Assembly (NCBI GenBank): GCA_945883955.1
Contig: CAMCYN010000005.1
Span: 1 to 44,830 of the forward strand
Direction of reading: 5' to 3'
DNA length: 44,830 nt
Source: Akkermansia muciniphila
GTDB lineage: Bacteria > Verrucomicrobiota > Verrucomicrobiia > Chthoniobacterales > Chthoniobacteraceae
Within the stretch, counting starts at the first letter, position 1. Every line of letters begins with the position of its first letter. The position numbers and the translations under genes are program-made. The notes under the pieces are model-generated. The model was not told the DNA's origin. It worked only from the letters and a program-made list of their open reading frames with translations, and ran no database searches. This document shows positions 1-44,830 of this stretch, one piece after another.

Positions 1-75
1 TGGAGGCGGGGGCGGGAATCGAACCCGCGGATGGAGCTTTTGCAGAGCTCTGCCTTACCACTTGGCGACCCCGCC
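1..75 (-). tRNA. tRNA-Cys (GCA)
   Basis: Read on the minus strand this folds into a complete cloverleaf. The acceptor stem GGCGGGG pairs with CCCCGCC, the anticodon stem GAGCT/AGCTC encloses a loop with anticodon GCA, and the T stem GCGGG/CCCGC is perfect. The discriminator base is U, as expected for cysteine, and the 3' CCA is encoded (bases 1-3). The gene abuts the window edge but appears complete. A second, less perfect tRNA-Cys lies at 27822. Confidence 0.95.
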
Positions 76-94
76 GCAAATAAAACGGACAAAC

Positions 95-123
95 ACTAAA
101 AGGGCACAGCGTAGCAAAGTCAA
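95..123 (-). promoter_or_regulatory. probable sigma70-type promoter of tRNA-Cys
   Basis: On the minus strand TTGACT (118-123) and TTTAGT (95-100) are separated by exactly 17 bases. They lie about 20 bases upstream of the tRNA 5' end. The -35 matches consensus at five of six positions and the -10 at four of six. The call is inferred from spacing and position only. Confidence 0.45.
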
Positions 124-207
124 TCACGCCGCGGCCCTCATTCCCCGCAACACTGGATTTTTGGTTCTATCGTTTCACCGGGGTACTCACAGCGATATGG
201 TGGGGCC

Positions 208-990
208 ATGCACCAATTGCGGATCACTTTCCTTGGTACGGGGACTTCTCAGGGGGTACCCCGGATTGGCTGTGACTGTGGGGTGTGTGATTCTTCCGAT
301 CCACGGGATAAGCGGACTCGGTGCTCGGTTTATATAGAATCACCGGAGACGAGCTGGGTGATCGATACCGGGGCTGACTTTCGCGCCCAGTGTCTCCGGG
401 AAGGGATCCGGAAAATGGATGCGGCCGTTTATACCCATGCGCATACGGATCATATCATGGGATTTGATGACTTGCGCCCTTTTGCCCGTCATCGCCAGCC
501 CTTCCCTGTGTATGGCTCGGCAGACACTTTGACCCAGTTGGCGGCGGCGTTTACTTTCGCATTTAATCCAAAAGTCCGGATTCCTGGGTATCTGCACCCT
601 CAAGGTTTCGCTGTCGACGAGGGCGCATTTGCACTTGGGGAAACCGAGGTGAGCCCATTGCCATTGCCCCATGGATCGACGATGTCATTTGGGTACCTCC
701 TACGGCGTCAGGGGCGCCCACTCTTTGCCTACCTAACGGACTGTAAAAGTGTACCGGCTGCGGTTTCCGAGGCGGTCCGGGGGGTGGAGCATCTTGTCTT
801 GGATGCTCTCAGAGAGAAAGTGCATCCCACGCACATGAGCGTGGGCGAGGCGCTGGAGGTGGTCCAGAGGGTGCAACCCAAGCAGACCTGGCTGACTCAT
901 TTGTGCCATGACCACCGGCATGCTGAATTGGAGGCCAAGCTGCCGTCTGGGGTCAACGTCGCTTTCGACGGGCTGAAATTGGCGATCTGA
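208..990 (+). CDS. MBL-fold metallohydrolase (PhnP-like)
   Basis: This 260-residue protein belongs to the metallo-beta-lactamase-fold hydrolases closest to the PhnP (cyclic phosphate phosphodiesterase) branch. It opens with a GTGTSQG motif. A cysteine cluster (C22, C24, C27, C39) in the segment around DPRDKRTRCS is typical of this branch and probably binds a structural metal. The di-metal site is H77-x-H79-x-D81-H82, followed by a conserved Asp in LTDCK and the late His in LTHLCHDH. There is no signal peptide, so it should be cytoplasmic. The ATG at 208 starts directly with the beta strand that precedes GTGTS. The gene stands alone between tRNA-Cys and the pilus operon, so its substrate cannot be inferred from neighbours; a broad phosphodiesterase role is likely. 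Confidence 0.85.
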   Translation: MHQLRITFLGTGTSQGVPRIGCDCGVCDSSDPRDKRTRCSVYIESPETSWVIDTGADFRAQCLREGIRKMDAAVYTHAHTDHIMGFDDLRPFARHRQPFPVYGSADTLTQLAAAFTFAFNPKVRIPGYLHPQGFAVDEGAFALGETEVSPLPLPHGSTMSFGYLLRRQGRPLFAYLTDCKSVPAAVSEAVRGVEHLVLDALREKVHPTHMSVGEALEVVQRVQPKQTWLTHLCHDHRHAELEAKLPSGVNVAFDGLKLAI

Positions 991-1013
991 GCGCCACTCG
1001 CCTGTCACGAGCT

Positions 1014-1041
1014 TTGACTTTTCGCTTTGCCCCCGCATAGT
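1014..1041 (+). promoter_or_regulatory. possible promoter of the secretion/pilus operon
   Basis: TTGACT at 1014-1019 and CATAGT at 1036-1041 are separated by 16 bases in the 158-base gap before the first GspE gene. It is the best sigma70-like pair I see in this gap. The -10 is imperfect, so this is a tentative call. Confidence 0.3.
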
Positions 1042-1148
1042 TGGATGCGCCCTTTCAGACTCTCCCAGACGGTTGCCGCTCTTTGTGGAGCTTGTCAACA
1101 ACCTGTGAAGAGGAGTCCTAGGGGAAGTCTAACCCCCAGTACAGCCAA

Positions 1149-2822
1149 GTGAGTGCCAATCAAGAGTTTGTTCTCGAGATCCTGCAGGAGAGCGGTCTGG
1201 CGACGAAATCCCAGATCGAGGCTGCGCGTGCCGAAGCCCATCCGGGTACGGTCGTGGAAACGTTGATTAGCAGCGGAGCGCTCACGGAAGAAGATGCCAT
1301 GCGGGCATTGGCGGCCCATGCGGCGATGGAGTTTGTGGAGGTGGGGGAGGTGGCAATTCCTGCGGAGATTATCGCGCAGGTTCCGCGAGAAATAGCGGAT
1401 CGGTTCAAGGTCGTTCCCGTCGGGGAAAGTGATGCCGGACTGGTTATAGCTGTCTCAAATCCCTTGGATTTTGATACTTTCGACAGCCTGGGGCATCTTT
1501 TGAACCAATCGGTTGAGTTTGTCTGCGGAACGGAGGCCGCGATTCGCGCCGCCTTGCTGAAATACTACGACATCGGGGGGGATGACGCAGACGGGAGTTC
1601 GTTAGATCCATTCGGATCGGATCAAGTTTTGGCAGAGGGGGAGACGGGGGATGCGCCGATTATTCGGATGGTAACCTCCTTGCTCCTCGAGGCATATAAG
1701 ATGCGCGCCAGTGATATTCACTTGGAGCCGATGGAGAAGGTTTTCCGGGTTCGTCTTCGGGTGGATGGGGTTTTGCAGGAGATGCAAAACCCGCCCAAAC
1801 GATTGCAGTCGGCGATTATTTCGCGTCTGAAAATCATGACGGGTACGATGTCGATCGCCGAGAAGCGGTTGCCGCAGGATGGGCGTATCCAGGTGACGGT
1901 GGGGCAACGGCAGGTGGATCTGCGTGTTTCTACAGTACCGACCACGCATGGGGAGAGTATCGTAATGCGAATTCTGGACAAATCGGCATTGCAGCTCGGT
2001 TTGCCTCAGTTGGGATTCCTTTCCGATGACCAGGCGATTATGGAGCGCCTGATTGCCTTACCTGACGGGATCCTTTTGGTAACCGGTCCGACGGGATCCG
2101 GTAAAACCACGACTTTGTATGCCTGTTTGAACTACATCAACCGGCCGGACAGGAAACTTATTACCGTGGAAGACCCAGTGGAATACCAGATGGCTGGGAT
2201 CAACCAGGTTCAGGTCAACGTAGACATTGGAATGACCTTTCCTGCGGCTCTTCGCTCGATGCTTCGTCAGGCGCCAAACATTATCATGGTTGGGGAAATT
2301 CGCGACGCAGATACAGCGAATATCGCCATCAATGCAGCCCTCACTGGGCATCTTGTGTTTTCGACCCTGCACACGAATGATGCGCCTGGAGCGGTGGCTC
2401 GTTTGGTGGATATCGGGGTCCAGCCTTTCCTTGTATCTTCCGCAGTTCGGGCGGTGTTAGCTCAACGACTTGTCCGCAAAATTTGCCCCAAATGCAAGGC
2501 TCCTTGGGAGTTACTCCCCTCTGATATGCGGGCACTGGGCGTCGATGCAGGTCAAGTGGCCATGGCTTCCATTTCCAAGGGGGCGGGGTGTGATAACTGC
2601 CGCAATTCGGGGTATCGAGGTCGCGCCGGGATATTTGAAATCCTCGTCGTCGATGACGATATAAGACACATGATTAATGATCATGCGACCACCATCCAGT
2701 TGCGGAAGCGGGCGAGGGAGTCGGGGATGAGAACCATGCGCGAAGACGGTATTCGCAAGGTGCTCTCGGGAATGAGTACCGCCGAAGAGGTCATTTCGGT
2801 CACTATGGGAGACCGTGAGTAG
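1149..2822 (+). CDS. gspE: GspE/PilB-family secretion ATPase (first copy)
   Basis: This 557-residue hexameric motor ATPase of type II secretion/type IV pilus assembly would power pseudopilin polymerisation from the cytoplasmic face of the inner membrane. Residues 1 to about 150 form the GspE N-terminal (MshEN-like) domain. The Walker A motif GPTGSGKT spans residues 313-320. An Asp-box segment (ITVEDPVEY), a Walker B segment (NIIMVGEIRD) and a His-box segment (TGHLVFSTLHTND) follow. Near the C-terminus two CxxC pairs (CPKC and CDNC) make the zinc-binding element typical of GspE/PilB. The start is a GTG at 1149; I see no strong Shine-Dalgarno. It is the first gene of a four-gene operon, 21 bases before a paralogue. 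The family is certain, but whether the system secretes or builds pili is not decided by this gene. Confidence 0.93.
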   Translation: MSANQEFVLEILQESGLATKSQIEAARAEAHPGTVVETLISSGALTEEDAMRALAAHAAMEFVEVGEVAIPAEIIAQVPREIADRFKVVPVGESDAGLVIAVSNPLDFDTFDSLGHLLNQSVEFVCGTEAAIRAALLKYYDIGGDDADGSSLDPFGSDQVLAEGETGDAPIIRMVTSLLLEAYKMRASDIHLEPMEKVFRVRLRVDGVLQEMQNPPKRLQSAIISRLKIMTGTMSIAEKRLPQDGRIQVTVGQRQVDLRVSTVPTTHGESIVMRILDKSALQLGLPQLGFLSDDQAIMERLIALPDGILLVTGPTGSGKTTTLYACLNYINRPDRKLITVEDPVEYQMAGINQVQVNVDIGMTFPAALRSMLRQAPNIIMVGEIRDADTANIAINAALTGHLVFSTLHTNDAPGAVARLVDIGVQPFLVSSAVRAVLAQRLVRKICPKCKAPWELLPSDMRALGVDAGQVAMASISKGAGCDNCRNSGYRGRAGIFEILVVDDDIRHMINDHATTIQLRKRARESGMRTMREDGIRKVLSGMSTAEEVISVTMGDRE

Positions 2823-2843
2823 AAACTTAAAAAACACACGGCG

Positions 2844-4508
2844 ATGAATCATTTTCAGGTGCTTGAGTTACTCGCGGAGCAGCAATTGATCAGTGAGGAT
2901 GTGATTGAGGATGTGGCTTTTGAAGTCACACAGTCCGGTCGATCCATTGCGAAAGTTTTGGAACGTCAAGGGCTGATGGCCGAGGATCAATTTTACGCGA
3001 CCTTGGCTCAGATGCTGGGGACGGAAGTTGTCGACTTGGATGGATTCGAGCCCGATCCAACTCTTCTGGATATTTTGCCGATCGGCATGGCTCAGTTACA
3101 CCGGGCCTTTCCCGTGGGCTGGGATGGGCATTGTCTGCAGGTGGTTCTGGAAGACCCGCTAAACCATCAAGCCATTGAAGACTTGCGGTTTGGTTTAGGC
3201 GTCGAAATTCACATGATGGTCGGTGCGCTGGACCATGTCACCGAACTGCTCCGTCACCATTACAGTCGCGGATCAGGCGAGCTAAAAGACGTTCTTGCCG
3301 AGATGGGCACCGAGCTGGACGAAGCCCAAGCGGCTTCCGATGCCGCCGCCAATGCGGCTCCGATTATTCGGTATGTGGATCTGGTGCTTCAGCAGGCGGT
3401 GCGGGATAGAGCCTCGGATATTCACTTTGAACCGTTTGAGCATGATTTTAAGATTCGGTATCGCGTGGATGGTGCTTTGTATGAAATGGCTCCGCCACCC
3501 CGGCACTTGGCCGGGCCGGTACTTTCCCGTGTGAAGGTGATGGCGAACCTGAATATCGCCGAGCGGCGTTTACCGCAGGACGGCCGTATTCAGCGCGAAG
3601 TGGGGGGGAGACAAGTCGATTTGCGTGTATCGACCCTACCGACACAGTTCGGAGAGAGCGTAGTATTGCGTGTATTAGATCGGTCGTCGGTAAACTTAAG
3701 TTTGGAGGCGCTTGGGATGCCGACCAATATTTATGAGTACCTGATGAAGACCGTAGAGCTTCCTAACGGGATCTTTATCGTCACCGGACCAACCGGGTCT
3801 GGGAAAACGACAACGCTCTATGCCTGTCTGGATAAGATCAATACAATCGATGCCAAGGTGCTGACCGCAGAGGATCCTGTGGAGTTCGACATCGATGGGA
3901 TTCTACAGGTGCCAGTGAATGAAGCGATTGGGCTTACATTTGCTAAAGTGCTTAAAGCCTTTTTGCGTCAGGATCCAGACCGGATCATGATCGGGGAAAC
4001 TCGTGACCAGGAAACGGCGCAAATTGCCATCCAAGCCTCTCTCACGGGACACTTAGTTTTGACCACGCTCCATACTAACGATGCCCCAGGGGCTGTGACT
4101 CGGTTGATTGATATGGGAGTGGAGCCGTTTATGATTTCGGCATCGCTGGAAGGGGTTCTTGGTCAGCGACTGATTCGTAAGGTGTGCCAACAGTGCCTGA
4201 CGGCTTATGAGCCTACCGAAGCGGTGCTTAACCAGCTTGGACTGAGCCCGCATGAGATCGGTGATAAATGTTTTTACTACGGGTCCGGTTGTGCGACTTG
4301 CAACAGTACCGGATACCGGGGCCGAAAGGGGATTTACGAATTGCTTGATGTGACAGAACCGCTTCGGGAGCTTATTAATCAGCGGGCTCCGGGGATTGTG
4401 CTGAAACAGAAAGCAATCGAACTTGGAATGTCCACCCTGCGCGAAGATGGGTTGCGTTGTATTTTCGGTGGAGAGACCAGTATCGAAGAGGTGTTGAAAT
4501 ATACTTAA
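2844..4508 (+). CDS. gspE: GspE/PilB-family secretion ATPase (second copy)
   Basis: This 554-residue paralogue of the preceding gene has the same architecture: N-terminal GspE domain, Walker A GPTGSGKT at about 315-322, Walker B region (RIMIGETRDQET), His box (LTTLHTNDAPGA), and two CxxC pairs (CQQC, CATC) for zinc. All key ATPase residues appear intact, so it should be an active motor rather than a decayed copy. The two proteins differ through much of the N-terminal domain, which suggests separate partners or a hetero-hexamer rather than recent duplication. It starts 21 bases after its neighbour stops and 46 bases before the platform protein gene. PilT-like retraction ATPases are shorter and lack this N-terminal domain, so I do not favour that role. 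Confidence 0.93.
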   Translation: MNHFQVLELLAEQQLISEDVIEDVAFEVTQSGRSIAKVLERQGLMAEDQFYATLAQMLGTEVVDLDGFEPDPTLLDILPIGMAQLHRAFPVGWDGHCLQVVLEDPLNHQAIEDLRFGLGVEIHMMVGALDHVTELLRHHYSRGSGELKDVLAEMGTELDEAQAASDAAANAAPIIRYVDLVLQQAVRDRASDIHFEPFEHDFKIRYRVDGALYEMAPPPRHLAGPVLSRVKVMANLNIAERRLPQDGRIQREVGGRQVDLRVSTLPTQFGESVVLRVLDRSSVNLSLEALGMPTNIYEYLMKTVELPNGIFIVTGPTGSGKTTTLYACLDKINTIDAKVLTAEDPVEFDIDGILQVPVNEAIGLTFAKVLKAFLRQDPDRIMIGETRDQETAQIAIQASLTGHLVLTTLHTNDAPGAVTRLIDMGVEPFMISASLEGVLGQRLIRKVCQQCLTAYEPTEAVLNQLGLSPHEIGDKCFYYGSGCATCNSTGYRGRKGIYELLDVTEPLRELINQRAPGIVLKQKAIELGMSTLREDGLRCIFGGETSIEEVLKYT

Positions 4509-4554
4509 GCCTCCAAGTCTTCTAGATTCCAAAAACATCCCCCCTTAGGAAGCC

Positions 4555-5865
4555 ATGGCAAAGTTTGAATACGTAGCACTCGACGCTCGCGGTCAGGAAA
4601 CACAAGGAGTGATGGACGCGCGTTCGTCCAACGAAGTTGTTGCGGCTCTCCGCAAGGAAGGAATGTTTCCGACGTCTGTCACAGAAGCAGGAAAGGCTGC
4701 GGTGGCAACAGCGACAAGATCATCCTCGGCAACTGCGGTTCCGCTTGCGACTGCGGTCGCGGCCCCCAAGGTCAAAAAAGCACCGATAAAACTCTTCGAA
4801 AAGAAGACGGTGGACGGCAAGTTGCTGATGATCTTTACCCGTCAATTGGCGACGCTGATTGATGCTGGGTTGCCGCTTTTGAGAAGCTTGGACGTGCTCG
4901 GAAAGCAGGAAAAGGATCCGGTTCTGAAGCGGATTATCGGAGATCTCTCCGAGGCAGTTCAGAGTGGTAGTACGTTTTCTGAATCTCTGTCGCAGCACCC
5001 AGCGATCTTCAATCGTCTTTATGTGAACATGGTCAAGGCGGGGGAGCTAGGCGGGGTGCTTGAAGTAGTTCTTAATCGGTTAGCGGAGTTTCAGGAGAAG
5101 GCTCAGAAGCTTAAAAATAAGGTAGTTTCGGCAATGACCTATCCGGTTATTGTATTGAGTATCGCTATTTTGATTCTGATTTTTCTCCTTACCTTTATTG
5201 TGCCGAAGTTTGAGCAGATATTTAAGGATCTATTGGGGAGCAAGCCGCTTCCATGGCTTACGCTTATGGTTATGAATGCCAGTCGGGCGGCTGTTGCCAA
5301 CTGGTATATTTTATTGGGCGGGGCGATCGGACTCGTTTTTGGATGGAAGACATTAACAGGTTCTCCTAAGGGGAGGGCTTGGTTGGATCGTGCCTCACTA
5401 AAGGCACCACTCTTTGGCGATCTAATGCAGAAGAGTTCCATCTCGCGCTTTGCTCGAACGCTTGGAACATTGGTGACTAGTGGTGTTCCGATCTTGCAGG
5501 CATTGATTATTACTCGAGAAACAGCAGGGAATTCAGTGATTTATGAGGCTGTTACCAAGGTTCACGATGCCGTTAAGGAAGGGGAAACCATTGTAACTCC
5601 GCTTGAATCCTGCGGGGTATTTCCGGCTATGGTCATTTCCATGGTGGATGTCGGGGAAGAAACAGGGCAGTTGCCCGACATGTTGCTTAAGGTCGCGGAC
5701 GTCTATGACGATGAGGTCGATAATACTGTGGACGCGCTTACTTCTTTGATTGAACCACTCATGATCGTGTTTCTTGCCGTCATTGTGGGAACGATCGTGA
5801 TTGCGCTCTTTATGCCGATGGTGGAGTTGCTCAAGAATATGAGTAATCCTAACAACGGGGCATAG
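4555..5865 (+). CDS. gspF: GspF/PilC inner-membrane platform protein
   Basis: This 436-residue polytopic membrane protein anchors the GspE/PilB motor to the membrane and organises pseudopilin insertion. The N-terminal segment (MAKFEYVALDARGQETQG) is the family hallmark. It is followed by an Ala/Thr/Val-rich linker (about 45-75) that is longer than usual. Two repeated GspF domains carry the typical sequences (FTRQLATLIDAGLPLLRSL near 95, FARTLGTLVTSGVPILQAL near 300). Membrane segments lie at about 190-220, 245-262 and 395-420. It sits between the two ATPases and the pseudopilin, all co-directional. Only one platform protein serves two ATPases here. Family assignment is secure. Confidence 0.93.
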   Translation: MAKFEYVALDARGQETQGVMDARSSNEVVAALRKEGMFPTSVTEAGKAAVATATRSSSATAVPLATAVAAPKVKKAPIKLFEKKTVDGKLLMIFTRQLATLIDAGLPLLRSLDVLGKQEKDPVLKRIIGDLSEAVQSGSTFSESLSQHPAIFNRLYVNMVKAGELGGVLEVVLNRLAEFQEKAQKLKNKVVSAMTYPVIVLSIAILILIFLLTFIVPKFEQIFKDLLGSKPLPWLTLMVMNASRAAVANWYILLGGAIGLVFGWKTLTGSPKGRAWLDRASLKAPLFGDLMQKSSISRFARTLGTLVTSGVPILQALIITRETAGNSVIYEAVTKVHDAVKEGETIVTPLESCGVFPAMVISMVDVGEETGQLPDMLLKVADVYDDEVDNTVDALTSLIEPLMIVFLAVIVGTIVIALFMPMVELLKNMSNPNNGA

Positions 5866-5896
5866 GTTTAGGTTTTGGATTCAGAGGACTAGTTTT

Positions 5897-6490
5897 ATGC
5901 TGAGGCGTTTTTCTATTCGCGATGGCGCGTTCACTTTAATCGAACTGCTTACCGCAGTTTCGATTGCTGCGGTGTTGATGACTATTACGTTGGGTATTCA
6001 ACGCTACGCTCAGGATAAATCAGCCCGTACTAAGGCGGAGGTCGAGATTCGCGCCATGGGGGTAGCCTGTGAAAGTTATAAGACCGATCAGGGCGTGTAT
6101 CCCCGGACTCCGAGTTCAGATGAACTTAGTAGTACGGTTGCTGAGACCACAACATACGTGAAGGCGAGCTTGGACCTTTATCAGCAACTGTCCGGAGACT
6201 CGGACGTCAATGGCAAGGCAGACGTCAGCGAAGGGAAGGTTCCGGAGGGAAAGCAGCAGGCGGATCCTGTCTATTTGGAGTTTAAGCCATCGCAACTTCG
6301 TATGCCGAACGTTCAGGTGGCTTACATTCGGGATCCGTGGGATTCGGAGTCGAGGCCGAGTCCCTACGGATATTCGACGCGCCGCTCGGTGATGCCAGAC
6401 GACACTTCGGCAGGTTATAACAGCACCTACGACCTTTGGTCGGTTGCGAAAAAGCCCGAGAACCCGAAGGCTTGGATTACGAACTGGTAA
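5897..6490 (+). CDS. type II secretion/type IV pilus pseudopilin
   Basis: This 197-residue prepilin-like protein begins with a short basic leader (MLRRFSIRDG) followed by AFTLIELL and a hydrophobic N-terminal helix. Glu16 is the conserved +5 glutamate if cleavage occurs after Ala11, so the -1 residue would be Ala rather than the usual Gly. The next part (KAEVEIRAMGVACESYKTD) matches the GspG/PilA-type N-terminal helix extension that precedes a YP turn. The remaining ~120 residues are polar, with a DPW and SxYDLWS segment seen in GspG-like major pseudopilins. It is the last gene of the operon, 31 bases after gspF. The prepilin peptidase that would process it is at 42651-43766. No minor pseudopilins, secretin or PilMNOP genes are in the window. 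Confidence 0.85.
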   Translation: MLRRFSIRDGAFTLIELLTAVSIAAVLMTITLGIQRYAQDKSARTKAEVEIRAMGVACESYKTDQGVYPRTPSSDELSSTVAETTTYVKASLDLYQQLSGDSDVNGKADVSEGKVPEGKQQADPVYLEFKPSQLRMPNVQVAYIRDPWDSESRPSPYGYSTRRSVMPDDTSAGYNSTYDLWSVAKKPENPKAWITNW

Positions 6491-6522
6491 GGGTGTCCTT
6501 GTTCGCCTGTTTCTGTAGCGGA

Positions 6523-7752
6523 CTAACTTAGGGGGTAAGTATCCGCAGTCTCGCTTGCGTCGGCAAGTTTGGCTAAAACCCAGCGATACTCGGAAGCGAT
6601 ACTTTGAATGATATCTCCTGGATGCACATCTGGGGGGAGAACATCGAAGGTGTAGGTTTCGATTTCCAAATGGGGGCAAATTCCGGACCGGACTAAGCGC
6701 CAAAAGTCTGAATCCAGTGAGTCTGCTGTGGAGGACAGCGGCGAAGCCGGAGCAACAAATAAAGGGACATGGAAGTGAATGCGAAGCTCTTCGATTTCGG
6801 GATGATCCGGCATTTGCGTCAGGGCACTTGGTAGATCCGTCCAGGCAATCCGTTTTCCTTCTGCGGTGCGGGCTTTTACTTGGTGTAAATAGGTCGGTTC
6901 TGCAAATCGCTGCAGGGCTTGGTAGGTCGCTTCCCCTCCCGGGGCCTTGAGTGCAGCGCTCAGCTGGATTTTTGAAAGTAGGATTCCCGCGCTTTGATAT
7001 GCCAAGAGTGACTCGGAGAGGTTTTCGTACTGAAGGGCGACATGGCAGGTGTCAAAGCATACACCGATGTGACGGCGGAGGATTTCTTCTGCCTCGGTGG
7101 GGGAAAGACCCAACCGCATCTGAATTTCCGGGATGGCTCCGGACGGGAGAGCAATGTGGAAAAAGCTTAAGGTTTGCGGGGTTGTTTCCAGAAAGCAGTC
7201 TGGTTCGGGTTCAAGTCCGAGATGGATATAACGGCCCGTTTCACGTTCGATTTTTGCCATTTCGGCAGCTGCTGAGCCGAGACCTCGGGCGATAGAAGCT
7301 TCGTCGGCCGGCGTATGAATCCACTGCGCAAAGGAGCCAGGGACGGTGCTGATACTTCCATCCTGACCTTCGGGCAGCCAGTGTGCCAAAATTCGCGCCA
7401 GCTGGCAGGTGTAGCTGAGGCGTTCAGGAGTTCGCCAATCGGGCGCATACACGTTTTCCTTTACTGGACCCCGGTGGAATCTTCCGAAGGGAAAACCGTT
7501 GATCGAAAACGGGTAAAAGTGCTCGGCTTGAAAGAAGCCTGTTCCCTTTTGGAGTGCTTCAGGCGACTGTAAATCTTCAGCAGCCTGAGCGCTCAGGCGT
7601 AGTCCAATGCCAAAGTCTTGCTCTATTTTGAGTGCCGCTTTGACCGCTGTGGCTCGTTGTTGGAGTGCGTCGAAATGTTCCGTCCAAGTTTCACCGGGGT
7701 GAATGTTTTGGCAGTAGGTTAGGTGCAGGGAGGGAAAGCCGGGAACTCTCAT
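6523..7752 (-). CDS. eboE: EboE-like metabolite traffic protein (TIM barrel)
   Basis: This 409-residue protein resembles the EboE family, TIM-barrel proteins of the xylose isomerase/sugar phosphate isomerase fold. The N-terminal LTYCQNIHPGETW matches the EboE signature as I recall it. Metal or substrate residues typical of the fold are visible, such as the Glu in HLGLEPEPDC and the IGVCFDTCH segment. Ebo genes are normally clustered (eboA-F) and are implicated in moving or processing a membrane-associated metabolite, for example in scytonemin export in cyanobacteria; the chemistry is unsettled. Here it is a lone gene, convergent with the pseudopilin (32-base gap). A TatD/EboB-like gene occurs 31 kb away at 38751, so the set appears dispersed. 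The ATG at 7752 is chosen because the conserved LTYC segment follows closely. Confidence 0.75.
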   Translation of the reverse strand: MRVPGFPSLHLTYCQNIHPGETWTEHFDALQQRATAVKAALKIEQDFGIGLRLSAQAAEDLQSPEALQKGTGFFQAEHFYPFSINGFPFGRFHRGPVKENVYAPDWRTPERLSYTCQLARILAHWLPEGQDGSISTVPGSFAQWIHTPADEASIARGLGSAAAEMAKIERETGRYIHLGLEPEPDCFLETTPQTLSFFHIALPSGAIPEIQMRLGLSPTEAEEILRRHIGVCFDTCHVALQYENLSESLLAYQSAGILLSKIQLSAALKAPGGEATYQALQRFAEPTYLHQVKARTAEGKRIAWTDLPSALTQMPDHPEIEELRIHFHVPLFVAPASPLSSTADSLDSDFWRLVRSGICPHLEIETYTFDVLPPDVHPGDIIQSIASEYRWVLAKLADASETADTYPLS

Positions 7753-7810
7753 GGAAGGGGATCAAGTGGCGGCGGGATGGCCGAAAAGGCGATGGGAGCT
7801 GGGGGGTAAA

Positions 7811-8071
7811 TTAATCGAGAGAATTCACCGCCGATTGAACAGCGACAAAAAGGGTGGGATCGCACAAGGCCGATACGGCATCAATTAGTCGGTTGTCCTC
7901 CTCATTATGCCTCATGGCAGTGGTCATTTGGAGGAGCGTGCTAGTGCGCAGATTTTCCGGACAGGTTATGAGTCCCTTGAACCAAGCTCGAAGACGTTTA
8001 TCGCGATGAATAACGACGCACAAGAGCTCGAGAGCGGCTTTGTGACGTGGGGGGATGTCGGCATTGTTCAC
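7811..8071 (-). CDS. small hypothetical protein downstream of mgtE
   Basis: I do not recognise this 86-residue product. The minus frame stays open and reads as a plausible soluble helical protein (IPPRHKAALELLCVVIHRD, then LRTSTLLQMTTAMRHNEED). It is rich in Leu, Ala and charged residues and ends SAVNSLD. The proposed GTG start at 8071 lies 11 bases past the mgtE stop, which suggests translational coupling; GGGGAG sits immediately before it, closer than an ideal Shine-Dalgarno. The frame also extends upstream into mgtE, but that part (Pro/His/Cys-rich) looks like an out-of-frame shadow. It fills what would otherwise be a 330-base gap between mgtE and eboE. The reality of this gene is an inference from composition and position. 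Confidence 0.5.
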   Translation of the reverse strand: MNNADIPPRHKAALELLCVVIHRDKRLRAWFKGLITCPENLRTSTLLQMTTAMRHNEEDNRLIDAVSALCDPTLFVAVQSAVNSLD

Positions 8072-8082
8072 TCCCCAAAATG

Positions 8083-9462
8083 TTACATAACTGTTCCTCG
8101 GAGTACCAGAACAGCGGTACTGAAGTAAATAATGAGGCCGGTGACATCCACGAGCGTGGCCACAAAGGGGGCCGATGAAGTGGCTGGATCCAGCCCGAGG
8201 CGACGAAGGATAAGCGGTAACATGGAACCGGAAAGTGTACCCCAAAGAACGACTCCTACGATCGCAAGAGCTACGGCTAGAGCGATGAGGTTATAATGGG
8301 GGCCGTAGGTGGGCGAGAACTGAGACCACACCATGATACGGGTGTAGCCAATGGCGCCCAGGATTCCTCCGAGGGCAAATCCGGCGGCGATTTCCTTGCC
8401 CATAATTTTCCACCAGTCGCGCAATGTAATTTCGCCCAGCGCGAGGGCTCGAATAATTAGAGTGGAAGCTTGGGAGCCTGAATTGCCGCCGCTGGAAATG
8501 ATGAGTGGAATAAAAAGAGAAAGCACCACGGCCTTTTCAAGCTCATGTTCGAAAAAGCCCATGGCGGTTGCCGTGAACATTTCGCCGACAAACAATACAA
8601 TTAGCCATACGGCGCGTTTGCGGATCATTTGGAGCAGGGGCGTCTGCATGTAAGGAGTGTCGAGCGCCTCCATTCCCCCAATCTTTTGAATCTCCTCAGT
8701 GGCAACCTCTTCCTGAACGTGGAGCATGTCGTCGACGGTGACGATGCCGAGCAGACGGTCCCCAGAATCGACCACTGGGAGAGTGTTTCTGTCGTATTTT
8801 TTAAACAGGTTGAGTGCTATCTCCTGGGAGTCCGTGGCACGCAAGGCTGTGAAACGATTGTCGTGGATTTCTCCGACGAGGGTATCCAGAGGGCGCACCA
8901 GAAATTCCCGGATATAGACGTCATCGAGCAACCGGCCCCCGTCGTCGGTAACATAAATCACGTTGAGGGTTTCAGAATCGCGGCCGTTGATTCGAATGTG
9001 ATCGAGAACCTGGCCAATCGTCCACGTGGGGCGAACGGTCAGGAGTTCGGTGCTCATCAACCGCCCCACACTTCCCTCGGGATAACCGAGTAGAGTTCGT
9101 GCAATCTGCTGTTCGGTCGGAGAAAGCAGTGTGAGTAACTGGGTGACGACGGCGGCGGGAAGTTCCTCCAGCATGGCCGTGCGGTCATCACTGTACATGT
9201 CGTTGAGGATTCGGGCGGCCTCTTCGTTTCCGAGATTTCTGATGATGTGCTCTTGCTCTTCGGGTCCCAGATACTCCAGGACTTCGGTTGCCTGATCTTG
9301 TGGAAGCAGCCGAAAAACAACGGCTTGGTCTTCTTCTGGGAGGTCCGTGATGACTTCGCCTACATCGGCTGCGGGCATTTCTTCAAAAAGTTGCCGGATT
9401 GCGCTAAAATTGCGGTTTGCGATTAGCTCGCGGATTTCCGGCCCGATGAGATTCCCTAGCAT
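8083..9462 (-). CDS. mgtE: MgtE-family magnesium transporter/channel
   Basis: This 459-residue MgtE protein is a homodimeric, Mg2+-gated Mg2+ channel of the inner membrane. Residues 1 to about 125 are the MgtE N domain (repeats such as [19 protein letters not shown]). Two CBS domains follow, starting near [13 protein letters not shown] and near [15 protein letters not shown], the second with [19 protein letters not shown]. The C-terminal half has about five membrane helices, including the [10 protein letters not shown] pore signature. I chose ATG 9462 because the frame continues upstream only to a TTG at 9564, and the extra 34 residues are basic and unlike the family. Length then matches the usual ~450. 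It is divergent from dnaX. No obvious M-box Mg2+ riboswitch is visible in the 131-base gap. Confidence 0.92.
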
Positions 9463-9557
9463 ATCGGGTAGCAAAAGCGTGGGCACCCCTATGTGTCGAC
9501 CCCTGAGCGACCTCGGAAGGTAAATTCTGCGTATCGGAAGAGCTTTGCACTCCACCG

Positions 9558-9587
9558 TTGGCAATCATGAGAGTGTGCGGCCATAGT
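9558..9587 (+). promoter_or_regulatory. weak promoter candidate immediately before dnaX
   Basis: TTGGCA (9558-9563) and CATAGT (9582-9587) are 18 bases apart. Transcription would begin close to the GTG at 9594, implying a leaderless or nearly leaderless dnaX message, although GAAGGGG just before the GTG could act as a Shine-Dalgarno on a longer transcript. It is a low-confidence pattern match. Confidence 0.2.
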
Positions 9588-9593
9588 GAAGGG

Positions 9594-11405
9594 GTGAGTT
9601 ATACGGTTTTCGCCCGCAAGTACCGCCCACAGACATTTGACGATGTAGTGGGCCAGGAACATATTACCCGAACTTTGAAGAACGCGATTCTTCAGAACCG
9701 ATTGGCGCATGCCTATTTGTTCGTGGGGCCAAGGGGTACCGGAAAAACTTCCACGGCCCGAATATTAGCCAAGGCTCTTAATTGCCAAAGTTCGCCTGGC
9801 CCCACAGTCACGCCGTGCGGAACTTGCGACTCATGCCGGGAAATTACCGCCGGAAATTCCCTCGACGTGCTGGAGTTTGACGCCGCTTCCAACACCCAAG
9901 TGGATAAAGTCCGCGAGATTATTATCGATAACGTGAAGTACGCGCCGAGCCGCGGGCGTTACAAAGTCTACCTCGTTGATGAGGTGCATATGCTTTCGAC
10001 GGGTTCCTTTAATGCGCTGCTCAAAACGCTAGAGGAACCGCCGTCGCATGTAAAATTTTTGTTCGCAACGACGGATGTCCAAAAGCTGCCGGCGACCATT
10101 CTTTCGCGCTGCCAGCGGTTTGATTTAAAGCGGATTGGGGCGCCGGTGATTGCAAGACATCTGATGGGGATTGCCTCTCAGGAGTCGGTGGTGCTGACCA
10201 CGGAAGCAGCCTTGGCGGTGGCTGTCGGGGCGGACGGAGGGATGCGTGATGCGGAGTCGATGCTCGATCAACTGGTGGCATTTTGTGGCGGAGCGATCGG
10301 GGAGGATGAAGTCCTTTCGGTGTTTGGATTCACTTCGCGCCAAAAGGTCACTGAGCTTTGTTGTGCCGTGCTCTCTCAGGACGCGCCGGTGGCGATGAGG
10401 TTGGTTCACGAGCAGGCTGAGGCGGGGCGCGATCTGAGCCAGTTGCTGAGCGATTTGGTTAATCATGTGAGGAACCTGCTGATTGCCCAGGCGGATCCTG
10501 CGGGCCTGGTTCTGGAGATCGGCGAGGAACAGGTGCAATTGTTGCAACAGCAGTGTGAGGGAATTGCAAGGGAGCGGTTTCTGGAGTTGATCGACCTGTT
10601 TGCTTCAGCTGAGCAAAAGATGAAGTGGGCTTCCAACAAGCAGATGTACGTGGAGGTAGCCCTGTTACGGGCGATTCAGGCGGTGGGACAAGTAACCTTG
10701 TCGGAGGTCATTGATGCGCTCGGGGCATTGAGCGAGGGACGGGCTCCGGACGTAATCCAGCCGAAGGTAGTAAAGGCCCCTCAGGCATTGGCCAAAGTGG
10801 CCGCATTGCCCGTGGTCGCCCGGGTTGTAGCGCAGCCTACGGTGGCGCCAGCTTTCGTTGCGCCTGTTGCCTCTCTCAAACCCGAAATCGTGTTGCCGGA
10901 CGCCGATCCGGTTGTGGTGAATGCCGCCCCAGTTTCGTCTCCCGTCACGGCTGTTGAGGTACCCGATGTAGCCGTAGCCCCCGCGGATCCTGTCGACCTT
11001 GCACCGTCCCGAGTGGTAACAATCGCCGTGGAGGATTTATGGCCACAGTTGGTGCAGCGGGTCCGGCAGCTACGGCCTTTGATCTCGATGTGGGTGGAGT
11101 CCGGAGTGCTATTGGAAATGGACGAAAAGGTGGCCCGACTTGGGTTCCCGGCGGATCAAGGACTGGCTTCTGAGTATGTACTTCAGGCAAATAACCGGAC
11201 CTTTCTGGAGGGAATCCTGAAGGAGCTTTCTGGATTCGAGGTTAAGGTGGAGAGCGCCGTACGCTCTGATATCCGCTTGCGGCCGGTGGCTTTACCACCG
11301 CCCCCGGTACCGGAGGCTCCCAAGGATCTGATGGCAGAGTTTAAGGATGACGCATTAATTCGGAAGGCGCTGGAAATTTTCAAAGCACGAATCGAAACTC
11401 AATAG
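9594..11405 (+). CDS. dnaX: DNA polymerase III subunit tau (DnaX)
   Basis: This 603-residue clamp-loader subunit of DNA polymerase III contains the AAA+ ATPase core: the start SYTVFARKYRPQTFDDVVGQ, Walker A GPRGTGKT near 45, a four-Cys zinc module (CQ..CGTC..C) near 65-80, Walker B VYLVDEVHML, and the sensor 1 region LFATTDVQKLP. Domain III follows to about 370. An Ala/Val/Pro-rich linker (about 390-480) leads to a tau-type C-terminal domain. I chose GTG 9594 because the family starts exactly there; the frame continues to a TTG at 9558 without support. I see no A-rich slippery sequence for gamma production. The gene is followed 6 bases later by ybaB, the common dnaX-ybaB arrangement, but recR is absent. 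Confidence 0.95.
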   Translation: MSYTVFARKYRPQTFDDVVGQEHITRTLKNAILQNRLAHAYLFVGPRGTGKTSTARILAKALNCQSSPGPTVTPCGTCDSCREITAGNSLDVLEFDAASNTQVDKVREIIIDNVKYAPSRGRYKVYLVDEVHMLSTGSFNALLKTLEEPPSHVKFLFATTDVQKLPATILSRCQRFDLKRIGAPVIARHLMGIASQESVVLTTEAALAVAVGADGGMRDAESMLDQLVAFCGGAIGEDEVLSVFGFTSRQKVTELCCAVLSQDAPVAMRLVHEQAEAGRDLSQLLSDLVNHVRNLLIAQADPAGLVLEIGEEQVQLLQQQCEGIARERFLELIDLFASAEQKMKWASNKQMYVEVALLRAIQAVGQVTLSEVIDALGALSEGRAPDVIQPKVVKAPQALAKVAALPVVARVVAQPTVAPAFVAPVASLKPEIVLPDADPVVVNAAPVSSPVTAVEVPDVAVAPADPVDLAPSRVVTIAVEDLWPQLVQRVRQLRPLISMWVESGVLLEMDEKVARLGFPADQGLASEYVLQANNRTFLEGILKELSGFEVKVESAVRSDIRLRPVALPPPPVPEAPKDLMAEFKDDALIRKALEIFKARIETQ

Positions 11406-11411
11406 GACTTT

Positions 11412-11714
11412 ATGAATATCAAAAAAATGATGCAGCAGGCCCAGAAGATGCAGGAGCAGATGCTGCATACCCAGGAGGAGCTCGCAAAGCGGACGGTCAC
11501 GGCAACTGCCGGAGGCGGAAAAGTGACGGTTGTGGCCAATGGGGGCGGGGATGTGATTTCGATCAAGATTGCCCCTGAGATCGTGGATCCGCAGGACGTG
11601 GAGTTTCTGGAGTCGCTTGTGCTGGCCGGGGTGAAGAAGGCCGTGGAAGAAGGAAAGCAGTTGGCTCAGTCGGAGATGAGCAAGTTGACTGGCGGGATGA
11701 ATCTGCCGTTCTAA
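11412..11714 (+). CDS. ybaB: YbaB/EbfC nucleoid-associated protein
   Basis: This 100-residue YbaB/EbfC-family DNA-binding protein would form dimers that bind the nucleoid. The N-terminal helix (MNIKKMMQQAQKMQEQM) and the central segment (GGGKVTVVANGGGDVISIKI) are diagnostic, as is the IVDPQDVEFLESLV stretch. Length matches the family. It begins 6 bases after dnaX and is surely co-transcribed with it. A bidirectional terminator follows 60 bases downstream. Assignment is secure, although its precise cellular role is less well defined than that of DnaX. Confidence 0.93.
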   Translation: MNIKKMMQQAQKMQEQMLHTQEELAKRTVTATAGGGKVTVVANGGGDVISIKIAPEIVDPQDVEFLESLVLAGVKKAVEEGKQLAQSEMSKLTGGMNLPF

Positions 11715-11774
11715 CATTCGCAGACGTGGAGTTTGCAGGGCCGATCTGGATCCTGCTAAAAACTCTTTAAACAA

Positions 11775-11808
11775 AAAAGGCGCTCTCCCGTGAGGAAGAG
11801 CGCCTTTT
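11775..11808. terminator. bidirectional rho-independent terminator
   Basis: A 12-bp inverted repeat (AAAAGGCGCTCT / AGAGCGCCTTTT) with a 10-base loop lies between the converging ybaB (+) and rplQ (-) genes. It carries a U tract in both transcripts, so it should stop both operons. Confidence 0.9.
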
Positions 11809-11829
11809 GAATTTTGGGGCTACGAGCAA

Positions 11830-12249
11830 TTAAGCCTGAGCCGTGGCTTCCGTAGTTGTGACCGCTTCAGCGGCAACGGGTTCCGTGACGGCTTGGTCAA
11901 CCCATTCCAGAATAGCCATTTCAGAAGCATCGCTGTTACGCTGTCCTAGCTTCACGATCCGAGTGTAACCGCCCTGACGGGTGGCTGCACGAGGGGCGAC
12001 TTTGTCGAAGAGCGCTTTTACCGCGCCCTTATTGTGGTGCAGGTAAGCCAGAGCGAGACGGCGGGCGTGAAGTGTATTTTTCTTGCCGATCGTAACGAGC
12101 TTCTCGGCGAAGGGACGCACAGCTTTCGCTTTTGCGAGTGTGGTGGTGATGCGGCTGTGTTCGATCAGGCTGACAGCCTGGTTTGCGAGCAGCGCGTCGC
12201 GGTGGGCCTGACTGCGGCCAAGTTTGACGGTTTTCCGTTTGTGACGCAT
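11830..12249 (-). CDS. rplQ: 50S ribosomal protein L17
   Basis: This 139-residue protein is bacterial L17, part of the large ribosomal subunit near the exit tunnel. The start MRHKRKTVKLGRSQAHRDAL and the central segment TTLAKAKAVRPFAEKLVT are characteristic, as is GGYTRIVKLGQRNSDASEMA. A short Ala/Thr/Glu-rich tail (about 120-139) extends beyond the E. coli length of 127. It lies 33 bases downstream of rpoA, the usual end of the alpha operon, and ends just before the bidirectional terminator. Confidence 0.97.
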   Translation of the reverse strand: MRHKRKTVKLGRSQAHRDALLANQAVSLIEHSRITTTLAKAKAVRPFAEKLVTIGKKNTLHARRLALAYLHHNKGAVKALFDKVAPRAATRQGGYTRIVKLGQRNSDASEMAILEWVDQAVTEPVAAEAVTTTEATAQA

Positions 12250-12282
12250 GGGAGTTGGTGTGGTAAATGATTCGGTTGGCGG

Positions 12283-13302
12283 TTAGCGCACAACCAAGCT
12301 GGTTTCAGGAGAGTTGGGTTCGACTAGACCGGACTCGAACTTCATCCCGAGCGACAGGCCGAGCTGAACGAGTTTGTCTTTGATTTCGTTGAGCGATTTC
12401 TTGCCGAAGTTACGGTACTTCAGCATTTCGCTTTCGGACTTCTGTGCGAGCTGGCCAACGGTGGTGATATTGGCGTTGTTGAGACAGTTGGCTGCACGAA
12501 CCGAAAGTTCGATTTCATTTACGCTCATATTCAGCAGCTTCTTGAGCTTCTGATTTTCCTGACTCTGCTGAGGCTGTTCTTCGGCGAAATCCACGGCGTT
12601 TTCATCGTAGCCATAGAAGGGCTCGAAGTGACGCTTGAGGATGCTCGACGCCTGAACCAAAGCGTCTTCGGGCGTGATGCGGCCGTCGGTCCAAACTTCC
12701 AAAATGAGCTTGTCGTAGTCTGTGCGCTGACCGACGCGAGTGGCTTCCACGGCGTATTTCACGCGGGTGACGGGAGAGAAGACGGAGTCGATAGCAATCA
12801 CGCCGATCGGCTGATCGGGTGTTTTGTTTTCGTCGCCGGTAGCGAATCCGCGACCGACACGTACTTCAAATTCGGCGTCGAACTTGATCTTTTTATCGAG
12901 CGTGCAAATGACGAAGTCCTTGTTGACCACTTCGCACTGGGCGGAGTCCTGAATGTCGCCAGCAGTGACTGTGCCTTCCTTGTTTACGGAAATGACGAGG
13001 TTCCGAACCTCATGATCGTGGGCCTTAAACTTGACCTTTTTGAGGTTGAGGATGATGTCGGTGACATCTTCAACCACGTTAGGCAGGGTCTGAAATTCGT
13101 GGGATGCGCCGTTGATTTTGACTGCGGTGATCGCGGCTCCCTCAAGAGAGGAGAGTAGTACGCGACGCAAGGAGTTGCCGACGGTATGTCCGTAGCCAGC
13201 CTCAAAGGGCTCGGCGATGAACTTCGCGTAGGTATCACTTCTAGATGTCTCATCTTTTACGAGAGACTTGGGCATTTCAAAACGGCCGAGGCGGACTGAC
13301 AT
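12283..13302 (-). CDS. rpoA: RNA polymerase alpha subunit
   Basis: This 339-residue alpha subunit nucleates RNA polymerase assembly and contacts upstream promoter DNA. The N-terminal domain (about 1-235) includes GYGHTVGNSLRRVLLSSLEG, and the C-terminal domain (about 260-320) includes the helix-hairpin-helix region NCLNNANITTVGQLAQKSE and KYRNFGKKSLNEIKDKL. I chose ATG 13302, giving MSVRLGRFEMPKSL; the open frame extends 23 residues further without family support. rplQ follows. Upstream, where rpsM, rpsK and rpsD are normally found, there is instead a 202-base structured gap and an aminotransferase gene, so rpoA may have its own promoter or depend on read-through. Confidence 0.96.
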   Translation of the reverse strand: MSVRLGRFEMPKSLVKDETSRSDTYAKFIAEPFEAGYGHTVGNSLRRVLLSSLEGAAITAVKINGASHEFQTLPNVVEDVTDIILNLKKVKFKAHDHEVRNLVISVNKEGTVTAGDIQDSAQCEVVNKDFVICTLDKKIKFDAEFEVRVGRGFATGDENKTPDQPIGVIAIDSVFSPVTRVKYAVEATRVGQRTDYDKLILEVWTDGRITPEDALVQASSILKRHFEPFYGYDENAVDFAEEQPQQSQENQKLKKLLNMSVNEIELSVRAANCLNNANITTVGQLAQKSESEMLKYRNFGKKSLNEIKDKLVQLGLSLGMKFESGLVEPNSPETSLVVR

Positions 13303-13324
13303 AATTTTAGACGACCGGCTGAGC

Positions 13325-13401
13325 GGTCCTGGATTCTGATTTCGTCGGGTTACCCTTGGCGCAGGTGGCAACTAAGCTCTCAGCCGAGTTACCCAAGGAC
13401 C
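13325..13401 (-). promoter_or_regulatory. structured rpoA leader with competing stems
   Basis: In the minus-strand transcript just before rpoA, GGTCCT (from 13396-13401) can pair with AGGACC (13325-13330), while the overlapping CCTTGG (13393-13398) can pair with CCAAGG (13354-13359). The two stems share bases 13396-13398, so only one can form at a time. A related GTTACCC element also occurs twice in the same orientation. This could be an autoregulatory leader, for example for a ribosomal protein, but no ligand can be assigned. Confidence 0.35.
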
Positions 13402-13434
13402 AACAACGAAGGTTCGGGGTTGCGCTAAAAAACG

Positions 13435-13487
13435 GGGAGATGAGCTAATACCGGTCTCCCGAGACGTTCAAGAAGAAATCTCGGGAG
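13435..13487 (-). promoter_or_regulatory. overlapping terminator/antiterminator-like hairpins between aspC and rpoA
   Basis: On the minus strand the 9-bp stem CTCCCGAGA/TCTCGGGAG (13479-13487 with 13456-13464) forms first. A second 6-bp stem GGGAGA/TCTCCC (13455-13460 with 13435-13440) is followed by CG and six U residues (13427-13432). The stems share bases 13456-13460 and exclude each other. The second has the shape of an intrinsic terminator. The simplest reading is an aspC terminator; conditional read-through into rpoA is possible. Confidence 0.5.
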
Positions 13488-13504
13488 CCAGTTTTGGGAG
13501 ATGT

Positions 13505-14668
13505 TTAGAGGGACTTGCAGAACTCCTCAAAGCGATCGAGGCCCTTCTTGATAATGTCCATTCCTGTGGCGTACGAGAACCGGATGGTGCGGTCGTCACC
13601 GAACGCGATGCCAGGCACAACCGCCACGTGATGTTTTGCCAGAAGACGATCCGCGAAGTTGGTGGACGAGAGTCCCAACTTGGAGATGTTCGCCAGAACG
13701 TAGAACGCGCCTTTGGGGTCCACCACTGTAACGCCGGGGATACTCTTGAGTCGGTTGACCATGTACTGACGACGCAGATCGAACTCGGCGCGCATGTCTT
13801 CGACGGGGGTCTGGTCGCCTTTGAGTGCCGCGAGTCCACCCTTCTGAGCAAACGAGCATGGGTTGGAGGTTGAGTGGCTCTGGATCGCATCAATTGCGCG
13901 TGCAATTGGTTCTGGAGCGGCAAGATAGCCGAGGCGCCATCCGGTCATTGCATAGGCTTTGGAGAAGCCGTTGATCGTGATCGTGAGGTTATAGGCGGTT
14001 GGCGAAAGGGATGCGACCGAGACATGCTCAGCACCATCATAGGTGAGCTTTTCGTAAATCTCATCCGAGAGAATGAAGATGTCTTCGGTATCGGCGACTT
14101 CAACAATCGCTTCGAGTTCTTCGCGGGTGTACACGGAGCCAGTCGGGTTGCCCGGCGAGTTGAGGATGACCATTTTGGTTCGGGGCGTCATCGCGCTTTC
14201 AAACTCTTCAGCCGTCATCTTCCAGTTATTCTCTTCGCGGGTCTGAACGAAAACGGGTTCCGCTCCGGCGAGGCGCACCATTTCCGGATAGGACAACCAG
14301 TAGGGGGCCGGGATGATGACCTCATCGCCAGGTTGGCAGGTGGCCAAGATGGCGTTGTAGCAGGAGTGCTTGGCGCCATTGGACACGATGATCTGGCTGG
14401 GCTTGTAGTCGATCCCGTTGTCTGCCTTGAACTTGTCAGAGATGGCCTGGCGCAGTTCAGGAATGCCGCTCGAAGGCGTGTATTTGGTGAACCCGCCGTC
14501 GAGGGAAGCCATTGCGGCAGCCTTGATATGCTCGGGGGTATCGTAATCGGGTTCACCGGCACCAAAGCTGCAGACGTCGATTCCTTCGGCCTTCATGGCT
14601 TTTGCCTTTGAGTCGATGGAAAGGGTGAGCGAAGGAGTTAGGATGGTAGCGCGTTCGGCGAGTTCCAT
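13505..14668 (-). CDS. aspC: class I/II aminotransferase, probably aspartate aminotransferase
   Basis: This 387-residue PLP-dependent fold-type I aminotransferase most resembles the bacterial subgroup Ib aspartate aminotransferases (such as those of Thermus and Bacillus). It would interconvert aspartate and oxaloacetate with 2-oxoglutarate/glutamate. Visible landmarks are GAGEPDYDTPEHIKAAA at the N-terminus, the NSPGNPTGSVY loop, the ILSDEIYEKLTYDG segment with the Asp and Tyr that bind PLP, the PLP-lysine in INGFSKAYAMTGWRLGY, and the carboxylate-binding Arg in IRFSYA. I chose ATG 14668 because the family begins ERATILTPSLTL right after it. It sits between ndk (62-base gap) and rpoA. Substrate specificity is inferred; prephenate or alanine activity cannot be excluded. 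Confidence 0.88.
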   Translation of the reverse strand: MELAERATILTPSLTLSIDSKAKAMKAEGIDVCSFGAGEPDYDTPEHIKAAAMASLDGGFTKYTPSSGIPELRQAISDKFKADNGIDYKPSQIIVSNGAKHSCYNAILATCQPGDEVIIPAPYWLSYPEMVRLAGAEPVFVQTREENNWKMTAEEFESAMTPRTKMVILNSPGNPTGSVYTREELEAIVEVADTEDIFILSDEIYEKLTYDGAEHVSVASLSPTAYNLTITINGFSKAYAMTGWRLGYLAAPEPIARAIDAIQSHSTSNPCSFAQKGGLAALKGDQTPVEDMRAEFDLRRQYMVNRLKSIPGVTVVDPKGAFYVLANISKLGLSSTNFADRLLAKHHVAVVPGIAFGDDRTIRFSYATGMDIIKKGLDRFEEFCKSL

Positions 14669-14730
14669 GGCGTTAGATTTTGTGGTGAGAAGGAAGCAGC
14701 GTTTGGGTAAAAGGGAAGACCTAGAGGCAA

Positions 14731-15894
14731 TTAGCGTGAGTACCAACTCTCTACGATGGTCTTAAAATTGTTTTCTGCGATCTGAATAATAGCCATTTCC
14801 CGCTGAGCGGCTTCAGGAGCATCCGAAGCGTGGGCGGCGTTCACCATGATGGTTTGGCCGAACTCTCGACGGATTGTTCCGGAGGGTGCTTTCGCTGGAT
14901 CGGTTGGCCCGAGGACGTCGCGGGTTTTGCGGACGGCATCCACTCCCTGGTAGACGAGGGCAATGCACTTTTCAGTGCCGGGAGCGTTGCGCAATTCTGC
15001 GGGGCACTCGCTCGGTTTGCGTCCGGCCATAAATTTCACGATCTGTTCCCAGTTCTCGCGCCCGTTGATGGGGCCAAGCAATTTGCCGAGTTTTTCCTGG
15101 GTTTCTTCAGTGAGGCTCAATCCGAATTCCGCCTCGAGAACCTTCCGGGCTTGTTCGCCGGAGCGACCCTGCAGTTTATCCATGAGGACTTCGAGCACCG
15201 GGCCATAGAACTGTTCGGCCTGCGCCACACTCATGCGGTGCACCTTGAACCCAACGATGTAGAGACCCGAACGGGAAAAGACATCCATCACTCCGCCCGG
15301 ACGGGTGTTGGGGCCGCGGAAATTGTCGGGTTTGATCAGAACGAGGGTTTTTTCGACAGACTGTCCGGGAGGATAGGTGATGGCGGAATCCATCACGCCG
15401 CCTTCGGTGTCGGAATGCTGTGCCCAGAGCAGAAGGTCGGCTTTGGCGCTGGCTGCATTCTGGGCAGCGATGGCGGCCGGTTCAAAATAAGTTATCGTGC
15501 CGTGAGCGTCCGTGATGAAGTCGCCGAAGGTGTCGCGGATGGTTTCTCCTGAGGTCCGTTCGTGAAGAATGTGTCCCACCGCTTCGCGGATTTTAGCCAC
15601 GGCTTGTTCACCCTTGAAAACGAGCATCAAAACTCGGGGTGTGCTCTCGGGGGTGGGGGTGAAATTTTCCAGGACATACTGGCGAATGCGTTCCTGAATT
15701 TCCCGGTGTCCGGGATCATCTGCGGTCACGATGCGGTTGGCATATTCGGTGACAAGTTCCGCGGAAGGCGTGAATATGCGGCCGGCCACAAGATCCAGCG
15801 CGGTACGCGAGATGAGTCGGGATAAGATCCCACCAGTCCGTGATTTGCGGATGGAGTGCGGGGTAACAAGTACGTAGGAAAGTTCTTCGGCCAT
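14731..15894 (-). CDS. ndk: two-domain nucleoside diphosphate kinase
   Basis: This 387-residue protein contains two NDK-like domains, whereas a typical NDK is about 140 residues. The C-terminal domain (from about 180) has KTLVLIKPDNF with the catalytic-site Lys and the active-site His in VNAAHASDAPEAA, so it should exchange the terminal phosphate between nucleoside triphosphates and diphosphates. It carries an internal insertion (about 235-310). The N-terminal domain (about 6-150) starts YVLVTPHSIRK, where Thr replaces the Lys; its His region (TDAHGTITYFEPAA) keeps the His but loses the SD. It is probably degenerate or regulatory. ATG 15894 begins just six bases after the U tract of a hairpin, with no visible Shine-Dalgarno. 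Confidence 0.88.
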   Translation of the reverse strand: MAEELSYVLVTPHSIRKSRTGGILSRLISRTALDLVAGRIFTPSAELVTEYANRIVTADDPGHREIQERIRQYVLENFTPTPESTPRVLMLVFKGEQAVAKIREAVGHILHERTSGETIRDTFGDFITDAHGTITYFEPAAIAAQNAASAKADLLLWAQHSDTEGGVMDSAITYPPGQSVEKTLVLIKPDNFRGPNTRPGGVMDVFSRSGLYIVGFKVHRMSVAQAEQFYGPVLEVLMDKLQGRSGEQARKVLEAEFGLSLTEETQEKLGKLLGPINGRENWEQIVKFMAGRKPSECPAELRNAPGTEKCIALVYQGVDAVRKTRDVLGPTDPAKAPSGTIRREFGQTIMVNAAHASDAPEAAQREMAIIQIAENNFKTIVESWYSR

Positions 15895-15898
15895 ATGA

Positions 15899-16007
15899 CA
15901 AAAAAGGCCCGCGCTCGAGGTCGCTGAAGGTTTATCCAGCGAGGCTCTCGTGCGGGCAGTGATCCTTACTTCAGCGGCTTGGTTGCCCCTAAAGAAAGGG
16001 CGGCAAC
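15899..16007 (-). promoter_or_regulatory. attenuator-like RNA leader upstream of ndk
   Basis: In the minus-strand transcript a hairpin between GCCCGC-containing arms (about 15957 to 15907) is followed by UUUUUU ending six bases before the ndk ATG. Its 3' arm contains CTTCAGCG (15929-15922), which can instead pair perfectly with CGCTGAAG at 15976-15969. That alternative would break the terminator stem. A further stem GTTGCC/GGCAAC (16007-15982) lies upstream. The layout is that of a transcription attenuator, but I match it to no known riboswitch class. A plain terminator of the channel operon is the alternative. Confidence 0.5.
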
Positions 16008-16031
16008 GGTAGTGCCCCCGGTTTCGGTGCG

Positions 16032-17213
16032 TCAACGTATTTCCCGAGACACGCCCGACTCTGCGAGGGGCGCGTCTTCAGATCGCGCCGGTTCATCATG
16101 CTTTTGTCCGCAGGTGGGGCAGTGCCTCCAACCCGGATCCCAATCCGTGGGAAGATCCTCGCCTCCGTCGTCCTTGTCGCTTTTTTCCAGCTCTTCGGTT
16201 CCGAATAGGGCGGTCATCATCGCTTTTCCAATGATATTCATCAGCATCCCAAACAAGGCCAATCCGCATAACATCGTGACGGATGCGATAAGGCGTCCGA
16301 CGATTGTGATTGGATACATGTCTCCGTAGCCGACGGTGGTGAGGGTTACGATGGACCACCACATTGCCTGGGGGACCGAGGTGAACAGGGTGTCTTTGGC
16401 CCATTTACCTTTCTGGGCCAGATTTATTCCCTCCAGAAGGGCTGGATCTGGGAGTGCGACTTCGAAGAAATCGTCCTTGGCATTCCATGTTTTAACTTCG
16501 AATGGCCCGCTCAATTCGCCGTATCCGTCCAGGGTGACTTTGCTACCAGACAGGTCTCCGTGGAGTTCGCTTGTTTTTACCCGGAGCATTTTCGGGCCTG
16601 CTTGTTCAACAGATACGGTGGTGCCGTTGGAATATTCGGCTTGGTAAACTAGCGAGCTGGAAATCATCACCACGGAAAACAGGGCCAAGAAATAGATGGT
16701 CAGGTTCATCCGGAGGGAATTTTGTTTCACCTCGGTCTGCGTGGAGGCCTGAAGCCGGGTCATGGCCTCCCTCGCCAGTTTAAGGACCCGTAGGACTCTG
16801 AGTACTCTAAGAATTCGAAGGACGCTGGCGGATTTGAGGGCAGTGATATTGGCCAGCATCAGGAAAGAGGGGGCAATGGCGAGGAAGTCTATCAGGCCCC
16901 AAAAGCTGAAAATGTAGCCAAATTTGTTTTTGGATGTGAGGATGTTAGCGATGTATTCGAGGGAAAAGATGCCGACGACGGTCCATTCCGCCAGAACCAG
17001 GTAGGCTCCCCACGTATCCTGAAGGGATGCGACTGTTTCTAGAGCCCCTACGATGGCTGAAACAAAAATCGTGATGTTCAGGAAGTTATGAACGGGGCCG
17101 TAACTTTTGGCATTAGGTACGTGAAGTGCACGGAACAACCACATGGGCCCCGCGGCATCGGGAATCGATGGTTGAGCGACTGGATGGTGGTGGTGACGGG
17201 TACGATGGGGCAT
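16032..17213 (-). CDS. voltage-gated-type K+ channel (first of a tandem pair)
   Basis: This 393-residue six-helix K+ channel subunit is probably a homotetramer in the inner membrane. S1 lies at about 43-62, S2 72-92, S3 100-121, and S4 129-146 with Arg at 133, 136, 139, 142 and Lys 145 in strict three-residue spacing. S5 is at 169-190, the pore loop is 280-300 with the filter TVGYGD at 293-298, and S6 is 304-338. Two parts are unusual. Residues about 191-272, between S5 and the pore helix, form an 80-residue extra-cytoplasmic insertion with a beta-like segment (GSKVTLDGYGELSGPFEV). The cytoplasmic tail ends with HCPTCGQKH (364-372), a possible metal half-site. It lies 161 bases downstream of a close paralogue. 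Confidence 0.9.
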   Translation of the reverse strand: MPHRTRHHHHPVAQPSIPDAAGPMWLFRALHVPNAKSYGPVHNFLNITIFVSAIVGALETVASLQDTWGAYLVLAEWTVVGIFSLEYIANILTSKNKFGYIFSFWGLIDFLAIAPSFLMLANITALKSASVLRILRVLRVLRVLKLAREAMTRLQASTQTEVKQNSLRMNLTIYFLALFSVVMISSSLVYQAEYSNGTTVSVEQAGPKMLRVKTSELHGDLSGSKVTLDGYGELSGPFEVKTWNAKDDFFEVALPDPALLEGINLAQKGKWAKDTLFTSVPQAMWWSIVTLTTVGYGDMYPITIVGRLIASVTMLCGLALFGMLMNIIGKAMMTALFGTEELEKSDKDDGGEDLPTDWDPGWRHCPTCGQKHDEPARSEDAPLAESGVSREIR

Positions 17214-17255
17214 GACAAAAATAGACCGTTAGACCGAAGCGGGCGGGGAAAGTGC

Positions 17256-17320
17256 CAGACTTAACAAGTCTGCTTTTGGATAACAAATGCCCATTTCCCC
17301 GCGAGCTAACACTCGCGGGG
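17256..17320. other. two hairpins between the tandem K+ channel genes
   Basis: A 7-bp stem CAGACTT/AAGTCTG with a 3-base loop (17256-17272) and a 9-bp stem CCCCGCGAG/CTCGCGGGG with a 6-base loop (17297-17320) lie in the 161-base gap. Neither is followed by a strong U tract on the minus strand. They may terminate, pause or stabilise the transcript and so set different levels for the two channels. Confidence 0.4.
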
Positions 17321-17374
17321 GGGGGCGAGTCGGCTGAGAACCGAAACAGTCTGGTGAAGTTCTCCGCGGGGTTG

Positions 17375-18532
17375 TTATTCCAGTTGTGCGATAGCCGGAG
17401 CGGCAATGGCTTGCGTTTGTGGCGGGTGATGGTGCCCGCAAGTGGGACAATGAAGCCAGGTGGGATTCCAAGCTAGGGGCATCGTGTTTTCAACCGGTGC
17501 GAGGTCATTTTTATCCAGGTCCTCGGAGCCGAAGAGAGCTGCCATCATGGCTTTTCCGACGATATTCATGAGCATGCCGAACAGTGCCAATCCGAGCAAC
17601 ATGGTGAAGGCTGCTACGATCCGGCCGAAGACGGTGATTGGATACATGTCGCCATAACCAACCGTTGTTAGAGTGACAATCGACCACCACATACTCTGCG
17701 GCACCGAGGTGAATGGGGTGTCTTTGGCCCAGGAGCCGTGGTTGGTGAGGGGAACTCCTTCGAGTGCGGAGGGGTCTGGCAGCGCGATGTCGAAATGTTT
17801 GTCTTTCGGGTTCCAGTCCTTCACTTCAAAGGGGCCGCTCAAGTCGCCATAGCCACTTAGCGTAACCTTACTTCCGGCCAGATTGCCGTGCATATCGTGG
17901 GATTGAATCCGAAGTGTTTTTGGGCCTGTGGCTTCAATGGTCTGTATGCTGCCACTGGCGAATTCGGCATGGTAAACGAGGGAGCTGGAAATGATGACCA
18001 CAGAGAACAGAGCCAGAAAATATATGGTCAGGTTCATTGCTAGCGGATTTCGCTTTTCTGCCTGAGTGGCCGACTGCATCCGTTGCATGGCTTCCCGGGC
18101 TAGTTTGAGGACCCGTAGCACTCGTAGCACTCGCAGCACCCGCAGGACGCGGGCGGATTTGAGCGCCGTGATGTTGGCCAACATCAGGAAGGAAGGCGCG
18201 ATGGACAGAAAATCGACGAGGCCCCAGAAGCTGAAGAGGTAGGCTTTTTTGTTTTTTGCCGTGATGATATTGGCGGCGTATTCGATGGCGAAAATGGCTA
18301 CGAAGATCCATTCGGCGACCGCCAGCGTGTGAGCGTGGTGGCTTTTAATGGATTCTACGGTTTCGAGGGCTCCAATGATCGCGGAGGCAAAAATGATGAC
18401 ATTTAAAATGTTATGCAGGATCTGGTAACTCTTCGCCTGAGGGACGTGTAATGCTCGGAAAAGCCAGAGCGGCCCGGCGACCTCGGGGAGCGGAACGGGA
18501 ACGGGGGATTGGGAGCGGGGCGAATGTGGCAT
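17375..18532 (-). CDS. voltage-gated-type K+ channel (second of a tandem pair)
   Basis: This 385-residue paralogue of the next gene downstream shares its whole layout. It has six membrane helices, an S4 with four Arg and one Lys at three-residue spacing in a run of RVL repeats, the filter TVGYGDMYP, an 80-residue S5-pore insertion (GSKVTLSGYGDLSGPFEV), and a tail ending in HCPTCGHHH. ATG 18532 is chosen because it aligns with the start of the paralogue (MPHSPR versus MPHRTR); the open frame extends 23 residues further. High identity along the full length, including the insertion and Cys-His tail, shows duplication after both additions were acquired, and suggests heteromers are possible. It is transcribed first and lies divergent from the cytochrome/DUF1549 gene. 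No ligand-binding RCK or cNMP domain is present. Confidence 0.9.
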   Translation of the reverse strand: MPHSPRSQSPVPVPLPEVAGPLWLFRALHVPQAKSYQILHNILNVIIFASAIIGALETVESIKSHHAHTLAVAEWIFVAIFAIEYAANIITAKNKKAYLFSFWGLVDFLSIAPSFLMLANITALKSARVLRVLRVLRVLRVLKLAREAMQRMQSATQAEKRNPLAMNLTIYFLALFSVVIISSSLVYHAEFASGSIQTIEATGPKTLRIQSHDMHGNLAGSKVTLSGYGDLSGPFEVKDWNPKDKHFDIALPDPSALEGVPLTNHGSWAKDTPFTSVPQSMWWSIVTLTTVGYGDMYPITVFGRIVAAFTMLLGLALFGMLMNIVGKAMMAALFGSEDLDKNDLAPVENTMPLAWNPTWLHCPTCGHHHPPQTQAIAAPAIAQLE

Positions 18533-18720
18533 AAAATATACGGATTCTTGGAGCGGGGTAGTGACGGCCCTCTGAATAGCCATTTCGCGGCGTGTCGACA
18601 AATCTGCATTCCTCGATGGGTGATTACAGAGCGCTGAGGGTTTGGGGACGGGTGGGGTGGGGAGCCTAATTTTTTTGGGCGGTCTGGGTCGTCACGGGGC
18701 GGACTTCGCTTGTTTCCTGT

Positions 18721-21700
18721 ATGGCCCTCCCTTCGCTTTCCTTTCTCCGGTGGTTTGTAGCTCTGGCGGCGCTCGGTAATACCGGACAGGCGGCCTCAGG
18801 TGGCAAAATTGATTTTGCACGCGAGATCCGGCCCATCCTTTCGAACTACTGTTTTCACTGTCACGGACCGGATGATAAGAACCGCAAAGGTGGCGATAAA
18901 GAAGGCCTTCGCCTTGACGTCGAAGAGGGGGCACGCAGGGATTTGGGCGGATATTTTGCAGTGGTTCCACAGCACCCGGAAAAGAGCGCACTGCTCGAAA
19001 GGATAGAAACCCGGGACAAGGAGGAGGTCATGCCTCCACTCAAAAGCGGTAAAAAGCTGACTGAAAAAGAGGTGGAGCTTTTGCGCCAGTGGATCCAGCA
19101 AGGGGCGACTTATGCTCCCCATTGGGCCTACAGCAAACCCGTCCGGATTGAGCCGCCCAAGGTGGATTCTCCTGTCTGGGGCCAGCATCCCATAGACCGG
19201 TTCCTGTTTGGCCGCATTCAGAAGGAGGGTTTAAAAGTGAATCCGCCGGCGGACCGGGCGACACTGGCGCGCCGGGTGATGCTCGATCTGACCGGCTTGC
19301 CTCCGTCGCCCCAGGAGGTAGACACGTTTGAAAAGGACCCGGCGCCGGATGCTTTCAGCCGCTTTGTGGATCGAGTTCTGGAAAAACCGACTTTCGGAGA
19401 ACATTGGGCCCGGATGTGGCTGGACCTCGCCCGATATGCCGATTCCGCCGGGTATCCGAGTGATCCCGGCCGCAGCATCTGGGCCTTCCGGGATTATGTG
19501 ATCCGGTCCTTTAACGAGAATAAGCCTTTTGATCAGTTCACCGTGGAGCAGCTCGCCGGGGATCTTCTGCCCAACCCCACCGAAGCTCAGCTTTTCGCCA
19601 CGGCCTTTCATCGGAACACGATGACCAACAACGAGGGCGGAACCGTAGACGAGGAGTTTCGGGTGTCGGCGGTGATTGACCGGGTCAATACTACCTGGTC
19701 GGTGTGGATGGGAACCTCGATGGGCTGTGCCCAGTGTCATACCCACAAATTCGATCCGCTCACCCACAAGGAATACTTTCAGTTTTACGCCCTGTTGAAT
19801 CAGACCGAAGACTCCGACCGCCGGGACGAAGCACCCCTGCACGAGTTTTTTCTGCCCGAAAATGCTGCTCGAAAAACGGAATTGCAGGAAAAGGTCCGTA
19901 GTCTGGAGGAGAAGTTTTCCAAGCCTGCTCCCGAATGGCTTGCCGGATTTGCCAAATGGGAGGGCAATTTTCCCAAGGACTTGAAGTGGAACGTGGCTTG
20001 TCCTGCGCAACTCATCTCGGCAAAAGGGGCTCAGGTGGAGCAGCGACCGGACGGTTCCTATCTGGTGAGCGGCGGAGAACCAAAAGGGGGAGACGTTTAT
20101 ACGATGGACCTGCCGTTGTCCGGGGCTCAGGTGACGGCGCTGAAATTAACCTCGATCCCGGATGAGAAGTTACCAGGTAAAGCGGCGGGCGCCGGTGGGA
20201 ACGGTTCGTTTGTGCTGGAGCGTTTGCATGCGGTGCATCTGCCTGGGGGAGTCAGGGGGGCGCTGACCCGGTTTGTCCGGGTGGAGCTGACCGGAGCGAT
20301 CCGGCCGCTTCAGGTGGCTGAACTGGAGGTTTTGGCGGATGGGAAAAATGTCGCGCAGGGGGCCGTGGCGACTTCGAGCGGACCCCAGGGGGAAGCGGCG
20401 GCGGCCAGGGCCCTGGATGGCAGAGTGGAGGGGCGCGATTCGGTTGCGATCACTCGGGGGGAGGTGGCTGGGGAATTTTTGGAGGTGGATCTCGGCTCCT
20501 TACAGAGAGTCGGGCGGATCCGGATCACGGTGCCCAAGGAGGGGGGATATTATTTGGGGGATGTGAAGGTGAGCCTGCTGGATGAAGCCAGAAAGAGTGT
20601 TTGGGTCAGGACTGAGGCGGATCTTCGGCAGACGACGCATGAAATCGAGGTTTTAGGCGGTCGGGAGCTGAAGTTCCGGGCGGTGTATGCGACGGCGAGT
20701 GCCGGCGGGTATGAGCCGCAAACGGCGGTGGGGTTGCGAGCGCTGAATCCTGAGAAGAATAAGAATAAAGGGTGGAGTGTTGGGCCTAATCCCAAGCCAC
20801 AAACCTTAACCCTGATTCTGGATGCGCCTATAGGGGTGAAAGAAGGGGACAAATTACACGTCGAACTGGACCATAAAGCGGGCAAACGGGAACAGCATCT
20901 CGCGTCCTTTTCCCTGGCAGTCACGGAGGACGGCCGGGTCGAGACCTGGGCGTCTACGCCCCAGAATATCCTTGAGCTTCTGGCCAAACCCATCGCCGAA
21001 CTTCCTCTGCCCAAACAGGAGGTAGTTCGGGATTTTTACATCAAAAACCATGCGCCCGAAGCTTCACAGGAACGAACCACATTAGCCGCTGCCCGCAAGG
21101 ATCTCGAAGCGCTCAAGCCGGATACCGTGCCTGTTCTACGTGAACTTCCTGCGGACAAAGCCCGGCTGACCCATGTTCAGCTTCGGGGCAATTACCTCAA
21201 TCCTGGAGAGGAGGTCAAACCGGGGATCCCTGCCATCTTCCCGGCTCCGGCCGAAAGTGGGCTTCTCAATCGCCTCGGCGCGGCCCGGTGGATTGTGAGT
21301 GCTGAAAACCCACTGACGGCCCGCGTCACGGTGAACCGGTTTTGGGAAGCGCTGTTTGGGATCGGTATTGTGCGAACCAGCGAGGATTTTGGCGCCCAGG
21401 GCGAGATGCCCGTGCATCCGGACCTTCTGGATTGGCTGGCCACGGAACTGGTGCGTATGGGTTGGGACGTAAAAGGGTTCCTTAAGCTGCTCGTCACCAG
21501 TGCGGCCTACCAACAATCGTCCGCCGTCTCCCCGGAAGCCCGGGAGAAGGATCCCGACAACCGGTTTGTGGCTCGCGGGCCGCGATTCCGGACGACAGGC
21601 GAGGTGTTGCGGGATCAGGCGCTTTTTGTCAGTGGGCTGCTCAGTCCGAAGATGTATGGCAAACCCGTCCGGCCCCAGCAGCCGAATCTCGGATTGAGTA

Positions 21701-22209
21701 CAGCCTTTGGGAGCACCAACGACTGGGTGACAAGTTCCGGTGAAGACCGCTACCGGCGTGCGGTGTACACGGAATTACGCCGCAGCAGTCCGTATCCGAG
21801 TTTTACCACCTTTGACGCTCCCAACCGGGAGGTCTGTACCATCCGGCGTAATCGCACCAACACGCCCCTGCAGGCATTTGTGACCTTGAATGACCCTGTG
21901 TTTGTGGAGGCGGCGCAGGCCTTTGCTCGGCGCATTGTCAATGAAGGTGGCGCGACTACCCTGGAGCGGATTCAATTCGCTTACCGGTGGAGCCTCTCCC
22001 GGCGGCCTTCCGAACAGGAGATTGAGCGGCTTACAAAACTTCTGGCGGATACCATAGTCGGCTTTGCGGCCGAGCCCGATCGGGCAAAACGAATGGCGAC
22101 CGATCCGCTGGGACCATTGCCGGACAAGTCCGATCCGGTCGAACTGGCGGCATGGACGGTTCTGAGCAACGTGCTTTTAAATTTGGATGAAGTACTCATG
22201 AGGCGCTGA
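18721..22209 (+). CDS. secreted PSCyt1-DUF1549-DUF1553 protein with discoidin-like insertion
   Basis: This 1162-residue secreted protein belongs to the Planctomycetes/Verrucomicrobia family that joins a cytochrome-like domain to DUF1549 and DUF1553. Residues 1 to about 25 are a signal peptide. A CxxCH haem motif is at C44-H48 (YCFHCHGPDD) and a second one lies in the DUF1549 domain at C336-H340. DUF1549 spans about 150-370 (HPIDRFLFGRI, GEHWARMWLDLARYADS). The middle (about 520-640) carries a region resembling an F5/8 type C (discoidin) carbohydrate-binding module (ALDGRVEGRD, EVDLGSLQRVGRIRI). DUF1553 covers about 850-1120. Biochemistry is unproven; members often sit near sulfatases and glycan genes. 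A DUF1501 gene follows 34 bases later, the standard pairing. Confidence 0.9.
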   Translation: MALPSLSFLRWFVALAALGNTGQAASGGKIDFAREIRPILSNYCFHCHGPDDKNRKGGDKEGLRLDVEEGARRDLGGYFAVVPQHPEKSALLERIETRDKEEVMPPLKSGKKLTEKEVELLRQWIQQGATYAPHWAYSKPVRIEPPKVDSPVWGQHPIDRFLFGRIQKEGLKVNPPADRATLARRVMLDLTGLPPSPQEVDTFEKDPAPDAFSRFVDRVLEKPTFGEHWARMWLDLARYADSAGYPSDPGRSIWAFRDYVIRSFNENKPFDQFTVEQLAGDLLPNPTEAQLFATAFHRNTMTNNEGGTVDEEFRVSAVIDRVNTTWSVWMGTSMGCAQCHTHKFDPLTHKEYFQFYALLNQTEDSDRRDEAPLHEFFLPENAARKTELQEKVRSLEEKFSKPAPEWLAGFAKWEGNFPKDLKWNVACPAQLISAKGAQVEQRPDGSYLVSGGEPKGGDVYTMDLPLSGAQVTALKLTSIPDEKLPGKAAGAGGNGSFVLERLHAVHLPGGVRGALTRFVRVELTGAIRPLQVAELEVLADGKNVAQGAVATSSGPQGEAAAARALDGRVEGRDSVAITRGEVAGEFLEVDLGSLQRVGRIRITVPKEGGYYLGDVKVSLLDEARKSVWVRTEADLRQTTHEIEVLGGRELKFRAVYATASAGGYEPQTAVGLRALNPEKNKNKGWSVGPNPKPQTLTLILDAPIGVKEGDKLHVELDHKAGKREQHLASFSLAVTEDGRVETWASTPQNILELLAKPIAELPLPKQEVVRDFYIKNHAPEASQERTTLAAARKDLEALKPDTVPVLRELPADKARLTHVQLRGNYLNPGEEVKPGIPAIFPAPAESGLLNRLGAARWIVSAENPLTARVTVNRFWEALFGIGIVRTSEDFGAQGEMPVHPDLLDWLATELVRMGWDVKGFLKLLVTSAAYQQSSAVSPEAREKDPDNRFVARGPRFRTTGEVLRDQALFVSGLLSPKMYGKPVRPQQPNLGLSTAFGSTNDWVTSSGEDRYRRAVYTELRRSSPYPSFTTFDAPNREVCTIRRNRTNTPLQAFVTLNDPVFVEAAQAFARRIVNEGGATTLERIQFAYRWSLSRRPSEQEIERLTKLLADTIVGFAAEPDRAKRMATDPLGPLPDKSDPVELAAWTVLSNVLLNLDEVLMRR

Positions 22210-22243
22210 GGCGGGGGGAAGCAGGGATGCAAAAATCAATTTT

Positions 22244-23707
22244 ATGAACATTCAAAATACGCTCCAGAACGAGGTCCTGCAGATGCAGACCCGACGGAAT
22301 TTTTTGAAAAAGACCGGCAGCTTCAGCCTGGGGGCAATCGCGATGGAGGCTCTTTTGCAAAGGGATCTGCCCGCTTCGACCCTGGCCGAGAACCCGCTTG
22401 CTGCCCGGAAGTCCCATTTTCCGGCGAAGGCCAAACGGGTGATCTATCTGCACATGTCGGGAGGGCCGCCCAATCTGGATATTTTCGATTATAAGCCCGA
22501 GTTGATCAAACGGAGCGGGCAGGATTGTCCCGATGATTTTCTGAAAGGGCGCAAGTTTGCGTTCACCACCGGCGTGCCCAAGCTGATGGGGACACCGCGT
22601 ACGTTTAAGCAGTACGGGCCCGGAGGCCTCTGGATGTCGGATGCGGTTCCGAATTTTCACAAGATTGCTGGGGAGGTGACCCTGGTTCATTCGATGAAAA
22701 CCGATGAGTTCAATCACGCTCCGGCGGAGTTGTTGCTTTACACAGGTTCGCCTCGGCAGGGTCGGCCGTCGCTGGGATCCTGGGTGACGTACGGCCTGGG
22801 GAGCGAGAATGAGAATTTGCCCGGGTTTGTGGTGCTGATTTCTTCGGGCACCCAACCGAGCGGCGGCCAAGGATGTTGGGGAAGTGGATTTATTCCGTCG
22901 GTTTTTCAGGGGGTGCAATGCCGTTCCAAAGGCGACCCGGTGCTGTATGTGTCGGATCCATCCGGGATGAATCGCGAGACGCGCCGCCAGAGTCTGGATG
23001 CGTTGAGGGATTTAAATTCCCAGCAGCTCACAGAACTGGGTCATCCGGAAACGGCTACGCGGATTGCGCAGTACGAACTGGCCTACCGGATGCAGGCTTC
23101 GGTTCCGGAGGTGATGGATATTTCCAAGGAAAAGCCGGAGGTGCTGGAGGCCTATGGTGCGAAGCCCGGAGAGGCTAGTTTTGCCAATAACTGTTTGCTG
23201 GCCAGGCGCCTAGTGGAGCAGGGGGTGCGTTTTGTGCAGTTATTTGACTGGGGCTGGGATTTTCACGGCACGGGCCCTCAGGAGGATATCCGGGACGGGC
23301 TCAGCAAAAAGATGGGCAAAACGGACAAGCCGGTGGCGGCTCTTATCCAGGATTTAAAGGAGCGCGGATTGCTGGAGGATACGTTGATTGTGTGGGGGGG
23401 CGAATTTGGGCGCACCCCCTTCCGCGAAGGACGGACGGCGGGGGGCTCGGTGCTGGGGCGCGACCATTATCCCGACTGTTTTTCGCTGATGTTGGCCGGC
23501 GGTGGAATCAAGGGCGGGTTCGCCTATGGGGCGACGGATGAAATGGGGTTTGCGGTTACGGAGAATCCCGTGCACGTCCACGACTTGCAGGCGACGATTA
23601 TGCATCTGCTTGGGTTCAACCATGAGCAGTTGAGCTATCGTTTTCAGGGCCGGGATTTCCGCCTCACCGATGTCCACGGACAGGTGGTGAAAGCGCTTCT
23701 GGCTTAG
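22244..23707 (+). CDS. Tat-exported DUF1501 protein
   Basis: This 487-residue DUF1501 protein has an N-terminal twin-arginine signal (TRRNFLKKTG near residues 17-26), so it should be exported folded. The body shows the family's sulfatase/alkaline-phosphatase-like features: YLHMSGGPPNLDIFDYKP early, SMKTDEFNHAPAELLLYTG in the middle, and DTLIVWGGEFGRTPFREG followed by GRDHYPDCFSLMLAGGG and VHVHDLQATIMHLLGFN late. It follows the DUF1549/DUF1553 gene on the same strand and the two are presumably co-expressed and act together outside the cytoplasm. The ATG at 22244 is used; a second in-frame ATG at residue 14 immediately before the Tat motif is an equally good start. The function of the pair is not established. 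Confidence 0.9.
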   Translation: MNIQNTLQNEVLQMQTRRNFLKKTGSFSLGAIAMEALLQRDLPASTLAENPLAARKSHFPAKAKRVIYLHMSGGPPNLDIFDYKPELIKRSGQDCPDDFLKGRKFAFTTGVPKLMGTPRTFKQYGPGGLWMSDAVPNFHKIAGEVTLVHSMKTDEFNHAPAELLLYTGSPRQGRPSLGSWVTYGLGSENENLPGFVVLISSGTQPSGGQGCWGSGFIPSVFQGVQCRSKGDPVLYVSDPSGMNRETRRQSLDALRDLNSQQLTELGHPETATRIAQYELAYRMQASVPEVMDISKEKPEVLEAYGAKPGEASFANNCLLARRLVEQGVRFVQLFDWGWDFHGTGPQEDIRDGLSKKMGKTDKPVAALIQDLKERGLLEDTLIVWGGEFGRTPFREGRTAGGSVLGRDHYPDCFSLMLAGGGIKGGFAYGATDEMGFAVTENPVHVHDLQATIMHLLGFNHEQLSYRFQGRDFRLTDVHGQVVKALLA

Positions 23708-23730
23708 TGTCTGGGGCAGATACGAAACAA

Positions 23731-23755
23731 CCGCTGTTCTTTAAAAGAACAGCGG
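23731..23755. terminator. hairpin terminator between DUF1501 and rpsU
   Basis: An 11-bp perfect stem CCGCTGTTCTT/AAGAACAGCGG with a 3-base loop lies between the converging genes. On the minus strand it is followed by TTGTTTC, a weak U tract serving rpsU; on the plus strand the tail is poorer in U. It probably acts on both transcripts. Confidence 0.6.
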
Positions 23756-23803
23756 CGTTGCAGAATCGTCGGGGCTTTTTAGGAAAGCCGCAAAAAAGAG
23801 GAA

Positions 23804-24001
23804 CTACTGGGCGTTAAACCGGAACTTGGCCTTAGCACGCTTCGCATTGGCACGGGCCTTGCGCTTCGTTCTGATGGTTGGTGTTTCAAAGGCACGCAGA
23901 CGACGTACTTCCTCCATGATTCCTTCGGATTCCATTTTGGATTTCAGGCGCTTGAGAGCGCGGTCGATTGGTTCACCTTTTCTTACTGATACTTCTGGCA
24001 T
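23804..24001 (-). CDS. rpsU: 30S ribosomal protein S21
   Basis: This 65-residue S21 is a basic small-subunit protein needed for initiation at some mRNAs. The start MPEVSVRKGEPIDRALKRLK and the Arg/Lys/Ala-rich tail (RKARANAKRAKAKFRF) are typical. ATG 24001 is preferred over the in-frame GTG at 24010 because GAGGGG lies about eight bases upstream and the family begins at this Met. It has no co-directional neighbour and converges on the first DUF1501 gene. Confidence 0.95.
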   Translation of the reverse strand: MPEVSVRKGEPIDRALKRLKSKMESEGIMEEVRRLRAFETPTIRTKRKARANAKRAKAKFRFNAQ

Positions 24002-24236
24002 AGTTCTCACCCCTCTTTTTTCGACGATTCGAGTCTGTTAAATTTACCGAACCGTGAACTTACTGGAAGGGGTCGCGCCGAGTCAATCATGCGATTCCCC
24101 CCGGGCAGTTGACGATCCCATCTCCCGGGACTAAATAAGGCGGGTCGGCTTCCAAAGGTCAGTAGACGGATAATGGACGCGGCAGAAAGCCGGGTCAGGT
24201 CTCTTGGATCCTTTCGCGTCGACCGCTTTTAAATTC

Positions 24237-24671
24237 ATGCAGAAACTCGATTTTACGGAGGCGGTGGAAGAGATCCTCGCCCGGGACAGCAGGTTTGACC
24301 GGGACGCCTATATTTTTCTTCGGGAAGCCCTGGATTTTACCGTAGCCCAGGCCAAAAAGAATCGGGACAATCGGGCCGTTCACGTTTCGGGTCAGCAACT
24401 GCTGGACGGAATCCGCGTTTTTGCCCTCAAACAGTTCGGGCCGATGGTGGTGACAGTGCTTGAATACTGGGGGATTCAGAGGTGCGAACACTTCGGGGAG
24501 ATGGTCTACAACCTCATCCAAGTTGGCATTTTTGGTCGTTCCGAGACCGACTCGCTGGAAGATTTTAAGGGCGCTTACTCCTTCCATGAGGCTTTTGTAC
24601 TGCCCTTCCAGCCGGCAACAGCTCCCCGGCCTCGTCGGCCCCCACGTCGCGAAGTCCGCTCCGCGCACTAA
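24237..24671 (+). CDS. Minf_1886-family protein
   Basis: This 144-residue protein matches my memory of the Minf_1886 family, named from Methylacidiphilum infernorum and largely restricted to Verrucomicrobia/Planctomycetes. The sequence pattern is MQKLDFTEAVEEILARD, then AYIFLREALDFTV, HVSGQQLLDGIRVFALKQFGPM, LEYWGIQRCEHFGEMVYNL and SLEDFKGAYSFHEAF. It is soluble and mostly helical, with no catalytic motif I recognise. A basic Pro/Arg-rich tail of about 17 residues follows. ATG 24237 is chosen because the conserved region starts there; a TTG 33 bases upstream would add non-conserved residues. It converges on nadA with a gap of 32 bases. Function unknown. Confidence 0.8.
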   Translation: MQKLDFTEAVEEILARDSRFDRDAYIFLREALDFTVAQAKKNRDNRAVHVSGQQLLDGIRVFALKQFGPMVVTVLEYWGIQRCEHFGEMVYNLIQVGIFGRSETDSLEDFKGAYSFHEAFVLPFQPATAPRPRRPPRREVRSAH

Positions 24672-24703
24672 GTCAAAGAGCGTCCTCTTCGTGCTCCGTG
24701 AAC

Positions 24704-25657
24704 CTATACGCTCTGCTCGAGCATCCGTCGGATGGGTAATTCTGCGCGTGCCCGGAGGGCTTCGGGAAGGGTGATTTCGGGCTGCAACGAATCCAGAGCG
24801 TCCCGAAGCTTTTCCAAAGTGTTCCGCTTCATGAAACGGCAGTCTGCACAGGCACAAACGTCCGTTGGGCCCGGGATAAAAATGCGATCAGGCAATTCCC
24901 GTTCGAGCCGGTGTAACATCCCCGATTCGGTGACGATAATGAACGCCTTGGCCGAATGATCCCGGCAGTAATGGATCATCTTTTCGGTCGAACACACTTC
25001 ATCCGCCAGAAGCCGCACGGCCGTTGTGCACTCCGGATGCGCCACGACGGGAGCGCCAGGATGTTCGGCGCGGATGCGCTCAATGCTTTGTTTGGTAAAC
25101 TCGACATGGACGTAACAAGACCCCTTCCACAGTTCCATGGGCCGTCCTGTCTGTTCCATCACCCACTGGCCCAAGTTTTGATCGGGCACAAACAGGATGT
25201 TCCTGTCCTTGGGCGCGGCATTCACAATGCGAACGGCATTTCCGCTGGTGCAGATGACGTCCGAAAGCGCTTTTACGCCGCCCGAACAATTGATGTAGGC
25301 GATGACGTAATAATTTTTGTCCGCGTTTGCTTTCAAATAAGCCTCTAGAGCCTCGGCCGGACAAGAGTCCGAAAGTGAACATCCGGCGTCGAGATCGGGG
25401 AGGATCACGCGTTTGGAAGGATTCAGGATCTTGGCCGTTTCGGCCATAAAATGTACCCCGCAGAAGGCAATCACGTCGGCATCCGTGCCGGCCGCCTGGA
25501 TGGATAAACCGAGGGAGTCTCCGACAAAGTCGGCAACCTCCTGGATCTCACGGATCTGATAGTTGTGTGCAAGGATGACAGCATTGCGCTCTCTTTTAAG
25601 AGCCAGGATTTCTTCAACGAGATCGACGCCAAGTGCGGGCATAGGGCCGGGGAGCAT
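24704..25657 (-). CDS. nadA: quinolinate synthase A
   Basis: This 317-residue NadA condenses iminoaspartate with dihydroxyacetone phosphate to quinolinate in de novo NAD synthesis, using a 4Fe-4S cluster. Visible landmarks are AVILAHNYQIREIQ near the start, FCGVHFMAETAKIL with the first cluster Cys, VIAYINCSGGVKALSD, HPECTTAVR with the second, and CACADCRFMKRNTLEKL with the third. Start choice is uncertain: ATG 25657 is used, ATG 25642 is also possible, and the open frame reaches an ATG at 25792 that would add 45 atypical basic residues. No nadB or nadC lies in the window. It is divergent from the thioredoxin-like gene. Confidence 0.95.
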   Translation of the reverse strand: MLPGPMPALGVDLVEEILALKRERNAVILAHNYQIREIQEVADFVGDSLGLSIQAAGTDADVIAFCGVHFMAETAKILNPSKRVILPDLDAGCSLSDSCPAEALEAYLKANADKNYYVIAYINCSGGVKALSDVICTSGNAVRIVNAAPKDRNILFVPDQNLGQWVMEQTGRPMELWKGSCYVHVEFTKQSIERIRAEHPGAPVVAHPECTTAVRLLADEVCSTEKMIHYCRDHSAKAFIIVTESGMLHRLERELPDRIFIPGPTDVCACADCRFMKRNTLEKLRDALDSLQPEITLPEALRARAELPIRRMLEQSV

Positions 25658-25798
25658 GTCACGAAATGAGGTGGGATACACCTGAAAAGGCAGTTTGAAG
25701 CGGCGGCGCCACGGAGGGGTTTGAGTTTGCGGTGTCTGCGAGGAGAAATTGCGGAATAACAGGTTGCGGAGTCGGCGACTTGTGGGTGGCATACAGGA

Positions 25799-26737
25799 AT
25801 GCGTGCTCCCCTTTTTGCGTTGGTGTCTGCTGTGAGTCTGGTTTCTTCCCAGGCGTCTGTCCCGGAAGGTTGGGTGTCGGATTTTGAGAAGGCCAAAAGC
25901 GAGGCGGCTTCGACAAAACGCGACATGCTTTTGGATTTCACGGGATCGGACTGGTGTTCGTGGTGTATCCGGCTTCGGAAAGAAGTTTTTGACTTACCTG
26001 AGTTCAAGGAGGCTGCCCCTAAGGATTTTGTCCTCGTGGAACTGGATTTCCCTCAGGATGCCTCCCGTGTGACCCCGGAGATCCGGACGCAGAATGAAGC
26101 CTTGCAGGCCGCCTATTCGGTTAAAGGGTATCCTACGATTTACCTGACGGATGCCGCCGGGAAACCGTATGCGCAGACGGGTTACCAGAAAGGCGGAGCG
26201 GCAGGGTATCTGAAGCACTTGGAGGAATTGCGGGAGATTCGGGTCAAACGGGATGCGGCCTTCGCAAAGGCCGCGACCTTGAGTGGCACGGAGAAGGCCG
26301 CGGCGATTAAACTCGGTCTGGATGCGCTGGGCGAAGATCTGGTGGCCATTCACTATAAGGAGACGTTGAAGGACATCCGGGAACTAGATCCGCAGGACAC
26401 CCTGGGAGTGGATGCCAAATTCGGATTTGTGGCGGCGCTTGCGAATCTGGACACCTTGCTGATGGAAAAAAGGCCTGCTGGCGGGGAAGCCTTACGCGCG
26501 GTGGGGGATGAGTTTGTGGCCAAACATCCCAAAGCGACGCCCCAACAGAAGCAGGAAGCGCTTATCAGTGTGCTGAACTATCTGGCTCCGCCCAAGGATA
26601 ACCAGACTGCGATGAAGTTGCTGAGCGACGTGCGTGCGCTCGATCCGGAATCGGAGTCTGGCAAACGTGCAGCACAGATTCTCGGGCAACTCACCGAGCG
26701 GCTCGAAGCGGAGAAAGCGGCGCCCAAGGCCAAGTAG
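25799..26737 (+). CDS. secreted thioredoxin-like protein
   Basis: This 312-residue protein has a signal peptide (about 1-19) followed by a thioredoxin-fold domain (about 25-145). The active-site motif is WCSWC, in the context LLDFTGSDWCSWCIRLRKEVF, and the cis-Pro loop is GYPTIYL. The second half (about 150-312) is helical and charged, without a recognised domain, and ends in a Lys/Ala-rich tail. It probably acts as a periplasmic thiol-disulfide reductase or chaperone. Thioredoxin-like proteins of this SDWCxWC type are common in PVC bacteria and Bacteroidetes. It is divergent from nadA and is followed by the rpoZ promoter. Confidence 0.85.
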   Translation: MRAPLFALVSAVSLVSSQASVPEGWVSDFEKAKSEAASTKRDMLLDFTGSDWCSWCIRLRKEVFDLPEFKEAAPKDFVLVELDFPQDASRVTPEIRTQNEALQAAYSVKGYPTIYLTDAAGKPYAQTGYQKGGAAGYLKHLEELREIRVKRDAAFAKAATLSGTEKAAAIKLGLDALGEDLVAIHYKETLKDIRELDPQDTLGVDAKFGFVAALANLDTLLMEKRPAGGEALRAVGDEFVAKHPKATPQQKQEALISVLNYLAPPKDNQTAMKLLSDVRALDPESESGKRAAQILGQLTERLEAEKAAPKAK

Positions 26738-26764
26738 GCTTGTTTGCCTGGCCGGGCGGGAGGT

Positions 26765-26793
26765 TTGACAGAGGCAAGGCCCAAAGCTACTGT
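26765..26793 (+). promoter_or_regulatory. sigma70-type promoter of rpoZ-smpB
   Basis: A perfect -35 TTGACA (26765-26770) and TACTGT (26788-26793) are separated by exactly 17 bases and lie 41 bases before the rpoZ start. The -10 keeps the three most conserved positions (T1, A2, T6). Confidence 0.55.
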
Positions 26794-26834
26794 GTCAGAC
26801 CCTTCCGTGAACCCGGTCGGGAAATCTAATTGCC

Positions 26835-27053
26835 ATGACCAGTCATCTCCTAGAAGAAGCCCTAAAGCATGTCCCCAGCCCTCAGGCGCTTGTGAACGCT
26901 GTGAGTAAGCGTGTAAAGCAGCTTAGCCAGGGCGATCGCCCGTTGGTGGACGCCGGAATCCGCGCTGGGTTTGCCGATATCGCCTTTATGGAAATTGCCG
27001 AAGGCAAGCTCACTCTGGAAATGCCTCCAGAGGAGGTCATGCCGGTTGCTTAG
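26835..27053 (+). CDS. rpoZ: RNA polymerase omega subunit
   Basis: This 72-residue protein resembles the Rpb6/omega family in the short PVC form: LVNAVSKRVKQLSQGDRPLV corresponds to the conserved helix-turn region, followed by a short acidic C-terminal segment (EIAEGKLTLEM). Omega helps fold beta-prime and stabilise RNA polymerase. Divergence from the E. coli protein is considerable, so the call rests on this motif, the length and the neighbour. It starts 41 bases after a TTGACA promoter and precedes smpB by 30 bases. Confidence 0.8.
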   Translation: MTSHLLEEALKHVPSPQALVNAVSKRVKQLSQGDRPLVDAGIRAGFADIAFMEIAEGKLTLEMPPEEVMPVA

Positions 27054-27083
27054 TCATTTTCCCGAGCAGGTCGGGTAGAAAGT

Positions 27084-27563
27084 ATGAGCCGGGACCGGGG
27101 TAGGATCGCCGAGATTTCGGTGAATCGAAAGGGCTTGCGAGATTTTGCGATCTCGGAGCGCCTAGAGGCCGGCGTGGAATTGAAGGGCACGGAGGTGAAA
27201 AGCATCCGTGCCGGATTTGCGAACATCCAGGGGGCGTTTGCGCGGGTTGAGAAAGGGCAGTTGTGGCTTTATGGCCTGGATGTGAGGGAGTACGAAAAGG
27301 CCAGCTTTTATCAGCATGAGCCCAAGCGGTTGCGGCGTTTGTTGGTGTCCCGCAAGCAGATAGACCGTCTTTTTGGGATCTCCCAGATCAAGGGTAATTC
27401 GATCATTGGGCTGCGGCTTTATTGGAAGGGGGCCCTAGTGAAGGTGGAGATTGGGGTTGGGACCGGAAAAGAGAAGGCCGACCAGCGTGCGGATCTCAAG
27501 GCGCATGCGGTCAAACGGGAAATGCAACGGGAAGTGTCCCAGTTTAATCGGTCGCGGGGCTGA
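27084..27563 (+). CDS. smpB: SsrA-binding protein SmpB
   Basis: This 159-residue SmpB binds tmRNA and brings it to stalled ribosomes for trans-translation. The family pattern is clear: ISVNRKGLRDFAISERLEAGVELKGTEVKSIR, then YEKASFYQHEPKRLRRLL and GKEKADQRADLKAHAVKREM near the C-terminus. It follows rpoZ by 30 bases and probably shares its promoter. tmRNA itself (ssrA) is not recognisable in this window. A tRNA-Ala gene follows 62 bases downstream; a GC-rich imperfect hairpin lies between them. Confidence 0.96.
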   Translation: MSRDRGRIAEISVNRKGLRDFAISERLEAGVELKGTEVKSIRAGFANIQGAFARVEKGQLWLYGLDVREYEKASFYQHEPKRLRRLLVSRKQIDRLFGISQIKGNSIIGLRLYWKGALVKVEIGVGTGKEKADQRADLKAHAVKREMQREVSQFNRSRG

Positions 27564-27625
27564 TTTTTTTAAAAAGGATTTGCTTCGAGGGGGATTGTCC
27601 CCGAAGCTCCCTCCCCTCCCGAAAA

Positions 27626-27701
27626 GGGGTCTTAGCTCAGTTGGTAGAGCGCCTCAATGGCATTGAGGAGGTCAGGGGTTCGAATCCCCTAGGCTCCACC
27701 A
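27626..27701 (+). tRNA. tRNA-Ala (GGC)
   Basis: The acceptor stem GGGGTCT/AGGCTCC includes the G3:U70 wobble pair that identifies tRNA-Ala. The D arm is AGCTCAGTTGGTAGAGC, the anticodon stem CCTCA/TGAGG holds anticodon GGC, and the T arm is AGGGG/CCCCT. CCA is encoded at 27699-27701. Length is 76 bases. Confidence 0.96.
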
Positions 27702-27821
27702 CCTTCCTCACAAGGTGGATTGTAACTCCGAATTGTGCCCAGCCATGGGCGTATGGGGAGGGGCAAAGCGGTCTGATACCACCATCGTGCCAGCCCGGTT
27801 CGATAAAAGGAGTGTAGACGT

Positions 27822-27893
27822 GACGGGGTAGCCAAGTGGTAAGGCCGAGATCTGCAAAATCTTCGTTCGTGGGTTCGATTCCCTCCCCCGTCT
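27822..27893 (+). tRNA. second tRNA-Cys (GCA), imperfect
   Basis: The acceptor stem GACGGGG/CCCCGTC, the D arm and the anticodon stem GAGAT/ATCTT with anticodon GCA give a cloverleaf like the tRNA-Cys at the left end of the window. The discriminator is U. The T stem (GTGGG/CCCTC) has a U-U mismatch at 50:64, and CCA is not encoded (CAT follows). It is either a functional minor isodecoder needing CCA addition or a decaying copy. Confidence 0.85.
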
Positions 27894-27920
27894 CATTTTA
27901 GGTGGCACTGCCGCTGAGGT

Positions 27921-29531
27921 TTAGCGTTTGAGGGTGCGGATACCGGCTGAGCGGTTGTCCAGGGCATCGGCGGCGGCTTTCCGGTTTGTGGCTTTGTAGA
28001 GGGCGCTAATGTTCTCGAGGCTGGCTGTGACGGCGGGATGGTTTTTACCGAGGGCTTTTTCGCGGATGGCGAGCGACCGGTTACAAATGGGCTCCGCCTG
28101 AGTGTATTTGGCCTTGGAGAGGTAGAGTTTTGCGAGGATATCGAGGGTCGGTGCGATGTTCGGATGACTGGTGCCGAAAGCCTTTTCCTGAATGGTGAGC
28201 GCGCGTTTACAGAGGGGTTCGGCCAGATTGTGTTTGCCTTGGGCGCTGTAAACTCGGGCAAGGGCGTTCAGGACGTTGGCCACCTCGGGATGGTTCATCC
28301 CCATGGCCTTTTCCAACGCAGCCAAGGATCGGTTACAAACGGGCTCCACCATGGAGATCTTCCCTTCGGCTATATAGACGCTCGTGAGCGTGTTCTGGCA
28401 TGCGAGCAAATCGGGATGATCCGCCGGAAGGGCGGCTTTGAGAATGGCGACCGAGCGTTCGCAAAGTGGGTCGGCTTTGGCAAAATCGCCCTGGGCGATA
28501 TAAATGTTGGCCAAACTTTCCAGAGCCGCAGCAACGCTGGGATGATCGGGGCCCAGCGCGTTTTCCAGAATCTGTAGGGCGCGGTTGGCGACGGGTTCCG
28601 CAAGGCTGTAATGAGCCTGTTTGGTGTACAGGAGCGCCCGGGTGTTGAGGCTGGTGGCGACGTTGGGGCTGTCGGCTGGAAGTGTTTTTTCCGCGATCGT
28701 CTGGGCGCGAGTCAGAATCGGATCGGCCTGAGTGTACAGTGCCTTGTCCACATAGAGGACAGCCAGGTTGTTAAGAACGGCGGCGACTTTCGGATGACTC
28801 AGCCCGTAGGCTTTCTCGGCAATGGCCTGTGCCCGTTTAAAAAGAGGTTCCGCCTGAGCGTAGTTACTCTGGATGTTATAGACACTGGCCAGTGTGTTCA
28901 GGCAGGTCCCCACGTTGGGGTGGGAGGCATCGAGGGAGCTCTCGGTGATGGACAAGGCGCGTACGTAGAACGGTACGGCTTTGGCGTATTGCCCTTGGGT
29001 TCTATGGAGGTTGCCCAGGTTGTTGATGTAGTCCACCAGCGCGATGTGAGTGAGCCCGAGGGCTTTCTCCGCCATGGCCAGGGACCGGGCGTAGACTTGT
29101 TCCGCTTCGGTGTATTTGCGCTGGCTCGCGTAACAAACCCCGAGGTTATTCAGAATCGCCGCCACCGAACCGTGGTCCGGGCCGAGGGCTTTTTCGGTGA
29201 TGGCCAGGGAGCGCAGATAAAGCGGTTCACTCTCAGCATGACTACCCTTGGTCTTATAAATCAGCGCCAGATTGTTCAGAGTCGTGGCCACCGACGGATG
29301 GTCCGGGCCCACGGCCAGCGTCGCTGTGTCCAAGGCTCGTAGGCCCACGGAGATCCCTTCGTCATAGCGGCCCTGAGTGTAGAGACTGCCGGCTTCTTTG
29401 TTTAGAGTTTCCCATTCGACGCCCTGTCCTAAAGAGAGTGAACCGGCACAGAAGGTGAAAACCACGGGAGCCAGCCACTGGGCGAGTCGGGAAAGGCTGT
29501 TGTTGAACAGTGCAGACTTGGAATTTTTCAT
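27921..29531 (-). CDS. secreted kinesin light chain-type TPR protein
   Basis: This 536-residue protein has a signal peptide (about 1-37, ending near SLSLGQG) and then about twelve tandem 42-residue repeats of the kinesin-light-chain TPR type. Each repeat carries a pattern like LNNLAxLYxxxGxYxxAEPLxxRALxIxEKALGxxHPxV. The last repeat is incomplete. Such arrays form superhelical protein-binding scaffolds; no enzymatic domain is present. ATG 29531 is preferred over an upstream GTG at 29570 because it places a basic segment directly before the hydrophobic core. It lies 53 bases after the start side of the DUF1549/DUF1553 stop region on the same strand, so it may be co-transcribed with the second cytochrome module. 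Its partner is unknown. Confidence 0.85.
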   Translation of the reverse strand: MKNSKSALFNNSLSRLAQWLAPVVFTFCAGSLSLGQGVEWETLNKEAGSLYTQGRYDEGISVGLRALDTATLAVGPDHPSVATTLNNLALIYKTKGSHAESEPLYLRSLAITEKALGPDHGSVAAILNNLGVCYASQRKYTEAEQVYARSLAMAEKALGLTHIALVDYINNLGNLHRTQGQYAKAVPFYVRALSITESSLDASHPNVGTCLNTLASVYNIQSNYAQAEPLFKRAQAIAEKAYGLSHPKVAAVLNNLAVLYVDKALYTQADPILTRAQTIAEKTLPADSPNVATSLNTRALLYTKQAHYSLAEPVANRALQILENALGPDHPSVAAALESLANIYIAQGDFAKADPLCERSVAILKAALPADHPDLLACQNTLTSVYIAEGKISMVEPVCNRSLAALEKAMGMNHPEVANVLNALARVYSAQGKHNLAEPLCKRALTIQEKAFGTSHPNIAPTLDILAKLYLSKAKYTQAEPICNRSLAIREKALGKNHPAVTASLENISALYKATNRKAAADALDNRSAGIRTLKR

Positions 29532-29623
29532 CGGGGTGAAAGAGGCACCGAGTTCCCGTGGATTAAACACGAGGGGCCCGCGAATCGCAATGCCGCTTAG
29601 GGTCCCCTCGGGGCCAGAGCGGT

Positions 29624-32590
29624 TTAGTTGTAATAGGCTAACTCATTGGCCATCAGGAGTGCGTGGGTGAACTTCTCCCATTCTTCCAGCGGGCGTCGCT
29701 CCACCCGTTCGCCGGCGTTCTGAAGTTGGAACCCGCCCGAGCGTCTGTTGGCCAGAGCAGCCGCGATGGCTTCAGGGCTAGGCTTCTTTGTTCTTGGGAG
29801 TTTGGAAGCGGTTTCCGGGCTGGGGCTGGGAGCCTCCGCCACGGGCTGGTCGGACTTTGTCGCACGGAGCTCACGCAGAAAGTCGGCGGCCATTTGGAGT
29901 TCCCCCGTCTTCGGAGCCCGCTGGTAGATAATCCAGTACAGGGTGGTGATTTTTTGTGCGTCCGTGGTCGCTGCAGTCATTTCGGGACGCGCCAGAAGTC
30001 GTCGGGAGACATCCACCATCAGGGGGCTGTTCATCAAATATAGAGCCTGCTGCGGGACGATGGTTTCGTGGCGTTTCCCATTCCCCAAAGCGGGATTGGC
30101 GAAATCGAAGTGGGTCATCAGTTCCGGAAGGGCCGCTCGGTCTATATATCCGTAGAGCGAGCGCCGGTCGGAGTACGGCTCGGACAGGATGTTAACAGGT
30201 TGGCCTCCGATTTTACTCAGATCGAGCCGACCTCCGATATACAGGAGCGAGTCGCGGAGCGCTTCAAAGTCGAGCCGTCGCAGGTTGAAGTGCCACAGTA
30301 ATTTGTTGCTGACGTCCTTGGCCGCATACGCGGCGTTGGTCGCCGAGCTTTGGCAGAATACCGCCGACATCAGGATTTGTTTGTGGAGGGGTTTGAGATG
30401 CCATCCGTTTTTGATGAATTCGGAGGCGAGGTAATCCAGAAGCTCCGGGTGGGTGGGATCGGGGGCCTGGACGCCGAAGTCATCGGGGGTCCCGACAATG
30501 CCCTGACCGAAATGGTGGAGCCATACCCGGTTGACCAGCACCCGGGCAGTGAGCGGATTTTGCGTATCGGCGATGGCCTCGGCCAGTTCGCGGCGCCCGC
30601 TCCCAAGCTTAAATTCGGGTCTTTGACTGGAGGAAAGTACTTCCAGAAAGCGTCGTGGCACGATTTCTCCCCGGCTGCCGGCCTCGCCCCGGATCAGCAC
30701 GGGTGAGTTGGCCGGTTTAGGCACGTCTTCGACGGCCATTGCACGTTTGGGAGCGCCGGGGTGGCTCATATCGATTTGATCCAGCTGGGCACGCAAGCCG
30801 GCAATGGCGTTGGAGGCACGAAGCCCCAGCTTTTCAATCAAGGCGTCGGCACTCAGCGCGTTGCTGTCTTCGCCCCGGAACGGAATCGCCCCGAGGGCCA
30901 CCACGAGCGGATCGTCGGTGACGCTACGGCTCTGAAGTGCCTCCACCTCGGCGAACAATTTGCCATACAGAGCGGCCACTTCCTTTAAATCCTTCGGCTG
31001 CGCTTGTCCAAAAGCCGCCCGGACGCCTTCGGGAACCTGCTCGAAACGTTCTCCTCCAGCCGCGATTCGACGGCAAAGCTCCGGGGCGACATTCGTCCAC
31101 TGGGCCTGCTCCAATTTTACAAACGCCAGAAACGGGCGGAATGCCGGTTCGCTTTGAAGCGCCGGGGCGGCGGCTCTTAACCCCTCCAGATCGCGGACAT
31201 CCAGTCCGGCTTTCCGGAGCGCTACCGAACGCTCCCGTCTCTCCAGCGGCAGGGTCAGTAAAATGGTCTCGATGTTTTTGCGGAAGAGTCTGGTCGTTTT
31301 GGCGAACTCAGCCCGGACCTGGGAGCGGATCTTTTCCAGCGCCTCGCCCCGCGCGCGTTCGTAGTCCTCAAATACTTCCTGTGACGCCCGCATTTCGATG
31401 AGGGGGTTCTCTTTGGTGTTTTTGGTCGAAGCGAAAATACCGTGCAGGGAATAATAATCCTTCTGCGAAATCGGATCGAACATGTGGTCGTGGCAGCGTG
31501 CGCAGGCGACCGTTAATCCCAGAAAACCCCGGCTCACCACGTCGATTTGATCGTTGAGGATGTCGTTCTGATTGCCGGCGAAGCGTTCGCCGACGGTCAA
31601 AAATCCGAGGGCGGCAAGGGGGCTTTTGTCCGAGCTGGAGGTCAGAAGATCGGCGGCGAGCTGTTCTTTGATAAAGAGGTCGTAAGGACGGTCTTCATTA
31701 AGGCTGTTGATGACGTAATCCCTGTATGACCAGGCGTCTACGTTTCTGGGGTCTTCGTTGTTCCTGCGGCTTGGGGCGCCCTTGGTGTCGGAGTAGCGGG
31801 CTACATCCAGCCAGTAACGGCCCCAGCGTTCGCCGTATTGGGGCGAGGCCAGAAGATGATCGACCACCTTTTCCCAGGCGTTCGGGGAGGCGTCCTGTAC
31901 GAAAGCCTGAACCTCGGCGGGAGTCGGTGGCAGCCCGACCATATCAAAATAGGCGCGTCGGATTAGTGTGGAACGGTCGGCTTCGGGGTTGGGATTGAGG
32001 CCCGCCTTTTGTTGGGCTGCCAAAACATATTGGTCAATGGGTGTTCTGGCCCAGGTGCCTTTGGTGGGGGGCGGGGGAGTGACCTTGACGGGTTGAAAGG
32101 CCCAGTGGTTTTTGGCTTTGGCGGCCTGCTCGGCAAGGGAGGGGCCTTTGGTGGGCGTGGTGCGCGGATCGAGTGCGCCGGCTTGGATCCAGGCGGTCAG
32201 ATCGGCTACCTGGGCCGGAGTCAGCGCAGTGTCTTTGGGGGGCATTTTCTCATCCGGATCGGTGGACTGGATCCGTTTGAGAAGAGGGCTTTGTTCGGGT
32301 TTATCCAGGGTGATGACTTCTCCGTTTTTGCCTCCCTTGCGAAGTCCTTCCCGGGTGTCCATGGCTAGGCCGCCTTTGACTTTTCCGTCCGAGTCGCTGT
32401 GACATTTCAGACAGTTTTGGGCGAGGATCGGAACGATCCGTTGCTCAAAAAACGCGGGATCTGTGGCGGCTGAGATCGCAGCGGATGCCGGGGCCGGAGT
32501 TGCAGCGGCGAGGATCGGAGCGGTATTGCCGGAGAAGAGGACGGGCAAAAGGGGCAGCAGGCTGCGGTAGGAAAAGAGGAAGGTGCGCAT
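29624..32590 (-). CDS. secreted PSCyt1-DUF1549-DUF1553 protein (second module)
   Basis: This 988-residue protein belongs to the same family as the one at 18721 but differs in architecture. It has a signal peptide (about 1-30), a cytochrome-like domain with CxxCH at C60-H64 (NCLKCHSDSDGKVKGGL), and the EKMPPKDTALTPAQVADL segment. DUF1549 follows (about 185-395) with a second haem-type motif CARCHDH, and DUF1553 occupies about 690-950. The middle region is a charged helical stretch instead of the discoidin-like domain of the first copy. It ends with a conserved HALLMANELAYYN. It starts 13 bases after the DUF1501 gene, so the order is reversed relative to the first module. Function is unproven; an electron-transfer or glycan-linked role is inferred for the family. 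Confidence 0.9.
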   Translation of the reverse strand: MRTFLFSYRSLLPLLPVLFSGNTAPILAAATPAPASAAISAATDPAFFEQRIVPILAQNCLKCHSDSDGKVKGGLAMDTREGLRKGGKNGEVITLDKPEQSPLLKRIQSTDPDEKMPPKDTALTPAQVADLTAWIQAGALDPRTTPTKGPSLAEQAAKAKNHWAFQPVKVTPPPPTKGTWARTPIDQYVLAAQQKAGLNPNPEADRSTLIRRAYFDMVGLPPTPAEVQAFVQDASPNAWEKVVDHLLASPQYGERWGRYWLDVARYSDTKGAPSRRNNEDPRNVDAWSYRDYVINSLNEDRPYDLFIKEQLAADLLTSSSDKSPLAALGFLTVGERFAGNQNDILNDQIDVVSRGFLGLTVACARCHDHMFDPISQKDYYSLHGIFASTKNTKENPLIEMRASQEVFEDYERARGEALEKIRSQVRAEFAKTTRLFRKNIETILLTLPLERRERSVALRKAGLDVRDLEGLRAAAPALQSEPAFRPFLAFVKLEQAQWTNVAPELCRRIAAGGERFEQVPEGVRAAFGQAQPKDLKEVAALYGKLFAEVEALQSRSVTDDPLVVALGAIPFRGEDSNALSADALIEKLGLRASNAIAGLRAQLDQIDMSHPGAPKRAMAVEDVPKPANSPVLIRGEAGSRGEIVPRRFLEVLSSSQRPEFKLGSGRRELAEAIADTQNPLTARVLVNRVWLHHFGQGIVGTPDDFGVQAPDPTHPELLDYLASEFIKNGWHLKPLHKQILMSAVFCQSSATNAAYAAKDVSNKLLWHFNLRRLDFEALRDSLLYIGGRLDLSKIGGQPVNILSEPYSDRRSLYGYIDRAALPELMTHFDFANPALGNGKRHETIVPQQALYLMNSPLMVDVSRRLLARPEMTAATTDAQKITTLYWIIYQRAPKTGELQMAADFLRELRATKSDQPVAEAPSPSPETASKLPRTKKPSPEAIAAALANRRSGGFQLQNAGERVERRPLEEWEKFTHALLMANELAYYN

Positions 32591-32603
32591 GGGTCAGTTC
32601 TCC

Positions 32604-34016
32604 TTAAGCAATGACGGCTTTGATGACGTTTCCTGAGACGTTGGTGAGACGGAAATCCCGGCCGTTGACGTTGTAAACAAGGCGCGTGTGGTCAAATCCC
32701 ATCAGAGCGAGCAGGGTTGCGTGAAGATCGTGGACGTGTACTCGGTCCACGGCGGCGCTTGCGCCGAACTCGTCGGTGGCCCCGTAAACGGTGCCGCCTT
32801 TGACGCCGCCGCCGGCCATCCAGCAGCAGAACCCTTTGTTGTTATGGTCGCGGCCCGGCTTTTCGTTGCCGTTGTTGTCAAAAGTGACCGTGCGCCCAAA
32901 TTCGCCGCCCCACAGCACCAGAGTGTCTTCGAGCATTCCGCGTGCTTTGAGATCGGAAAGCAGGGCGGCTGCGGGTTGGTCGACCTCGGCGCCGCGTTTG
33001 GTCATGTTGCCTTCGAGGTCATTGTGCATGTCCCAGCCGCCGTGCCAGACTTGGACGACGCGCACGCCGCGTTCGACGAGGCGGCGGGCCAGCAGAAGCT
33101 GGTTGCCGAGGGAGGTGTCGCCGTAAAGTTCGCGGGTTTCGGTGGATTCCTTGGCGAGATCAAACGCGTCGGTAGCCTCGGTCTGCATTTTGAAGGCCAT
33201 TTCAAAAGCCTGCAGGCGCGCTTCCAATTGGGCGTCGTGTTGGAGGTTGGCGCTGTGTTGGGAATTGAGGCGGGAGACAAAATCGAGCTGTTTGCGCTGA
33301 TCTTTGATCCCCATGAAGGGGTTGCGGAGATTTTCGAGAATTTCGTCGGGTTTGAGTTTGGCGGTGCTGATCTGGGTGCCGGCGTAAACGCCTGGAAGGA
33401 AGGAGGCCGAGCAGCTTTCGGTCATGCTGGGCTGAGCTCCGCCGTTGCGTAGGGCCATGAAGCCGGGGAGGTTCTGGTTGGTGCTGCCCAGCCCATAAAG
33501 TAGCCAGGAGCCGAGGCTGGGGCGCGAGAGCCGGAGAGAGCCCGTATTCATAAATATCTGGGCGACTTCGTGTGCTGGGATATCGGTGTACAGGGAGCGG
33601 ATGACGGCCATTTCGTCCACGTGTTCGCCGAGTTTGGGAAACACTTCGCTGACTTCGATGCCGGACTGACCGTGTTTTTTAAACTGGAAAGGCGAGGGGA
33701 AGGCTTTGCCGCGAAGGTCGGGCAGAGCCTGGTTGGCGTATTTGGCCAGCGCGGGTTTGGGATCCCAGGTATCGACCTGGGAGGGGGCGCCGTAGGCGAA
33801 AATTTGGATGATACGTTTGGCCTTGGCTCTAAAATGAGGCTCTTTGGGGACGAGTGACGCCGTGGCCGCGGCCTGGACTTGGGAGCCCAGGAGGTCTTCC
33901 CCGAGGAGGGTGGCGAGGCTGAGGGCCCCCAATCCGAGGCCGGAACGTTGCAGCATGGCGCGCCGGGAAAGCGGAAGGGCGTCGTGCTCGGTACCAAAAG
34001 GGGGATGGTCGTTCAT
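32604..34016 (-). CDS. Tat-exported DUF1501 protein (second module)
   Basis: This 470-residue DUF1501 protein has a twin-arginine signal (SRRAMLQRSGLGLGALSL, about 17-34). Family features are KAKRIIQIFAYGAPSQVDTWDPKP, VIRSLYTDIPAHEVAQIFMNTG, DTLVLWGGEFGRTVTFD and VHVHDLHATLLALMGFDH. ATG 34016 is chosen because it directly precedes the Tat region; the open frame reaches 34112 but adds 32 residues without support. It is transcribed before the DUF1549/DUF1553 gene, 13 bases apart. The pair probably acts together outside the cytoplasm, like the first module. It is divergent from the conserved hypothetical gene at 34182. Confidence 0.9.
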   Translation of the reverse strand: MNDHPPFGTEHDALPLSRRAMLQRSGLGLGALSLATLLGEDLLGSQVQAAATASLVPKEPHFRAKAKRIIQIFAYGAPSQVDTWDPKPALAKYANQALPDLRGKAFPSPFQFKKHGQSGIEVSEVFPKLGEHVDEMAVIRSLYTDIPAHEVAQIFMNTGSLRLSRPSLGSWLLYGLGSTNQNLPGFMALRNGGAQPSMTESCSASFLPGVYAGTQISTAKLKPDEILENLRNPFMGIKDQRKQLDFVSRLNSQHSANLQHDAQLEARLQAFEMAFKMQTEATDAFDLAKESTETRELYGDTSLGNQLLLARRLVERGVRVVQVWHGGWDMHNDLEGNMTKRGAEVDQPAAALLSDLKARGMLEDTLVLWGGEFGRTVTFDNNGNEKPGRDHNNKGFCCWMAGGGVKGGTVYGATDEFGASAAVDRVHVHDLHATLLALMGFDHTRLVYNVNGRDFRLTNVSGNVIKAVIA

Positions 34017-34181
34017 AAAAGAGGCTCTGGTGTATGAGTGAAAAACACCGGGCCGAGGCAAAGGTTGCGCGGATTTGCGCTCAACCGACCCGTGGGGGGC
34101 CAACAGGGGCAAGGTTTGCGTCGGAGCGGACTCTCAGCGTTTGCGCTCCATGTTTTAACGTCTACATTAGCGGAACGCTCC

Positions 34182-34706
34182 ATGCTGAACGAGGCATCCT
34201 TCCAATACGCTATTGAGAACACTCAGGTGATCCTTGCCCCCCAACGGCGCATTGAGACCTTTGGTTCTACGAACTTTCGTTTCTACATCGTTACGGAACT
34301 GATGGATTCCGTAAACCAGGTCCGGGTCCGTGACGGGCGGCTGCATGCGGAAAAACCGCTCATTATCGCGCCCAATCATCTCGAACGGATGATGCTGGAG
34401 GGTTTTGGAGAAAAGGCGGAGCAGTTTATGGAATGGCTCCAGCGCAATTCGGGGCATCTGGCGGTGTTGAAATACGGGTTTCAGTTCCGCAAAACCGATG
34501 TGACTGAATCTATTGTGAATAGTTCCATAGAAGAAGTCATCGATCGGCTCAAGGAGACGGTGGATTATTCGGAGGATCCGCTCAGCGCGATTATCCAGGG
34601 GGTGGACGAGGGGTGGGAGGTGAGTTTGTTGAAGTTCGCTTCCGACATGATTCAGGAGTCGTCGGGTGGGAATATGGGGGATTTTCGTCGTCGCGGGTTG
34701 TTGTAG
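34182..34706 (+). CDS. conserved hypothetical protein
   Basis: I do not recognise this 174-residue protein by name. The composition is that of a real soluble protein. It begins MLNEASFQYAIENTQVILAP, followed by RRIETFGSTNFRFYIVTELMD and an acidic-helical second half (VDYSEDPLSAIIQGVDEGWEV), and ends with a Gly/Arg tail. There is no signal peptide, membrane segment or recognised catalytic motif. ATG 34182 gives a compact start; the frame extends upstream to 34038 through residues that look non-coding. It lies 46 bases before a LysM-protein gene on the same strand and may share its transcript. No function is offered. Confidence 0.7.
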   Translation: MLNEASFQYAIENTQVILAPQRRIETFGSTNFRFYIVTELMDSVNQVRVRDGRLHAEKPLIIAPNHLERMMLEGFGEKAEQFMEWLQRNSGHLAVLKYGFQFRKTDVTESIVNSSIEEVIDRLKETVDYSEDPLSAIIQGVDEGWEVSLLKFASDMIQESSGGNMGDFRRRGLL

Positions 34707-34752
34707 TCGGCTGAGTGAGTGTTGGAAGCTGGACCAAGGGGGAGGATCTGTT

Positions 34753-35619
34753 GTGAAGGGATTTCTCAAAGCGATCGTGTTGTTGGTGTTAATTGCGGCC
34801 GTGTTTGGCGGCGGCGGTTATTATACCTACACACTCTTTGTGTTGCCGGAGGTGGCTTTGCAGCGCGACAAGGAGTCGCCCGTGCCTGCTTCTCAAGGCT
34901 TCGAGGATACGACCGTCGCCGAGTATCAGAAGTGCGTTCAGTTGGAGGCCGCCGGGGATCCTTTGGCTGCAATGCGATCTTACACCGAGTTCTTAAACGC
35001 CTATCCCGATTCGACCAAAGCCGAGGAAGCGCGGTTCCGGCTTGGAGCCATTCAGATGAATTTGCTGTTGTCGCCCCGAATGACGCTTGGGAAACAGGCG
35101 TATGTGGTCAAGGCCGGGGATGTTTTAAACAAAATCAGCCATCGGCTGAAGGTGTCGCCCGATTTACTCATGGCCATGAACCGCCTCGAGAGCAGCAACC
35201 TGCGGGTCGGTCAACGTCTGGTGTGGGTGCCGTCCCAGTTCTCCGCCATCATAGACCGGAAGGAGTCGAAGGTGCTGATTCTTCAATCGGGAGAATTTTT
35301 TGCGCAATATCCCATTTTGTCCACCCAGGGAGCGGCCCGCGTCGGGGTTCTCAAAAAGGGGGCACCGGCCGGACTGCGCGTGAAAGTGACGGACAAACCG
35401 GGCTGGAAAGACGGTCAGCGGCTTTCCTCCAACGAGAAGGGGTACGCGGAATCGTTCCACTGGATTGTGTTTCATCCGGGCGGGCATACACTCTACGCCG
35501 AACCCGGGGCGGAAATGGAGAATGTGCCGCGGCCGTCGTCCGGGTACGGTCTTTTACCGGAGGCCGTGACCGCACTCTCGGCGTTGCTCCCGAAGAACCA
35601 GACTGTCACCATACGCTGA
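34753..35619 (+). CDS. membrane-anchored LysM protein with degenerate YkuD-like domain
   Basis: This 288-residue protein has an N-terminal membrane helix (about 7-30), a TPR-like helical segment (about 50-105), a LysM peptidoglycan-binding domain (about 115-160, AYVVKAGDVLNKISHRLKVS to VGQRLVWVP) and a C-terminal domain that lines up with the L,D-transpeptidase (YkuD) fold. In active YkuD enzymes the last part reads HGT then SHGCIRL; here the aligned segments read LYAEP and RPSSGYGLL, so the catalytic Cys and His are missing. It is probably a structural or regulatory cell-wall protein. GTG 34753 is chosen because GGGGGAGGA sits about seven bases upstream. It is 7 bases before accA. Confidence 0.75.
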   Translation: MKGFLKAIVLLVLIAAVFGGGGYYTYTLFVLPEVALQRDKESPVPASQGFEDTTVAEYQKCVQLEAAGDPLAAMRSYTEFLNAYPDSTKAEEARFRLGAIQMNLLLSPRMTLGKQAYVVKAGDVLNKISHRLKVSPDLLMAMNRLESSNLRVGQRLVWVPSQFSAIIDRKESKVLILQSGEFFAQYPILSTQGAARVGVLKKGAPAGLRVKVTDKPGWKDGQRLSSNEKGYAESFHWIVFHPGGHTLYAEPGAEMENVPRPSSGYGLLPEAVTALSALLPKNQTVTIR

Positions 35620-35626
35620 TCCACTC

Positions 35627-36595
35627 ATGAAATTGCAGCCGCTCGAGTTTGAAAAACCGGTCCTCGAACTGGAGGCTAAACTTGCTGATCTCAAAAGCAG
35701 TTCCGCCGCCAATGATATTAATTTTGAGACCGAGGTGCGCCGGATGGAGGAAAAGCTCGAGCAGACTCGCCGGGACATCTACTGCAACCTGACGGCTTGG
35801 CAACGGGTGCAGATTGCGCGGCATCCCGCCCGTCCTTTCTCGCTGGATTACATGCAGTTGGCGTTTCACGATTTCGTGGAGCTTCACGGCGACCGTCTCT
35901 TTGGCGATGACGCCTCCATGCCCGGTGGTCTGGCCACGATTGGTAAATACCGGTGTGTGGTGATCGGGCATCAGAAGGGGCGCGACACCAAAGAAAACCT
36001 CAAACGCAACTTTGGCAGCGCTCACCCCGAGGGATACCGCAAGGCGCTGCGCCTGATGCGGATGGCGGAGAAGTTTGGGTTGCCGTTTATTTCGCTCATC
36101 GATACTCCCGGGGCTTATCCGGGGGTGGGTGCCGAGGAGCGACACATTTCCGAAGCGATTGCGCTGAATCTCAGGGAGATGATGGTGCTCAAAACTCCAT
36201 CGGTGGCGGTGGTGATCGGCGAAGGCGGATCGGGTGGAGCGTTGGGAATCGGGGTGTCCAATCGGGTGTTGATGCTCGAGAACTCTTATTACTCAGTAAT
36301 CAGCCCTGAGGGGTGCGCGGCGATTTTGTGGAAACACCGCAAGCATGCCCCGGAAGCTGCGGAAGCCTTGAAGCTTACGGCCAAGGATATGCTCGAACTT
36401 GGCCTGATCGACGGTGTGATTCCCGAGCCGATGGGCGGCGCGCATCAGGATCAGGGGCACGCGATTCTGAATTTACGGGAAGCTATTGTCCGGCAACTCG
36501 ACGAGTTGGTGGGGCAACCTGTGGAGCAGCTGCTCGAAGACCGGTACCAGAAGTTCCGCAAGGTTGGTGAATTTGCCGGAGATACGGCTGGGTAA
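35627..36595 (+). CDS. accA: acetyl-CoA carboxylase carboxyltransferase subunit alpha
   Basis: This 322-residue alpha subunit of the carboxyltransferase moves the carboxyl group from carboxybiotin to acetyl-CoA to give malonyl-CoA for fatty acid synthesis. The sequence follows E. coli AccA throughout: LEFEKPVLELEAKL, RDIYCNLTAWQRVQIARHP, HGDRLFGDDASMPGGLA, HQKGRDTKENLKRNFG, IDTPGAYPGVGAEERHISEAIALNL, GEGGSGGALGIGVSNRVLM and SPEGCAAILWKH. Length is normal. It lies 7 bases after the LysM gene and probably shares its transcript. Its partner accD is not in the window. Confidence 0.97.
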   Translation: MKLQPLEFEKPVLELEAKLADLKSSSAANDINFETEVRRMEEKLEQTRRDIYCNLTAWQRVQIARHPARPFSLDYMQLAFHDFVELHGDRLFGDDASMPGGLATIGKYRCVVIGHQKGRDTKENLKRNFGSAHPEGYRKALRLMRMAEKFGLPFISLIDTPGAYPGVGAEERHISEAIALNLREMMVLKTPSVAVVIGEGGSGGALGIGVSNRVLMLENSYYSVISPEGCAAILWKHRKHAPEAAEALKLTAKDMLELGLIDGVIPEPMGGAHQDQGHAILNLREAIVRQLDELVGQPVEQLLEDRYQKFRKVGEFAGDTAG

Positions 36596-36684
36596 GCCGT
36601 TCTCTTTTAATGGCTAAACTCCGGGTGGATGGCCTCCCTCCGGAACCGGCCGACGCAAGGGGCGGGCAGGGTTGCTTGGGCCGC

Positions 36685-38751
36685 TTATTCCTTGGAGGAA
36701 GAACCGAAGAGACGCTTCCAGAAGGAGGGTTTCTGCGGAGGTGGGGGCGGCGCGGTTTCTTTGGGTGGCGGAACAGCGGCCGGCTCGGCTTTGACCGGGG
36801 CGGTTGGGGCCATGGGGAGGTCCAATTCGTTGCCCTCCTCGTCCCGAGGCTTGATGGCTTTGGATTTGGTGGCGTCCTTAAAATATTCCTTGAGAACCAT
36901 CCCAATCATGGGAGCGGCAGAGGAGCCGCCGTGGACGTCGTTGTTGTTGGCATCCCCTTCGTACAGTGCCGCAAAGGCAACCCGCGGTCCTTCCGCTGGC
37001 GCAAAGCCGGCAAACCAGGCGGCCGTCTTTTCGTTGGGCTTGGCGCCCCACTGAGCCGTTCCGGTTTTGCCGGCCACGGTAATCTTGTCCAGACGAGCCT
37101 GGTGAGCGGTGCCATGGGGTCCGTTGACGACCAGCGCCATGCCTTGCCGTAAGGCGCCCATGGCTTCGTTGGGGATTTCTATCTTGCGCCGGATCCGTAC
37201 GTTATAGGCGTTTACGACCTCCCCCGTAACGTCCTGGATCTGCTGCACAAGCCTGGCCTGATAAAGGATGCCGCCATTGGCGATGACACTCATGGCCTGG
37301 GCCATTTGCAGCGGGGTGATTTCCGTGTCTCCCTGGCCGATGGACAGGTTGGCCACACTGCCGCCGGTCAGCCGGAGACCGTGTTTGCGCTTCATGTATT
37401 CGTCGGTCGGGACGCGTCCTTCCCGTTCGTCTGGAAGTGGGACACCGGTTTTCTCTCCCAACCCGAGTTGCTGGGCGTAGTCGACAATAACCTGGCCGCC
37501 CATTTTCATTCCTGCCTGATAGAACCAGGTGTTGCAGGACTGCTCGAGGGCTTGGGCGAAATTGAGACTCCCGGTGCCTTCCTTTTTCCAGTTGTGAAAA
37601 ACCCGATCTCCAATCTCGAGGGCGACCGGGCAATCGAACTCGTCCGAGGGCGTAATCTTGCCGGCACTTAGGCCCGCGAGTCCTACAAAACACTTGAAGG
37701 TGGAACCCGGTGTGTAGGCCGAGCGAAAACTGCGTGCGATGAGCGGCACGTTGGGGTCGTTGTAGAGGGCCTTTAAATCAGCCTCGCGGATGGTGGGTAC
37801 AAATTTGTTTGGATTGATCGGGGGCCAGGAAGCCAGAGCGAGAATGTCGCCGTTTTGGGGATCCATCATGACGATGGCACCACGTTTGGCTTTGGCGGCA
37901 AGTGCTTTCTCACACAGACGTTGCAGCTCGAGGTCAATCGTGGTGATGACGTGTTTTCCCGGAACCGGTGTAATCGTGACCTGTTCGGAGGCGCGTTTGC
38001 CCGCAGAGTTGTAGGTCACGTTGAGCTGTCCGGGGTCGCCGCGCAGCACGTTATCAAAACTCTTTTCAAGGCCATCGCGGCCTTCGATGTCGGGCCAGAG
38101 CGGCTCGTTATTTTCCACCGGACTGTCCAGAAAACGGCCCATGCGGCCGATGTACCCGAGGACATGGCCAGCCAGTGTGCCGTGGGGATAATTCCGAGCG
38201 TAAAAGGGAAGCAGTTCCCATGAGTCGCGCTTGGCGTCGCGCACCTTTTTGGCATCGGCTTCCGAGAGACATTCGAGCAAGACCCACGATAAAAGCGGTC
38301 GGCTCCGGTAATGTTTGAGTGCGGCGTCGGGACGCACCGAAATGGGGCGCCCTAGCAGAAGGCCGATTTGCTGGGCTTCACTTTGCACAAAGGCTGTGAC
38401 TTCGGCGTCGGTGAAACTTAGGGGTCTTGGAAAAGCGAGCGCGAGGTTGTAGGCGACACGCTGGTTGACCAACGGGAGACCGTTGCGGTCGCAAATGGTT
38501 CCGCGGGGTGGCGGGATGGAAAAGGCCCAAGTGCGCGCCTGTTTTTGGGTGTCCCAGGTCGGGGAATAGGTGGGATTGGGCGAGGCGGGAGCGGGGACTT
38601 CCGGAGTGGCCTTGGCTTCGGGTGGTGGCTCGGTCGGATTTTGAGCCAGAAGGCGGGATTGGGGAGGGAGCAGGGTTGCTCCGGCCATGCCAAAGATCAC
38701 GCCGACAGACTGGATCTGCCTGCCAAACGAGCGGGGGTAGAGCGGAGCCAT
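36685..38751 (-). CDS. mrdA: penicillin-binding protein 2 (MrdA-type transpeptidase)
   Basis: This 688-residue class B penicillin-binding protein cross-links peptidoglycan during elongation. A short N-terminal hydrophobic segment (about 14-36, ending RLLAQ) is followed by a Pro-rich linker, the PBP dimerisation domain (IPPPRGTICDRNGLPLVNQ to EGRDGLEKSFDNVLRG) and the transpeptidase domain. Active-site motifs are S350-T-F-K353, SCN (in EQSCNTWFY) and KTG (AGKTGTAQWG). The C-terminal ~60 residues are Pro-rich and basic. The N-terminal segment could be a cleaved signal rather than a stable anchor. Its ATG overlaps the stop of the TatD-like gene by one base, indicating coupling. mreC, mreD and rodA are absent here. 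Confidence 0.93.
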   Translation of the reverse strand: MAPLYPRSFGRQIQSVGVIFGMAGATLLPPQSRLLAQNPTEPPPEAKATPEVPAPASPNPTYSPTWDTQKQARTWAFSIPPPRGTICDRNGLPLVNQRVAYNLALAFPRPLSFTDAEVTAFVQSEAQQIGLLLGRPISVRPDAALKHYRSRPLLSWVLLECLSEADAKKVRDAKRDSWELLPFYARNYPHGTLAGHVLGYIGRMGRFLDSPVENNEPLWPDIEGRDGLEKSFDNVLRGDPGQLNVTYNSAGKRASEQVTITPVPGKHVITTIDLELQRLCEKALAAKAKRGAIVMMDPQNGDILALASWPPINPNKFVPTIREADLKALYNDPNVPLIARSFRSAYTPGSTFKCFVGLAGLSAGKITPSDEFDCPVALEIGDRVFHNWKKEGTGSLNFAQALEQSCNTWFYQAGMKMGGQVIVDYAQQLGLGEKTGVPLPDEREGRVPTDEYMKRKHGLRLTGGSVANLSIGQGDTEITPLQMAQAMSVIANGGILYQARLVQQIQDVTGEVVNAYNVRIRRKIEIPNEAMGALRQGMALVVNGPHGTAHQARLDKITVAGKTGTAQWGAKPNEKTAAWFAGFAPAEGPRVAFAALYEGDANNNDVHGGSSAAPMIGMVLKEYFKDATKSKAIKPRDEEGNELDLPMAPTAPVKAEPAAVPPPKETAPPPPPQKPSFWKRLFGSSSKE

Positions 38752-39554
38752 CAGGCGATCTGGAAGCGCGGATTCTGGGAAAGAAAGCGGAGCGGGTTGC
38801 CGTAAACCAGATGGTCAATGGCGACGGCGGAATATCCGCGCCGACGCATTTCCAGTGCGGTGCGGGGAACGGCTAACGGCTCCGAACGACCCCAGTCGCA
38901 GGCGCAATTGAGCCAGATATTACGCATGCCGGCCTGTTCTACCATGTCGATGGCTCGGGCTGGAGTGGCCTTGGATTCAGGGTACAAGGTGATCCCCGCC
39001 CAGAACCCGGCGTCTAGCACCATGCTGACGGTATGTTCCTCCACATGGTCAATAATGACGCGGTTCGGCTGGATGCGCGAATCGGATTTGAGCAGATCGA
39101 GAATGAGGCGGGTGCCCTTAAATTTGTCCTCGAGGTGAGGAGTGTGAACCAGAATGAGCTGGTCGTGTTTGGCGGCCAGATCCACGTGTTCCTGTAAAAT
39201 GGTCAGCTCGTTGCGGGTGTTTTTATTCAGCCCGATTTCGCCTATGCCAAGCACCGTCGGGCATTTCAGAAATTCTGGAATGATGCTGATGACTTCCCTC
39301 GCAAGCCCCATGTCCTCGGATTCCTTCGGATTGATGCACAGCCACGAATAGTGTGGAAGACCGAACCGCGCCGCACGCTTCGGTTCGTAGTCGGTGAGCT
39401 GGCAGAAATAGTCGTGGAACCCGTCGACGCTACTGCGATCAAATCCGGCCCAGAAAGCGGGTTCACAAACGGCCGCGCAGCCTGCCGTGACCATGGCCTC
39501 GTAGTCATCTGTGGTCCGGCTGACCATGTGAGCGTGAGGTTCGATGTAGCGCAT
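38751..39554 (-). CDS. TatD-family hydrolase, EboB-like
   Basis: This 267-residue TatD-family metal-dependent hydrolase has the ligands EPHAHM (HxH), the Glu in GIGEIGLN, the His in LVHTPH, the His in IDHVEEH and the Asp in CDWG. TatD enzymes are amidohydrolase-superfamily proteins, often deoxyribonucleases. The start [18 protein letters not shown] and the segment [15 protein letters not shown] resemble the EboB branch as I recall it, which belongs to the same metabolite-trafficking set as eboE at 6523. ATG 39554 is chosen because this sequence starts there. The gene follows a 90-residue protein by 13 bases and shares one base with PBP2, so three genes form a tight operon. Confidence 0.8.
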
Positions 39555-39567
39555 GGCGAAAAAGGGG

Positions 39568-39840
39568 TCAGGACTGAGGGGGTCCCGGCCAGGCGCCGCA
39601 CGCACCTTTGCCGGGTGCGGCGGCGAGAGGTTCCGACGTCGGATCGCTGAGGGTCATGAGAACATCCCGGGCTCGGGACGGCTCCCTGGAAGAGAGAACC
39701 TCCAGCGCCTTCAGCAGGGCCTTATGACGAAAATCGCCCTCGCCCTCTGCCCTTTCAACGCGATCAAGGAAGGCGGCGAGCTCGATGAGCTTGCAGCGTG
39801 CATCCATAAAATACAGGTCCAGAACCTGTTGGCGTGTCAT
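39568..39840 (-). CDS. small protein upstream of the TatD/EboB-like gene
   Basis: I do not recognise this 90-residue protein with confidence. It starts [21 protein letters not shown] and continues [21 protein letters not shown], a helical pattern of a real gene, with a C-terminal [19 protein letters not shown]. Position directly before a TatD/EboB-like gene (13-base gap, same strand) suggests it belongs to the same pathway and could be a short EboA-related protein, but this is a guess. It has no signal peptide or membrane segment. Confidence 0.65.
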
Positions 39841-39897
39841 GGTGGAGAGGGTGGGGCGATTTAGCCTCAGGAGAAAACTGCGGGACTTAAAAGGAAA

Positions 39898-40314
39898 CTA
39901 CTCTTTTTTGAAGTCGTCGTGACCCTTTTTCTTGAGGTCGTTCAGTTTGTCAAAAGCGGCTTTGGCGGCGGCGGTGTCCCCGGCGGTTATGGCCGTTTCG
40001 ATTGTTCCCACAGCTTTGTCGAAGTCAGCCATCTGGGCTTTAAATTTTTCAAGATAGGCGGCTTTTCCGGCAGCAGGCTGATCGGCTGTCGTTTTGGGCT
40101 CCATCTTGGAGGATGCGGTGGAGGTCTTTTTGATTTCCTCGATCAGAGCCAGATTTTCGGTCTTTTTGGCCGGATCTTCGATCTGTTTCTTCAAGGCTTT
40201 GTAGGCTTTGTTCATGGCCGACATCTCCTTTTCCATTGGAGTGTCTTCGCCACGAGCGACGGTTCCAAGGGTCACGAGTACGGCCAGAGGGAGGATATGC
40301 TTTAGGAATTTCAT
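39898..40314 (-). CDS. periplasmic cytochrome b562-like protein
   Basis: This 138-residue protein has a signal peptide (about 1-22) and a Lys/Ala/Asp-rich four-helix-bundle sequence like soluble cytochrome b562. The two haem-ligand positions appear kept: Met31 in EMSAMNKAYKALKK, aligned with Met7 of mature E. coli b562, and His132 in LKKKGHDDFKK, aligned with His102 near the C-terminus. Similarity elsewhere is low, so haem binding is inferred. ATG 40314 is chosen because it precedes the signal peptide; the open frame continues to 40449. It is divergent from glmM. Its partner in electron transfer is not apparent, though PVC cytochrome-like proteins occur in this window. Confidence 0.7.
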   Translation of the reverse strand: MKFLKHILPLAVLVTLGTVARGEDTPMEKEMSAMNKAYKALKKQIEDPAKKTENLALIEEIKKTSTASSKMEPKTTADQPAAGKAAYLEKFKAQMADFDKAVGTIETAITAGDTAAAKAAFDKLNDLKKKGHDDFKKE

Positions 40315-40507
40315 ACAGTGGTCTGTTCGGGTTAGTCTCAGGACGGGCCTTTGCCAATCCTGTTTGTGTCTCCTTCTTCGACTCGTTTCCCCGAACACCT
40401 GTTCAATTCCGGCGGGAATGAGCCGTATTGCGTCCGCATTTGTGCTCAAATCCCCTTGCTCCCCACCGCTTCTGTGGTGCCATTACCCGCCTCTCTTACA
40501 CCCTTTC

Positions 40508-41902
40508 ATGAGCTCTTCGTCTGACCTTTCCCGTAAACTTTTTGGTACCGACGGTATCCGCGGTGTTGCCAACCTCGAACCCGTCACGGCTGAGACCGCC
40601 CTCAAACTGGGCCGCGCTGCCGCTCACGTTTTCAGCCAGCGCGACACGCCCAGGGCCAGCAATAGCGAACGGCCCACCATCGTGATTGGTAAAGACACCC
40701 GCCTCTCGGGTTACATGCTCGAAAACGCGTTTGCCGCAGGGGTCATGTCGCTTGGCGCCAATGTGCTTTTTATCGGTCCATTACCCACACCGGGGGTCGC
40801 CTACATTACCCGCTCCCTGCGCGCCGATGCCGGTGTGGTCCTCAGCGCCTCCCACAATCCCTATGAGGATAACGGCATCAAATTCTTCCGCTACGACGGC
40901 TACAAGCTCGACGACGCTCTAGAGCGCCGGATTGAGCAGCTTGTTTTCAGCGGCGAGATTGAGTCGGTGCGTCCTACGGCCGGGCACATCGGGCGGGCCA
41001 AGCGCATTGATGATGCGTTGGGACGGTACGTTGAATTTGCCAAGGCGAGTTTTCCAAAAGGCATGACGCTGGAAGGGATGCATATCGCCGTGGATTGCGC
41101 CAATGGGGCGGGTTACAAGTCCACTCCTTGTGTGTTGCGGGAACTCGGAGCCCGGGTCACGGTCGCGCACAACAATCCCGATGGACGCAATATCAACGCG
41201 GGTTGTGGCAGCACTTATCCCGAGGCCATCAGCCAACTGGTACGGGAGTCCGGGGCCACCGTTGGGATTTCCCACGATGGGGATGCGGACCGGGTGCTGC
41301 TGTGTGATGAAAATGGCGAGGTGGTGGATGGAGACGAAATTTTGGCCATCGCGGCACTCCACTTTATGCATCGCGGGGAGCTGGCCCGGAATACGCTTGT
41401 GGCCACCGTAATGAGCAATTTTGGGTTGGATGAAACTCTCAGCAACCACGGCGGTCGCGTGTTGAGAACCGGGGTGGGGGATCGGTATGTGATCGAGGCG
41501 ATGGTGCGTGAAAACCTCAACGTGGGCGGAGAACAGAGCGGGCACATGATTTTCCGCGATTACGGAACGACCGGAGACGGTCTGGTGAGTGCCCTGCAGA
41601 TCCTGCGCATCGTACTCGAAACGGGGAAACCGCTCAGTGAACTCAAACGGTGCCTGGCCAAATATCCCCAGGCCCAGCGCAACCTTCGCGTGCAGCGCAA
41701 ACCGCCGTTTAGCGAGTTGGCCGAAGTGTCGGGCCTGTTGCAGGCTGCCGAACGCGAACTGGAAGGCCAGGGGCGAGTGTTACTTCGGTATTCGGGGACG
41801 GAACCCAAGGTGCGTCTGCTGATTGAAGGCCGCGATGATGCGCAAATCACAAAACTTGCCGATGGAATTGCCAGTGCGTTGCAGGTCGCCATTGGCGTAT
41901 AA
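40508..41902 (+). CDS. glmM: phosphoglucosamine mutase
   Basis: This 464-residue GlmM converts glucosamine-6-phosphate to glucosamine-1-phosphate for UDP-GlcNAc, the precursor of peptidoglycan and lipopolysaccharide. Landmarks are KLFGTDGIRGVAN at the start, the phosphoserine loop VVLSASHNPYEDNGIKFF with Ser115 as the likely phosphorylated residue, the metal loop ISHDGDADRVLLCDENG, the sugar loop GGEQSGHMIF and the phosphate-binding RYSGTEPKVRLLIEG. ATG 40508 is chosen over an open frame that starts 300 bases upstream because the family starts here. It is followed 7 bases later by bioD. Confidence 0.96.
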   Translation: MSSSSDLSRKLFGTDGIRGVANLEPVTAETALKLGRAAAHVFSQRDTPRASNSERPTIVIGKDTRLSGYMLENAFAAGVMSLGANVLFIGPLPTPGVAYITRSLRADAGVVLSASHNPYEDNGIKFFRYDGYKLDDALERRIEQLVFSGEIESVRPTAGHIGRAKRIDDALGRYVEFAKASFPKGMTLEGMHIAVDCANGAGYKSTPCVLRELGARVTVAHNNPDGRNINAGCGSTYPEAISQLVRESGATVGISHDGDADRVLLCDENGEVVDGDEILAIAALHFMHRGELARNTLVATVMSNFGLDETLSNHGGRVLRTGVGDRYVIEAMVRENLNVGGEQSGHMIFRDYGTTGDGLVSALQILRIVLETGKPLSELKRCLAKYPQAQRNLRVQRKPPFSELAEVSGLLQAAERELEGQGRVLLRYSGTEPKVRLLIEGRDDAQITKLADGIASALQVAIGV

Positions 41903-41909
41903 GGAACCT

Positions 41910-42617
41910 ATGGGAAACGGCATTTTTGTGACAGGCACCGATACGGGTGTCGGTAAAACCCACGTCACCTGCCTGCTGGTGCGAGCCTTTCGGGCCATGG
42001 GCATTGATGCCGTCGGGATGAAACCTTTTGCATGCGGGGATCGCTCGGATGGTGAGGCCTTGTATGCCGCCAACGACGGCGTCGTCGAAATGGGGCTGGT
42101 CAATCCGGTGTGGTTACGGGTTTCGGCCTCCCCATACGCCGCCTCGCTGGTGGAAAACCGGACTCTGGATATTGCCACGGCAGCCGAGGCCTGCCGGTTT
42201 CTGCGAGCCAAACACTCTCTTGTGGTTGTCGAAGGGGTCGGCGGCTGGCGAGTGCCGCTGACCGACCGGATTTGTATGAGCCAGTTTGCGGGCGAACTGG
42301 CGATGCCGGTGGTGGTCGTGGTCGCCAATCGGATCGGGGCTCTCAATCACACCCGCCTGACCGTCGATGCGATCCGGTCCGGGGGACTGTCATTGGCGGC
42401 AATTCTTTGGAATGACGTGTCCGGAGGCGCGGCCGACGCGGCTAGTATCACCAACCGGAGTGTTTTCGAGCAGTTGATGCCGGATGAGTTTCAGGCCGAA
42501 GTGGCGTTTGGATCCGAGGTGTTGCCCGGCGGAATCGTGGCGAAGGTGCTTCAACGGGCAGGGGTGGCTTCGCGTGAACGCCGTGAAGGTAAGGCGGACA
42601 CCCGGCGTTTGGGGTAA
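41910..42617 (+). CDS. bioD: dethiobiotin synthetase
   Basis: This 235-residue BioD makes the ureido ring of dethiobiotin from diaminopelargonate, CO2 and ATP. The N-terminal P-loop is GIFVTGTDTGVGKTHVTCLL. The later VVEGVGGWRVPLTD segment and the VVVANRIGALNHTRLTVDAI stretch are family hallmarks. ATG 41910 has AAGGA four bases upstream; the open frame extends further into glmM without support. It follows glmM by 7 bases, an odd pairing because bioA, bioB and bioF are not in this window. Confidence 0.92.
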   Translation: MGNGIFVTGTDTGVGKTHVTCLLVRAFRAMGIDAVGMKPFACGDRSDGEALYAANDGVVEMGLVNPVWLRVSASPYAASLVENRTLDIATAAEACRFLRAKHSLVVVEGVGGWRVPLTDRICMSQFAGELAMPVVVVVANRIGALNHTRLTVDAIRSGGLSLAAILWNDVSGGAADAASITNRSVFEQLMPDEFQAEVAFGSEVLPGGIVAKVLQRAGVASRERREGKADTRRLG

Positions 42618-42650
42618 TGGCGGGAGCGGTCGCTCGCCCGGGAGGCGCCG

Positions 42651-43766
42651 TCAGTGACCCGGGACTATCAATTGCCAGTAAGCCGCTATCATCGCGGGAC
42701 CTGCCGCAACCCAAAGCAGCGCTCCTGCGGCCAGGTAGGGGCCGAAGGGAATGGCAGCCCAGCCGCGCCGTCCGATCAGAAGTGTGAATACTCCAAAAAA
42801 GGCGCCCATCAACGAGGCGGCCATGACTGTAAAAAGGGTGGCTTTCCATCCGAGGAAGGCACCGATTGCGGCCAAAAATTTGACATCCCCAAACCCCATG
42901 GCTTCACGAGGGAGTACTATCCACTCGATTTGAAGGCTGACGCGATCGGTTTGGTTCAGATCAAGTGTCGTGTCCGGCAGGGTTAACTGGTTGAGCGTCC
43001 ACACGACTTCGCCCTTCTGGACGGGCCGCCCGTCGATTTCTCCCGTACAAACGCCCATGCGGATCTTTTCGGTGCCTCGGAAAAAGAAATCCCCCCAAGG
43101 GGCCATTTCGTCGCCGATGAGCAGTTCGGCTTCGTCGCCGTTACGGACCCAGACGGCTGGGGTGGGGTCTTGAAAGATGGTGCGTTTTCTTCCAAACGCG
43201 AGCCTTCCGAGCTCCACCACCGCCCACAGCAGCCCGTACCCGGCGCCGGCCCCGAGAAGGGATTTGGCGAGTCCTGCGCTGGCGGAGCTCGCACCGTGGA
43301 GGGCTGGTACGGCCAGAGAAATTGCGGCTCCGGCGGCGACTCCGCCCCAGGTTATCTGGTCGGGAATAATCATGTGCTCGAGGTCCACAAATGTGGCCAC
43401 GACGAGGATTCCCAGCAGTACGAAATACGGCAGAAGCAACGTTGGGTTGACGGGGCCAAATTTCAGGGCGGCGCTCCAGAACAGAACCGAGGTGAGCAGT
43501 TCCACCAAAAGATACCGGGGCGAGATCGGTTGTTTGCAGGTCGAGCAGCGGCCGCGCAGAAGGAGCCAGGAAAGAATGGGAACGTTTTCCCACCAGGGGA
43601 TAGTTTTACGGCAGTTCGGACAATACGACCGGGCCGGTGTGCGGACCGACAGGTCGCGCGGAAGCCGGTAGATGCACACGTTGAGAAAAGAGCCCACCAA
43701 CGCGCCCAGAACGGCGGAGGCACCGGAAATGACAACTGGGGGGATATGGGGAAGCACGAGGTGCAA
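42651..43766 (-). CDS. pilD: prepilin peptidase with periplasmic/loop insertion
   Basis: This 371-residue type IV prepilin peptidase cleaves prepilin leaders and N-methylates the new N-terminus. The N-terminal part has GSFLNVCIYRLPR and the four-Cys metal site (CPNC and CSTC, about 49-76). The catalytic aspartates lie in VDLEHMIIPDQ and in GFGDVKFLAAIGAF. Between them, residues about 190-290 form a roughly 90-residue hydrophilic insertion (DPTPAVWVRNGDEAE and following), which explains the length over the usual ~270. It is the likely processor of the pseudopilin at 5897, 36 kb away. The TTG at 43766 is used as start; a GTG at 43757 is also possible. It converges on bioD. Confidence 0.9.
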   Translation of the reverse strand: MHLVLPHIPPVVISGASAVLGALVGSFLNVCIYRLPRDLSVRTPARSYCPNCRKTIPWWENVPILSWLLLRGRCSTCKQPISPRYLLVELLTSVLFWSAALKFGPVNPTLLLPYFVLLGILVVATFVDLEHMIIPDQITWGGVAAGAAISLAVPALHGASSASAGLAKSLLGAGAGYGLLWAVVELGRLAFGRKRTIFQDPTPAVWVRNGDEAELLIGDEMAPWGDFFFRGTEKIRMGVCTGEIDGRPVQKGEVVWTLNQLTLPDTTLDLNQTDRVSLQIEWIVLPREAMGFGDVKFLAAIGAFLGWKATLFTVMAASLMGAFFGVFTLLIGRRGWAAIPFGPYLAAGALLWVAAGPAMIAAYWQLIVPGH

Positions 43767-44015
43767 TCAATGGGGTGGGCAGGGGCGGGTCAACGTCGCA
43801 CTGGGAGTGCGCGCCTGTATTTCGACTAGCAGGCAGTATCGGCGAATTCCCTGCGTGTTGTGGGGATTGGTGGCCGGGGCCTGCGATTGCCGCCCCGGTG
43901 TAAATTCCCAAGGTGAAGCAGGAGTCCACCCTTGGCACCAAAAACGTGCCGGCTCCACGTGCGAAGGCTGGATCAAAAAGAAGGGCCTGCCGTCCCCCGG
44001 CGGGATTTTCGAGGG
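43767..44015. other. 249-base intergenic region with one GC-rich hairpin
   Basis: No convincing gene is visible between gmhA and pilD, both on the minus strand. A 7-bp stem CCGGGGC/GCCCCGG with an 11-base loop (43874-43898) is the clearest structure; it lacks a following U tract. Open frames here are short and of unnatural composition. A small RNA or a long pilD leader is possible but unsupported. Confidence 0.3.
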
Positions 44016-44591
44016 CTAACCCTTCGATGCTTTCTGGAGGGCTTCCTCCACGTGTTCACAGATGGAGTGTAGCAAAAATTTGTGAGCCTCCTGGATCCTC
44101 GCAGTGACGCGTGCGCCCACTAACAGTTCGATGTCACCCTTGCCACGGCAGCGTCCACCGTCGCGGCCGAGGAGCGCGATGCTGTGGATACCGAGGGTTT
44201 TGGCGGCCTCCAGAGCCCGGATGATATTGGGTGAGTTGCCACTGGTGGAAATAACGATGAGGACGTCTCCGGTTCGGCCGAAGGCTTCGACCTGCCGGGA
44301 GAAGCTCCATTCATAACCGTAATCGTTGCCGACGGCTGTCAGGAGGCTGCCGCAGGCGCTCAGGTTGAGGGCGGCGAACGGTTTGCGATCCTGCACAAAA
44401 CGGCAGGCGTATTCGGTGGCGAAATCGGCTCCGTCTGCGGCACTTCCGCCGTTGCCGGCCACGAGCAGTTTGTTTCCTTCGGTGAGGCAGGTGCGGACGA
44501 GGTCGGAAGCTTTGAGGAGAATCGGTTCCAGGCTGCGCAGGGATTCTACAGTGTTGAGGGCATCACTGACGGCATTCTGGAATGGGCTCAT
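44016..44591 (-). CDS. gmhA: phosphoheptose isomerase-like SIS-domain protein
   Basis: This 191-residue SIS-domain protein resembles GmhA, which converts sedoheptulose-7-phosphate to heptose-7-phosphate for lipopolysaccharide core heptose. The sugar-phosphate motif is LLVAGNGGSAADGADFATEY, followed by VLIVISTSGNSPNIIRAL and a C-terminal AHKFLLHSICEHVEEAL with the His and Glu of the family. The DiaA/HldE-associated group is an alternative. ATG 44591 is chosen because conserved sequence starts there; the frame extends seven residues further. It is the rightmost gene in the window; no other heptose genes are visible. Confidence 0.87.
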   Translation of the reverse strand: MSPFQNAVSDALNTVESLRSLEPILLKASDLVRTCLTEGNKLLVAGNGGSAADGADFATEYACRFVQDRKPFAALNLSACGSLLTAVGNDYGYEWSFSRQVEAFGRTGDVLIVISTSGNSPNIIRALEAAKTLGIHSIALLGRDGGRCRGKGDIELLVGARVTARIQEAHKFLLHSICEHVEEALQKASKG

Positions 44592-44830
44592 AAGATGTGC
44601 GGTGTAGCGCATTTGGTGCCAGAACTGGACGGAAAAAGTGATCGAATACTAGTCAAGGTGGTGGCTCCCGGTGGAACGGTTGGGCGCAGGGGAGGCAATT
44701 GGAGTCGGAAGATGGGGATGTTTAGGCTGGATGGGTTGGTTGAACCAAACTCGTCGGGTGGCGGAGGGGGGAACGTAGCCGTTGCCAATTGTGCTTACCG
44801 TTGACCTTGGACGGAACCTGATAGAATGTT
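44592..44830. other. right-end intergenic region
   Basis: I see no convincing coding sequence in these 239 bases before the window ends. The last bases contain TTGACC and TAGAAT 15 bases apart, a promoter-like pair pointing rightward but with suboptimal spacing; the downstream gene is outside the window. Confidence 0.3.

Follow-up and report, generated by a model that had tools for sequence, protein, structure and literature searches.

Layout of the ndk locus and its leader

The window, by which we mean the whole stretch of 44,830 nucleotides that was analysed, contains an ndk gene on its minus strand whose start codon is backed by homologues. ndk, a housekeeping gene, serves to keep the nucleoside triphosphates in balance. 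Its product here is 387 aa in length with an interrupted or repeated NDK domain, the usual NDK being ~140 aa; this long form is widespread in the order. An ion-channel gene (Pfam Ion_trans) lies upstream on the same strand with its stop codon at 16034–16032, and 137 bp separate its end from the ndk ATG. The features of the locus are as follows.

14731–15894, minus strand: ndk (Pfam PF00334 NDK, E 1.2e-34, three matched stretches; ATG at 15894–15892)
15900–15905, minus strand: U run UUUUUU after the stem, with one C between stem and U run
15907–15957, minus strand: conserved terminator-like hairpin, lower stem GCCCGC/GCGGGC, apical stem UCGCUG/CAGCGA
15922–15929, minus strand: CTTCAGCG, the 3′ side of the apical stem in the hairpin fold
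15964–15999, minus strand: 5′ hairpin of the leader in the spacer fold, CCUU.CUUUAG.GGC ... GCC.CUGAAG.AAGG
15969–15976, minus strand: CGCTGAAG, the antiterminator strand proposed in an earlier note on this DNA, complementary to 15922–15929 and situated inside the 5′ hairpin
16006–16011, minus strand: predicted −10 element TACCGT (TAGnTT in most relatives)
16030–16035, minus strand: predicted −35 element TTGACG of the ndk promoter, a conserved motif overlapping the ion-channel stop codon

The upstream ion-channel gene (16032–17213) adjoins a second, similar gene of the voltage-gated type (17375–18601), also on the minus strand. By eye the pair is a tandem duplication; the Pfam check covered the first gene only. 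The start of this first gene (TTTTTGTCATG at 17211–17221, minus strand) resembles the ndk start context. A general U-rich translation signal was considered and rejected, as just 6 of 106 starts were U-rich and TTTTTGTCATG occurred in 5 copies in the genome compared to 1 for the reversed control.

In the order of transcription the locus reads TTGACG, an 18-bp spacer, TACCGT, the 5′ hairpin, the long hairpin, a single C, six U residues, the five bases GTCAT and the ATG. Judging from the promoter motif, transcription is predicted to start at ~16000 ± 3, which places the hairpin downstream of the ndk promoter. Essentially all family members have TTGACG, a 16–18 bp spacer and TAnnnT in the corresponding position, as do relatives without the hairpin. 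As the conserved predicted promoter lies upstream of the hairpin, ndk transcripts initiated from it must cross the hairpin. Two other arrangements were tried and discarded. A second promoter inside the leader (TTTACA-N17/18-TACGCT), seen by eye in genus g2, was not conserved in g1, g3 and g9, and a coding leader (TTG start at 16035, 434-aa frame) did not hold in homologues, most of whose frames stop 3–25 residues before the ATG.

The earlier note had argued for conditional read-through on the grounds that a plain terminator in this position would leave no room for an ndk promoter or ribosome site. The predicted promoter at 16035–16006 answers the former point. The latter is weak; Shine-Dalgarno sites are predicted for just ~10% of Spartobacteria mRNAs (PMC10783764), so a leader with no space for one gives no reason to invoke a switch.

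The long hairpin has a folding energy of −29.3 kcal/mol (z −4.2), which was equalled by none of 200 shuffled sequences, and its lower stem is rich in C-G and G-C pairs. The hairpin (stem 15957–15907) and its U tract (15905–15900) were correctly described in the earlier note as lying right at ndk, and the AUG itself is not buried in the structure. Folding of the plus strand of this region was no better than that of its shuffles, indicating that the minus-strand RNA is the relevant one. The element shows two features of an intrinsic terminator or attenuator, a stable GC-rich hairpin and a U run immediately 3′ of its stem. Hairpin-plus-U terminators are also found 3′ of other genes in the window's genome, so intrinsic termination appears to be in use. 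As a background sample we examined 176 gene starts in ~245 kb of this genome. A simple hairpin at or below −20 kcal/mol that also had a U run and a stem end no more than 16 nt from the ATG was found at ndk alone; the nearest other start reached −18.7.

The further upstream stem reported in the earlier note (15999–15964) also exists. The spacer containing this 5′ hairpin folds at −19.0 kcal/mol (z −3.45, p 0.003), and a folded spacer was found in all 12 genomes of the window's genus (mean z −2.1) and not in other genera. We conclude that the extra 5′ stem is real but confined to the window's genus.

Conservation, covariation and linkage to ndk

ndk was found in 36 of 40 Chthoniobacteraceae genomes at E 1e-60 or better, and the DNA upstream of it was readable in 38 genomes, two of which have a split or partial gene. 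Of these 38, 36 have the promoter and, immediately 5′ of the ATG, a hairpin with its U run. The family comprises Verrucomicrobiota of soil and freshwater, and these 36 members share a common anatomy: a promoter ~105–180 bp upstream, a leader of ~70–150 nt, a GC-rich hairpin and a U run just before the AUG. Four or more consecutive U residues were present in 35 of the 36 members with the hairpin, the remaining one (G024) having UUUCC. The run consists of four U's in genera g2 and g4, and in g2 it reads only AAUUUUC. Loci named by organism belong to Chthoniobacteraceae/Spartobacteria and include the isolate Chthoniobacter flavus Ellin428, which has the element (L078/L012). Outside the family, one genome of family f4 (G058) carries it as well.

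In the two exceptions, G016 and G018 (genera g6 and g8), there is no leader and the ATG directly follows the promoter. Several loci outside the family (L060–L068) also have the promoter at the ATG. Because the promoter adjoins the ATG in relatives without the element, the leader appears to be a lineage-specific addition, most simply explained by insertion of the hairpin leader between promoter and ATG in this lineage. In the hairpin-less relatives L060–L068, L079 and L049 the promoter just before the ATG would yield a nearly leaderless ndk message, and a run of the CCCUUUU type often abuts the AUG. In families f6 and f9 the ndk leader is short and contains another kind of hairpin without a U run; at L094, L095, L097, L098, L100 and L105 it is ~43–81 nt with a small GC hairpin of the CCGCC...GGCGG type. 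The f6/f9 hairpin is possibly an independent ndk leader element.

The mean hairpin z-score was −4.1 for 38 sequences. A MAFFT alignment of 27 hairpins yielded the consensus lower stem, and 34 sequences were then aligned to covariance model R1. In this alignment the lower stem was 92% paired, with changes on both sides in four of its nine pairs. The covariation score of the whole structure was 0.310, compared to 0.203 ± 0.018 for shuffled versions and ≤0.133 for slid ones. An alignment fitted to R1 leans towards the model; the MAFFT alignment, which was not structure-fitted, gave the same picture (0.309). MAFFT alignments within genera contained compensatory pairs in g9 (2), g5 (2), g3 (6 of 19) and g2 (1). 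The upper stem varies in sequence among genera, but nearly every individual fold had it paired. A mismatch (A.C and others) was retained at the fifth stem pair in 11 of 32 distinct sequences. The earlier note had proposed a covariance search of ndk upstream regions in relatives, with lack of covariation in homologues as the outcome that would count against it. That search recovered the element together with compensatory changes in its stem, and covariation above the shuffled level is present.

When R1 was run on the 40 family genomes, every match of at least 28 bits was located at ndk, and all others scored 24.3 bits or less. Since many of those ndk elements had been used to train R1, the window's genus was held out and a second model, R2, was built on six other genera. 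R2 ranked the window's element first in its 3.8-Mb genome (E 0.0027; next match 0.92) and recovered most other members of the genus. The genes upstream of ndk and their orientations vary between genomes, and the hairpin stays with ndk. As strong matches occur only before ndk while the upstream genes vary, the element belongs to ndk. Weak model matches elsewhere in the phylum (388 genomes; L162–L165) were dismissed as ordinary terminators or chance, not ndk. Within the window, both models gave a weak match at 39718–39780 on the minus strand (19.3 and 15.6 bits), probably an ordinary terminator.

From these computations we conclude that the hairpin is real, stable and conserved, and that, together with its promoter motif and U run, it is linked to ndk and covaries. 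Compensatory changes across homologues and a constant association with one gene are what is expected of a structured cis-regulatory RNA, and we regard the element as a candidate motif of this kind.

Alternative pairing and the question of a switch

According to the earlier note, CGCTGAAG can pair with CTTCAGCG and thereby dissolve the terminator, and a nucleotide might be the ligand. The element would then be an attenuator of the riboswitch type, in which terminator and antiterminator helices exclude each other, a reading that we consider improbable. The two strands are indeed complementary, but their pairing is neither above chance nor conserved. The best contiguous helix between spacer and hairpin in the window reached −15.3 compared to a shuffle mean of −13.7 (p 0.17), and no antiterminator counterpart was found in genera g2, g3, g5, g7 and g9. 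Two tests for such pairing across 36 leaders turned up no signal: only one spacer outdid 95% of its shuffles in pairing with the hairpin (mean z −0.18). A spacer–hairpin pairing, CCCGCUGA/UCAGCGGG, was seen in G029 of genus g5 (p 0.012) and speaks for a switch, as does the occurrence of the 5′ hairpin throughout the window's genus. In the complete leader the CGCTGAAG/CTTCAGCG fold is 19 kcal/mol worse than the terminator fold, which argues against the switch, whereas the difference is just 2–4 kcal/mol while the lower stem is still incomplete. This low cost would make a kinetic antiterminator role possible in the window's genome alone. The spacers of g3, g5, g9 and most of g2 are A/C-rich and unfolded, and a general switch of this type is therefore unlikely.

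Riboswitches with a terminator expression platform resemble the element in having a hairpin and U run in the 5′ leader, to which the window's genus adds the extra 5′ stem. They differ from it in that the ndk leaders contain no conserved aptamer-like sequence and no conserved, mutually exclusive alternative helix. The earlier note had matched the element to no known class, and our search of Rfam 15 with the window and its relatives agreed: no relevant family, aptamer families included, matched at the gathering threshold, and matches below it were at chance level. A leader-peptide attenuator coupled to the ribosome is the least probable reading of all and hardly credible. A short ATG reading frame is present in a few leaders, but when leader frames were scanned none was conserved, and most leaders had no ATG frame. 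What survives of conditional read-through as first proposed is a structured, ndk-specific, terminator-shaped leader with a promoter upstream; the antiterminator switch does not.

Possible roles of the hairpin: attenuation and its rivals

The reading that we favor, at about even confidence, is that the hairpin is a leader attenuator or partial terminator limiting ndk, with no conserved switch of the riboswitch type. Transcription would start at the conserved promoter ~105 nt upstream of ndk, and polymerase would meet the GC-rich hairpin and then the U run ending just before the AUG. Some of the polymerases would terminate at this point, yielding a short leader transcript of ~100 nt. ndk is probably made only on read-through of this stop-like signal. 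The level of read-through would not be set by a conserved alternative RNA helix; it would be either constant, with the hairpin as a damper, or adjusted by a protein or through RNA polymerase speed. We infer termination at the hairpin, its efficiency and its regulation.

Several observations weigh against attenuation. When the E. coli formula of d'Aubenton Carafa was used to score terminators, 25 of 36 family members were above zero and 11 were below zero. The window's own score was a moderate 6.1; three reference terminators after genes scored ~38–54. G024 keeps the hairpin with UUUCC, and g2 has just AAUUUUC. UAUCU between the U run and the AUG is conserved in several genera and would be superfluous for a terminator. 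As a pyrimidine or U run often precedes the AUG in hairpin-less relatives too, the U run may have another job.

The main rival of attenuation, which we consider possible but clearly less probable, is a post-transcriptional role: as a 5′ UTR element, the hairpin would set how well a message lacking a Shine-Dalgarno site is translated or how stable it is. The hairpin could be a roadblock or standby structure by the AUG, or a protein-binding, possibly autoregulatory, site, with the U run as a landing site for the ribosome or S1. Such a role would fit retention of the hairpin alongside a degraded (G024) or weak (g2 and g4) U run, the conserved UAUCU, the retained mismatch in the fifth pair, the short f6 and f9 leaders that have a hairpin without a U run, and the low use of Shine-Dalgarno sites in Spartobacteria (PMC10783764). 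It fits poorly with the 35 of 36 members in which a U run adjoins the stem, as termination requires, with the fact that U-rich starts are not general in this genome, and with an AUG lying outside the hairpin. Far less probable still is a terminator of the upstream ion-channel gene that lies next to ndk by accident. That gene does share the strand of ndk, and its end is 137 bp from the ATG, but the predicted ndk promoter lies between it and the hairpin, the hairpin accompanies ndk while upstream genes and their orientations differ, and it is lost together with the leader in g6 and g8. A more speculative reading, which we rate as unlikely, is that in a message lacking a Shine-Dalgarno site a single start-codon-abutting hairpin would combine partial terminator and translation gate. 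This would be a new leader class in which read-through is set by RNA polymerase speed, such that NTP supply would feed back on an NTP-making enzyme with no antiterminator helix.

Attenuation thus remains the reading that we prefer, and it has parallels among known systems. Like an intrinsic (Rho-independent) terminator serving as a leader attenuator, the element consists of a GC-rich hairpin and then a U run between promoter and first gene; unlike one, it lies next to the AUG at its 3′ end, lacks a conserved alternative helix and shows stem mismatches and a moderate score in many genomes. In E. coli, Naville and Gautheret (2010, PMC2965389) described candidate attenuators at <15 nt from the start codon and proposed a combined transcriptional and translational effect, there called not yet demonstrated. 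These share with the ndk element a terminator that abuts the start codon. They are from another phylum and, as far as the text shows, do not precede ndk, whereas the ndk element is conserved family-wide with covariation. The rnk-leader and greA-leader attenuators in the same study are alike in that their pathway is linked to nucleoside diphosphate kinase, but they precede rnk or greA rather than ndk (PMC2965389). Neither Rfam nor the literature searched yielded leader-RNA control of ndk. No paper found in that literature joined Verrucomicrobia, nucleoside diphosphate kinase and riboswitch, and ndk was not mentioned in the large RNA motif papers searched, a search that did not extend to the 2017 set of 224 motifs.

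Since Chthoniobacter flavus Ellin428 is an isolate with the element, the leader is testable without recourse to a metagenome-derived genome. A conserved terminator-shaped leader in most genera of the family, absent where the promoter adjoins the start codon, offers a natural experiment on attenuator gain.
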